Shown piece by piece: positions 1 through 64,000 of a DNA stretch of 64,000 nt (position 1 is its first letter; each line of letters opens with the position of its first letter). A program made the position numbers and the translations under genes. The notes beneath the pieces are model-generated. The model searched no databases. It saw nothing but the letters and a program-made list of their open reading frames with translations, and was not told the origin of the DNA. Source of the DNA: Zasmidium citrigriseum. Its lineage: Eukaryota > Ascomycota > Dothideomycetes > Mycosphaerellales > Mycosphaerellaceae. The stretch is taken from contig NHNW01000017.1 in assembly GCA_002786025.1 (NCBI GenBank), positions 310,001-374,000 on the forward strand, given 5' to 3'.

Positions 1-204
1 GCCAGCGGCACTGCTGGCGCACCAGCTGCTTCTTCGTGGGATGCCGAGGGTGCTGACTGGGCCGCCAGCAGCACTGCTGTCGAGACCGGGTAAGACTATC
101 GTTTTCGATGCTCTGCGATATGTGCTGACCTTCCTTTCTGTTATAGCAACCAGGGTTGGGCCGCTGAGGGCACCACCGAGGCCGCTAACAACGCCTCCTG
201 GTAA
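1..204 (+). CDS. Probable 40S ribosomal protein S0 (uS2), C-terminal end only
   Basis: The gene enters from the left edge. Exons are 1-89 and 147-204, joined by a 57-bp GTAAGA...TAG intron; translation ends ...TTEAANNASW and stops at 202-204. The visible 48 residues are a low-complexity Ala/Ser/Glu tail with regularly spaced tryptophans (SSWDAEGADW, NQGWAAEG, NASW). Tails of this W/acid-rich kind ending in Trp are typical of fungal 40S protein S0, the laminin-receptor homologue. No folded part of the protein is in the window, so the name rests on tail composition alone. Another Trp-repeat tail protein is possible. Confidence 0.45.
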
Positions 205-5725
<5,521 letters not shown>

Positions 5726-6225
5726 GCGACACGAGGCTGGCATGCTACGAGAAGCACACAACTGCCTAGGCGAGGTGATTCATCCCCTTGCCTTGCAATG
5801 TAAAAAGTACGTATGCTTCGTCTACGTGGTTACATGTACAACTAAATCCATAGTATCACTCCTGCCTGCGGTTACACCAACCCGTGACATTCCAAGAGAC
5901 CATCGCGTGTCTACACTTTTCCTACTATCACTGGCCTATCTTTCTGTCCCCTTCGGCAAGCGGCTTATCTCCTCCCGTTCGACTCGGCTAAAGTGAACGA
6001 AAGCTTGAGCTTGGTCTGGCTTCAACCTCACCCCACTCCAATGCTACGCCACGACGCAGGTACGGGGCGGGTATGATGATGGTCGTGCAGGTCGCTCTTT
6101 TGTTTATCGGTCAGGAACTCGACCCCGCTGGGAGGGTTGCATTGACGGTATGTAATGATACGGGACTCTTATATGTGCTGTGAGTGTCTTCCTTCATTTC
6201 TCCTGCTTTGGTTTGCAGCATCACT
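5726..6225. other. Intergenic between ARO1 and hexosaminidase gene
   Basis: Contains the ARO1 3' end and the promoter/5' leader of the GH20 gene. A possible 39-nt GTGAGT...GCAG segment (6180-6218) just before the ATG could be a very short leader intron. Nothing else was recognised. Confidence 0.4.
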
Positions 6226-8659
6226 ATGGCAATATTCAGACGTCTGGTTGCTGGCGCTCTCTGCTTGAGCTCCGCGCTGGTGCAAGCTGATCTCATTGGA
6301 CTTCCTACTGTACCTTTCACTGCTTCGGAGGGAGGCAAGACATTGGACTTGAGCCGCATTAATAGCATCGTCGTTGATCCAACGTACGCCCAAGCGAAAG
6401 ATGAAGATGGCTGGACGCTCATCCCGCCGACTTTGAACGAGTTCGCTCGGACCTTTGCAGAAGATTTCAAAGAGATCGTCGGTGAACATTGCGCAGTTCG
6501 ATCTGGGCGCTGGGGCGGTTCTGAGTCGATATACTTGACCGTGGGCAATAACAGCGAGTTCAAAGATGTTGCGGGAAGGTGGACCTCGGAGGCTTATAAG
6601 ATTGAGGTCAAGGAAAGTGGAGTTGTGGTTACTGGAGCTAGTCCGTTGGGTGTTTGGTGGGGAACGAGGACGATTCTTCAGCAGGCGAGCTTGAATAAGG
6701 GCAAGATTGCTATGGGCAGTGGCGTGGATAGTCCTGGATGGGGAACGAGAGGCGTCTTCGTAAGTCCTTGCTCAATCTTTGGACCAGCACTCGAGTTGAC
6801 ATGACTGTTCCAGCTGGACGCCGGTCGTCACTACTACCCACCCTCCTTCCTCGTCGAAATGTGCAACTGGATGTCCTTCTACAAACAAAACACCTTCCAC
6901 GTGCACCTCTCCGACAACCTCTACAACAACGTCGACATCTACTCCTACGAGCGCCAAATGGAACTCTACGCCGCTTTCCGCCCTTGGTCTGAAGACCCGG
7001 CTCTCGCCGGCTTGAACAAACGACGAAACGAATCTTACACCAGAGAGGAGTTTGATTATGTCCAGGAGAGCTGTGCCGCGAGGGGTGTGACGATCATTCC
7101 CGAGATCGAGGCTCCTGGGCACGCGCTTGTGATTACGCAGTGGAAGCCGGAGTTGGCGATTGATACGAGTCGGGATTTGCTGAATATTAGTTATCCGGAT
7201 ACGATTCCGCAGATGGAGACGCTTTGGAAGGTTATGTTGCCTTGGTTTCATTCGAAGGTTGTGCATATTGGTGAGAGAATCCATGGGAACAGGTAGTGGC
7301 AGATGCTGACTGATCTGTGTAGGTGCCGATGAATATGTCGACTCTGCCTTGTCACAGAAGTGAGTGAAGCAATGTCTTTGGATTCAAAGAAAGCCACTGC
7401 TAACGAGAATCCAGTGCCTTGGTGGCCGAATACAACCGATTCGTCAACGCTCTCAACGAGTACATCAAGGAAGAATCTGGAAAGAGCATTCGTATTTGGG
7501 TAAGTAACATCTCTGTATTGAAGCCTGCTTTTCGTGGCTGACGACCTTCAAGGGGACCTTCCCACCGATGAGCAACTACACGAACAACATCCCTACCAAC
7601 GTCACGATTCAACACTGGGAGTTCTTCGAGGACAACCCCTACTTCGACTACATCAAAAAGGGCTACAACGTGATCAACTCGGATGACCAATTCTATATCG
7701 TTCAGAAGTACTCGACGAGCTATCCTCAGGAGCTCAACAAGACACGGATCTTCCATGGCAATCCAGACGGTTCGGCTTGGTCTCCGAACATCTTCGACCA
7801 AACCAATGCTACGAACAATCCTCCGCGAGACAGTCCGTATGTGGTAGGCCACATTGCTGCGCAATGGAACGACTATGGGCCAAATACCTCGACGTATCTG
7901 GAGGGCTACTATCCATTCAGATACTACTTGCCAGCACTCGCCGACAAGCAATGGGGTGGCAAGATCACTGAGGAGCAGTACGACTCGATCTATCCAACTC
8001 TCCAAGCTGCGGCTCCAGCTCAGAATCTTGACCGCAACGTGCCTTCTAAAGGTTCCACCATCTTGAGCTACAAATTCCAGGCGAAGCCAGTCCCTTACGG
8101 AAATGGATGGGGATCAGGACCAAAACATGGCTGGGGTCATGGGTGGGGACCTGGTCATCAAGGCAATGGCATCCAAGACCTCTCTGGCAACAACTACGAT
8201 GCCAATTCGTCCTGCAGCGTCGTGGACGGTGCCATGCGCTTCACCAAAGGCTGCTCCGTCAACACGCCCCTGAAGTCGAAAGGAAATGACTACACCTTGT
8301 CCTTCAACCTGAAGCAGACATCAAAAACGCCTGGCCCGCTTTTTACTGGCCCAGACAGCGAACTTCGTTCAGGAAATGGCACTTCGTCACAGGTCATGCT
8401 TGTCTCCGCCGGCAACGCCTTTGCCCTCAACTACAGCCTCCCAGTCGGTCAATGGGTCGACGCCAGCCTGATCGCCCGAGGCAACAGGACCTTCTTCTCC
8501 GTTGACAACGGCACAGAGATGGAATTCCTCACGAAAGTCGGCGTCAACGGCGAAAGATTCGCCTGGGCACGCATGGCCGTCGTGGCGCCTCTGCAAACGA
8601 TTGGAGGCGGAAGCTGGGAGGGCGAAATGAAGAGCGTGGAATTGTTCGATCATGCATGA
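6226..8659 (+). CDS. Secreted beta-N-acetylhexosaminidase, GH20, with C-terminal lectin-like domain
   Basis: Five exons: 6226-6759, 6814-7270, 7323-7359 (37 nt), 7415-7499 and 7553-8659, all with consensus splice sites and continuous phase. The product releases terminal GlcNAc/GalNAc from chitin oligomers or glycans outside the cell. The start at 6226 gives a clean signal peptide (MAIFRRLVAGALCLSSALVQA); an in-frame upstream frame lacks that logic. The GH20 N-terminal alpha/beta domain is followed by the TIM barrel with NWMSFYKQNTFHVHLSDN, the PEIEAPGHA strand and the catalytic Asp-Glu pair in VHIGADEY, which spans the 7270/7323 splice junction. After a Gly/Trp/His-rich linker (about 8100-8160) comes a beta-rich jelly-roll-like domain of about 160 residues. 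Several N-glycosylation sequons are present. It converges on the next gene with only 12 bp between stop codons. Confidence 0.92.
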
Positions 8660-8671
8660 GAGATTAGCTAG

Positions 8672-9496
8672 CTAATCGTATGGATGCATGAGTTTGTTTC
8701 CAGCAACTGCTTCGGCGAAACCTTCGAGGACTGTTGTGTGGCACCAAGGTTTGGCTTTGATCTCTTCGTTGAGCGTGGCTGAGAAGCAAGATGACCAATT
8801 TAGACGTGGGTGTTGTCTTACGACCTGGGGGATGATGTCTTTGTGGACGAGGTAAGGTTGCCAGCCCATGTTGTCTGTGATGCTGATCAGCCTTCATAAT
8901 CGGTGATTGTTCGATTGGACGACCTACCATATTCAGTCGAGATCTGTACCAACTGCCCCATGCGACTTATCGTCCCCGTCTCGCCTGGGTCTTGATGGCG
9001 AATGATGGCCTCGCAAACGCTCTCAGCCTGAGCAAGAGGAGCACCGAAACTCTGGAGCTGCTGCAAGGCAATGAAGCCGCCCTGGAATTCAAAGCTCAAA
9101 TGCGTGGCGTTTCGATTTGTAGAAGTCGTTGCGATGTCGTGGAACAAACAAGTCAGAGCCCAGGTTTCGAAGAAGGCGTCTTGGTCGGTCTTGATCCAGG
9201 ATGGGAAGTGCTGGGTGACGATTGTGTGGCCTGTTGAGTTAACATTGCGGTGTCGTGTCTGATGAAGGAGGGGAATTCGTACCGTAGCAGTAGACCCTCA
9301 GGCTGTGATTATAGGTCTCTTGTGGGAGATGTTCCTTTGCATATTTCGTCGCCGCTTCGACGACTTTGGTCTTTGGCCATATCTTCTCAAAGTCGACTTC
9401 TGTGTTGGTCGTTTTGGCTTCTTGTTGCGAAGGAATGTTCGATCGATTGCGAGGAACGTCTGTCCATCCAAACTCTTCGACACTAGACTTCGTCAT
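8672..9496 (-). CDS. HD-domain cyanamide hydratase-like protein
   Basis: Three exons on the minus strand: 9496-9283, 9230-8928 and 8874-8672, with 52- and 53-bp introns, giving 239 residues, the normal length for fungal cyanamide hydratases. These enzymes hydrate cyanamide to urea with a metal-dependent HD fold. Seen: VEEFGWTDVPR at the start, the first metal-binding His in YNHSLRVYCYG, the HD pair in CLFHDIATTS, FEFQGGFIAL, AIIRHQDPGETGT, and the family's ending PWCHTTVLEGF...GNKLMHPYD. The first donor is GTACGA, a variant recurring in this window. Substrate specificity cannot be read from sequence; related HD proteins act on nitriles or other substrates. Confidence 0.85.
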
Positions 9497-9970
9497 GTTG
9501 GTTCTGGTAGTTGACTGGTCTGCTTATGCGGACTTGGATGGAATGAAGAACTATCAGCAATGCCACGCCTTATCGCCCTTACATATACTTGTCGCTGAGT
9601 AACATGTAGCTCACCTGTACCCCGCCAATCAAGACATTTGCAGTTTGCGAAGGGCGCTGGCTTATTGTGCGTTCTTGGGCAACCTCCAGCAAGTGTCACC
9701 CTCTTCGAATACTGCACCCATGACGCCAGCCCTGAAAGCCACAGCCGTTGATCGCCGATGCTGTACGAATGGCGCCATCATGACATATCCTGTACCTCGC
9801 GTTGTTGTGATGACCAAGGTCAAGAACGATAACTTCATATGAGAAGTGAAGTCAATGTGCCATATCCATCAAGGTGCTGGTATGGCTTGCCTGGCACCCA
9901 GAGCCGTGCTACGAACCTGAACCTATCTCCATCAAAATTCAGTTGAACACTGTCCGTGAAGACCATCTCA
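9497..9970. other. Intergenic, upstream of the cyanamide hydratase-like gene
   Basis: Holds the promoter of the minus-strand gene starting at 9496 and the 3' flank of the glyoxalase-like gene. The short open frames here show no recognisable protein. No repeat was seen. Confidence 0.4.
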
Positions 9971-10433
9971 TCACAAACTGAACTCCAGTCTGTTTCCAGC
10001 ATAGTCCCGAGCAAAGAACCTCTGCGGATATTCCTTGCCTTGAGCTCCGCTGTTCGTCGATCCTGGCTGATCTGCCTCTCTCGGCGCAGCGTCGTCGCCC
10101 TTGAGATGATGCTCCCAGATCCGTTGCCGCAGTGCAAGCAATGCTTCCGGAGATTCCAATCGGAAGCATGGATGTCTTGATGACTTCAACTCATTGGAGC
10201 CGAAGGCGATATGGATTTGCTGGCCAGAGTCGGCGATATCAAACCTGAAGCGTTCGTCAGCAGAAGGTCTTTTTTACTGACACACTGTAAGGCAAATACC
10301 ATGCCAGCGTTCCCCTCTGCAATTCCGGAACCTGTCTTGCAGTCAAACCCAGCGTCTGGCCGTAGAACGCGTTGGCTTGCTCCAGTGTCCCCTCCGGGAC
10401 CGTGAGATTTACATGAGCCAATCCAGAGATCAT
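9971..10433 (-). CDS. Glyoxalase/bleomycin-resistance-fold protein
   Basis: Two exons: 10433-10300 and 10244-9971, with a 55-bp GTATTT...CAG intron splitting a Trp codon; 135 residues. The N-terminus has the single-domain VOC pattern (MISGLAHVNLTVPEGTLEQA..FYG), followed by DSGQQIHIAF, SRHPCFRLESPEALLALRQR and the closing motif QRFFARDYAGNRLEFSL, whose Glu is normally a metal ligand. VOC proteins act as metal-dependent lyases, isomerases, dioxygenases or binding proteins, and the substrate here is unknown. It lies in the same orientation as, and just upstream of, the cyanamide hydratase-like gene, but shared function is not shown. Confidence 0.85.
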
Positions 10434-10756
10434 TTTGCAAGAAATGGAGGCAATGTCTTGCGTTTGTTGGGACTCTTTGATCCTCTTGTCGGTTTGTCAA
10501 GAGCTTACCTTGATTTTGCAGTGCTACAGGCGAGCTGACCGTGTGACTGTTGGGGGACGCGGCAGTTCAGGGAGTTGACGGAGGAAACTGCCTCACGGGC
10601 CCGTTTCGGTCAAATTCGCCGACTGATATCGGTCTGTATGTGATATTATGTAAGGAACGCGTGAACGCGTCGTCTCGATACCCGGTTCTTTCGTTCACTC
10701 CTTTCCAATTATCGGTTTTCTGCCAACGAACGCACTATCAACAGATCGTAACAGCC
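10434..10756. promoter_or_regulatory. Divergent promoter region
   Basis: 323 bp between the minus-strand glyoxalase-like gene and the plus-strand gene starting at 10757; presumably drives both. An ACGCGTGAACGCGT near-palindrome lies at about 10658-10671. No gene is seen. Confidence 0.4.
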
Positions 10757-11356
10757 ATGACTGAATCAGACACATTGGTCAGTACCTCCTACGATGATTG
10801 CGTGACTTCCTCATCACTCAAGCTCACCCAGTTCTGCCCTTTGCTCGAGTTGCCTGCCGAGCTTCGAAACAACATCTGGGAGCTGGCCGCCACGGAAAAT
10901 GAGGCGATAAGCATCGATGATGAGATGCGAGTACCAGGCTTCCTTTCTTCCTGCTATCAGATCCGCAAGGAAGCTCTGGCTCTTTGGCTACTTTCCAACG
11001 AATTCGAACTCGTCATCCACTCCGCAAAGAGGATCAAGCAGCTTATCCAGTTCGAAGAATTCTGTATGGACCACGTTCGTACTAGAAGAATGAAAGTGAA
11101 CATCACGTTTTCGGATCGAGGAGACGTGTTCGACTTGCCTGCGGACAACCAGACGCTTCAAGATTGGTTTGTTCACGTTCGGGACGACGGCCATTGGATA
11201 CCGAAGCGCGAAGAGTGCAGACGTAAAGCTCCTGTTTTGGTGACGGCGGTTTTGGAGTTGGCGCAGAAGACTCGCAACCTGGACATGGAGGATGTTGGCG
11301 GATTGATCAGCACGTTGTGTTGGAGCATCGATGAGACGCAGAGGCTGACCATTTAG
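10757..11356 (+). CDS. Hypothetical protein with LELPAELRNNIWELA motif
   Basis: Single exon, 199 residues from the ATG at 10757; upstream frame in the same phase is leader sequence. After a Ser/Thr-rich N-terminus the protein has FCPLLELPAELRNNIWELAATE (quoted in part), the degenerate F-box-like/2EXR-type motif found in large expanded families of Dothideomycetes and other ascomycetes. A CYQIRKEALALWLLSNEF helix follows, also typical. The family has no settled biochemical function; an F-box-like role in ubiquitin ligases is sometimes suggested. A related gene lies 500 bp downstream, indicating local duplication. Confidence 0.75.
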   Translation: MTESDTLVSTSYDDCVTSSSLKLTQFCPLLELPAELRNNIWELAATENEAISIDDEMRVPGFLSSCYQIRKEALALWLLSNEFELVIHSAKRIKQLIQFEEFCMDHVRTRRMKVNITFSDRGDVFDLPADNQTLQDWFVHVRDDGHWIPKREECRRKAPVLVTAVLELAQKTRNLDMEDVGGLISTLCWSIDETQRLTI

Positions 11357-11847
11357 CCGTGGAACCGCGAATTGTGATATCGCATCAGAGTCGAGCCTCT
11401 CTCCTGTAAAATCGCAATGTCAAGGGCACGCGGGGCGGTGTCAAGACTTCGTTGTCGCGTCGAAACCGTGGGGATGTGTTCACAGGTAGTAAGATGTGGA
11501 CGTTGAGGTCTCTCCAATTCAGTGATGGTTACAAGGGCACGCAGACTGGTGTCGATGCGTCGTGGTCATGGAGAGATCAAGGAGAAAGAGAGATCTTTCG
11601 AAACTTTTGAATCCCGGACCAATTTTGCCTTCAACACTTTAGCATTCGTCTGTTGACTCCGATGTCTTCATTCAATGGACGAACGTCTTGTCGCGTGCCT
11701 GCCGTATGAGTGTTTCCCGTCCTTTGCATGTGAAAGCCGAGCTTTTGGGCGAGCTAGAATGAACTTCGTCCAAGTCAGTTGACGCATCAGTAGCTTCACT
11801 TCTATCCTGCCACGCAAACAACAACCTTTGTCGCACCGTCGAACAAC
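11357..11847. other. Intergenic between the two LPxELRN-type genes
   Basis: Contains a short direct similarity (caagggcacgc... near 11420 and 11532, each followed by ggtgtcaaga or ggtgtcgatg) but no recognisable gene. Presumably terminator plus promoter. Confidence 0.35.
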
Positions 11848-12466
11848 ATGGACGACGTGCAAGACGCTTCCGCGCCGGACGGCAGAGAGGCAAGTAACAA
11901 TAAGAACCTCTGAATGTATGCCACCGCGACTGACGAGACTATAGCAATGCCGTCTCCTCAAACTTGCCCCCGAACTACGCAATCGAATCTGGGAAGAAGC
12001 CACCAAAGAAGACGTCGCCATTGAGATCGAACCCAAACTCCCCAGCCGCCTCCCCAAATGGCTCCTCGCCAACAAACAAATCATGGCCGAAGCACGCCCA
12101 ATCTGGTTCCTCTCCAACCGCTTCACCATCACGATGAAGAATGGCAGCGACATCGACACCCTCCTCGCGACCGAAGCCGTCTGCTCCAAGTTCACCAAGA
12201 CGGAAGAGATGGACGTCCACGTTGAGCTCACCAGGCGACTCACCCGCCCACCTTGCCCCACGAAGGTGATGAAGTGGGTCCGAAAAGTACATTCCGGCAA
12301 GACGTCCTGGAGGGTCATGCGTGCAGGGTGCCCAGAGAAGGGCAATACGCTCATTGCTGAGTGCTTCGAAGTTGCATGGGACAGTCGCCAGGAGTCGTGG
12401 GAGGTGTGCTACGAGAAGATATGTGCTGTGATCCGCGAGTGGGTTATGAGGCTGGGGGCGCTATAA
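11848..12466 (+). CDS. Hypothetical protein with LKLAPELRNRIWEEA motif
   Basis: Probably two exons, 11848-11889 and 11945-12466, 187 residues. The intron appears to be GC-AG: GCAAGT donor at 11890 and ATAG acceptor, phase 0. A GT donor at 11857 (GTGCAA) would also keep frame. The second exon opens with QCRLLKLAPELRNRIWEEAT, the same motif as the upstream gene, then LLANKQIMAEARPIWFLSNRF, matching that gene's second conserved helix. The pair is therefore a diverged tandem duplication. Function unknown. The stop lies 188 bp from the convergent lysophospholipase-like gene. Confidence 0.65.
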
Positions 12467-12654
12467 GAAGTAGCGTTGACTTGCTGCGAAGAAGAAGGAA
12501 ACAAATACCTCGTCGTCAGACTGGCTCACATCACGACTGGAGTATAGTGGAGGGAGCAGAAGAAGAGCTTGGACACGGAGGGCGAACCTACGGAAGAGAC
12601 ATCAGCGATGGGTTGAAAAGTCTTCTGGATATGCCTCTTGAATGACATCGAACC

Positions 12655-14721
12655 TCAACCCTCAAACTCCGCCCAAAACGGCCCCTCCTGACTCCCCGTC
12701 CGATTCCACTCCTCAATACTGACACTCGGATCCAGCACCAAAGCCGGATCCACGATCCCCGGCTCCGTATCATCACTAACCCCATCCCAACAATACCTCT
12801 CCATACACCTCTGACACTGCGCACTCCTCGCCATCCCCACCCTCGCCAAACTCCGATCCACAACGGCACATCCAAGACACTCCGGCCATTCCTGATCCAA
12901 CGTCCCATTCCTTTGCGTGACCTGGTTGAAACTATTTGTCATGATGACCGCCATATTCTCGTTGCTGAAAGCCATCTGGAAAGCACTGTAATTCGTGTAA
13001 GCGCTGTAAGGGGCGTTGGCGAGGTACAGGATGATAGGCGCTTGAGTGTCGTTTGTGGTGGTGAGGTTTGCGTAGCAGCCGAAGAAGGTGGGCTTTATGG
13101 TTAGATTTCTGTTGATGAACGTCGCCGGCTCGGGGATGATGGGGAAGGGGACGCTGTTGGCTTTGGCGTATTGATAGGTGCCATAGAGGCTTGTGCCGTT
13201 GAGCCAACTATAAGGATGGGCGTCTCCGTCGTCGTCCCAGGCAAGGATGAAGTCGACCTCCCGGGCGGGTTGCACGAGGCTCCAGAGCGGCAGGGCTTGT
13301 AGCATCTCGGACTCGTCGACGAGTGTGAGGTTGGCTGGTGGATCGGCGGAGTTGTTTGTCGATTGTGAAGTGGCGAATGGATTGGGAAGGTTGGTGTACA
13401 TGGCCTCGTTGCGAGAGAGATTGAAGACTTCTTGGAAAGCCTGCTGAAGCGCTTGGAGGTCTGCTAGGGGTAGCGATGGCTGAGCAGGTGCTCGACTGCG
13501 AAGTCTTGAGCTTCTCAGATTTGAGGAGTTTATATCGCGTTTGGCAAAACTCCCAAGAGTGTTATTAGAGTAGCCCTCGATGAACCAGAAGTTAGTAGCA
13601 TCTGCAGCCAGAGCCAGCATGTATCCAGCTCTCTCGAAGCCAACGACACATTGATCCACTGGAACGCCATCTGACATTTGAGTTCCTAGGTATTTCGTGG
13701 GGAAGAATTGTTGCGGGCCTAGCCAAGATCCAAACTCGAACGGACTCCATTCGTAGATGGCAGCGCTGTTGACTGGCACTTGTATTTCGTAAAAGGCTGG
13801 GTCATCAGAAGTCAGTTGGCCCGCCTGCCACAACGGCAATGGCATGTTGTGCTCTTGAAAGTTGCTCAGATTCGCAATGTCCGAAAGCATAGTTGCCATG
13901 CCACCGTTGGGACCAGGGACGAATTCGTAGGCGAACGCTCGTCCGAAGAAGTCGCTGAAAGACAGATTGTAGCCGGCCTCGAGCTTTGGAGCGATCTGCT
14001 CGAACATCGTTTCCAGAGTGGCTGCGTGCTGCGTGTCGTTGGTAGCATCGAAGCGCGAGACGTTGACTTGCCATGCGTGGACCATCGAATCGATGGATGG
14101 AAAGTTGTATTGGGCGAGAGACATCACTGGCCAAGCTCCTCCTGAGAGTCCGGCTAGGTAGGTCATCGATTGGAGAATGCCTCCTGTCCGTCTACAATTT
14201 TTGATTAGCTTGATTGTCGTCCACAAGGAAGACTGGCAGCACATACTGCTCCACCGATGGCGAGAATCGGTCATCGATAGCTCTCAAAACACCAGTTCCC
14301 GTAAGCGAGGAAGCCCAAGCACCACCACTGATAGCCATAGCAATAATCGGAACATTGGCCTCATTCTCATGTAAACGGGTGAGATACATGTCCAGATCAA
14401 AGTCACTCAAATTCAGTCTTTCCAGATAGGATGTCAAGCCTTTAATGACTTTCGTCTTGCGCCCTTCGACCCAAAGCGTCTCCTCATCGGAAAGTCCAAC
14501 TGCTGATCGAACCCATTGATCTCGTTTTGGACATTGGACCTGGATTGGTGCATACGAGGAGAAATTGGCCGCAGTCAAATCGTCCTCGGCAGGCAATGCC
14601 GCAGAAGCCTCGCGACTAAGAACTTGCAGAGTCTTTCAGCATAGAGATCTTTGAAATCTGAATCTCACTCACCGGCAGCGGAGGCTATGCCCACGAAAAT
14701 GGCCAAAGGGTATGTTAACAT
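12655..14721 (-). CDS. Secreted lysophospholipase/phospholipase B-like protein, altered active site
   Basis: Three exons: 14721-14669, 14615-14247 and 14191-12655 (introns 53 and 55 bp), 652 residues. The short first exon encodes a signal peptide (MLTYPLAIFVGIASAAG). The fold is the cPLA2/PLB catalytic domain: cysteine-rich PVQVxCP-type start, AISGGAW block near residue 114, and the nucleophile motif YLAGLSGGAW near residue 155. Active fungal PLBs have SGGGxRAM with a catalytic Arg and a VDGGxxxQNxPL Asp motif. Here these read SGGAWASS and VDESEMLQALPL, so the Arg and the double Gly are absent. About a dozen N-glycosylation sequons are visible; no GPI signal is evident. It may be a divergent acyl hydrolase or a non-catalytic paralogue. 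Confidence 0.85.
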
Positions 14722-15372
14722 GGTCGTAGCAGATGGGATGGAGGGGGTGTACAGTACCACACGTTGGCTCGAGAAGACAATTCATTTATACCTCCTTGTG
14801 TCCCTGACGTCGTAGGCCATGTCCAACACTCTCAGCTGCTGAACACGCCTTCGTTCAGAAACACAGCCTTTCGCCGAATTCACTGTCGAACATTAGCATT
14901 CGGTCCGAACTTCGCTAATACCGTCACTTGATCTGGAAGTCTTTACGCCAGGCTGTTGGATTCGCTGCCAGACCATTGGCTGACTCGCCCGACCGTCCAG
15001 AAGCGGCAAGGAGAACGTGCTGAAAGACTGTATGACATAGCATACATTTCTGCATCATTTCACATTGATTCGTCTGTTCGGGCTGAATCCGCGAGACGTC
15101 CACTTATGTTTCGCCATTGAGCCAACCACAGGCCAAGTCTCGTGATGAGTTGTATTTGCTGTTGTTCAGCTTCGGGGCCCGCGCGTTGAACAGACACAAT
15201 GCGGCTGACGGCGCAGCGTAAGTCGAGGGCACGAGCTGAATGTCTGGCACCGCCACGACATTTCATGATATCGAGTCTAACGGTTGTATCGGCGAGCAGG
15301 AGTAATTCTTCAGAAGGGAACTTTGCATGTCGATTTTGCCAGATGAGCAAATAAGCCTAACTTCTCATCAGC
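14722..15372. other. Intergenic, promoter side of the lysophospholipase-like gene
   Basis: 651 bp between the lysophospholipase-like start and the 3' end of RAD1. Short open frames show no family resemblance. No gene was recognised. Confidence 0.4.
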
Positions 15373-16356
15373 CTAGCCATCGCTGTCTGTCTCCTCGTCA
15401 TCATCCTCGCCTTCTACCAGAGGCACCACCCGGAAGTCCACGAAAGCGACCCCATTGTCCGCACCTGGAGCATCTACTTCGACCAGATACTGCATGCTGA
15501 GCACGCCTTCTTCATCCAGCCGGAGTGAGACTTTCGATGCCGACGACATGGCTCTCTGAGCGGCTTTGATGAGGCCAAACTTGAAGCTCGCAACTGTCTT
15601 GTTGTTGCACTGGAAAGTCTCCAGAACCGGAGTCTCAGACTCAGTGTCAGTCGTGAAATCGACTGTAGCGGATCCAAGGGCGCCGCTTGCCGAGAAGGAC
15701 AGATTCGTGCCTGATCGCGAGGATGGCGAGGCAGTGATGTTGACGTTGGTAGGGTTCATCGAGCTGAGCTCTGCGATGGCGTCCAGGAAATGGTTGGAAC
15801 GCATGACTGTCCTCATGACGATGCTGTCGCGATTGAATGGGATCTCTTCGGCTGATTCGGCTTCGTACGTCGTCAGATCGCAAGTCGTGGTCACTCCCGC
15901 TTCAGACATGTGGATGCTGAGTGGGCTGCCCTCGCCGTCGTAGGAGAATGTGCAAATGCCGGTGACATTCGAGAAAGCATTGATTCCAGCATGCCGATTG
16001 AGGCGATGAGCAGCGAACGAGTCGTACTCTCCAGGCTTCTTTGCAGTGCTGGGGTCAGAAATGCTGAAGATGTTGAGCGTCTCCAATAGTGACATGAGGT
16101 TCACTTCGAAAGTTGGGAGCGATGCCGATTCGTCGTCAGAGTCTTGATCGGGCACATTGTACTTGTAGGATGTGAACAAAGCCTTGTCGAGGAAGATGAA
16201 AGCTTCCATCACGCTTCCGTCCTCGGTGCTGATTCTCAGTCCTTTGGACGAGATGGTAACATGGGCCTTCTTGGCAAAAGAGATGCATCTTAGCAGAAGT
16301 AGGATTTGACGAGCCGACGAGGAGACAGCAGTGAAAAGAGGCGCGTTGGTCGCCAT
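15373..16356 (-). CDS. RAD1: DNA-damage checkpoint clamp subunit Rad1 (9-1-1 complex)
   Basis: Single exon, 327 residues. Rad1 (Rad17 in budding yeast) is a PCNA-like subunit of the Rad9-Hus1-Rad1 clamp, loaded at damaged DNA to activate the checkpoint kinase. Seen: an N-terminal PCNA-like half (LLLLRCISFAKKAHVTISSKGLRISTEDG), an interdomain linker around residues 130-150, and the second half ending in LSMQYLVEVD...FVDFRVVPL. The acidic tail EGEDDDEETDSDG is common in fungal homologues. The promoter must be very short, because the stop of the next ORF is only 67 bp upstream of the ATG. Confidence 0.88.
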   Translation of the reverse strand: MATNAPLFTAVSSSARQILLLLRCISFAKKAHVTISSKGLRISTEDGSVMEAFIFLDKALFTSYKYNVPDQDSDDESASLPTFEVNLMSLLETLNIFSISDPSTAKKPGEYDSFAAHRLNRHAGINAFSNVTGICTFSYDGEGSPLSIHMSEAGVTTTCDLTTYEAESAEEIPFNRDSIVMRTVMRSNHFLDAIAELSSMNPTNVNITASPSSRSGTNLSFSASGALGSATVDFTTDTESETPVLETFQCNNKTVASFKFGLIKAAQRAMSSASKVSLRLDEEGVLSMQYLVEVDAPGADNGVAFVDFRVVPLVEGEDDDEETDSDG

Positions 16357-16423
16357 GTTGGAAGATCAGGAACCGGTGAGATACGATTCGCTCTATCGTG
16401 CTGTTGCTGCCGTGGGTGCTTCC

Positions 16424-16690
16424 TCACCCAATGATCTTTTGCTGCCGCAGGTGTGCCTCAGCCTGTGGGTATAGACGTATAAAGTACAGCGCCAGGGCGA
16501 AAGCCACAAAGAAGGCAGTCAGGCCCCAGGATAGTATGAACAAGGTCGAAGTGACCGGGTGGAACTTTGGTTTTGATGGCTTGCGAGTTGATGGTAGGTC
16601 GCGGGGTTTGGGACGGTACAGAGCGTAGGCGGTCGACCGTCTGTGAGGTTCGTATCGTTGCTTGTCGTCGGGAGAGTGGGATCTATACAT
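16424..16690 (-). CDS. Small single-pass membrane protein ORF overlapping the OST5 stop
   Basis: 88 residues, unspliced. The ATG (16690-16688) lies inside the last codons of OST5 and the frames overlap by 8 nt. The N-terminal half is basic and polar (RSTAYALYRPKPRDLPSTRKPSKPK), followed by one clear transmembrane helix (about residues 48-70) and a short basic tail. I do not recognise the family. Composition and the clean TM helix make chance unlikely, though not excluded. The arrangement invites a dicistronic reading with OST5; an independent transcript starting inside OST5 is the alternative. Confidence 0.6.
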   Translation of the reverse strand: MYRSHSPDDKQRYEPHRRSTAYALYRPKPRDLPSTRKPSKPKFHPVTSTLFILSWGLTAFFVAFALALYFIRLYPQAEAHLRQQKIIG

Positions 16691-17027
16691 AGACGCCGAC
16701 TGCGCAGATCATGTAGACAGCACCGAAGCTAAACAATGTCAGCACTGTGCCCGCTTTCTCGAGGATGGGCAGTCCGTACCCGAAAGCGAAAGATGCCGGG
16801 ATGGCGTAGACTGGGATGTTCTTGAGGGAGAGGTCTATTCACGTGTTAGACAGCGACCCAATGGGTGAAGCTTCTATGGACGTACTGAGGCCGAACAGGC
16901 TGGAGCACAGGAAGGCCGTCAGGAGCAGGAAGAAGCCGACGGAGAACTGCTGTTCCTTGGTGACGGCGGGCTCGAACGGCTGGCTGGCAGAAGCCTCCCA
17001 CAGTGCGAGCAGGTTCTGGGACGACAT
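16683..17027 (-). CDS. OST5: Oligosaccharyltransferase subunit Ost5 (TMEM258 family)
   Basis: Two exons, 17027-16886 and 16834-16683, with a 51-bp GTACGT...TAG intron; 97 residues. Ost5 is a small two-helix subunit of the ER oligosaccharyltransferase that N-glycosylates nascent proteins. Seen: the ASQPFEP motif near residue 15 (SFQPF in yeast), a first TM helix FSVGFFLLLTAFLCSSLFGL, a second helix after the splice junction, and the conserved C-terminal GVYV (yeast ends FGVYV). Length and end motif fit the family well. It is divergent from GCN5, with 218 bp between start codons. Confidence 0.85.
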
Positions 17028-17245
17028 TTGCGTGTGTTGATGAGTGAAGTGCTGATGAGCGCGTGAAGCTTGGAGCAAGTGAACACCTCGCCCAAGCTGC
17101 TCCTGCCGCCAAGGGCTTCACATGCACGCGGCTCTGCGGCCCGTTACGCCCGCCTCCACATCTCGTTCCAGCGCGTCTCCACCTCGAACGTCTTTCCGGA
17201 AACACCACTCCTACATTCCTCTTGCACTCGACATCGCTAGACAAC
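17028..17245. promoter_or_regulatory. OST5/GCN5 divergent promoter
   Basis: 218 bp shared by two divergent housekeeping genes. An in-frame ATG at 17063 would lengthen GCN5 by 61 residues but lies only 35 bp from the OST5 start codon, so it is more likely promoter or leader sequence. Confidence 0.5.
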
Positions 17246-18535
17246 ATGTCTAACGACAAGGACGAGAAGCGCAAGGCCGAGGACGGCATCAACGGCCACG
17301 ACGCCAAGCGCATCAAACCCTCCGTCTCGCCCCCGCCCGAACAGCCCGCCACCACCGCCGACACCGCGCCGTCGACCATCAACCACGATGCCTTCCCCGA
17401 GAAGCCCGCCGTGACCGAGGAACGCAACGGCGACATTTCTTTCCAGGTCGTCAACAATGACGGCAACCCGAACTCGCTCATCGTCCTTACCGGCCTCAAG
17501 TGCATCTTTCAGAAACAGCTGCCCAAGATGCCCAAGGACTACATCGCCCGACTCGTATACGACCGAACACACATGAGCATAGCGATCGTGAAACGCCCTC
17601 CACCTGGAAGCTATGCCGAGTCTTCAGACTTACCGGGCGAGATCATTGGCGGCATCACCTATCGCCCTTTCCGAGGCAGGCAGTTCGCCGAGATTGTCTT
17701 CTGCGCCATCAGCAGCGATCAGCAGGTCAAGGGCTATGGTGCACATCTTATGAACCATCTGAAAGACTATGTCAAGGCGACCAGCGATGTCATGCACTTC
17801 TTGACATACGCAGACAACTACGCCATTGGGTATTTCAAGAAGCAAGGATTCACGAAGGAGATCACATTGGACAAACCGAAATGGATGGGCTACATCAAGG
17901 ATTACGAGGGTGGAACCATCATGCAGTGCTCCATGCTGCCCAAGGTCAGATATCTGGAGTCGGGAAGAATGCTGCTCAAGCAAAAAGCAGTCGTACATGC
18001 CAAGATACGGGCAGTGAGCAAGAGCTATGAGATTCATCAACCGCCGCCGCAGTGGAAAAAGTGCAAGCCTGGACAGCCACTTCCTGCAATCGACCCAATG
18101 TCAATACCTGCAATCAAGGCCACTGGCTGGTCGGAAGACATGGATGCTCTGGCAAGACAACCTCGTCGCAACCCTTCACACAGCTTACTACTTGGTCTAC
18201 TCTCAACAATGCAGAACAGCAGCTCGGCATGGCCATTCCAGATTCCGGTCAATGGAGAGGAAGTCCACGACTACTACGAAGTCATCAAGGAGCCCATGGA
18301 CCTGAGTACGATGGAGAAGAAGCTCGACCAAGACAAGTACGAGACCGTGGAAGATTTCATCAAGGACGTCCTTCTCATTGTCCGAAATTGCAAGCGGTAC
18401 AACGCTGAAACAACTCCGTACGCCAAGGCTGCTAACAGGCTGGAAAAGGAGTTGTGGAAGAAGGTTCGCGAGGTGCCTGAGTGGAGCTACATCGAGCCGG
18501 AGAACTTCGAGACTACCAACAGGCAGCAGGAGTAG
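17246..18535 (+). CDS. GCN5: Histone acetyltransferase GCN5 (SAGA/ADA catalytic subunit)
   Basis: Intronless, 429 residues from the ATG at 17246. It acetylates histone H3 (mainly K9/K14) in SAGA-type coactivators in the nucleus. Seen: a basic/acidic disordered N-terminus; a GNAT HAT domain (about 60-230) with [19 protein letters not shown] holding the catalytic Glu and the QxxGxG acetyl-CoA loop, plus [15 protein letters not shown]; and a C-terminal bromodomain (about 315-420) with [18 protein letters not shown] and the acetyl-lysine-reading Asn in [12 protein letters not shown]. The end after the bromodomain is normal for the family. Unusually, the TAG stop is followed by a long open frame in the same phase. 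Confidence 0.97.
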
Positions 18536-19402
18536 CGTTCCAGGTATTTTAGGCCGTGGGCGTCCAAAGCGCTGCCTACAAAAACACGATCTCAAGTGAA
18601 TCGTCCACTTCGCCCGCTTCGATCGGCCCAGGAACTCGAACACGAGGAGGCGCATCTTCCACCAAATCAGCTTGTACAAAACGGGGATCATTACTGGTTA
18701 GAAGAACCTGCTCTTGAATCGAAGCAAACGTCACTCATTCCAGTTGGCCAGAGAGACCACGGTCGAGGTCATCACATCGGAAGCGGAACGTCTACTCGCT
18801 CACGTGTCTGCTGTCCCTGCTGCAACAAGACCTTGTCCAAGGAATATCTCAGAGAGCATATCAGACGCCGCCACCCACAATACTATCACTCCTCCAGCAT
18901 GCCTTCTGCGAATCGTCGTGGTCGTCCCGTTGGAAGCGGCACGTCCACTGACCCACGTACGAGCTGTCCGCACTGTGGCAACACATTTGCAAAGAACTAC
19001 ATCGATAAGCACATCAGATGCCGACATCCACAAGATCATCAACTCTTCGGATTGCCGTCCGAGCAGGAGGAAAACACTGTGGATCCGTTTGGCGAGACGG
19101 ATGGCGTGACGGATGGCGAGACTGAAGGGCATTTTGTGCAGAAAGCGAGATCAAACAATTCATCAGAAGACGCTGAGAACACCACGGACGATGACTACCT
19201 TTCTGTCGAGAAGCCTTTCATACGAGAGGAGCAGTCAGGACTGGCCACTGCTCTATGCGACCAGGCTCCCGGGCACGCAATGCATGAGCATGAGCATGAG
19301 CAAGACAAAGAAAACATCCTACCCCTGAATACGCAGCCCGAAGATGACAACGACGACGTCCTTCTCCCTCAAGCGTCAAGCCGATGGGCACTTCGACATT
19401 GA
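18536..19402 (+). CDS. C2H2 zinc-finger open frame, in frame with and directly after the GCN5 stop
   Basis: 288 sense codons with no stop, in exactly the GCN5 frame, beginning right after its TAG. It encodes two C-x2-C-x11-H-x4-H fingers (CPCCNKTLSKEYLREHIRRRH and a second starting CPHCGNTFAKNY), each preceded by a GSGTST..R..CP element, so they are an internal duplication. The tail is acidic and His/Glu-rich. No ATG exists in any frame from 18536 to 18898, so the fingers cannot start from a local ATG without an upstream exon. Options: stop-codon readthrough of GCN5, splicing around the TAG, an unseen first exon, or a nonsense mutation or assembly error. Which protein is made is unknown. Confidence 0.5.
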   Translation, partial: RSRYFRPWASKALPTKTRSQVNRPLRPLRSAQELEHEEAHLPPNQLVQNGDHYWLEEPALESKQTSLIPVGQRDHGRGHHIGSGTSTRSRVCCPCCNKTLSKEYLREHIRRRHPQYYHSSSMPSANRRGRPVGSGTSTDPRTSCPHCGNTFAKNYIDKHIRCRHPQDHQLFGLPSEQEENTVDPFGETDGVTDGETEGHFVQKARSNNSSEDAENTTDDDYLSVEKPFIREEQSGLATALCDQAPGHAMHEHEHEQDKENILPLNTQPEDDNDDVLLPQASSRWALRH

Positions 19403-20163
19403 TGAACCAACCACTTCACACTCTACCACCATACTCACACAGTCACCTAGATACCCCTCAAACGAAGCCAAGAGGCTGTCATTATCTCATGTCTACTTAG
19501 TTCCTCCTCTGATTTACCTCTTCATTCCACTTCAATGCTTTTCGTCCTCGTAGTAGCTATATCTACCGTTACAAGTTCCCCTTCAAGTATGGGTATCGAT
19601 CCCAGTAACAAACAAAAGCCGAAAAGAGATTACCTATCTACCGTTCCCTCTGATGCCCGCTGTAATGCTTGATGCAAGTCATTCCCTTTGGATCCTGTCC
19701 GAAGCCCACAGTACGCCGAAACTCTTCTGGATTTTCTTGCAATATGCCGCTTTTTCATGATTTCTTCATTCCAATTCCATTAACTCCCCGAAATGTCAAT
19801 TCCAAAACCAAAAACCGAAAGATTCCCAGAAATGACAGATGTGTTCGTTTTGACGCCTGTATCACTCCTTCCTGCTCCTCGCTATTCCTCGTGCAGCATG
19901 ATGATGTCCCTCGCGGGTGTTGTAACTGTCTATGGTTTGGTCGTGATATGTCGTTAAGAGTCTGTTTGCTCCTCCTCTTTGATGCAAATTGACGCTGACG
20001 AATGCCGAAATGACTACCTGGTAAAGCAGAACGCCGAAGCTAATGTGACAGTCGCAGAACGCTGGATGGTGGAGGAAGCAGAACGCTGACGAATGGTTGT
20101 GAAGAGAAGCAGATTGCTGCTGTGGTCGTGATGCTCACAGATGACGAGATTGGTGGTTGTTGA
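19403..20163. other. Intergenic, convergent 3' flanks
   Basis: 761 bp between two convergent genes; T/C-rich, with short uninformative frames. Presumably 3' UTRs and terminators. Nothing else was recognised. Confidence 0.4.
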
Positions 20164-21824
20164 TTAGTATCGTCCGTTGAGATTGGAGACGGACATGCGA
20201 TGAGCAGTGGCAGCACGCTCATCATGCGCCGAGCGACGCCGCAATTCGTCCAAGCTCGCGGCGTGCTGAGGCTGGGGATGACGGAGAGGAGGCATGTAGT
20301 TGTGCTGAGGCGTGGCGGTAAGCACGCTGTCGTCGCTGCTGCCGTGGCGGTCGGACGTGGAAGAACGATCCGTAGTATCAACGCCAGCGCTGAAACTGTA
20401 GAGACTGGCCGCAGCGGTGCGGGCTGAAGATGGACGGGGAGAGTCGGTGGTGTTGTGATGGCTGTGGTTGCTGGAGTAGCGGATGTGTGCAGGCGGAGGC
20501 ATGTTGGATCCGGCAGTGGAGGACGCTGAGGTGCTGGAGAAGCTCTCCGAGAGAGTTGGGCCCGAGGTTGGCGAGATCTCTGGACTGGTGGATGAGGCGC
20601 TGAACTGATAGCCCAGGATCGTTGACTCGGCCATCGAGGCTGTTGAGGATGGAATTGGCAAGCCGTGATGTTGCGGTTGCTGTTGCTGGACGGCTGGCAG
20701 ACCGCTCACGGATCCGTGGCGGGAGCTCGGTGGAAGGGAGGAGTTTTCGACGGACCAAGGCATGCTGTTGCGGCTGTGAATGCCATTGATGACCATGCGT
20801 CCCTCAGACACTGAGCCGAGGGGCCTGATCTGTGGCACCTCCGCTGCAGAGTAAGATGGTTGTGCGTAGGATTGGGTGTATGGCATCGGTAGTCTGCGCT
20901 CCTGGACAGTCTGAGTTGGGAGAGAGGAGTGTAGCGAGCCCATATTGAGCGGCGAGAACGCCTCGCCCGTAACACTGGGCAGACGACTTGCGGGCATCGC
21001 TGGGACTTGCAACGTGCCGAAGCTGAATGCAGATCCGGGCTCGTAGTACATACTTCCCGAAGTCACTGGAGTAGATATCGAGCCGCTGGTCCATGGGCGA
21101 AAGTTCTCTGCGCCGTAGCTGCTTGGAAAAGACTGTTGCCGCTGAATGGTCGAGGACGCGTAGGTGTAGTCCTCAGCAGGAGACGCATTGTAAGAGTCGT
21201 ACTCCGGGTATGCGGAACGAGTCTGAAGCATTGGCAATGAAGGGCGGTGGTGAGTCTGGTATAGTCCAGCGTCATATGCGCTTGTCGTTGTATCGGTACC
21301 GTATGTGGCTGTAGTTGGTGTGGCCGCTGCAACGCTGCTGCTGGCAGGCATGAGATCAATGCCAGCCACCGGCACTTGATGGCTTCCCACCTGACCGCTG
21401 TCAGCCAAATGTCAAGAGGCTTCAAGCCAATCTGCCTACCCTAATGAATGTGCAAGTATTCCTGTCTGCTCCTGCAGATCGGCATGCCGAGCAGCCGCTG
21501 CCATCGCCAGGATCGCCGGTGCATTTGATCTTGCGCCTCCTGCATCGAGAGCACTAGACAAATGTCAGTCAGGTAGTCAACCAGTACGATGAACAGACTC
21601 ACGGCTACTTGTATTCGTCTACGGGCGTGAGCAGGAGGCTGGTTGTCTTGACCTTGCTCGTGGATCAACGCGCGTGAACCCGCCCGAGCTCCATAATCCG
21701 GTAAGTCGTAGTAGTTGTGAGCATATGGCACAGGTCGGTCGTAATGAGCTGCGGTGGGAGCCCGGTGGGTCGAACGGGAGAAGGAGTCGAAGTCACCGCC
21801 GTAGTAAGACTGAGTCATCATCAT
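20164..21824 (-). CDS. Zn(II)2Cys6 transcription factor
   Basis: Three exons, 21824-21603, 21553-21440 and 21390-20164, with two 49-bp introns on either side of the DNA-binding motif; 520 residues. The binuclear cluster is split by the first intron: RRRIQVA | CSRCRRRKIKCTGDPGDG.. followed by CSACRSAGADRNTCTFIR, giving the six cysteines; the RRRIQVACxRCRxRKIKC form is a recognised fungal subfamily. The rest is a Ser/Pro/Gln-rich disordered region with no visible fungal-TF middle homology domain, so it is probably an activator of the short type. Three Met codons in a row (21824-21816) start the frame. A 2.3-kb gene-free region lies upstream, as is common for developmental regulators. Target genes are unknown. 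Confidence 0.88.
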
Positions 21825-24090
21825 CTTGTTGCAGATAGAAGACCCAGTTCTGCAGGTGCATAAGGGAGTATCGCCGGCCGCACGAAAGCACAATAAGGAA
21901 TGAGATTGTCCGCCAATCGCAAGAAGTCGAAATGCAGGATTCAGGTGGCAAAGCAGTCATGTAGTTCGCAAGGAATAGGACTCCAGAATTGTTTTTGTCA
22001 GATCTGCGCGGGGATAGAGAGCTTGTGAAGTCGGAGGAACATGGACCAGAAATCAGAGTGGCGGCGAGCAAACACTGATGTTCGGCTTCAGGAGGGCCTG
22101 GCCGGTGCGAAATGTTTGCGTTGGACAAGGCGAAACCTGAGGAGAGCCCAACCAGGATCCGAGATGCGCTGCACTGCGTTTGATTGGTTTTACAGTGGTC
22201 ATTGCACGGTGGTCAAGGCCAGTGCACTGTTAGAGATTGGCCTGACTGTGATTTTCTTTCTTCCTCTTCAACAAGTTTTTGGAGCGGCTGCTGGTATCCG
22301 GCGTCAAAGCGGGATGGGTACTGGCAGTGGACACCTTAACTCCCCTGTCATTCTTAGCCTGGCATGCAACCCGGTTATGCGTAATCTGTGAGTGCCCGGA
22401 TGCGGTCCTACCCAGACTTGTAGTATGCTGCTAGACGAGACGAGAGTAATGGGTCGCCAGGCACGGCTGGCCAGGGCTGTGTGTTCAAGCGGCGGCTCAA
22501 CAGCTGGGTAAATCTGCTTCTCAATTTGACTAGTTCCGAAACAACAGTGGCGTCCGGATTGATCCCCATCGATATTCGGCGCTGCTCGTGCTGCTGCTCT
22601 TCTTGTGTGAGCTGTCTGTCAACGTTGAGCTCACTTGACGTCGATGTTTGGCAGCGCCAACCTTCCACAGCCACGTGTAAGTGGTGTACGTGCGTCCACT
22701 TCAAGGTCGACAGTCCAGTCTCGGTCCGTACCTCCACGAACGAAAGTGATTGCTGGCTTTAGTGGCGAGAGAATACATGCCAACGCTTACAGATTGGGCA
22801 ATGATCAATGAGATGATCGAATGAGTGCCACGCCGTGTTACCTCCACCTACGCCAATGTTTCCCACATGCAGCATTGTCGGGGATTTTGAGGGAGATGCG
22901 GCTGTTGGTCAAGGCTGAGGTCGGCTTACCGCTGGTGATGGAATGCTTGTAGGTGATCACGCCTCAGGAACCATCGCGCTGTGATTTGAGATTGACGCCA
23001 GGGTATCATCATCGCAGGGCATTCCCGGGCAAGAGCGTAGATGATCAGGGAGGATTGCGCAAGGTTGGATGCAGCCTGCCGATGGGGCAGTGGGAAAGCC
23101 TTCGTTTTGCGCTGTTGTGCTCGTGCCTGCAACTACCCGCTCGGTTGCAGTTGCATCTCTCGGCCAATCGGACAGTATCATGTGATTTAGTGAAGCGGTC
23201 GTCTTGTAGTCACGGTAGTCACGAGAGGGAAGACTCAAGTAGGACCGGATCGCCCAGATCGGATCATTAGGAATGCGGGAGTAACTGACCTGTCAATCCG
23301 AAAGTAGAGAGTACGGCACACGCTGTGTGCAAACATGGGCAGACCTTGCTCCTATCCAGCCGCTCCTCACTTGGCCATGGCTTGCCCAGAAAGTCGCAGC
23401 CGAAGAGATGCAGGTGATGAGATGCGCGGCATTCCTGACCATGATCCTGTTTCAGAATGATTCGCATCGTCGACCGCGGGGACTGGTTCTCTGGCTGGGC
23501 ATGATGAAAGAGGATCAGGGGCGGCGGATAGATGCAGACCGCAAACCGAATACAAAGAGATATGAAGGAGCCTGAGCTGCAAGGCCCAAGTCCACCACAG
23601 AGGCAAGTCCTGCCCGGGGGCGAATCCTTTGGACAGGGAAGCGGTCGTGGTGGCGTTGAGGTCAAACAAAAGAGAGACAGACGTGCAGCTGCCTTCGTCC
23701 TCTCTTGCGGCGGAGTCCAAAAATGCGGCAGACTGTCAAGGGCAGGGTTTCTGCGGCAGGTTGCCAGGTGGCGATCAGGTACGGTAGCGAGTTCGGTTTG
23801 TTGCGACAGTGCAGACATGCCGTCTGGTTGTGTATGGTAGCGAGCAGTCGACCAGCAAGGGGATGCAGTCGAGACTCAGAATCGAGTATCACGTGATCTG
23901 CACCCCACGCTTCGCGCCGCTTCGCTTCGGACGGAAGGGTCGGCACGGACCTTGTCAAGTTTGATTCGCGGCGAGCGCGGTCGACATACGTCGGATCGTT
24001 CTTCACTCCAGACCCTCAAGTAACACAAGCCTATTGCGTTGATTTGGAAAAAGCGCATTACGCGACATCCTCATCACATCCCACCGCACC
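21825..24090. other. Long gene-poor region upstream of the Zn2Cys6 gene
   Basis: 2.3 kb between divergent genes. Many short open frames on both strands, none with recognisable domains or a convincing exon chain. Likely the extended promoter/leader of the transcription factor plus the promoter of the cyclophilin gene. No repeat or mobile element was recognised. Confidence 0.4.
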
Positions 24091-25545
24091 ATGTCGGTCC
24101 TGCTGGAGACGTCTGCAGGCGACATCACTGTCGACCTGTTCCTTGCCGATGCGCCCAAGTGCTGCGAGAAGTGAGTCCCGTCCCCGAGCATCTGCGTCTG
24201 CTATGGCGCTTGCATTGTGAAGGCTGATCAGATTGCTAAGACTCGATCACGTGTCCACAGCTTCCTGAAGCTCTGCAAGATCAAGTACTACAACTACTCG
24301 CCAATCTACAACATCCAGCCCAATTTCTCCTTCCAGAGCGGCGACCCACTGGGCCCAGAGTCGAAAGACAGCGATGGAGGCGCATCGATATGGGCTCTGC
24401 CGGACGGCGCGACGAAGCGGGCTGCAAAGCCGGAGAATGCGATCTTCAAGCCTGAGTTCTCAAGCAAGCGGAAACACAAAGAGAGGGGAACACTGAGCAT
24501 GGCTACTACTGCTTCAAAAGTGAATCCAGACGAGCGGCTAGCCACCAGTCAGTTCATTGTCACGCTTGGCGACAGCATTGAGCAACTAGACGGCAAGGCA
24601 GCTATCTTCGGGGAGGTTGTGGAAGGGTTTGATGCTCTGGAAAAGATCAATTCAGCATTTGTGGATCAAAAAGGCACGCCGCTGCAGGATATCCGAATAC
24701 TACATACCGTCGTCCTGGAGGACCCTTTCGACGATCCGCCGGGCATTGTCGAACCACCAGGAAGTCCAGTTCCATCTGAGCAGCAGCGTGCGACTGTCCG
24801 GATTGCGTACGATGAGGTTTTGGAAGAGAACAACGATCCTGAGCAACTCGAAAAGATACGAAGAGAACGTGAAGCTCGAGCACAAGCTCTGACCTTGGAG
24901 CTCATAGGCGACCTGCCATTTGCCGATGTCACACCACCCGAGCAGATTCTCTTCGTGTGCAAGTTAAATCCAGTCACAAGAGATGAAGACTTAGAACTCA
25001 TCTTCTCCCGCTTTGGCAAGATCTTGTCGTGCGAAGTCATCAGAGACAAGAAGACTGGTGACAGTCTTCAATACGCATTCATCGAGTTCGCCAACAAGGA
25101 AGACTGCGAGCGAGCCTATTTCAAGATGCAAGGTGTGCTGATTGACGACCATCGCATCCACGTCGACTTCTCGCAGAGTGTCTCCAAGCTTTCGGCAGAT
25201 TGGCGCAACACTACCAACTCGAAGACTGCAAGATCGAGGGGCGGCTTCGGCGGCATTGACAGCCTCGAGAAGAGGAAGCAGTATCGTGACGAGAGGGGTA
25301 GAGATCGTGATGGGAGAAGATATGACTACGTCTTTGAGGAAAAGCGAAAGGAGCGAGGCGGTGACAGAGACGAGCACGGCAGAGACTCGCGAAAGCAGCG
25401 CTCCAGGAGTCGAAGTCCAAAGAGACGTGATCGGTACGACAGTGATCGAAGAGACGACCGCTACCGAAGCGAGCGAAGACATCACCGTAGTCGCAGCCGC
25501 GACAGACATCGAGATGATCGGGATGGTCGTTCGAGCCGGCGCTGA
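24091..25545 (+). CDS. cyp6: Cyclophilin-RRM protein, PPIL4/CYP6 type
   Basis: Two exons, 24091-24170 and 24261-25545 (90-bp intron), 454 residues. The family combines a cyclophilin fold with an RNA-recognition motif and associates with the spliceosome. Seen: cyclophilin domain about 1-165 ([30 protein letters not shown]); linker [12 protein letters not shown] about 240-325 ([39 protein letters not shown]); then a tail rich in Arg, Asp and Ser. As in human PPIL4, the FHR segment bearing the catalytic Arg of active cyclophilins is replaced ([14 protein letters not shown]), so isomerase activity is probably weak or absent. Confidence 0.93.
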
Positions 25546-25876
25546 CTATGAGGTAGTCAGAACGTGAGCTTCGCCTGAAAGATCATGCCCCAGTATTCCT
25601 TCCACCTCGTGATGCCACGTCCGTTCGGTTTGCTCTTTCTCGCGCACAACACAATCGAGTGTAGTCGCTGCCATTGGTAGGTTCGGTCGCTTCCTTTTTC
25701 GATACTCTCGATTTCCCAATCATCGAGCACGTATCGTCTCGTCTCTCTCTAATCTCACCATTACAAGATATTCACGATCCCAGCAAGCAACGCTATTCGC
25801 TTCATATTCACTTGTCGCATTCATTCACTAGCACGCTTCACATGCAACAAAGCGGCGCCCCGCTCATTCTTCAAAA
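25546..25876. other. Intergenic upstream of the small orphan gene
   Basis: 331 bp, CT-rich toward the next ATG. Presumably promoter and leader. No gene is seen. Confidence 0.4.
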
Positions 25877-26609
25877 ATGCCTTTCCCTTTGTGTCGCAGA
25901 AATCGCAACTCTTCCAACAACAGCCAAAGACAACCTTCCGCATCCGGCGACTCCAACACCAACTCCTCTTTGTACTCCAATAACAAGAGCCCCACTGTCC
26001 GCGAATCTTTCTCGAGCGAACCTGTGAGCCCCACCGGTCCTCCACTACGACGACGTCGAACATCCCCCGGACAAGCGCATCTCCAAATGGCCGAGGAGAG
26101 AAAGGTTTTGGTGTACTTCCACCATGCGGAAGGAAAGAGTGATTTGCCAAGCGGCAAGGCGCTCGAGGTCATGAGGCATGGCGATTTGGAGAACTTTCTT
26201 AAGGAGTGTAAGTGACAACCGTCAGACTCGAGAGAAAAGTTGCGAGAGAACAAGAGAGATTGACTCGAGATATCCAGATCCCAACCTCAAGCTCTCCCGC
26301 GTCCCCATCCCCAACGGCGCCGGCTCCGTGGAAATCCACCAAAAAGACCTTGCCGAGGATCCGTCCATCGACCACCCAAACGACACGCAGAACATAGCGG
26401 CGGTGAACCTCCCGTGGAGGGTTCAAATAAGTGAGTTTTCGACCCAAACTTTCAACATCGCAAGCTCCGTTTCCGGGCACAGCTTAAACCAAGCTTTTGG
26501 CGATGCACGTGCTGTAAACTCTAACCTTCGCGTAGGCAACTTCTTGAATGGGAATTACGAGGTGCTTTTCGTCTTGAGTCGGAAGGTGGGAAGGCAAGAG
26601 AGTTCGTGA
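25877..26609 (+). CDS. Uncharacterised small protein
   Basis: Three exons: 25877-26207, 26278-26430 and 26536-26609, linked by GTAAGT..CAG (70 bp) and GTGAGT..TAG (105 bp) introns in consistent phase; 185 residues. The N-terminus is Ser/Asn-rich and disordered (NSSNNSQRQPSASGDSNTNS), followed by MAEERKVLVYFHHAEGK, a DLENFLKE helix, a middle section with KLSRVPIPNGAGSVEIHQKD, and an end with NGNYEVLFVLSRKVGR. No domain was recognised. The coherent splicing and amphipathic second half argue that it is a real fungal-specific gene. No function is assigned. Confidence 0.55.
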
Positions 26610-27228
26610 TGATGGGGGTGGAGTTGCGGGGATCGCAGCTTCAGAGGGCGGTGACTGGGAAGAGGCGTTTTGATTGAACGAGCTTTGCCATGTGCTGATT
26701 GGGGGCCGCATCACGGCTTATTAGGTTTGCGATATTGGAGTTTATCGGCTTGGGCATGAGCTAAGAGGTGTTTCAAGTGTACAAATACTTACGAGAGGCT
26801 CGCTCGTTGGTTCGTCTTGGTCGAATGGATTGCTTTGCGTATTGACAAATTTGCTCATTCTTCAGGCGGTTGGTCGAGGCCTTATAAGTGCCTCGTCCCC
26901 CTTTGCTGCCCGGGCATGGAAACTTTGTTACCCTGTACGAAGAAAACGCCCTCAACCTGTACGCCAATTCGATCATTCTACTCGTCTCTCCTGCTTCCTC
27001 ATGTTAAAGACCGAAATCGACTCGCTATCCAATACCGCCATGCCATGCACCAACAAAACCGAAATGCTATCTCGAGAGCTTTTGTCTAGATCATCAATCA
27101 AGGCACAGTTCTGTGGAGCCTGGCCGTCATGGTCGTGAGCAAGAAGCACAGTCGTCGTTGGATTGGTCGACAATCCTTGGCGACTCCTTTCCTCTGGTCG
27201 AGCACGTCCCCCTCAGGAACGCACCTCG
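26610..27228. other. Intergenic, convergent 3' flanks
   Basis: 619 bp between convergent genes. Short open frames only; nothing was recognised. Confidence 0.4.
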
Positions 27229-28841
27229 TCAGTCCCCAGCCTCACGCACAGGGTCATGATAAGTAAACACTTCCTCCCCAGCGACGCCAGGTGCCCTCCA
27301 AGTACTCACACCAGAATCTTCGTCGTACGACTCGAAACTATTCGCCAACCGCTTTCCGCCTCCGCCAGGCAGGTCGACGATGAACGACGGCATCATGAAT
27401 CCGGCAATCGTGCCTCGGATTTGCTTCTCGAGTTGCAAGATTGTTGACAGCGGTGTGCGGAGCTCCTCGACGCCTCGAATCAGGTCGGACTGGTAGACGT
27501 AGTAGGGCATCACGTTGAGGTCAGCGAGCCGCCGGATGAGAAGAGACATGGTTGAGACGTCGTCGTTGACGCCGCGCAGCAGAACGGTCTGGTTGCGGAC
27601 GGTCACCCCTCGAGAGAACAGGTACTTTGCAGCGCGCTCTGTTGCCCAGGTGACCTCGTTGGGGTGGTTGAAGTGAGTGTGCATTGCGACTTGCTTGCCC
27701 ATCTGCCGCCCTTGCTCGCTCAACGCGACGAATGCCTCCGTCCACGCGTCAGATTTGTCGAGGACCCGCATGGGACAGACTGCGAGGCCTTTGGTCGCGA
27801 AGCGAAAGCGCTGGATGTGAGGGATGGAGAGCAGGCGTTCACCGATCAGCCGGAGTTGATCAGGTTGAAGGTAGTACGAGTCGCCGCCAGAGACGACCAC
27901 GTCTTGGACCTGTGGATTCTGGGCGATGTACTCGAACATAGCCTCCCAACGTTTACGCGTCGGACGTTGCGAAGCCTTGGTGACGGACTCTGTGTTGCTA
28001 CCGACGGCGTAGGAACGCGTGCAGAAGCGACAGTAGACTGGACAGACCGATGTGGCTGAGACGGATTAGCATTGGCAATCGACCAGGAGTAGAGTGAAGA
28101 AGGTCTCACCGAGGAACAAAACCTTGTCAGGATACCGATGGACGAGTCCAGGAACGGGAGAGTCTGCCGTCTCGTGCAACGAGTCGAATGAGAGTGCTTC
28201 GTGATCTGGACGCGCTGTGGACTTCAGAGGCACAAATTGGCGTCTGATCGGGTCCTCGAGGGGGTTGCTCCAGTCTGCCACGCTCAGGACATGCGGCGTC
28301 AGCCGTATAGCCATTGGCGCCGCCTTGATGCCTTCTTCGACATCAGTCAGGAAGTCTTCGCGAGTCTTGATGCCTCTCAGTTTGTGGTCTGTCCCGACAG
28401 GTTGTGGGATTCGATCAGGCAAGACTCCTGCGAGGAATCTCAACAGTTTGTCCTTTCGGTCGATCGTGTTCGCGACCTGTTCGACAATTATCAACGCCAT
28501 CCCACTTATATGTAAGTATTACCACTGACCTGCCATCTGTAGCTGAGAAAATCTTCCTCGGGAACGGCTCGCCATATGCCAATATGCTGCCAGTACGGAG
28601 CATCTCGTCGGTGATTGTGGTAAGCGGGCGTGAGCGAGAAGGGCTGTGATTGATAGAAGCCGGGAGGAACGAACGACTGATCGCTACTCCGATCGATGAG
28701 GCCAGCTTGGATGGCATGAGTTCTTGTTTGGTGAAAGGTTCTCGCGACCGGCCAACGAGAAGTCATTCTTTGGGATCCGACGACATGGGAAGCCTTGTCA
28801 TGGTATCTCGCCAAAAGACGGGAACGGGAGGGGAAAGCCAT
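27229..28841 (-). CDS. L-lysine 2,3-aminomutase family radical-SAM protein, probably mitochondrial
   Basis: Three exons, 28841-28530, 28476-28110 and 28055-27229 (introns 53 and 54 bp); 501 residues. KamA enzymes interconvert lysine and beta-lysine using a [4Fe-4S] cluster, S-adenosylmethionine and PLP. Seen: the radical-SAM CxxxCxxC motif in VCPVYCRFCTR, VVVSGGDSYYL, and the PLP-lysine signature DLPGGGGK near the C-terminus. The N-terminus (MAFPSRSRLLARYHDKASHVV) is Arg/Ser-rich and resembles a mitochondrial presequence. A further in-frame ATG at 28904 would add 21 residues. The bacterial-type domain with eukaryotic introns and presequence suggests an old acquisition. Physiological substrate and role in fungi are unclear. 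Confidence 0.88.
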
Positions 28842-30873
28842 GAGGATCTGGCATGGGTATTGCTCAGGGAGGTGAGAGGGCAAGGGACCTTTGATCAATG
28901 TCATCAACTCCTCCTTTTGAGCAGCAGCTCTTGAGATTCCTTCGCTAACGCTTTACAAAGCCTCTGCCGCTCACTTCACAGCCGAATGACTGCTTCTCTC
29001 AACGCTCATTATATCTTTGCCCCATGGCCAACTGGGCGCTTCAGCTGTTATGCACATGGCTGCCATCCTCTATCCACAAGCGGGTATTCCGAAGTGTACC
29101 CTACACTCGCTTCGCGGTGAATTGATTGAGAGGCACATCGAGCTTTCGAGAATCCTTTCCCATACTGCCTTCCTGCGGTCCACTTCCATACCGTACAGGT
29201 AGTACAGTGGCACGAGTGGCACATGGTCAACACTAGCGCTCGCTAATGGCGACGATGGTCGCGCTGGTTGTGCGACCTAGCTGACTGTATGGAGATCGTC
29301 ACTGCGGGCATAAATCGTAGCTTTTGCGACTGCAGATACTCTGGTGTCCACTTGGCATGTCGGATAGAACCTTCTTGAAGTGGAGCGTTCAGTGGAGAGG
29401 CTCGCTTGAAGGCATTGGCAGGCAAATGCGCGCTGCTGAATCGGAGAGAGACGGTGTATGCGTGTTGCATAACGCCTAGTGAAAACGGGAAACGGACATG
29501 TCGGTCCACGAATGTAGGCGGGCTGGTCTTTGCAAGCGTTGCAGAAGCGGTCGATCAAAGGGCGTAGATTCGCTGGGCAAGCCGCTCGACACAAAGCTTT
29601 GCCGCGCGGCGTTATCAGGGCAAACCCTCGAACCTCAAGCGCATACCTGGTGAGACGAAGGAGGGCCGCGAGCAGCATCTCCCCGCGAGTTAGCGTCGAA
29701 TAAGGAACGAAAAGCATAGCGCTTGCCTAGGTCAGGCAGTAAAGGCGAACAGCCGCCAACAAAGTGGAAGTGGTTGCTGGGCATGTCCAACCTGTGCCGG
29801 ATGGCTGGAAGGCTGACATTAAGTTGTGCATTGCAGATGTGGTTGTCATCCTACCCCGTCGTCTCGACAGCGTCGATTCGTTGAAGGGACATCCATGATA
29901 GCCGCATGAGGCGCGGGCAACGTGATTCTGTCCTCCACGAGGGCCTCGGAGCTGCTCGGAATTGAGTTCTGACAGACAGAGACTCCCGCAAGTCACTTAC
30001 AACGCAGTGCTATGATTATGGTTGCATCTCGAGCACTGCCTCTACTGGACCAGAGGTTGAATCACAGGCGAACGAGGTTGATCATCGGCAGCGAGCGCCT
30101 GGCGGGTATGTTGAATTGCGCGGAGGGCGTTGCAGGCGGTGTAGTGAGCAGCATGATAACCCTACCACCAATGGTTACACAAGCACATGCGCAGACGTTT
30201 GAAGGATGTCTTCCCTTGTCGGCGGATGAAAGCCGGCTCCCGGGTACCAGGATAGGTGTAAATCGAGTAACTTCCAGTCCTGGGTAGTCCAAAATCCAGT
30301 TCCGGTACTCTGGTGGAGACGTTCGACGGCAATGTCGACGTCCGCAGCAACTTGAGCAGCCTCAGCTTCTTTTTGCGTAGGCGGCCTTATTTTCAGCCGG
30401 CCATTGCTCTCAGCCACTGCAGGATGGTGGTGTAGCCATGCAGGTGGGCTTGCATCTCTGGCGGGCAAGTGTCGCGCAACGCATGAGCCGTCGCTCCATC
30501 TGGCGATATCTGGGGCTGAGGGTTCGGGGCAAAGAGGCGGCGACATGCCCCAGACGAGCGCGTGGAGCCTCCGAGACACGTATACACGCAGGCGGGCGTC
30601 ACAATGCGTGGTGACGGGAGAGAGGGAGGAGATGTCGTTGGCGCAAAGGGAGCTTCCCGCCCGTGCCCCGGCCGCTCCCGGGTTTAAGCGAAACCCTCTG
30701 CTTTCGCGGGGAAAGTCGACAATCCGTCAATCACCTCCTCCTCCTCATCGTCCATTATTGTCGACATCATCGAGCATCGGGCCACGCATCTGCACAAGAA
30801 CCGGCAGCGTCAGCCAGGATGGCCCTCCGCCAGTGCAGCAGTCACGACCGCTTTGCCGCTGACCTGCAGCAGC
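28842..30873. other. Gene-poor region
   Basis: About 2 kb with many short overlapping frames on both strands but no protein family, signal peptide or consistent exon chain. GC content looks like the rest of the window, so there is no obvious RIP-degraded transposon. Confidence 0.4.
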
Positions 30874-31378
30874 ATGCATACAGCGAAGGAGCCTCGGCCA
30901 TGCATTCTCAAGATTTCAACCGCTTTCGCCTCAAACGCGGCCAACGCGCTTCGATCGTTCTTCGCCATCCAGAGTACACCGACTCTTCGTCCGTTTTGGC
31001 ACCCTACCGTTCGACGTGCAGCAGAACAGCAGCTGGCCCTCGTCAATCCTCTCACCCAGCATGGCTCAGTCGGCGTGGTGAGTTTCCTTTGCCTCTTTGC
31101 GAGGCAAGACACCCGCGACGATGAAACAGAAGTGATGTTGTTGAGCTCCACAGCGAAAGGACTTGCATGCCGACGGCTTCAATCCTCGAAGTCAAATCAC
31201 AGGCAACCAAGATAGGGCAGCCAGCCGAATGACGAATGTCAATCCAGAGCCCGTCAGGGAGACTCCACTGCCGACTGCACCACGTGGCGTGAAGTCTGCC
31301 GTTGCCACTATGACTTGGAGCGCTTTGACGACACATACCGGGTCCTATGGTACAGGCATCCGTTTCAGCCTGTGCTGA
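30874..31378 (+). CDS. Tentative small two-exon gene
   Basis: Possible exons 30874-31077 and 31154-31378 joined in phase 0 by a 76-bp GTGAGT...CACAG intron. The first exon is open with an amphipathic, mitochondrial-like stretch (SFFAIQSTPTLRPFWHPTVRRAAEQQ, quoted here as two parts: SFFAIQSTPTLRPF and WHPTVRRAAEQQ). The second begins RKDLHADGFNPRSQITGNQD. No family was recognised and the C-terminal part looks less protein-like. It is listed because both halves read coherently through a good splice pair, and it could still be chance. Confidence 0.2.
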
Positions 31379-33427
31379 TGCTGAAATCAGATTGGATATT
31401 GGCGTGAGGACTTCAGTGTTCAGTGCATTCGTCGTAAACCATGATCATCACTGGATGGCCATGATGCTATCCATTAGCACGCTGGCAAGCTTGATGGCAC
31501 TCTTGAACAAGAAATGCTGGACTGTACTGAGCGGCAGGACCAGTCGATCTCTTCCACATTTGCCGCATTGTCGCTCAAGCGTATATCGGGCCCGGTGGCC
31601 AATGCGGCAGGAGAGGTCTGGTCTTTGCATTCACGAGCGGGCTGGTCAGTCATCATCATTGACCATGTCGCCATTCGCCCAATCTTTGATGCTGCCCGAA
31701 AACACTTCATCACTCGTTACCGTTTCCCTCTTGGTTCCAGGAGCACATTGCATTCCCCGTGGCCCCTCATGGTCTAACGGCTTGGCGATGCAATCAGTTG
31801 GTCACAAAAATTCATCGATAGCTTCCACGAAGAGGCCAGACTTTTATGAAAGCATCTCCGAATACAGCTAAGACGCACTTTGTGTACGGGGGCAGGCGAG
31901 ATGGACAGCGAAACGGAAGCGAACCCAACGAGTAGGACGGAGCTGTTCCCTGCGCATGCAGATGGCACACAGAAGCACACGAACTATCCATGGCATGAAG
32001 CTTCCAAGCTTGTTTAAGCTTTTTCTCAGAGTGCAGATGGAGCGATCGGCGTGAGGCAGTGCAAAAGAACCGGGTCTCAAGGGCAAGCAAGCATGCATGA
32101 AGCAGCACGGGATCGCGATGGAGCATTTGATGCGTCGCAAAAGTTCGTCGGAGTGAAAGTAGGCTACATGGTCTCGTTAGCCTGTTTGCTTTGGCAGCAA
32201 CAGATTCAACATTCGGCACTCGCGACACCGCTCTGGCTGGATCGGCATGGCCAACGAATCGCGTTGAGATGCGAACTGCAGAGTTCACTACACTGCCGGA
32301 GTCGACTCCTTCAAGAGTCAAAAGTGAAACACTCACTTGCTCACTCCTGCTGCCATAGCGATGGAGCGAGAATTCTCCGACATGGCTAGCGACTACAGAC
32401 CGAAGCACGAACCTCTGCAGCCTCGGAATTGGAGGTACAGGAGTTTGAGTCCAATCCAGTGCAGTTGCGATCACGACCCTCGCTCTCCACTGCTTGGTCT
32501 CGATATTCCGTCCGCTCCTTGAGGCTCTGGACTCATGCCTCTCCACGCAGATCTTCGGGGACCCGGTCTCGAGTGCGTAACCTGATGAAGACCTTGTAAA
32601 ACATGCTCATCAGCGGATCTCGCTCTTGCTCCTTCCTAATTCGGTCCGGACCCATGTGACAGAACGTTCACTGATCTTCGGCACCTGGCTGTTTTTGGCT
32701 TTCAGACCCTTGGACGATCTTTCACCTGCGCCTAATTGAATCATGATATTTCGAGTCATGAGAGAGGCATGACAGAGTAGCTTTGCACTGGGCGAGTCTA
32801 CGATGAGCGCTTCATGGCTTCTGGAGCCATATGCGTATCAGCACGGCAGAGAATGTCACTCCGGTGGCTTTGGGCGCACCATAGGTCCCAGTACTACGAG
32901 TTCTAGCCCACACAAGACCGCCATTGATCCAGTCATCGACGAATCACTTGAGGTGATGTTGCCGCTTCTGATAGTCCGCGGAATGCGCGGCGACGGCTTG
33001 ATACGTTGATACGACATTGACTCCAGCTGAGTCCAGCATGAGATTTCGGCCGCGCAGCACAGAAGGCACCAGCGGCTCACGTCAAGGCGTCAAGGCGTCA
33101 TGGCACGAGCGCACTAGTGACAGATGAAAGTACGACCGGTGTGGAGGGCAAAGGTACTGGTCCCTTTTCTGTCTTCTCTCTGATCTCTTCCCCAGTCCAA
33201 TGATATCCCCTACTCAATGTACACGAAAGAATTCGATCGCTCAATAAACATATGCACAGAGCAAGTATGTGGCCGCGGCCATCATCATTACTTCAAGAAA
33301 TCCCATACATCTTCACTCGTTAATCATCGTAAAACCGTATGCGCGAAGAACGCCATTAATGATGTCGTTTTTAAGAAGTCGAAAGGCGATCCCGTCTTCG
33401 TCCCCTTCTCTTTCGACGAACCGCTGC
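31379..33427. other. Gene-poor region
   Basis: About 2 kb. The longest open frame (31812-32546, minus) has no ATG in its first half and no recognisable motif. A plus frame, 31347-31871, starts with ATG but has no family resemblance. No gene is called. Confidence 0.4.
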
Positions 33428-35377
33428 TCATTCGAATCCACCTGGCATCTTGCCGGCGTTGTTACTCTCGTCTTTCAGCTTGAGTTGTTGATATTCTTCC
33501 TCGAGCTTCTTGGCTTCGTTGACTTTATCCCAGGGGCTCTTCACCTCCTCTTCGTCATCGTCGTCATCGAGTTTGATATCTTCGAGCTTCTCTGCCACCG
33601 TTGGCTCGGGCTTCTCTGAGCTCTCATGTGCGGCGCCCAATGTCGGTTCAGGTGTTGACGCTGCAGGACGTGCGTTGTCGTCCGTATCCTTCAGCGGCTC
33701 GGCAGAGGTCGAGCGCTCAGGTGAGGTGTTCGCCGGTGAAGTGTCTTTTGGCGAGGCATCAACGACCACAGGTCCATTCAGATTGCGGCCAGGATTTCGA
33801 GGTGGAAGCTTCGGCGGCAGTCGCTTGGGTACATCGACGAGCTTGGCACGGGAGATGGGTTGGATGGGTGTTGGTTTGATGGACTGCATGGAGTGCATGG
33901 TGGCAGCTTCTTCGATGTGGACATCGTCGTCGTGCTCGTCGTCATCGTGGTCAAGAGAAGTTGGGGTCTCGTGGGTGGTAGGTGGCGTTCGAGGTGGAGT
34001 GGTGTAACCATTCGCATGCTCAGCGGTCTTGAGCACATCGTCCTCCGGCACGTTCTGCATCTGCAGTGACATGTGCGTGTTGGAGATGCTACTCTGGCTG
34101 CCGTGTCGACTGCTGTTCAGACTGTGCATGCTCCTCCTGTGCGGCGAGTGTGTCGCTAGGTTGTCCCCGCTGTCCGTCTGCGTTGACGAGTCCACCATTA
34201 GGCTGGGCGATCTCAGTTGATCCATGCTGTTCCTCAGTGAACTGGGCGTTTTGGGCTCTATGTTAGCGAATGCGCTCGAACGCCAGCTATTCCGCCGGTC
34301 ACTCACGGAGCGCGCACCGCTGATGTCTTGACTCTGGCGCGCATAGATGGAATGTACGGGTGACGAAGGACTTGGTTTGAAGGTGAAGTCGTCCCAGCTA
34401 GCGCGCTTTTTGGTTCCTGCTTCTTTTAAGCTCATGCCTTCTTTCTCGAGGGCGAGGACGCCGTACGGATCTGGGTCTTCTTTATCTGGGACTCCAAACG
34501 TTCCGCGTTCCAGCTCGAAATCCGAGGGCGGTGCTTCTTGAGGGATCATGCTGGCATCGAAGTTCGTGTCTCCTTGCGCGGCCTTGATCGTCTCCATCAG
34601 ACGTTTGATCTCATAGGGTGGGTGACGAGCTTTCCCAGCCAGAATGTCTTGTACCGGGATGCGTTGTCCGTAGAAGCGTTCGTTCTCATCGAAACGCTCG
34701 ATAATGACTGATCCGTCTATTTGTACACCAGCGTAAAAGCCACGACTCTTGAGATATGTGAAGATTGGGGCTTGACGCTTGTGAACTTCTGTGTCCATGA
34801 CACCGCCGGCGCCCACGGGTCCTGCGGCAACACTGATCTCACTGCCCAAGGTACACCTCACTTTGGTGAAAGCCTGGACAGCCTCCTCGGTGTTCATGAC
34901 AATGACACAATCGTAGATGTCCACGCCGACTAGGAAACCCAGGCCAGCCGTGTGTAGCAGGATGCCTGATGGCGGAGACCACGAACCGTCAGCGGTCCTG
35001 GCAACCAAGATGCCCGATCCGCCAGCGCCCGACACCCACAGCCCCGTGCGCATGGTTGTGAAGATTGCCAGGCCCTTTGCGTTCTTGATGACGTCTGCCG
35101 GTATCTTCTTGAGAACTTTTTGTTTCTGCTTCGGTCCGTCTTGCGGCGCATCGTATCGATCTTCCTCGGCGTAGAAGCCATCTTTGCAGAAGCTCTTCAG
35201 GATGCGCGCAGCCTTGTCGCTCTCCTTGTCTAATGTTGTCGGCCAGAAGGCTTCGCTGCCCAGCTTGTTGCTCAAACGATTGACGGGTGCACCGAGTTTG
35301 TCTAGTGCCTTCCACGTCTTGTCGAAGCCGCTCTTCGATCCCGTCTTCACCCTCTCCCACATGGTTGGATTCGACAT
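33428..35377 (-). CDS. SYLF-domain (Ysc84-like) lipid/actin-binding protein
   Basis: Open over 649 residues without a required intron. SYLF proteins bind phosphoinositides and actin at endocytic sites. The N-terminal SYLF domain (about 50-270) is well preserved: LDKESDKAARILKSF, IPADVIKNAKGLAIF, TTMRTGLWVSGAGGSGILVAR (split here), GVDIYDCVIVMNTEEAV and AAGPVGAGGVMDTEVHKR. The yeast-type C-terminal SH3 domain is absent; instead there is a 350-residue Ser/Pro-rich disordered tail with an acidic DDDDDEEE patch and a final coiled-coil-like WDKVNEAKKLEEEYQQLKL. A perfect 49-bp intron signal inside the frame (34258-34306) may yield a short isoform lacking the tail. Confidence 0.9.
   Translation of the reverse strand: MSNPTMWERVKTGSKSGFDKTWKALDKLGAPVNRLSNKLGSEAFWPTTLDKESDKAARILKSFCKDGFYAEEDRYDAPQDGPKQKQKVLKKIPADVIKNAKGLAIFTTMRTGLWVSGAGGSGILVARTADGSWSPPSGILLHTAGLGFLVGVDIYDCVIVMNTEEAVQAFTKVRCTLGSEISVAAGPVGAGGVMDTEVHKRQAPIFTYLKSRGFYAGVQIDGSVIIERFDENERFYGQRIPVQDILAGKARHPPYEIKRLMETIKAAQGDTNFDASMIPQEAPPSDFELERGTFGVPDKEDPDPYGVLALEKEGMSLKEAGTKKRASWDDFTFKPSPSSPVHSIYARQSQDISGARSVSDRRNSWRSSAFANIEPKTPSSLRNSMDQLRSPSLMVDSSTQTDSGDNLATHSPHRRSMHSLNSSRHGSQSSISNTHMSLQMQNVPEDDVLKTAEHANGYTTPPRTPPTTHETPTSLDHDDDEHDDDVHIEEAATMHSMQSIKPTPIQPISRAKLVDVPKRLPPKLPPRNPGRNLNGPVVVDASPKDTSPANTSPERSTSAEPLKDTDDNARPAASTPEPTLGAAHESSEKPEPTVAEKLEDIKLDDDDDEEEVKSPWDKVNEAKKLEEEYQQLKLKDESNNAGKMPGGFE
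34258..34306 (-). other. Cryptic or alternative 49-bp intron in the SYLF gene
   Basis: On the minus strand this segment runs GTGAGT...GCTAAC...TAG, matching the donor, branch point and size of authentic introns nearby. Removing it (49 nt) shifts frame and ends translation eight codons later, giving about 364 residues, i.e. the SYLF domain and part of the tail. Confidence 0.45.
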
Positions 35378-36356
35378 GGTTGCTGAAACCCTTGGCGGTC
35401 CTGTATCTCGTCGACACTGCCTTCAGCAGTAAAGGTCCAAAACAACGAGGGGGAAATGCGTGAGAGGCTCTCCCAACACGCAGCCCTTCCCAGCCCCGCT
35501 AATATGCAGCCCGATTGTATCCTCCCACGGCGACGTCAGGCAGGATCGTGAAGGAGGGTTTGCATGATAGCAGCACGGCAAGTGTGCGGCAGACCACGCA
35601 ATAATGCGCCGGGCGGAAGCAGCGACGCTTTTGTCGTTTGCTGTCGCGGTGACGGAGGACAGCGGATGCGCAGCAGCACAACACACTGACCTAAGCAGCA
35701 GCAGTTGAGACTCTGGAGCTTCGCGGCCTCGTCGACAACTCACGTCACTCGGCGTTGCTGCCCTGCAAGCATCCGGCTCACGGAGCACACTGCAGTCAAG
35801 GCTTCAACGAGACCCTGCGCGAGCGATCCCTGCTGGCGATGTCCGACGCCGACCACCTGGACGCGAAAGACTTGGACGAGACTTGTCGCAAGGCAGAGAA
35901 CGGCCGACGACGTTCTTCTCATTCTCCTTCATTCACCGACTCCCGCTCGCTTTCAGCTGGCCATCTATTTGCAGCATGCATACGAAGCTGCCGAACCACC
36001 CGTCGCCGGCGCGCTGACCTGACCGGATGGCGACAAACTTTGCTCTTCCCGCCGCCGCACCATCACCTTTTCGCCAGGAACCACTTTGCCGCCCACGTGA
36101 GACACGGGCAGCGAGCATGCGAGGTACAACGCTACTCATGATGAGTCAACCTACTTATCTTCACGACAGCATGTGCCAGATGTATCTATATCGCTGCGCT
36201 GATTGCGGTGTCCAGGTGAAGAAGGTGAGGCGCTTGGGCGGAAAAGACACGATCGCTGAAGAATAGGCGAGTACGCATTGAAGGTAGGCAGGCCACTTTC
36301 GCTGCGAAGCTCTCCTCCCAATCCCCCTCATCTGCAATATCAAACTTCAATCCAAT
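35378..36356. other. Divergent intergenic region
   Basis: 979 bp between the divergent SYLF and GNAT genes. No domain-bearing frame was found. Presumably promoters and leaders of both. Confidence 0.4.
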
Positions 36357-37076
36357 ATGGCAGTGCCAGGAACGACGGAACCGCGCATCGTCCTCGTGCC
36401 AGGCCACACTCTGCCATCTCAACCCTGGTGGAAAGCGCTGCACCTGACCATCAACCAAGCCTTCAGGTCGAAGACCTTCGATGTCTTTCCTCCTTCTTGG
36501 GACCGCCTTCCCGCAAGCTCGAAATTGGCCGCCGAACGACTCAAGGACGAACTTGGCCCGGATGGTGTTCTAGCTGTGGTTCTGCTGGTTGACAGGCCGA
36601 TTGCATGTGCCGGAGCATTACCATACCGTGGGCTAGAATATATCAACGAAGCCCAGTCTACCTTCGAAGCGGGAAACGGGACTCAGCAAGGACGTGACGG
36701 AGATACTACTACCGCAGATGGAGCTCCCAAAGACGAGCCCGCCCCAGCCCTGGTCCCCGACATGTCAGTCCTCCCGACTTCAGATAAACCAGGAACAGAC
36801 TGGGAGCTATGCTGCGTCTGCGTGCATCCCATTCACAGACGAGTCGGCCTCAGTCCGAAGCTCTTGCGAGCCCTCATCGACCACATCAGACCTCTTGGCG
36901 CTCGACGTGTCATGGCAAACTACGCCGTCGATGAGACTGGCCAATACTGGCCGAATATGGGATTCGAGGTCGTGAAAGGGGCAGGTGGCGTCCTAAAGAA
37001 GGGCTTCACGCATACCGAGGGAATGGAAGGCCTCAGACAGGATGTGCACTTTGCTCTCGGGGTGAAAGACCTATGA
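36357..37076 (+). CDS. GNAT-family N-acetyltransferase-like protein
   Basis: Single exon, 239 residues. The C-terminal half carries the GNAT core: WELCCVCVHPIHRRVGLSPKLLRALIDHI, where VHPxxRRxGLxxxL forms the acetyl-CoA-binding strand and loop, followed by MANYAVDETGQYWPNMGFEVVKG, the usual 'N..a..lY...GF' end. The middle (about 105-145) is an insertion rich in Gly, Asp and Pro. The N-terminus (RIVLVPGHTLPSQPWWKALHLTINQAF) resembles small fungal GNATs of unknown substrate. Function beyond acyl transfer is not predictable. Confidence 0.75.
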   Translation: MAVPGTTEPRIVLVPGHTLPSQPWWKALHLTINQAFRSKTFDVFPPSWDRLPASSKLAAERLKDELGPDGVLAVVLLVDRPIACAGALPYRGLEYINEAQSTFEAGNGTQQGRDGDTTTADGAPKDEPAPALVPDMSVLPTSDKPGTDWELCCVCVHPIHRRVGLSPKLLRALIDHIRPLGARRVMANYAVDETGQYWPNMGFEVVKGAGGVLKKGFTHTEGMEGLRQDVHFALGVKDL

Positions 37077-37346
37077 CATTGGTGAGTGGCAGTCCTTTCC
37101 TTGCTTCTTCTTTACTTTTCTTGGTCTTTATGATGACAGCAGCTGGGGCCATAAGACCGTTCAGCCGAACTCTGGTTGGACATGCTTTAAAGCCAGCTTT
37201 AAACAATCTTCTCAATCTCGTCTGATACGCGGCGACGCTGGACCTGATATCTGCATCGGTTTGAAGGATGGACCTGGCTGACTTGATATCGCAGTGCAAG
37301 CGCCGTCTTTCGGCATACACTAGACATACAACTAGACCTCCAATCC

Positions 37347-39143
37347 TCACAACTTCGACACTTTCCCACTCTTCAGGCTATCCCTCAACATTCTCTTCAA
37401 GATCTTGCCACTGGCGTTCTTGGGGATCTGCTCGACGAAGGAAACTCCTCCCTCTAGCTGCTTATAGCCGGCAAGCTTTTCCTTCACCCATGCCTTGACA
37501 TCATGCTCAACCAGTTCCATCCCTGGCCGCCGCACCACAAACGCCCTCGGTAGCTCTCCGGCCTCGCTGCCCTCCACACCAATGACCGCGACATCGGCAA
37601 CAGCAGGATGCTGTAACAATACGCCCTCAATTTCCTAACACAGATGATCAGCAACTGCCTCCAACAAATTTTGGATACGTTTCCGACGAACCGCTGGCGC
37701 AACCTGAAAGCCTCGCACTTTAATCAACTCCTTCTTCCGATCAACAACATAAAATAACCCCGTCTTGCCATCACAAACAGCAATATCTCCCGTATGAAAA
37801 TACCCCTCCCGATCCCACGACTCCGCATTAGCTTTCGGATTATCCAGATATCCACGGATGACATTCGGTCCACGAACGCACAGCTCGCCCCGAGTATCAT
37901 AAGGACCAACTTCGACATCGGAATCCTCGACATCGACAAGCTTGACATCGATCGAAGGCATGAAGCGGCCGACTGAGCCTGTATCGTCGTTCTCCGGTGG
38001 GTATAGGCAAGATGCGATGCAAGCTGTCTCTGTCATGGCCCAGATTTGCGTGAAAGGTGCTTCTTGTGGTAGGAGACGTTGTAGACGGGCTTGGGTTTCT
38101 GCGGATAGGGGTGCTGCGCCTGCGACGGCTTGGCGAATGCCAGAGAGGGATTTTCTCACGCGGGTTTCGTCGACGAGGGCGCAGTTCAGCAGGGCGATGA
38201 CCATCGGTGGCACGACCATGATGCGGGTGGTGTGGTACTTTTCAATGGCATCCAGATATGCCCAGGGCTCGAAGCGGCGCATTATATGCGCAGGGAAGCC
38301 GGAGCGGAGAGCTGAGGTATGCGTATAAGGCGCCATTGCGGCGTGGAAGAACGGGAGACTGCAGAGTGAGGACATGGCAAAGGGGTGCGGATGAGAGGGG
38401 TTTTCATGCACGAGGGTGTGTTCGGCGATGAGGTTGTAATGGGAGACCTGGGCGGCTTTGGGGAGACCTGTGGTTCCTGAGGAGAACATGAGGAAGGCGG
38501 TTGTGTTCTTGGCTGTGTATTCGTCGTTGAAGGAGATCCAGTCTTCGGAGCCGTGGGTAAGGAGGGTTCGCCAGGAGGTGTGGGTTGAATCGCTAGAGTC
38601 GGAGAATGTAAGAATTTTCGAGTTCGATATTCCAAGGGCTTTGGCGGCTGTCTTGGGCGCTTCGAGAAGCTCTGGATCTGCGATGATGTATTTCGTTTTG
38701 GATGTCTTGAGGGCATGTTCCAGTTCATATGGGGTGTAGCTTGGATTCGTGCCAAGGAAGACGCCTCCGGCTCCAACGATGCCTTGAACGAGGATGGGAT
38801 AGAATAGCTGATAAAATCTCAGACGATATGTCGGATTTTGAAGAGAATGGACGTACGTTGTTGAAAGAGTGAATACAGACACAATCTCCCTTCTGCAACC
38901 CAATGGCTCGAAAGCCTGCAATCAACTTGCGTATCAAGACCCATGTCTGGTTGGCAGACAGGGACTCGTTAGTCGCTGTGTCAATGTATATCTTGCATCT
39001 TGTCAGCATTCCAAGACCATGAGGGAACGCAGGCATTGGTCTCGTACAGGCTTGTCCTGATCGTAAGCTGCTCGGATCTCATGGCACCAGGAAAGGATGT
39101 CCTTGGTGGGAATTGGGATGTGAGACTGCGCTAGAAGAGGCAT
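37347..39143 (-). CDS. Peroxisomal 4-coumarate-CoA ligase-like acyl-CoA synthetase
   Basis: Four exons: 39143-39048, 38991-38857, 38807-37692 and 37634-37347 (introns 56, 49 and 57 bp, all phase 0); 544 residues. ANL-superfamily ligases activate carboxylic acids as AMP esters and then CoA thioesters. Seen: the P-loop-like SSGTTGLPKAAQVSH, the YGMTE-equivalent IWAMTETACIAS, the GELCVRGPNVIRGYLDNPKA region, DRKKELIKVRGFQVAPAE and the catalytic Lys in PKNASGKILKRMLR. The protein ends SKL, the canonical PTS1, so it should be peroxisomal. Substrate could be a fatty or an aromatic acid. Two donors are GTACG-type. Confidence 0.92.
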
Positions 39144-39531
39144 CGCGATAACGATCCAGTCAACGAGAGATGGAGAGTGTAAGGAGACGATGAGAAGCAG
39201 CGCGCACGTTTTGCTTTTCAGCAGACCCAGCTGCAGGGATGGTAGTTGGTAGAGTACCTACATAGGCCCGGCGGCGGGAACGTGAGCAATGGTGAGGCTG
39301 AAGCCGGTACGGACCTGAGTACGCCTTTGGGTGTCAGCTCGTCAGTATGCAAAAAGGTGAATGGTGAGATAAGCAGAAGCGAAGGACGAGGATCCGTCTC
39401 CATCTCATTCATTCACGCGCGTGAGGTCGGCGCGTCGGTCCGCCAAGCAGCGTTCCTGAAGCTTGGTAAAGTCTAAACCGCGACCTCATTCAGCGCAGCG
39501 CAAACAAACACACTTCCTCCTCCCACCAACC
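39144..39531. promoter_or_regulatory. Acyl-CoA ligase/NUP85 divergent promoter
   Basis: 388 bp between divergent start codons. No gene is seen; presumably it drives both. Confidence 0.45.
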
Positions 39532-42500
39532 ATGTCCGCCAGGATGCCGACCACGCCCAACTCGCGCTCGATACGGAGCAACGTGCCGTCGACCACTCCT
39601 GCCGGGCCTCCTCCCTCATGGCTCACTCAGAAGTCTACAACACCAGCCGGCCATCCGCCGCGTTCGGGCTTTGGCAGCTCTTTCAACCCTTCGAATAACA
39701 CATTCAGCAAGAAGACTGGCAGCTTCGAAGTGCCAGATAATGACGACGACGATGATTACGACTACGACCACTCCGGCGAGGAGGATGCTGAGGGCGAGAT
39801 GGACGACACGATGGATCTGCTGGTCAACGCCGGCGCGTACAGCAACATGAAGAGCTCCATTCCTGCGCCAAGCTCACGTGGAGTGAAACGAAGTCTCGAG
39901 GAAGATACGCGGGACAGGCCCATGGCGAAGATTGCAAGGGGTATGACCGGTGGGCGCAAAGCGGCAGATCTGAAAGAGACGGACGAGATCATTGTTGAGA
40001 GCGAGCGCATTGTGGGCGAATTGGGAGCCAAGCTACAGCGACAGCCAGCTCAGCGCGACGTCATCTTGACCGATACCGCTTCACAGTTGACCAAGGCATG
40101 GCGCCAGGAGGCTGATCCAGAGACCAAATCTGGTGGGATTGGACCACAGGCTACTGATGGCTTCACCAAAGCCAACTATGTCGGCAGCCTTTTGCTACAG
40201 ATGCATCATCCACATGGCAGTAAGGGCAGCAAAGCTTTGGCTCGAACCTCGCGATCGAATGCGTTTGATGCTGCCTCATCGAGCAGCGTACCAATCCCGC
40301 GAGCGCTCCTGAATTGGCTCGAGACCTACCATGTCCCGTTTCCCGACGACTTCGAGAATGTGTATCAGTACGATCCTTCGCCCTCCGCGCACGAGTCGTT
40401 CTGGGATATTGTGTTTGCCAGCCTGCTGCGCGGAAAGTTGAAGCAGGCGATTCTGTTGTTGAAAGATGCAGGTTGGAGGTACGCGGCCACTGCAAGAGAA
40501 GATGAGAGGCGCGATCAGGAGTACAATGATCAGCAAGTTGACAACATCGAGCTGGTGATGGAGGATTGCCTGAGTGTGTTGCAGAACTGCCCGGGCTACA
40601 AGTACGACGACTGGGATGTAAAAGGCATGGATTGGACTATCTTCCGACAGCGGGCCCAAGCAAAGCTGGCAGAGTTGGAGGACTTTGCAGAAGGGGACGG
40701 ATCGGGCTTTCAACAATCGGAGCAGCGCCTGTTCACGAAGAGCCTGGGTCAAAGCGACATGAAGCTGTCAACTGCCAGCAGAATGGCTTCAAGCAAAGTC
40801 CCCTGGAACGTGTACGAGAACTTGAAGCTCCTTTATGGAATACTTCTCGGCTCGTCGGAAGAGATCTTGATGACTGCGCAGGACTGGTTGGAAGGCACGA
40901 TCTATCTGGCTGTATGGTGGGATGGCACAAGTGAGGGCAATCTGGATGCCAGTCTGAACAAGAGCAGCATTCGGAAGAGCACGACACAGAAGCCTCGGAA
41001 TGTCGATATCACTCCACTAGAGGCTTACAGGAGACGACTGGCAGACGCCTTTGCACGTGTGACTGAAGATCCTGAGGACCCGGTCTTCACGGTCAACACT
41101 ATGGACTTGGTCGAGGTCGCGACAGCGTGCGTGCTCGAGGACAGTGCTGGAGCTGTGATCAGCATCCTTCGAACATGGAGCATGCCCATTGCGGTGTCGA
41201 TTGTGGAGCTTGCATACTTTGGGAAATGGCTGCCATCAAGCCGGCCGATGAGCAGAGGCGGCTTGTTCGACGCTGGGTTCTCTAGGGAAGATCTCATGCT
41301 GCTTTCGACTGGCCCCTCGAATCAAACGGTGCAGGATGGCACAGATCCGGACGAGTTGCTCAGCGAGTATGCCGACCTGCTCTCACGAAAGGATCAAGTT
41401 CTGGACAGGGAAGGTTGGGAACTTGCGGTTGCTGTCTTGAATCGCTTGGATCAAAGCCAAGATGCTGGACGAAAGATTGGAGAGCTTCTTGATCGACTGG
41501 AGCTGGTGGACGAGACTAGAGTCGACAAAGTGCTGCAAATCTGCGACGACCTTGGGCAGGTCGAACAGCGCAGGAATATCGCCGGGGTATGTTTTTGATC
41601 AGCACATTGGGGATGGCATCGCACTGATTTCTCTTACAGCGTTTCGCCGACTCTCTCGCCGAGCAAGAACCGAAGCTGTACGGATCGGCTCTCATATACT
41701 ACGCGCGAGCGCAAGCAGTGTCCAAGCTGAAGTCGACGGTGTCACTATTGGTGGAGCTGTGTCTACTTCATTCAGCTGCAATGCCTGCCCAGACATTCAT
41801 CGACCCCAAGCTCCAAGGCCTCCTGAGCAAGGACCGTCCAGCACTCAAGACTTTGTCTCGGACCGACCTCGACGCTGCCACTCTCCTTTCTTCACACCTC
41901 AGCGGATATGCGACGCTCCGGAAGTTCTATGACCTGCGCGATCAGGATGTCTATGCTGCCGCCGGCTCGCCAGCTGAGCGTCCTCTCAAGCCACTCGAGC
42001 GTCGCCGAGAGGCAGCATCGTCACTCGTCGCCGTCACCAGAAGTGCAGCAGACTGCATCTCTGGTGGTCTCTACGATCCCGACATCGAGTCCGTCATCCC
42101 AGCAGATGGTCTCCTCGCTCTCCTCGGCGAAGCACTTCCTCTACTGGGTCAAGACAAGCGCATCTTCACGCAAGAGCAGGTCTTCGCACTCCTTGCCGTC
42201 GTGGAAGACTTCTCCGCCTCGCCCTCCCGTATCCGCGAGAATGCCGACAGCTTGCTCGCCTCGAGCTTGAACGCTTACACGGACGAGCACAGCACTGCAT
42301 CAGGAATTCTGAAGAAGTCGAGAAGCGACCTCGGCGGTAGCAGCTGGGATCTTCTCGCCACGAGCAGCATGGAGCTGATGCGGTCGTCGCAGAAGGGGAG
42401 GAAACAGTCCCCCGTTCAGCGTGCGTGGGACTGGAGGCAGGGATTGGTCGGCATGGGAGGTATTGAAGATCCTGATGCGAAGATGGTGGTTAAGCTGGTA

Positions 42501-42557
42501 CGAGAGGCGCTGGTGAGGGAAGTCGCTGGTGGATGGGGTGGAAGATTGAACTGGTGA
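39532..42557 (+). CDS. NUP85: Nucleoporin Nup85 (Y-complex scaffold)
   Basis: Two exons, 39532-41586 and 41640-42557 (53-bp GTATGT..CAG intron, phase 0), 990 residues. Nup85 is an alpha-solenoid of the Nup84/Nup107 Y-complex of the nuclear pore. Seen: a Ser/Thr/Pro-rich and acidic N-terminus (DNDDDDDYDYDHSGEEDAEGE), then an all-helical body with HESFWDIVFASLLRGKLKQAILLLKDAGW and DWLEGTIYLAVWW, characteristic of the ancestral coatomer element crown and trunk. ALIYYARAQAVSKLKSTVSLLVEL lies after the splice. Fungal Nup85 proteins are often about 1000 residues, so it appears complete. An in-frame upstream stretch (from 39463) is leader. Confidence 0.82.
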
Positions 42558-44882
42558 GCATGTAAGAATTGGATCGCCCCTGAAACGAGTTCTCATAGCA
42601 GACTACGAACGCTAAGGGTATTCCAAGTATCAAACAGTAATTCCGAGATGCTGATGACTGGACCGTTGTATTACGACCGCCACTCGAATGCTGCTGCGAG
42701 GACAAGCAATACCAATGCCACTCTTCCACTCCATCCAACGCCTTTCGATTCTGCCCCCGACGAAGAGGACGTGGGTATTGCAGACTCTGTGCTCGTGGGA
42801 CTGGCCAGTGTTCCAGAGGTGATGGGAGAACTCCGCGCTTGCCTGGGATCCGAACACATGGAAACGTAAGGGTATTGCTCATGGGCCCCGAGCAGACACT
42901 CTGCGAACTGGTCATGTACCAAAGACACCGGGTCGAAATCGTCTTGGGGCGAGTCCACGTTGCACCACGAATAGCAGTCTGGTCAAAAGTTCACTTCGAG
43001 ATTGTCAAGCTGCCTCGGAGCGCCCTCCACGGCAGACGCCAACGACTGGATGGAATGGCACTTCTTCCTCCATACTGCTGTGCCTCTTAAGAGGCTGTGA
43101 GGCCGCATCCTCAGAAATGCACGTCACCGATGAAACTGTCCAGCAATGTACGGCAACACATCGCCCACGTCTTCCGGCGTGGAACATTCGGTCAGCAATA
43201 TCGGCGAGCCTTTTCTTTTGACGAAGTTGGGATTTTCTCTTTGAGTGCTCTGGCCATGGCATTGTTGACGATACGCTGAAGGTCGCGCTTTAGCTCAACG
43301 AACGTCCATTCTAGGGAAGTGCGATGGGTTGGATCGAATGGGGATGCTTGTCCTCGGGAAGGAAGATATCGAGATGTGCGCTCTTTCCCTTTGCGGTGCA
43401 AGAAGCCTTTGATCTCGAGGTCAGCATGCTGGACTATTGAATCCCTACAACCTGTCTGGAACGCCATTATAATGAATGGGCATCTTCTCGATGCGACAGA
43501 GACCGAGCCTGCCAAGTGTACACTGCGCTGCCCGGCGACTGGAAACGAAGCATATCCGACTGCCGGCCGATATCCTAACCATGACGAAGGTTCTCAGAAG
43601 ACACATCTCAAGCGACACGAGAATAGCAAGAATCAATCTCGATGGCCCTCTTGACTTCTCGTACCAATTTACCATGACTGCCGAAGCACGCGAGCATTGC
43701 GTACCTTATCCCTCTGCTGCTACTATATCAAGAGGCGGATGGTAATGAACGATCCGTGGAATCGGGTACGGGAGTCGGCGTCAATGATCATATTCCCACT
43801 CCTATGGACGGAGAGGATATGAGAGGGCTCGGCCCGCGCAGACTGAGAGCCTTGATAACGAATGTCGACAGCCTTCCCCAGTCTTCCCCCGTTGAACTTC
43901 GCCGTCTGCCGCATAGGGCAGCCGCTATCGAGACCAAGGAAGAAGTAGCGCTGTGCCCGATTACTCGCAAACTTTCAACGTTTCCGAGCAGTTTAATCCC
44001 ACCTCAGGCACATTCCAACGGCGGCCTCTTATATGTCGAAGCCAGAGCAGATTCCTGTCAAGTTGCCGGTCGGACACTGTTGGATATTCCCTTCACGACA
44101 TCTTGCATGATCTGGACGACGATGCACAGCGAAGAGGTGCGTGGGAGAGTAAGACGTACTTCCTACTTGCGGGCGTAAACATCTGTGCGGTTGCCGGGCC
44201 CGCCTGTCACCAATAAAGATAATATGAGGACGGGGCTCAAAGTTGACCGGGGTTCACAGCAACATCACCTCACCACTTTCACGGCACGCGCATCGATGAA
44301 ACAGCTTCGCCACACAGGACATCTTCACCAACATGCATCACGTCCTGTTTTCTCGGCTTCAACTCCGCACGCCCAGCACTTGTCTACGCGGCCATTGCAA
44401 TACTCTGCGCTGTCGCATTGGAGATGCTTTGTTGTTCGTGTCATGGAAACAAGCTTCCCCGACTCGAACCCCAGAGTAACTTTGTCGACAGCACCAGGAT
44501 GCAGCTGCGAAGCTCCTTGAACAACACGGTGCTCCACGATACCTCTTTGGAGAAATTGCTGGTGTGCATGGTATGAAAGGGGCCTCCTGCCCGCGATTGT
44601 TTGTTGTCAGTGCTCTCGCCGACCTCCTCACCAAATATCTGCCCAACCCTTGCTGGTGAGAAAAGGATCGCCTCTCCTGTCCGCCTGAGTCGTACCACAC
44701 CACAACGTCGATCTTGGACCGGCAGGTGTTTTGTGGGCTTGTTTATTTCGATATACCGGCATCGATCTTCTTGTTTCTGTTTCATCTTTGCGATCAACAG
44801 CGTGGAGACTCTGGACTGCTGAAGCGGGTCTGCGGAAAACAACCACGAAGGGAGACCTGGACGGCGCTGCTGTTTCACATCA
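42558..44882. other. Gene-poor region with weak coding-like islands
   Basis: 2.3 kb. On the minus strand between about 43515 and 43130, protein-like segments occur in different frames (ELKRDLQRIVNNAMARALKEK, then ECSTPEDVGDVLPYIAGQF in another frame) without an intron between them, which might be a decayed gene. No chain is convincing. The last 250 bp (T-rich, TATTTCGATATACC) look like the promoter and leader of the next gene. Confidence 0.3.
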
Positions 44883-46508
44883 ATGTACATCCAAAAGCGA
44901 GGACCTGACGGCGGTCCACCTGGGCTCGACACACATGCTCAGATAGCGGTGGGAGTAATCATACCAGTGATTGTGCTGCTGGGGGGACTGCTACTGTTCA
45001 TATGGTACACGGAGAGGCAACGGCGCAGGCGAGTGGGAGAAACGCCAACAGGATCAGCACATCCACCGACCAGACCGAAGATCAGTAGCTACCTGCACCG
45101 CTCGAGCAAGGCTTTACCAGGGATCCGGACGTCGCAGATCGATGTCGATGCCATTGAGATTGTTCGCCCACGGGCGAGCGATGCCAAGATGCATGAGCTC
45201 GAAGACACGGGCAAAGTCGAATTGCAAGAAATGCAGAAGACGTTGAATCGATTGAACAATCGCCTCAACCAGGACGATTATCGCGAGCGGACGACTTCTC
45301 CACGAAATATAAACGAGCGCAACGACAGCGCCATCGAAGCCGCTGCTGCCAGACTTGAGAGCCGCGATACAGACCGTAGCCGGGAGGGACCTGAGAGGAA
45401 AGAGCTCGATACGACCAAGATGGAGCACGTCGTCCAATCGCCCACAGAATCCAAGCGCTATTCCAACCGCGAGTACCGGTCCTCTCTGCAGCCCGAATAC
45501 CGCTCGAGCCTCAAGCCAGGCATGTCCAAACGCGAGGCCCGCGTAGCATCGAGCCGGTACAGCAAAGAAGTGCGATACTCCAAAGACGTCGAAGCCCGCT
45601 TCTCGAAAGACGCCGCCGCTCGATACAGCGCCAACGTCGAGCAGCTCCGAGATCTGCACCATGCCAGCATGCACACCAACGGCGGCGTCACAACACCAGG
45701 CCGTATGTCCGTCCACGGCGCCACGGGCTTCACGAATAACACGCTGTACTCGCCACACCGCGACTCCAACGTCCTGAACGCCAGCAACGAGTCCATCGAC
45801 AAGCACTTCAACTTCTCCAACCACCACCTCAGCACACGAGCGTCCAACGGCCAGCTTCCAAACATCAACGACGGCAGTGACTCTCCCACCGTCTCGGATA
45901 TCTCCCGCCCGACCAACCGCAACAGCGCTCTCAGCGGTGTGCCGCCGGACAGGACTTCACAGCGTTGGTCGGGGATCCCTGGTGAGATGCCGAGCTGGAT
46001 GAAGAGGCTCAGCGTGCAAGACACTGTGGAGGGCAAGTGGCGAAGCGAAGGGGAGATCGTTCCTCCCGAGAACGTACGAGCGGGCGTGGATGCGAATGGG
46101 AATGGGATCGTGTCTCCAACAGGTACTTTATGATCTTTCTCAACCTTTGTCTGTCTTACTTCTCGGTTTTGATTTCTGGGAGGATTGATATAACACTTCA
46201 CTTCATAGCTTATACTTATTCTGACTCCTTTTGAGCTTCACATCTGGATTTCTTGAACGGCAGCTTTTTGATAGCATCTCATTGACACGAGACAGCGTTC
46301 GAATGCTGATACCCCTACTCACGTAGACAAAACCACCCACCTCTCCTCCGACGGCACCAGACTGCTCCTCGTTTCGGCAGCAGAACACGCCCGTGGCGGC
46401 CGTCCATCCTCGCGTGACCGCCGTAACCGAAGGGGCATGAATCGCAGCGTATCACCCGGAATAGCTCTGGGCGGCGACGAAGACGAAGACTCTCGAAGCG
46501 ACGATTGA
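44883..46508 (+). CDS. Single-pass membrane protein with long cytoplasmic tail, uncharacterised
   Basis: Two exons, 44883-46122 and 46327-46508, with a 204-bp GTACTT...GTAG intron; 473 residues. The second exon ends in a Ser/Arg-rich stretch and acidic GGDEDEDSRSDD. A short N-terminus (GPDGGPPGLDTHAQ) precedes one TM helix (IAVGVIIPVIVLLGGLLLFIWY) and a stop-transfer patch RQRRRR, the layout of fungal Mid2/WSC-like sensor C-termini. No cysteine-rich or Ser/Thr-rich ectodomain is visible upstream, so an extra 5' exon may exist. The tail is Ser/Arg-rich with a short coiled coil (LQEMQKTLNRLNNRLNQ) and repeated RYSKEVRYSKDVEARFSKD units. No function is assigned. Confidence 0.65.
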
Positions 46509-47277
46509 CTCCGAGAGCAAAGTGATTATCTTATGATCCAAGGATGGATGTAACTAATATGAACTGTTCGGGAACACGGTGAATGGGCGAAGGTCTTGTC
46601 AATAGAGCGGTCTTGACCAGACGGCATCTCATGTGTTCATACTGTACTACTACTAGTTCGTAATGATGCGAATCGTTTGTAAAGGAAGAAATGAGAGATG
46701 GAAAGTTGCAGCACTGATCGAAAAGTTCTTTCAGAAAGCCATTATGCGTATGCTACAATAACGACCACTTTCAGTCATTGGGAGAGGCCGAGCGCCTGGT
46801 CGTAAGACCCGGCCCATGCCTCTCCCAGACATCCAGTGTAATGAAGTAGTGTGTATCTTGATGTGCCGGCCCTTCCGTCTTTCGACGGTGAGCTCCTGCA
46901 CAGATCCACAATCCATATGCCGTTCAAACAAGTCCCTCAAGGGCTCTGCCACCTGCAAGCAGCGAGCTCAACATGAAGTCTCAAAACAAAGTCGTCAATC
47001 CGCCGGCCCATCCATCCGTAGATGGCGAGCGCCTGCGGCATGCCAAACCAAATCCATCCGTCCATCCGTCCCTATGCATCAGGCTCAATCGTACACATCA
47101 AATGCGTCCGACTGGCAAAAAAACAAGCAACTCGCTTTCAAGCCAGACCCCATGCAATGCAAGCAAATCCGCTCTAGTCTTTCTCTTTTGTCAAAGTCCA
47201 AACGCCCGCTGTACCGAACCCAATGCAACTCAATCATTCATGCAATGCAACTTTTCTCTGTCTTCAATGTGCGTCGT
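46509..47277. other. Intergenic, convergent 3' flanks
   Basis: 769 bp between convergent genes. It includes a CATCCATCCGT-rich patch (about 47005-47070) with repeated ATCCATCCG/ATCCGTCC units. No gene was recognised. Confidence 0.4.
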
Positions 47278-50200
47278 CTAGTTGGGAGTTCCCTCGGTGA
47301 GGATCCGCACCAACTCCTTTGCCTCGTCGGCGGTCTCAGTGGTGATGAAGAAGCGATCCAGCTTGGCGGGCTGGGAGTGGATGTGATCGAAGAAGACGGC
47401 CACGACCATGGTATTCTTCTTTGGGTGCAATTCATACTTCATGCCCTTGACGGGCTCGAAGTTGAGTGCGACTTGGTTCAGACCGACTTTCTGCAAGATG
47501 CGAGTCTTGCCAGTCGACTTGTTTTTCAGGAGGTAGGCGCGGCCATCACCCTTGTTGACCCAGACACCCTTGTCGTCGGTCTTGACGAACTTCTTACTCT
47601 TCAGGTTCTTCAGCTCCAGCAGCACCTCGTTGTCTTCTTTCTCGACGTCCAAAAGGGCCGTCATGTCGTCAGCGTCAATTTGAGCATCGTTCTGCTCGTC
47701 GCTTGGCTCCCCATCGTCATTTGCATCTGCTGCATTTGAGGCTTCACCATCCGTAGTCACGCCGGGAGTCGTTGCGCGGGAGGTGTCGAGCGATGCTGTC
47801 TTGGGACCAAAGCTGAAGCCTGCGCTCGGAGGCGCTAGCTTGCCCGGCTCAGTGCTAGAAGCCGTCGTGGCAGGTGTGGTGGTGGTTGAGCTGAACAGGC
47901 CGAATTTCGGTGGCTGGGCGGCTGGAGTCGTCGATGCATCTGTAGTCGAAGCACCGAACTTGATGGGCGTCTCTGGCTTCCAGGTATTGTCTCCAGGGCC
48001 TTGCGCCTTCTCGACCTCCTTGGCGGTCACCGGCTTTGAGGTGGACGTGGAGTCTGAGAACTTGAAGCCATTGCCCGACTTGCTTGCTTCCATGATCTTC
48101 AAACGCTTGGCCTCCTGCTCTTCCCGATCTCTCTTCTCCCACTCTTCTGGAGTCTCTTCGTCGCTGTCGTAGTCGTCGGCTTTACGCTTCTTACGCTCCT
48201 TCTCGCCTTCGGCATCGGCTTTCTTGCCAAACGCCGACAGGAAGCTGTTGCCAGATGCAGGCGCAGCGAATGATGGTGGCTTGAACGCCGGTGTCGACGC
48301 CGCAGCTGGTGTGTTCTGACTCGTCGACGTCGAGAACATCGATTTGGTGGAAGGATTGAACCCGCCAGTGGAAGGTTGCGTGCCACTCGTGCTCTTCGAC
48401 TTGTCGAGGCTGGACTCAAACAGCTTGGCTGTACTGCTGGCGGTCTCTGGCAGCTTGGGATAGCTTGGGGCCTCGTTCGGCTTGCTGCGCTTCTCAGAAC
48501 CAGGGGCTTGAGCAGGCTCATCGTCATCGTCTTCCTCAAATACCCGCTTCAAGTTCTTTGCGGCTGCTGGTGCCGTGGCTGGTGCCTTGAACAGGCTTCC
48601 TGCGTCAGGCTTCTTGGGAGTCTGTGCAGTAACCTTGTTGGCAGGAGTGGTTGTGGTCTGAGAGAACACGTTGGCCGAGCTGTCCGCGGGTTTTGGCACT
48701 ACCGGCTTGGCGACACTTGAGAAAAGGCCACCAGAGCTTCCCGACGCTGGAGCAGATGCGACAGGCTGCGAGGCAGGGACTGTCGAGCTCGTCGGTGGTT
48801 CCGCGCCTCGGATCTTTGCTGCCTGCGCAAGGTAGTACTGCATCATTGGCGTCCAGTCTTGTTCGGTCTTCTGGGTCTTGAGATGAGACAACAAGCCTTG
48901 GTTGAGTGCCTTCAGCCTCTGCTGCTGCTCTGACGACAGTCCTTCTGCTGCTACCATTGGACCTGCGACCTTAGCCAATTGAGCCGGTGGCGCTGCAGCA
49001 CGGGCAGGGGGTGCGGTAGCAGGCGCTTTGAAAGCTGTTGACGGTGCAGTGGGCTGTGATGGAGCTGGCGTGAGAGGTGTTGATATCGAGGGCTGCGACG
49101 TTGGCTTCTGGAACAGGGCTGGAGCCTTTGGAGTCTGCGACTCGTCCGAGGGCTGCGATGTTGGCTTCTGGAACAGGGCTGGAGCCTTTGGAGTCTGCGA
49201 CTCGACCGAGGACTGCGAGGGCTGGAACATCGATGGTGCCGCTGGAGTGGTAGCTGTCGTCTGCGGAGCAAACATGCTTGTCGGCTTTGCTGGGGCAGGC
49301 GTCTCTGGTGGCTTGTCGAATAGCGACTTCTCTGGAGAAGCAGCTTTGCTGGAGGCCATGATTCTCGCCTGATCAGCCGGCTCCATGCGCTCAAGAAGCG
49401 AGCGTGGCTTCGCCGGAGTGCTAGCCTCTGTAGATACATTTGCAGCAGGCAGCCCGGAGGTTGATGGAGTCTGGGTCTGGAACAGACTCTTTGGAGGGTT
49501 GTCACTCAAGCCGAGTCCGCCACTGTTTGCTTGGGATGAGTTTGGGAAGAGTGGGCCGCCGAGCCTACCGGTCTTTGGCTGTTCTGCAGGTGGTGCTGCT
49601 GACTGGCCAAAGATGTTGCCAGTCGTGGCAGTCTCTTCCTCGTTATCGTCGTCTTCCTGATCATCGTCGTGATCATTTCCCGGCTTGTAGACTTGCGAAG
49701 GGTCATCAGAGCTGAAGTTGAAAGTCGGCCTGCTTGGTGCCGTGTTGATGCTGTCGAAGACGCTGCCATTGCCTGCAGGAGGTTCAAAGGACGACAAATT
49801 GGAACCAAATAAGCCCTTCCTCTCGCCGTTCGACGGCTCCGGCTGTGAAGGAGTATTGGCACCGAAGATGTTGGAAGTAACAGGCTGCGAGAGTTGCTGT
49901 TGTGGCTGAAACGTCGTCTGTGGCGCGCCAATGTTCAACGTGCTCGCCGTTGGAGCTGATGCCATCACCCCGTTCTGAGACGGACCGAACATACCAGTCT
50001 TTGCCGGCTGCTCGTCCTGTGCCTTCTCCTGGTTGGCGCCGAGATGGGCGAAAGGGTTGTTGAACTTCTGCGTGTCCTCCGCTGGATTCTGTCGAATACC
50101 TGCGAACATGCTGCTGGAGTTGTCGCCATTTGCCTGCGACGTCTGTCCAAATCCTGCGAACGGTGTGGTCGGCATTCCACCGTTCGCCTGTGGTGTCTGT

Positions 50201-51844
50201 CCAAATCCTGCGAATGGAGTGCTCGGCATTCCATTGTTCGCCTGTGGTGTCTGTCCAAATCCTGCGAATGGAGTGCTCGAGATTCCACCGTTCTGCTGTG
50301 ACGTCTGTCCAAATCCTGCGAAGGCAGTGCTCGAGTTTTCACTGCTATCCTGTACTTTCTGGCCGATGCCCGCAAACATGCTGCTGGGCTTCTCTCCATT
50401 CTCTTGTGGCTTCTGCCCGAACCCAAGGAAAGGGTTGCTCGGCGTGCTCGGCTTGTCGGTCTTCGGAGCCTTTTGTCCAAATCCACCAAATGTGGTGCTC
50501 GTCGTCTCCGGCGCTTTCTGCGAAAGACCACCGAACGACGTGCTTGGCTGGTTGGTGTTATTTTGCGATCCCTGGCCAAATCCACCAAATGACGGTGTGC
50601 TCTGGGTGTTGTTGCTCTCTTGTGGCTTCTGACCAAATGCGCTTCCTGACGTGAAGCCATTCTGCTTTGGTTCCTGTATCTCTTGCTGCACCACTCCAGA
50701 TGGTGTGCCAGGCTTGGAATACTCCACTATTCTGAATGTGCCAGACCTTGGGCCATCGTATTTGCCCGAGCTCGATGGAAGCGGTGGCATCTTTGGGCCA
50801 AATTCAGCTTCACTAAACTCATATTTGCCATCCTGCGATCGCGTTACGCCAGAGGGCAACGACTTTGTGCTCTTCTGATCTTGTGGCTTGCCGAAGCTGC
50901 CAAACGTGCTACTCGTGGTCGTTGCCGGCGTCGTGTTGTTCTGCTGGTTCTGTCCGAAGCCGCCGAATGAAGATGTAGTGTTCGTCTGTTGCGACTGTTG
51001 GGTGGACCCAAATGACGAGCCGAAGGTGAAGCCGCTCTGCGGCGGTTGCGTGGAGCTCGAGTTCATGTTTGAGCCGAAGCTGGGCGCGGCGGACTGCCCG
51101 AACGTGTTGCTGGTGCCGTTCTGTTGCGGCGCGAAAGAGGGTGCTGGTGTCGACGTGCCGAACTGGAAGGGGGTGGAAGAGCCGCCGTTCTGGGCTGGTG
51201 CGTCTTGTTGGCCGCCGAACTGGAAGGAGAAGTTGGAGCTGAAGGTGGCCGCTTGTTGCTGCGGTGGCGCATTGGCGGCCGGCGTTGTGAAGGCGGGCGA
51301 TGCGCCTCGAGAGCGGCTGGCGGCGCCGGCGGGCTTCTTCGCAGCTGCGATTCTGTTGTTGAGGTCAGCGCCGTTCACGAGCCTATCCCACTTGCGCGAA
51401 GACATGCACTGGAATATGCGGGATGTAGTCCTTGGCCAAATGCATGTCGTACAGCATTCTGGCCAGCTGATCCATTGACACCTTCGGCCGGTTTTCTTCT
51501 TCGACGTCCATGCTGTTGGGTGGGTGGGTGTGGTTGTCGAATTTGGAGGTGCAGCGGTTGAAGAAAAGAGTGCGGCGAACAATAGGACTCGAGCTCTATT
51601 GTCGCGTTTGTCGCGCTCATGTACGCTGCCCCGCCCCGCCGCGGCCCTCCCCGCGGCGACAAGGTTCGCATCTCGCACCACAGCACGTATGTAGGAAAAT
51701 CAAGTCTACTCACTTTCTACGGGCCATCTGGGCCGCCGTGGCCTTTACAGGCTTGTCTGAGCCATCCATGCTGTTGGAATTGGAATATCCACCGTATCTC
51801 TCTTCGTCGCCGCCGAAGTTTGCGCCGGGGCCGCGCTTGCTCAT
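47278..51844 (-). CDS. FG-repeat nucleoporin with C-terminal Ran-binding domain (Nup2/Nup50-like)
   Basis: Exon 1 51844-51714, a 361-bp intron, exon 2 51352-47278; 1401 residues. The N-terminal segment (MSKRGPGANFGGDEERYGG, ATAAQMARRK|IAAAKK) resembles the importin-binding start of fungal Nup2 proteins. The middle is FG-rich: GFGQ, SFGG and SFQFGG motifs, including an array of about nine units of the FAGFGQTPQANGGMPSTP type (about 50070-50600), and two near-identical ALFQKPTSQPS units (about 49100-49180). Residues about 1280-1400 form a RanBD1-like domain (LLELKNLKSKKFVK, KNKSTGKTRILQKVG). It should act in Ran-dependent nuclear transport. The long intron holds a same-strand ORF that may be an alternative first exon. 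Confidence 0.87.
51383..51511 (-). other. 42-codon ORF within the nucleoporin intron; possible alternative first exon
   Basis: ATG at 51511, TAG at 51385-51383. The translation is acidic then helical (MDVEEENRPKVSMDQLARM, then a stretch with YDMHLAKDYIPHIP). A GTACGA donor at 51452 would cut it after 59 nt in phase 2, matching the phase of the shared acceptor at 51353, so it can feed the main nucleoporin exon. It could equally be an upstream ORF or an independent micropeptide. Confidence 0.4.
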
Positions 51845-52572
51845 GTTCTTGCCGTTTTCTCGATGCGCGCGCGGTCGGAGGGGGTCCCGTTTGTTGGGGT
51901 GGTGGTTATGCGTTCGGTACGTCACCGGCAGCGAGGGTGCGAGGTTTTATGTACAGTCGCGGTCGCAAGTGAATAGGCGCGGGTCGGCGGAGCTGCCATG
52001 CGCAGGCAGAGGAGGGGAACGCGTGATGGGATGGGTTGGGAGGAAATGCGCGGGCGTGAGGATGGTCTTTGAGGAACAGGTGCGGTTCGAGGAGAAGCAA
52101 CAACGGAACTTTGCAGGAAGGATCGCCCGAAAGAAACGCACCAATCACGTGCGCGTCGCTACTGTAGTTTGCTGGCAGTCTGCGATTTGCTGCGACAATA
52201 CGTCTACTGTGCTCTCGAACATGCGTCCTCCAAAATTGACAATGACTTTGAGTCGCTCGTGCTCCTTCCTTCTGCAAGTCGCGCCTGCCTTGTGAGCTGC
52301 AAACAGCGAGTGAAGTTGGGAAAGCGCGAGTGACGTGTTTTCCACGGCAACAACCACCCGCACAGACATTCACATTCACATTGCGGCGAGTGCGCATAGA
52401 CCAGATTTGAGGAGTGCGAGAGAAAGTCATATACTGAAAACTCGAAACACGTTCATTGCATTCAATTCATTCCGTTGCGTAAGATAGGTGTACAGTTGGC
52501 GGTCCTCCGAGGCAAGACCGGCCTCCCGCACCAAAGCGCCATCAAAAATGCATCTACTCATCGCACACCCGT
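51845..52572. other. Intergenic upstream of the nucleoporin gene
   Basis: 728 bp; nucleoporin promoter and SCP2 3' flank. No gene is seen. Confidence 0.4.
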
Positions 52573-53138
52573 CTAGAGCTTGGACTGTGGTCGAGCCTTC
52601 TTGAGGATGGGCTCGAGCTTGGTGGCCTTCATCACATTGCCCTTGACCTTCAGCTTGCCGCTCATGAACAGCTTCTGCGCATTGGCCTTCTGGTCGATAA
52701 GCTTGCCAAAGTTGTCTTCGGAGAGCACAAGAGTGACTGCCGCCATGTCAGTCGCATGTCCTAGATCCTACATGACTTGTAAAAGAAGGCCGATGCCATC
52801 TTTCCCGGTGTGTATGGACATCACCTACCATCTGCCTTCTTGCCCTCAGGCGCGGTGCCCTGACCGACGGTACCAGTCTCTTTCAGATCGACATACCACG
52901 ACTTCTCCTCGCCCGATGCGTTCTTGATGGTGAATCCGAAGATCGAGGCGCCCTGCTTGATGGCGTCCTTCTTCGCGGCGGAATCGGAGAGCGCGTTGGC
53001 GATCTCATCGAAGGCGACCGACGAGGGCCACTTAGCTACAGAGTGCTGCCGTCAGTCCTCTGCAACAACATTCGCGGTCTCATCGATAACCGGGCAACCT
53101 GCCCTCAGCCGGCGCTACGTACCATCTGCGACACCCAT
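52573..53138 (-). CDS. Peroxisomal sterol carrier protein 2 (SCP2) domain protein
   Basis: Three exons, 53138-53123 (only 16 nt), 53035-52829 and 52736-52573; 128 residues. SCP2 domains bind lipids and fatty acyl-CoA in peroxisomes. Seen: FDEIANALSDSAAKKDAIKQ (20-residue helix), GASIFGFTIKNASGEEKSWYVDLKETG (in two parts: GASIFGFTIKN, EEKSWYVDLKETG), VTLVLSEDNFGKLI and the closing FMSGKLKVKGNVMKATKLEPIL (in part), ending in SKL, a canonical PTS1. Single-domain length is normal. The micro-exon carries the start codon and would be missed by simple gene calling. It probably supports beta-oxidation together with enzymes such as the SKL-tagged ligase at 37-39 kb. Confidence 0.9.
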
Positions 53139-53660
53139 TCTGGTGGATTATGTGAGAAGCTGGAAAGGGAGCGGATTCAAAGGAATTCGTGGACGTCGCA
53201 AACAGTCTGCACAAAGAACAAGGGGTGATTAGGTATACAGCGTATAGTGGAAGAAATCAGGAAGGACAGGAAAGCCATATGATGCTTATATCACAGCACG
53301 CCGGCGCACATGACTTCAGAAAGTCAATCCACGAATGCCTCGGTGATCGACGCCTGTACCCCAGATCTAACCGCTTGCATGTGAAAGGCCCGGAGTGGAA
53401 AAGGCCGAAGTTTCGTGGGAGAGCGAGAACGAGGCCGGTCCGGTCGCCGTGGCATTCTGCAGACGCGTCACGTTTCAACTTTCATCATCGAGCAGCCCAC
53501 TTTGGTTCCGCCATCATCAATACGACTGCCTGGATATATGAATGTTTTCAATTATCAACGAATGAGGAAATCGACAGTCCGTCTGAAGCTACCTGCGTGA
53601 CCGAAACAAGCCCTTTCAAAAGCAGTCACCATTCATTCATTCATTTGACCTACGACATCT
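53139..53660. other. Intergenic upstream of the SCP2 gene
   Basis: 522 bp; SCP2 promoter and 3' flank of the transporter gene. Nothing else was recognised. Confidence 0.4.
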
Positions 53661-55309
53661 CTATCGCTCTCTCATCTCTCTTCGCAGATACCAAGCCCTC
53701 CATGAAGCTGCTGAACCGGCGACACACGCCAACAGCATAGCCCATCTAGCTTCGTCGTGAAGCCCGAGAACCTTCACGCCAGCGAACAATGCTGAACAAA
53801 GTCCTGCCGCCAGGATCTGCGGTGCAGAGAGCGCAGCGTTGTGCAGACTTGTCAAAGTTCCTGCATCGTGGGATCCCGTTACCTCTCTGCCGATGAGTGC
53901 GAATGGTACCCAATTCGACAAGGCTCTTGGAATGCCCACAAGAGCCACAGCCCAGACACCTTGCGCTTTGTTGGCAATGAACAGACTGGCCATCATGGTC
54001 ATCGTGAAGAGGACATGTCCAGCGAGCCACAGATTGACCAACAGAATCAGGGGCCTTCTGCTGCTTGTATCCTTTGTGCGACCTGATGAAGACTCGCTAC
54101 ATTGTGAGGTTATGGCCAAACCAATCGAAGCGCCTAGCATGACAAGTGTGAATGGCAGCGAGTCAAAGACCGCCTCTTCTGCAGCATAGAGATGTCCGGA
54201 TTGACTTGTGAGCGTCAACTCGTTCAGGCCCGCCAGGTATCTAGATGGGATCAGCGATCAACAGTCACTTGAGGATTCCCCATCACTTGACTCACGCAGT
54301 CTGATAATACAACGCAGGGAACCATCCCAGCCAGGAGAAGAACTGGACTTGGAGGGTGAGTTGCACCCGCCTCGGCAGCGAGCGCAAGCAATCAACATTG
54401 CGCTGAATGGCGCTCATCAAGGAGAGCGAATATCGAGCAGTCGTCCCGGAAGATCTGGTCCTCTCCTTCGCATTTTTATACGGGCAAAGCACAGTGATCG
54501 CCGAGCAGAGCAGCAGCATCAATGCCACTAGGAGGCTGAGATTCTGGAACCGCAAGATCTCCGACCATGCACTTGGAGGTTGACCACCGATGGGCATCGA
54601 AGCGAGAGCGTATCCGCAGACCGTTCCAAATGCAATCAGAACTCCTTGCCAGGCCGCGAACTGCGACTGTCCGCGTTTGGAGCACACCTCGTGCAATAAC
54701 GTGCGTATGCCGCCTTGCAATGGCTGTACGGAGATGCTCAGGCCCCAGACCCAGACAAAGGCGTTGCATACCAACAACACTGTCTCGTATCGCTGGCCAA
54801 AGAATTGTTCGAGAAACACAACAATGTTCGGGATCCATGCCAATCCGATCATGCAAACGGCAGTGGCGATTGCGCCTCCGAGTATGAACGGCTTGCGCTT
54901 GTTGCGTCCTGGTCCTGGATCGTAAGAATCGCTGACTGCACCGAGAATTGGCTGTACAATCATTCCGGAGATTGGGCCCGAGATCCATAGGAGAGCCGAG
55001 AGCGACATTGGGATACCAATGGTGGTCAGGTACGACTGGAAGACGGTCAGAAACAAATATCTCCGGGTCCATACGACGTCGAACGTACTGTTCCTCGAGC
55101 AAAGATCGTCGACCACACCAGCTGCAATCTTCACACGTCGGTCAGTGGATGTGACGTCTAGAGGATCTGAGAATCACTGATTGAGCATACCCCCATAAGG
55201 TGCAACTGGCCAAAGCAAGTCGGACATTGCTGCCTCGCTGCGTATCTTCAATCGCTCCTTTCAGCTCCTCCGCCTCCTCAATGCGCGAGTAGACCGCCTG
55301 CCTGGGCAT
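53661..55309 (-). CDS. Sucrose/glycoside-H+ symporter-like MFS transporter (GPH/SUT family)
   Basis: Four exons: 55309-55178, 55121-55089 (33-nt micro-exon), 55035-54296 and 54240-53661 (introns 56, 53 and 55 bp); 494 residues. The micro-exon supplies LVWSTIFARGT, completing TM helix 1. Then come SGPISGMIVQPILGAVSDS, the GPH-family loop DPGPGRNKRKPFILGGA, and about 12 TM helices ending in GSAASWRAWYLRREMRER. Related proteins (plant SUTs, fission yeast Sut1, mammalian SLC45) move sucrose, maltose or other sugars with protons. The first donor (GTGATT) is weak, so the N-terminus is less certain. Closeness to the RiPP-like locus allows, but does not show, an export role. Confidence 0.85.
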
Positions 55310-56189
55310 TCTTTCCACTTCCAACAGGATCAACAAGATTTCCACAAAACAGGAATTGACGACTTGGGAGGACTTCAGACGAATCGAAGGCTATGAAATC
55401 TAAGAAGGGCCTCGCCAGCTTACATACCCACCACCCGGCCGGCTTTCGTCGATCCACCCACAACAAGCTTTTGCTATTGGTTTTCACCTCCTAGGACCAA
55501 CTGTCAATAGCGACTCCCGCCCAACGATAGAACCCCGTGATCAGCCGTCGGACTTCGGGCTTTCTTTCCTGCTGGCAAGGTGGTCTGATATCCGAAGATC
55601 ATGCGGCTCGTAAGGCTGCGCTGCGCTGCGATGGCTATGTGAAAGTGGGTCTATTGCGTCTTTTTACAACTTGGGTGGCTTGAGTCAAGAGGTGATATCC
55701 ACACGCTGCACATGACAAAGACACTTCTTGCTGTGGATTCGACTTCAGCATCTACACCCCTGAGTTTCAGACGATATGCAAGATCTCGACCAACGCCTTC
55801 AGGCTGGGGTGGACTTGGAAAGTAAACAACTATCGGTCTGCCCGCTCTATTGGATCTGCTCTGCACTGATCTGCAGAACAGTTAACTTCCTACGATCCAC
55901 AAATATTGGGACGTCACGACGACCTCCACAAACGAGAAACGAAAGGTGAAACTCCAAAATTTATACGAAATCCATTCACATCTATCCAAGGAAAGTAAAG
56001 CACAAGAGACTCCCAAAACTCCCCGCTGTTTTTCTCCTTTTCCACAAATTTTCGCCCCGATCCCCCAAACCCCTCCGCTCAGAAAGAAAGCGACCGTAAC
56101 AGAATCCGAAGATTCAGAAACCAAGGAAAAGCCATTCATCCTCCATCATCGTAAAGTCGCTTCCGTACCAAATCATGGAGCCGTTGGGG
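55310..56189. other. Intergenic between the transporter and the repeat precursor
   Basis: 880 bp: promoter side of the transporter gene and the 3' flank of the repeat-protein gene. No gene was recognised. Confidence 0.4.
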
Positions 56190-57479
56190 CTAGTTCTTGT
56201 CGGCAGCCTTTGGGGACCAAACGTACTGGGGAGCAGCTTCGCCGCGCTTCTCAGCGGCTTTTGGAGACCAGACGTATTGAGGAGCGGCCTCAGCACGCTT
56301 CTCGGCAGCTTTTGGAGACCAGACGTATTGGGGAGCGGCTTCACCAGCCTCCTCACGCTTCTCGGCGGCCTTTGGGGACCAGACGTATTGAGGAGCGGCC
56401 TCAGCACGCTTCTCAGCAGCTTTTGGAGACCAGACGTATTGGGGAGCGGCTTCAGCGGCCTCCTCACGCTTCTCGGCGGCCTTTGGGGACCAGACGTATT
56501 GAGGAGCGGCCTCAGCACGCTTCTCAGCAGCCTTTGGAGACCAGACGTATTGGGGAGCAGCTTCAGCGGCCTCCTCACGCTTCTCGGCGGCCTTTGGGGA
56601 CCAGACGTACTGAGGAGCGGCTTCAGCACGCTTCTCAGCTGCCTTTGGAGACCAGACGTATTGAGGAGCTGCCTCAACTTCCTCTCCTCGCTTCTCGGCG
56701 GCCTTTGGGGACCAGACGTACTGGGGAGCTGCCTCTGCACGCTTCTCGGCGGCCTTTGGGCTCCAGACGTACTGTGGTGCTGCCTCCGCTGCCTCACGCT
56801 TCTCAGCTGCCTTTGGGCTCCAGACATATTGTGGTGCGGCTTCAGCACGCTTCTCGGCGGCCTTTGGGCTCCAGACGTATTGTGGTGCGGCTTCGGCACG
56901 CTTTTCGGCCGCCTTGGGGCTCCAGACATACTGCGGTGCAGCCTCTGCAGCCTCACGTTTCTCGGCCGCCTTAGGGCTCCAGACGTACTGGGGAGCGGCT
57001 TCGGCTGGGTCTCTCTTCTCAGCGGCCTTTGGCGACCAAACATATTGAGGAGCAGCTTCGGCTGGATCTCTCTTCTCAGCTGCCTTTGGCGACCAGACAT
57101 ACTGAGGAGCCGCCTCGGCTGGGTCTCTCTTCTCAGCGGCCTTTGGAGACCACACATACTGGGGCGCCGCCTCAGCGGGATCCCTCTTCTCCGCGGCCTT
57201 CGGGGACCAGACATACTGAGGAGCTGCTTCGGCGGGATCGCGCTTCTCTGCTGCCTTTGGCGACCACACATATTGAGGAGCGGCCTCAGCGGGATCCCGC
57301 TTCTCCGCTGCCTTTGGAGACCAGACATATTGGGGCGCAGCCTCGGCGGCTTCACGCTTGGCGGCGGCCTTTGGAGACCACACATACTGAGGAGCGGCCT
57401 CGCCGCGTGCGTCGATGGCAACAGCGTTGACGGTACCAATCAAGGCCACAAGGGCCGCTGCAGTGAAGCTGTACTTCAT
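56190..57479 (-). CDS. Secreted Kex2-processed repeat precursor (putative RiPP or peptide precursor)
   Basis: Intronless, 429 residues. A signal peptide (MKYSFTAAALVALIGTVNA) is followed by 22 tandem units. Every unit contains the invariant EAAPQYVWSPKAA, and the first 21 end in a Kex2-type KR; the last ends ADKN. Spacers vary: six DPAE units in a block (units 3-8), then units alternating between a bare A and EAAE, EEAAE, EEAGE or GEEVE. X-Ala/X-Pro dipeptides before the core suit Ste13-type trimming. Cleavage would release about 20 copies of a peptide around QYVWSPKAAE. Adjacent UstYa-family genes point to a dikaritin-type cyclic RiPP, whose cores carry an oxidised Tyr (compare YAIG of ustiloxin, YVIP of phomopsin). 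A mating-pheromone precursor is the alternative, but the W/G/C pattern of alpha-pheromones is absent. Confidence 0.9.
   Translation of the reverse strand: MKYSFTAAALVALIGTVNAVAIDARGEAAPQYVWSPKAAAKREAAEAAPQYVWSPKAAEKRDPAEAAPQYVWSPKAAEKRDPAEAAPQYVWSPKAAEKRDPAEAAPQYVWSPKAAEKRDPAEAAPQYVWSPKAAEKRDPAEAAPQYVWSPKAAEKRDPAEAAPQYVWSPKAAEKREAAEAAPQYVWSPKAAEKRAEAAPQYVWSPKAAEKRAEAAPQYVWSPKAAEKREAAEAAPQYVWSPKAAEKRAEAAPQYVWSPKAAEKRGEEVEAAPQYVWSPKAAEKRAEAAPQYVWSPKAAEKREEAAEAAPQYVWSPKAAEKRAEAAPQYVWSPKAAEKREEAAEAAPQYVWSPKAAEKRAEAAPQYVWSPKAAEKREEAGEAAPQYVWSPKAAEKRAEAAPQYVWSPKAAEKRGEAAPQYVWSPKAADKN
56193..57404 (-). repeat. 22-copy tandem repeat (51-60 bp units) encoding the EAAPQYVWSPKAA peptide
   Basis: Units of 17, 19 or 20 codons. 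The peptide core is identical in all copies, while DNA differs at synonymous sites: Gln CAA/CAG, Tyr TAT/TAC, Val GTC/GTG/GTT. The core Ser uses TCN in 17 units but AGC in a central run of five (about 56755-56985). Much of the N-terminal-proximal and C-terminal-proximal arrays look internally duplicated, consistent with birth and death of units. Confidence 0.95.
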
Positions 57480-58692
57480 TTTGATGGAGGTGGACGCTTG
57501 GCGTACGGTTCGGAATGAGTGTGTAGCTCGAGGGGCTTGTGATCGGAAAAGTTGGTAGAGACTGTGTCAAACGATCCAATGAACGATTGGTGATGCTGTT
57601 GTAGCTGATTTGATTGTTGTTGCTGATGATGCCAGAATGCTGCATTCTTCTGGATCTTATATATCTCTGTTGTTGTCTTCGAAGCCCGGAAGTCCATGAT
57701 TGCCAACTTGGCTGATAGTCCGTCGTTGAGGCCGTCGTCAAGTCCGCCATCCAGGTTGTAGTGTTGCCGTACTCCATCCGTCCGCTATGTTCTCCTTTCC
57801 AGTTTCCTCGCGCACGGCGTTGCGATGCGCTACGGGGTATTCTGTCAGCGCTACGCTGCTGTCTCTGTCCCTCCTGACTTGACGACGATGGTCTTAGCGC
57901 GTCATAGCCTACTCGGTCATTAGACATGAGGTCGGTGAAGTCGACGGATTCATTACGGCATCGCTCTGTCAGCCATGAGGCTCGTCAGGACCATGGCGGT
58001 CGTCCTAACTGGAATGTTAGCGTCGCAGGGTCCTGGCGCGTGACATTGCAGTGCTTCTCTCAACGCCGTATTCTCCCGACCGGCGCTCACGTCGATCTTG
58101 ATACCCACGACTCGATGGAACAGCCATCATTGAAGCAGAAATGCGGCCTTGGAGCCTGAGGCAGTCCAAGGCTGGGTGTGAGGCACGCTAGATGTCGCTA
58201 GCTCATTGTCACATGCTCCTCAAGCAGCCTGACTCGTCACCCTGACTGTTCTGCCAGAAAGCAGTCGGTGACCGAGAGCGGGTACGATAGCGGCATTGAC
58301 GAGTGAGGAAGAAGTTTTGAAAGACGAGCGGCGGAGTGGTGGTGGCTAGTGAGCGAGTGGGCCCGTGCGTATCGATGGGTGCTTTTATAGCAGGGGTATG
58401 AAGTCTATGCAGCCCCCCATGCAAACACTGGCATGAGCCATGTCATGATGCATCAAAGGCCCTCGAGGTTCATTGCGGCGGCACCGACGAGGAACGAAGT
58501 TTGTTCGACGGTCATCCGCAGTTGGCCCTTCCCAATACGAGGCCAGTACGAGGCCGAGAAGGTGCTAACGTTTTGCGCAACGATCGAAGGATCGTTGGGA
58601 AGGAAGGAGACACCGTGAATTGTCGGCCATCTTGATTCCTCGAAGCAGTGTCCCATCAATCGTCTCCTCTCTCGTCCATCACCGCATCCAGC
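57480..58692. promoter_or_regulatory. Divergent promoter of precursor and first UstYa gene
   Basis: 1.2 kb between divergent start codons. On the precursor side a TATA-like element (GATATATAAG on the minus strand, about 57656-57666) lies about 180 bp upstream of its ATG, followed by a CAA-rich leader, features of strongly expressed fungal genes. No ORF with a recognisable product was found. Confidence 0.5.
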
Positions 58693-59703
58693 ATGAACGG
58701 CGTTCCCAATTTCAAGGCGCTTCTGAACAACAAATACCATCAAGTCGCCCTTGATGAAGACGGTGGCAAGGAAGAAAGCCCCAGGATCGTCTACACGAAG
58801 CGACCGAACACAGCACTCTACTTATGCATCAGTTTTCTCGCTTTGGGTTGGGCGGCCACGGCCTTTTACATCTACTCTACAAAGTTTGAGTCCAACGGGC
58901 TTCTCCATGTCTATCACAACACTCCAATCCCCAAGGGTGTCTTCAGCCCTGTGAAGAAGGTCTTCAACAGAGACGAGCGATACATTGGGTGGAGTGACGA
59001 AGTGAATCGTAACTGGGACGCACTTGTAGCTGGTAATGCTTGATTGTTTCAAACTCGCATTGACCTGGAAACTGATTCATTCGATAGGTCACGACGCTGT
59101 TTGGATTGAGAATCCCTCAGAATGGGGACTGCCGCCAGGTCAAGTCGCACCATATGATCATCCCAACACTCCAGATCCTAAGCCGCACGACTTTTATGTC
59201 ATCTCGACTCTTCATTCTCTCCATTGCCTCGTAGGACCTTACTCTTCCCGCGGCCTTGAGATGTCGTAGCTAACGGGTTGCTAGAACATGATCCGCTTCC
59301 AATTCTTCGCCAACATCTTTGGACACAACGAGGATGGCGATTTCAACGATCCAGATTACACAGCGAAGCATTGGAATGTCCAGTAAGTCGCTGAAAGAGT
59401 GATCTCCTTCTATCCCAGACTGACATCCTTCAATCATCGAGCATTGCTTTGAGTACATGCGCCAAAGCATTTCATGTGGAGGAGATCTCATCCTGGAAGG
59501 ATCGAGCGCCGTCGATATTGACGGAAAGCAAGTCACATCAGTCACTGGCTGGGGTATGTTGATTTTTCCCGCATTTCGGGTCCTCAATGAATCTGCTAAC
59601 ACATCGACCAGGCGTGGAACACGACTGTATCGACTTCGATTTGCTGTGGCAATTTCAGTATGATCAAGAGGCAAAGTACAATCTCACCTGGCAGAGCCCC
59701 TGA
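58693..59703 (+). CDS. UstYa-family (DUF3328) RiPP oxidase-like membrane protein, with a splice/frame irregularity
   Basis: Exons 58693-59032, 59088-59230, 59285-about 59380, 59442-59553 and 59612-59703. UstYa-type proteins catalyse oxidative cyclisation of ribosomal peptides in fungal dikaritin pathways. Seen: a cytosolic N-terminus, one TM helix (ALYLCISFLALGWAATAFYI), RYIGWSDEVNRNWDALVAG, the first His/Cys motif LHSLHCL, the second motif HCFEYMRQSISCGGD, and GWGVEHDCIDFD near the end. All introns but the third are regular. At the third, the obvious GTAAGT donor (59383) and the only suitable AG (59441) leave the frame off by one and lead to an early stop. A weak GTCCAG donor at 59378 keeps frame, giving about 259 residues. 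The gene may be mis-assembled, weakly spliced or recently inactivated. Confidence 0.85.
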
Positions 59704-59757
59704 GACAGAAAGACAAAGACACTGTAGTAGATCGTGTAGCCTCAATACAGCATCTCG

Positions 59758-60390
59758 TCAAATCCCATATTTACTGACGTCCTTGTTCATCCCCTTCTTC
59801 ACCCAAACGCCTCCTTGAACGCCACCAAAAGCCTTCAGCGTGTGAATGCCACAATCCTCAAAGCCCAGACTCCTGAAAACGCCTTTCGAGGCTTCGTTCT
59901 CCGGATCGAAAAGTCCCAAGACCTCGTGTACACCGACTTCCTTCTCAGCATAGTCCATCAAAGCCTGCGAAGCCTCCCGAGCGTACCCTTTCCTTGTCTC
60001 TTCTGGCAAGATTGCGAAGCCCAGATCGGGTGCTTTGTAGTCGTTGGGACCGTCACCACGCATGAGAGACACCGTCCCGATCAGCTTGCAGCGACTCAAT
60101 GTCCCTTGAAACTCTGTCGTTTCGTTGTTCGTTTCCTTTGACGAAGCCTCTGGCTGTGCCTTCAGCGAGACGAGATAGATGCCATATCCATTGCGACGTT
60201 GATCGTCCGTGATACGTCCTTCGATCCTCTTTCGTGCATCCTCGCGAGTCTTGATCCCAGCATTTCCAAGCGCTGAGATGAATTCAGGTGTGTTGTACAG
60301 CTTGACCAGAAAGTCACAGTGAGCGTCGTTCGAGGGCTGGAGATAAGAGATGTAGAGCCTTGGGGTGGAAATATGGAAGTTCGGGTCCAT
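59758..60390 (-). CDS. GNAT-family acetyltransferase (RimJ/RimL-like)
   Basis: Single exon, 210 residues from the ATG at 60390; the frame extends upstream without a better start. It begins FHISTPRLYISYLQPSND, the classic acetyltransf_3 opening, and continues with KLIGTVSLMRG, PDLGFAILPEETRKGYAREA (acetyl-CoA loop), EVLGLFDPENEASKGVFRSLGF and a C-terminal GGVQGGVWVKKG. This subgroup acetylates N-termini or small amines. It lies between the two UstYa-family genes and converges on the first with 54 bp between stops, so it might modify the peptide. General housekeeping roles are equally possible. Confidence 0.85.
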   Translation of the reverse strand: MDPNFHISTPRLYISYLQPSNDAHCDFLVKLYNTPEFISALGNAGIKTREDARKRIEGRITDDQRRNGYGIYLVSLKAQPEASSKETNNETTEFQGTLSRCKLIGTVSLMRGDGPNDYKAPDLGFAILPEETRKGYAREASQALMDYAEKEVGVHEVLGLFDPENEASKGVFRSLGFEDCGIHTLKAFGGVQGGVWVKKGMNKDVSKYGI

Positions 60391-60650
60391 CGCGATGGGA
60401 ATAAGAATCGCTTGTAGAGTTCGGCAATGAAATGTGTCAGAACTGAAAATGAAAGTTTTATGGTCGATGTGGCACACTCGGTCGTGAAGGTTCTGGGCGG
60501 CCGGACGACTGACATTTGAGTTCAGCTGTACCCTACCGCAGCGACCAGGCTGGACTCGGGGTCGGGTCGTGAGATTGTCCGCGGCCGCCTTGCCTGAATA
60601 GATTGAAGAGCAATGACGCTTGTAAAGTCCATTGATTTTCTCTAGATGTC
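60391..60650. other. Short intergenic between GNAT and second UstYa gene
   Basis: 260 bp; GNAT promoter and 3' flank of the UstYa-family gene. Nothing else was recognised. Confidence 0.35.
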
Positions 60651-61715
60651 CTACGATATGGTAGAGTTCCATGTGCTATTGTACAGCATCAACTGCTCTT
60701 TCTGCCACTGCAGCAGTCTATCCCAATTGATACAAGAGTGAACAACGCCCTGGGAAGTCGTTAGTACAACGTTCATTACTTGAGATATCACTGTGACTGC
60801 TGCTCACCCAAGCCAATCCTCCGATATAGAACTCCTCCGGGCTTCCTGGAGGCGAGTCGCTCTCCAAAACCATGTAGTCAGCTACAATATCGTCAGCAAC
60901 CTAGCCCTCAACATGAAGATCGTTCAGACCTACCACAAGTAATCGAGTAGCGCAAGTACTCAATGCAATGCTCAACATGCTCAATCCAATCCTCATCGGC
61001 AGGATTCTTGGCCAGCGGCGTTACGTCCGGATCATACACCAACATGTTGTACCTTCTCCTAATCACATTCGTGCAATGCAACTGATGCAAAGTGTTCAAC
61101 ACATAGAAGTTCTTGACATTGTCGAGCGAAGCCGCCGCTGGAGGTGGCTCGTCGAAGATGAACATAGGCGCCCGGATGCCTGGATCGTGAAGCCCATACC
61201 GTCCTGGATCAGGGAGGAAGACTGAGTCCGAGCCTGCACAGCATGATTAGCAATGCGGAGTGCCTTGAATGGGCAGTGCAAAGTATACTCACTGTCTGTC
61301 AGGGCAGCCCAGTGTGAATTGACTTCGTGGCCGGGACCCATGTATCTTCGATCAGGACTTTGGAAAGATCAGTCTCTTCAATCCGGTGCAAACTCTGGAA
61401 CATGATCTCGTACCTGAAAGCAACATTCTGTCGTAATGTGAAGATTTCCTGGGGGATGGGCGAGTTGGGAGTAATGCCCCAGTTCGTGACTGAAAACCGC
61501 GAGTAACGCACGCACGCGTACCCGATCAGCAGACCAAGGCAAATGTTCAGCAATGCAAAAGAGGTGAAGAACCAGAGTTGATGCTTTCGATCCTTCGATG
61601 CCGATGTCGTCTGTCGTCGCCGTTGTTCCGTTTCGTCTTCATAGAGGAGTTGTTGGATTTCATAGGCATTGCCCTTTTCTTTCTCGTTGGTAGACATTGA
61701 TGGCAACATCGCCAT
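60651..61715 (-). CDS. UstYa-family (DUF3328) RiPP oxidase-like membrane protein
   Basis: Five exons: 61715-61414, 61345-61293, 61233-60934, 60881-60808 and 60749-60651 (introns 68, 59, 52 and 58 bp, phases consistent); 275 residues. Seen: a charged cytosolic N-terminus, a TM helix (LWFFTSFALLNICLGLLIGY), NVAFRYMGPGHEVNSHWAAL crossing the first junction, DPGRYGLHDPGIRAP, the motif LHQLHCTNVIRRRY, the second motif HVEHCIEYLRYSITC and GVVHSCINWDRL near the end. These match the paired HxxHC-type motifs of UstYa proteins. A further ATG at 61697 would remove six residues. All parts look intact, so this copy should be functional. The first donor is GTACGA. Confidence 0.92.
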
Positions 61716-62840
61716 TCACGAAAGCGAGTCGAGCAGTTGCCAGTGGACGAGTGACCAAGCAGCGGCTTCACGGGGGCGTGCTCTCTCGAACACTCACTGC
61801 TCTCTCGTCGAGCCTATCTTCCGCATCTCGCCCGTGGTGTTTCATTGACCGCTATGTCTCCTTGTCTTCGGAAAGCGATTGTCCATTTACAGTCTCTGTA
61901 GTCATGTAAAGTGCAGATCCCGTGCCGCAGTACAATGGCTGGCAGAAACGTCATTCCTTAGGTTTCCACGGACCATCACGAAGTCCCGGTGGAGCGGATA
62001 CGAGCCAGGCAAGCCCCCTTGTTACGACCAGCACATAGACGCAAGGTCATGTGTCAGCTCGTCAACGATCATGCTCGTGTGCCTCCGTCGGCTTCGCCAT
62101 CGGGCCCGGAATGCCTGCGCAGACCTCTGATAGGACGTTTCAGGATGCCTTTCGGCGCAAATAATCGGCCGTCGATTAGTAAAGGGGCAACTTACAAACC
62201 GTAGAAACACGACTGGAGGACTACTTGCCTTTTCCGGGTCTTACAAGACATGGGCCCCTGCCCACGCTTTGCGGACGATGCGAGCCTGAACCTTATGTGC
62301 AACCTTATCCTCACTCCACCCTGTCGTTGGTATCAAGCCCTGAGCAACTGCAGCCTTTCCTGAAATTTGTCGTGGAGAACAGGCATTCCATACGCTAAGA
62401 ATGGGAAGGCCGGGCTGCAAGTTCGAGGCACACACAGACTCTTCGCATTTTCGAAAGCCCGTGGACCAGGTAGAACGCGTCAGCGAAGTCCGAAGATAAG
62501 GAGGTACTGGCATCGTCGTCTTGCGCTCGCATTCCGTTCCTGACCGTACTTTGACTGCATGGGTTACAAGACGATTGGGTTCGTCTTCGTCTCATTCTCA
62601 CCGTACGGCGCGCGGCGAACTTGATTCTCTCAATTCGGACCGAGCGACGATGACGGTTCAGGAGTATCTCGTCCATTGAGCGCGTGTACGGTGAAGTGGG
62701 CCACACGAGCAGACGGACTGTAGAGTGGCCGGCGTTCAAAGGGTACATATAGATGTTCGAGGTATGTCGGGCGCATTCAAACGACAGAAGTAACTTCCAA
62801 CAGCCTTTTGCAATCTTTGATCTCGATTCATATCGTCGCC
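61716..62840. other. Divergent region between second UstYa gene and oxygenase gene
   Basis: 1.1 kb between divergent starts. No gene is supported. A TATA-like CATATAG (about 62746-62752) lies about 90 bp upstream of the oxygenase ATG. Confidence 0.4.
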
Positions 62841-63854
62841 ATGGCATCTGCTGAAAAGAAAAGTCAGCCAGAGTCCTCATCAAACACCAAACCATCAACA
62901 TGGACGACCGCCGCGCTCCTCCTTCCCATGCTTCTCTACGGAGTCACCAACTGGCCGCAGATCAGTTCGATGCTCACCTTGGATCGATGGGACATAGCTC
63001 AAGCAGTCCCCAAACTCACAACATCCGTCGTCAGCAATGCCCCCAGCAGCTCGCGCGAACAAATGACCGAGCGCTACGCACAAGCGTGCCCGGATCATCG
63101 TTACACTACAAGACTACTTTCCGCCGACCCGCTCATCATGTACGTGGAGGACATGATCACCAAAGAAGAAGCGGAGTATCTGCTCGTGCTGGCTGAGCCA
63201 TATTACATGGCATCGCCGCTCTCCGGTCCCATGGGAAGAACGTACGACAACGAATACCGCAAGTCGGTGTCGGCCGTCGTGCCCAACGACCCTGTGGTGT
63301 CGTGCATCACCAAGCGTGCTGCAGATTTCCAAGGTTTTCTGCCAGTGGGACACGTGGAGGACATACAACTGGTCAAGTACGGTGCGAGCGACTTGTTCCG
63401 CCCTCACTTCGACTGGCATCAGGGTATGCTCAACCCGCGAATCTCGACATTCTTCGTGTACGTCGCTTGCGACGATCCACGTGATGGGGGAAGCTGTGGA
63501 GGCGGTGAGACCGGGTTTCCACGCTGGTCAGGCTACTTCGCGACAGCTTGGTGTTCCATGGGTTTCGTTGATTGTGCGCAGTCCCGTGAGGGCGGCATCT
63601 ACTTCTCGCCAGTGGTTGGGAATGCTGTCTTTTGGCACAACTTCTACCCCAATGGGACCGGAGTTGAAGGGACGTACCACGCAGGGATGCCCGTGACGAA
63701 GGGCCGGAAGGTTGGGCTCAACATCTTCAGCAGGAGGGATGAGTACCACAGTGAAATTCTCGAGGTCCATGACAGGAGCCAACTGTCGGAGGAGGATAGG
63801 GCCAAGTGCGAGCAGCAGTCGAAGGATGGCCCATGCTACGTAGAGGTACTGTGA
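62841..63854 (+). CDS. Membrane-anchored 2-oxoglutarate/Fe(II) prolyl-4-hydroxylase-like oxygenase
   Basis: Single exon, 337 residues from the ATG at 62841. An N-terminal TM helix (TAALLLPMLLYGVTNW) anchors a P4H catalytic domain: ADPLIMYVEDMITKEEAEYL; the iron-binding H-x-D in RPHFDWHQG; GGGETGFP; VGNAVFWHNFYPNG; the distal His in TYHAGMPVTKGRKVGLNIFS with the 2-oxoglutarate-binding Lys. The C-terminus has extra cysteines (CEQQSKDGPCYVEVL). Such fungal P4H-like enzymes are mostly of unknown substrate. It is about 1.1 kb from the second UstYa-family gene. The RiPP core contains an invariant Pro, so peptide hydroxylation is an attractive but untested role. Confidence 0.92.
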   Translation: MASAEKKSQPESSSNTKPSTWTTAALLLPMLLYGVTNWPQISSMLTLDRWDIAQAVPKLTTSVVSNAPSSSREQMTERYAQACPDHRYTTRLLSADPLIMYVEDMITKEEAEYLLVLAEPYYMASPLSGPMGRTYDNEYRKSVSAVVPNDPVVSCITKRAADFQGFLPVGHVEDIQLVKYGASDLFRPHFDWHQGMLNPRISTFFVYVACDDPRDGGSCGGGETGFPRWSGYFATAWCSMGFVDCAQSREGGIYFSPVVGNAVFWHNFYPNGTGVEGTYHAGMPVTKGRKVGLNIFSRRDEYHSEILEVHDRSQLSEEDRAKCEQQSKDGPCYVEVL

Positions 63855-64000
63855 GGACTGGTGCGATGTCAGTTAGCGTAGATACAGCTCCACGCCGGTC
63901 AGATGGCCTCGAGCTTCACCATGAAGCATTCCAAATATGTCGATGACCTTCATTCCAAGCATGTTGTAAGAAGCTGCTGTTGGGGGCGCCATGCAGGAGG
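63855..64000. other. Right edge, 3' flank of the oxygenase gene
   Basis: 146 bp after the stop codon. No gene is recognisable before the window ends. Confidence 0.35.

What the first reader, a model, noticed from the sequence alone, without database searches (positions are those of the whole stretch)
56190..61715. Candidate new dikaritin-type RiPP cluster: Kex2-repeat precursor plus two UstYa-family genes
Sequence shows a secreted precursor with 22 identical EAAPQYVWSPKAA units, 21 followed by KR, next to two genes encoding TM proteins with the paired His/Cys motifs of UstYa (DUF3328) and a GNAT. Established knowledge: ustiloxin, phomopsin, asperipin and victorin pathways combine a Kex2-cut repeat precursor with UstYa homologues that oxidatively cyclise a Tyr-containing core. 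The Y-V-W-S-P core is reminiscent of phomopsin's Y-V-I-P but I know of no described product with it. That it makes a cyclic peptide is inference.
Basis: partly seen in the sequence, partly recalled or inferred. Interest (0 to 1): 0.92.

Follow-up and report, generated by a model that had tools for sequence, protein, structure and literature searches.

The report
Fungal gene cluster for repeat peptides
A mould related to Cercospora carries a compact gene set that very likely makes a secreted protein, cuts it into 22 nearly identical small peptides and chemically modifies them; the general kind is known, but no product with this peptide sequence turned up in the papers searched.

Summary
A 429-aa precursor (56190-57479, minus strand) has 22 exact EAAPQYVWSPKAA units and 21 KR sites; the units have 21 distinct DNA sequences but one protein sequence. 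Two adjacent genes are UstYa proteins (PF11807). The locus is larger than reported: a prolyl-4-hydroxylase-like gene follows (62841-63854), and a third UstYa gene starts about 290 bp outside the window. Relatives of UstYa1 and UstYa2 form separate clades; the seven named species found in both searches all have members on contigs of equal length. Best reading: a UstYa-type Kex2-repeat RiPP cluster, dikaritin in the broad sense. No tyrosinase lies on this contig, no methyltransferase was seen in the ORFs scanned, and cyclisation is inference. The core recalls a published orphan repeat motif, YVW[G/A][G/S] (PMC6339444), without matching it exactly. Caveat: intron 3 of UstYa1 lacks a canonical acceptor where relatives appear to splice, so this copy may be impaired. 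No precursor orthologue was found. New member of a known kind.

The parts
56190..57479 (-). Kex2-repeat precursor, 429 aa, signal-peptide-like N-terminus, 22 x EAAPQYVWSPKAA, 21 KR
   Evidence: silent divergence of units; one match in the genome
58693..59703 (+). UstYa1, five exons (58693-59032, 59088-59230, 59285-59377, 59442-59553, 59612-59703), 259 aa, HSLHC and HWNHC; third intron irregular
   Evidence: model; PF11807 100.2 bits; 77% to C. kikuchii CKM354_000715200; alignment
59758..60390 (-). GNAT acetyltransferase, 210 aa, no transmembrane-like stretch; role in the pathway uncertain
   Evidence: PF13302 70.6 bits; hydropathy
60651..61715 (-). UstYa2, five exons (61414-61715, 61293-61345, 60934-61233, 60808-60881, 60651-60749), 275 aa, HQLHC and HVEHC
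   Evidence: model; PF11807 86.7 bits; 72% to C. kikuchii CKM354_000715000
62841..63854 (+). prolyl-4-hydroxylase-like 2OG-Fe(II) oxygenase, 337 aa, weak N-terminal hydrophobic stretch, H189-x-D191, H280 and K290 in place
   Evidence: PF13640 27.7 bits (cut-off 27); PDB 2jig 5.9e-11; residues
53661..55173 (-). MFS_2-like transporter pieces about 1 kb beyond the precursor's end; start not determined; flank, membership not shown
   Evidence: PF13347 26.6 bits, just under the cut-off of 27, on one of two ORFs

Best explanation
A UstYa-type Kex2-repeat RiPP cluster. The precursor enters the secretory pathway (inferred from its N-terminus) and Kex2 cuts after the 21 KR sites (inferred). Carboxypeptidase and dipeptidyl-peptidase trimming would bring 16 of the 21 units that follow a KR to an AEAAPQYVWSPK... 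start (inferred from the linkers). UstYa1, UstYa2 and the neighbouring UstYa3, each with one membrane-anchor-like stretch, oxidise the peptide in the same compartment (inferred). Their most likely target is the Tyr of YVW, perhaps joined to the Trp two residues on, which is the spacing of the Y-x-I of ustiloxin and phomopsin (inferred). The P4H-like enzyme may hydroxylate a core proline (inferred). The GNAT may acetylate, or may be a bystander. Shown here: gene content, motifs, silent divergence of the core, and linkage of the UstYa1/UstYa2 pair in other fungi as far as contig lengths show it.
For: Precursor anatomy and silent divergence. PF11807 for UstYa1 and UstYa2 and, exon by exon, for UstYa3 (55.4 and 32.4 bits); two HxxHC motifs in each of the three models. 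About 1.1% of the genome lies within 10 kb of the 24 UstYa loci counted, this one included (a lower bound, since one search did not list UstYa1), so adjacency is unlikely by accident. UstYa1-like and UstYa2-like proteins form two starred clades of 24 and 22 of 61 rows. Tags are consecutive in N. ribis (SLS56_011127/011128); in C. kikuchii they are 000715200 and 000715000, which, if tags run in hundreds, leaves room for one gene, as the GNAT here. Literature: 1758 of 7878 Kex2-repeat precursors (22%) have DUF3328 neighbours, on average 3.09 genes away (PMC7329392 section 7).
Against: No product, expression data or orthologous precursor was seen (none of the 7995 candidates scored, all limited to 0.55-1.75 times the query length). 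DUF3328 proteins also act outside RiPPs and with other chemistries (PMC12048977 passages), so cyclisation does not follow from the domain. UstYa1 intron 3 has no AG where relatives appear to splice; the frame-keeping canonical pair has a weak donor and gives a protein four residues short, next to the second motif. No tyrosinase match on this contig; no methyltransferase or peptidase among the ORFs scanned. Whether the precursor, GNAT, P4H or MFS genes accompany the pair in other species was not tested. The P4H Pfam score barely passes its cut-off (27.7 against 27).
Confidence: 0.7

Rival explanations
1. The precursor releases a linear, unmodified signalling peptide (pheromone-like or developmental), and the UstYa genes act on something else.
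For: Kex2-repeat proteins can yield linear peptides (PMC7329392 abstract). Ste13-type dipeptides (XA or XP directly after KR) open 9 of 21 linkers (DPAEA 6, EAAEA 3). A cluster with three DUF3328 genes is up-regulated in Sordaria protoperithecia (PMC3472292 passage), though it is SMAC_09002-09009, not SMACR_07667, the Sordaria macrospora relative found here.
Against: Both Dothideomycete alpha-pheromone types (two Cys, or PYG[L/M]P[I/V]G) are absent. Pheromone precursors, with three exceptions, do not neighbour DUF3328 genes (PMC7329392 abstract). Three UstYa genes lie within 8 kb of this precursor.
Confidence: 0.13
2. The cluster is decaying in this strain: UstYa1 is mis-spliced, so the pathway is partly or wholly silent.
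For: Intron 3 lacks AG at the boundary inferred from relatives; the strong GTAAGT donor joined to the next AG loses the second HxxHC motif; all 14 relatives aligned have residues at the four positions that the in-frame model lacks.
Against: The remaining UstYa1 exons are open; precursor, UstYa2, UstYa3 and P4H frames are open with canonical splice ends where spliced; a GT-AG alternative keeps the frame and an HxxHC. A base error in the assembly is possible.
Confidence: 0.12
3. The UstYa enzymes modify the peptide without making a ring (dehydrogenation, hydroxylation or halogenation).
For: DUF3328 proteins are reported to hydroxylate and chlorinate in cyclochlorotine clusters (PMC12048977 passage); three UstYa homologues are needed for desaturation as well as cyclisation in phomopsin (PMC10512285 passage).
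Against: The reported products of Kex2-repeat precursors with UstYa are described as cyclic (PMC9233826 and PMC10512285 passages), and the core has Tyr.
Confidence: 0.05

Closest known systems
Dikaritins: ustiloxin and phomopsin
   Same: Signal-peptide precursor with Kex2-separated repeats; several UstYa genes (2 and 5); Tyr in the core
   Different: Core is APQYVWSPK, not EDYXI; no tyrosinase on the contig and no methyltransferase seen; a P4H-like oxygenase beside it; 22 repeats against 16 in ustiloxin
Asperipin-2a
   Same: UstYa-dependent Kex2-repeat RiPP whose cluster lacks a peptidase gene
   Different: One UstYa gene there, at least three here; its reductase was not seen among the ORFs scanned here
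Conserved orphan Kex2-repeat motif 4, YVW[G/A][G/S], Le Marquer et al. 2019 (PMC6339444)
   Same: Repeated YVW core in Pezizomycotina
   Different: S-P follows YVW here; the species list (a figure and a supplement) and any UstYa neighbours of motif 4 were not visible in the text held
Lichen RiPP Clan R2 (PMC12048977)
   Same: UstY gene with GNAT genes near it
   Different: One UstY gene and no repeat precursor found there

Membership tests
Dikaritin, broad sense (Kex2-repeat precursor cyclised by UstYa homologues; wording in PMC10512285 passage) | Secreted precursor with Kex2-separated repeats | tested here: met
   signal peptide judged by hydropathy only
Dikaritin, broad sense | One or more UstYa (DUF3328) genes beside the precursor, with two HxxHC motifs | tested here: met
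   UstYa1 splicing uncertain
Dikaritin, broad sense | Core peptide cyclised by UstYa | not testable with these tools
   needs LC-MS/MS and deletions
Dikaritin, five-gene definition of Ding et al. (as summarised in PMC12048977) | Tyrosinase gene in the cluster | tested here: not met
   22 PF00264 matches in the genome, none on contig C58
Dikaritin, five-gene definition of Ding et al. (as summarised in PMC12048977) | Methyltransferase gene in the cluster | tested here: inconclusive
   none among the ORFs scanned between 53.6 and 66.7 kb; short ORFs were not scanned
Dikaritin, five-gene definition of Ding et al. (as summarised in PMC12048977) | Transporter or peptidase gene | tested here: inconclusive
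   MFS_2-like ORF at 26.6 bits, cut-off 27
Ustiloxin/phomopsin subgroup | EDYXI core | tested here: not met
   core is APQYVWSPK; motif
Orphan motif 4 YVW[G/A][G/S] | Exact motif | tested here: not met
   YVW present, followed by S-P; motif
Dothideomycete alpha-pheromone precursor | Two conserved Cys, or PYG[L/M]P[I/V]G | tested here: not met
   no Cys and no PYG in the precursor; types
Prolyl 4-hydroxylase (62841-63854) | HxD...H iron site and 2OG-binding Lys (roles recalled) | tested here: met
   aligned to PDB 2jig; positions; activity not tested

The most novel reading that the evidence does not exclude
An old Pezizomycotina family of YVW peptides has its own UstYa1/UstYa2 pair that joins Tyr to the Trp two residues on, the place that Ile holds in ustiloxin and phomopsin, and in this lineage a collagen-type prolyl hydroxylase adds a hydroxyproline. 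This would give the orphan YVW repeat motif of the 2019 survey an enzyme pair and a chemistry.
Probability: 0.22. Interest if true: 0.72.

Novelty: new member of a known kind. Interest (0 to 1): 0.47.

Why it matters
Five dikaritins had been reported by 2022 (PMC10512285 passage), against 1758 Kex2-repeat precursors with DUF3328 neighbours (PMC7329392 section 7). A UstYa pair that seems to stay linked across Dothideomycetes and Sordariomycetes (class names recalled), beside a precursor with 22 unchanged copies of one core, makes an orphan peptide family directly testable. The predicted model of a UstYa2 orthologue has no significant match among solved structures (best E 4.8), so the family's fold is open too.

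Tried and rejected
Precursor homologue search: none. It cannot exclude relatives shorter than 0.55 times the query, nor relatives with another core. Viral-contig search with UstYa2: 6 pattern matches, none confirmed. Text searches for the core letters: 0 papers, but figures and supplements are not searched, so absence from print is not shown. Searches for a hydroxylase or P4H beside UstYa genes: 4 papers, 3 listed, and 89 papers, 15 listed; by title those listed are reviews or papers on other prolyl hydroxylases and 2OG oxygenases, so this is weak evidence of absence. Searches gave no product with this core in their listings. Sordaria lead: SMACR_07667 is a UstYa2 relative, but the developmental DUF3328 cluster is SMAC_09002-09009 and PMC6293562 held nothing on it, so I dropped the link. 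The plus-strand ORF over the repeat (56100-57515) was rejected, since the variable columns sit at third codon positions of the minus frame. The bacterial promoter scan is not meaningful for a fungus; repeats between the divergent genes showed nothing useful. My scan for repeat precursors found them at 2 of the 18 other UstYa loci whose hits had been fetched, of 23 others, with about 1.5 kb flanks, so this is a lower bound; wider flanks at three of these (L035-L038) added none. The scan is not specific: in the window it also flagged two frames at 49.8-50.7 kb, inside the tandem repeats of the RanBP1-domain gene, and wrong frames of true precursors. The random-region control for this scan was never run.
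Full report
What is there. The window is G000:C58:310001-374000 of a 44.4 Mb assembly in 148 contigs. The precursor ORF (57479 to 56190, minus strand) encodes 429 aa with a hydrophobic N-terminus, 22 exact EAAPQYVWSPKAA units and 21 KR. The genome search with it returned one match, itself.

Selection. The 22 39-bp units have 21 distinct DNA sequences that differ by 6.9 bases per pair on average, with identical protein; about 24% of single base changes would be silent, and a minimum spanning tree needs 71 changes. A few of these are the two-base TCN/AGC serine switch. The linkers vary: AEA 7, DPAEA 6, EAAEA 3, EEAAEA 2 and three singletons, of 21. So the unit is kept while the linkers drift. 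Gene conversion between copies would lower the number of independent changes, so the p-value printed is not to be read literally.

Enzymes. UstYa1 and UstYa2 match PF11807 at 100.2 and 86.7 bits (cut-off 25), and the GNAT matches PF13302. Beyond UstYa2 lies a P4H-like gene whose HxD, His and Lys align with those of PDB 2jig, a prolyl 4-hydroxylase; its Pfam score only just passes (27.7 against 27), and a second relative in the genome is 37% identical. A third UstYa gene follows at C58:374290-375220, with HQLHC and HRDHC (PF11807 on two exons). Then comes a PEP-mutase/isocitrate-lyase-like gene, which I do not count in. From the precursor to UstYa3, gaps between neighbours run from 54 to 1213 bp. 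Pfam named many genes left of 53 kb: some look like housekeeping (AROM, Rad1, Nup85, a RanBP1-domain protein), others need not be (AMP-binding, GH20, phospholipase B, radical SAM). I scanned 26 of the 52 ORFs listed, plus the precursor and the two spliced UstYa proteins.

Conservation. UstYa1 gave 23 relatives among 101 candidates and the UstYa2+UstYa3 alignment 36 among 2824. In a tree of 61 rows (58 of the 59 relatives, one under 150 aa left out, plus the three proteins from this locus), UstYa1 falls in a starred clade of 24, UstYa2 in one of 22 and UstYa3 in one of 4 (some long branches elsewhere are unsure). Seven named species occur in both lists: C. kikuchii, Neofusicoccum ribis, Lasiodiplodia hormozganensis, Podospora appendiculata, Rhypophila decipiens, Xylariaceae sp. 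FL1651, Microdochium trichocladiopsis. The other named species occur in one list only. In this genome, apart from the window's own locus, no match to either protein of 100 residues or more exceeds 33% identity (shorter pieces reach 48%). I could not see what lies beside the pairs in other species, so conservation of the precursor, GNAT and P4H with the pair is not shown; for UstYa3 there is only Dothistroma, with UstYa2 and UstYa3 relatives at equal contig length.

UstYa1 splicing. Against 14 relatives, the model made with GT-AG ends lacks four residues just before the second HC, and its donor (GTCCAG) is weak. The strong donor GTAAGT has no AG acceptor where the relatives' protein puts the boundary; paired with the next AG it loses the second motif. 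The motif HWNHC in the model is thus a product of the splice chosen. This is an assembly error, unusual splicing or real damage; RNA data would decide. I leave it there.

Structure. AlphaFold2 of the C. kikuchii UstYa2 orthologue with a 35-sequence alignment: mean pLDDT 83.4, pTM 0.72, one long helix at 40-67 and then a mostly helical domain. Foldseek against the PDB gave 11 matches, best E 4.8, none significant. The sequence search of UstYa2 found no PDB chain at E up to 1.

How it most likely works. As in Best explanation. Shown: gene content, repeat anatomy, silent divergence, contig-level linkage of the pair. Inferred: secretion, Kex2 cutting, trimming, oxidation by UstYa, Tyr-Trp join, proline hydroxylation. 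The spacing argument rests on the published EDYXI motif and on the Tyr-Ile link of ustiloxins and phomopsins (PMC9233826 passage); that Trp can take Ile's place is a guess.

Literature seen. PMC6339444: abstract, second part of Results, section 17 and passages. PMC7329392: abstract, sections 6 and 7 and a term search. PMC9632046, PMC12048977, PMC9233826, PMC10512285, PMC5006380, PMC3472292, PMC6293562: passages only. [quoted passage not shown] That is a lead on when such clusters are used, not evidence for this locus.

Verdict. A well-formed new member of the UstYa/Kex2-repeat RiPP kind, with a P4H-like neighbour, a high repeat number (22; about 5 on average, PMC10512285 passage) and an enzyme pair that appears linked in several fungi. 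Product and cyclisation are unproven, and UstYa1 may be impaired in this strain.

Noticed in passing
L001 (G000:C110:174686-178345): A second Kex2-repeat precursor (10 YTIPK copies in the part held; the ORF runs off the locus) beside a UstYa gene; its Y-T-I-P core is closer to the Y-x-I style of ustiloxin and phomopsin.
   Followed up: no
L003 (G000:C110:37869-41381): A third repeat precursor, PPIYRPLVNVALPPSDEKR-type units (4 YRPLV copies), beside a UstYa gene.
   Followed up: no
G000:C129:44000-51500 (L035, L036): Several UstYa matches with two tyrosinase matches among them; no repeat precursor found by my scan.
   Followed up: partly
window 59378-59441: Third intron of UstYa1 has no canonical acceptor where relatives appear to splice.
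   Followed up: partly
window 27232-28065, minus strand: Radical SAM ORF with a weak lysine-2,3-aminomutase C-terminal match, unusual in a fungus as far as I recall.
   Followed up: no
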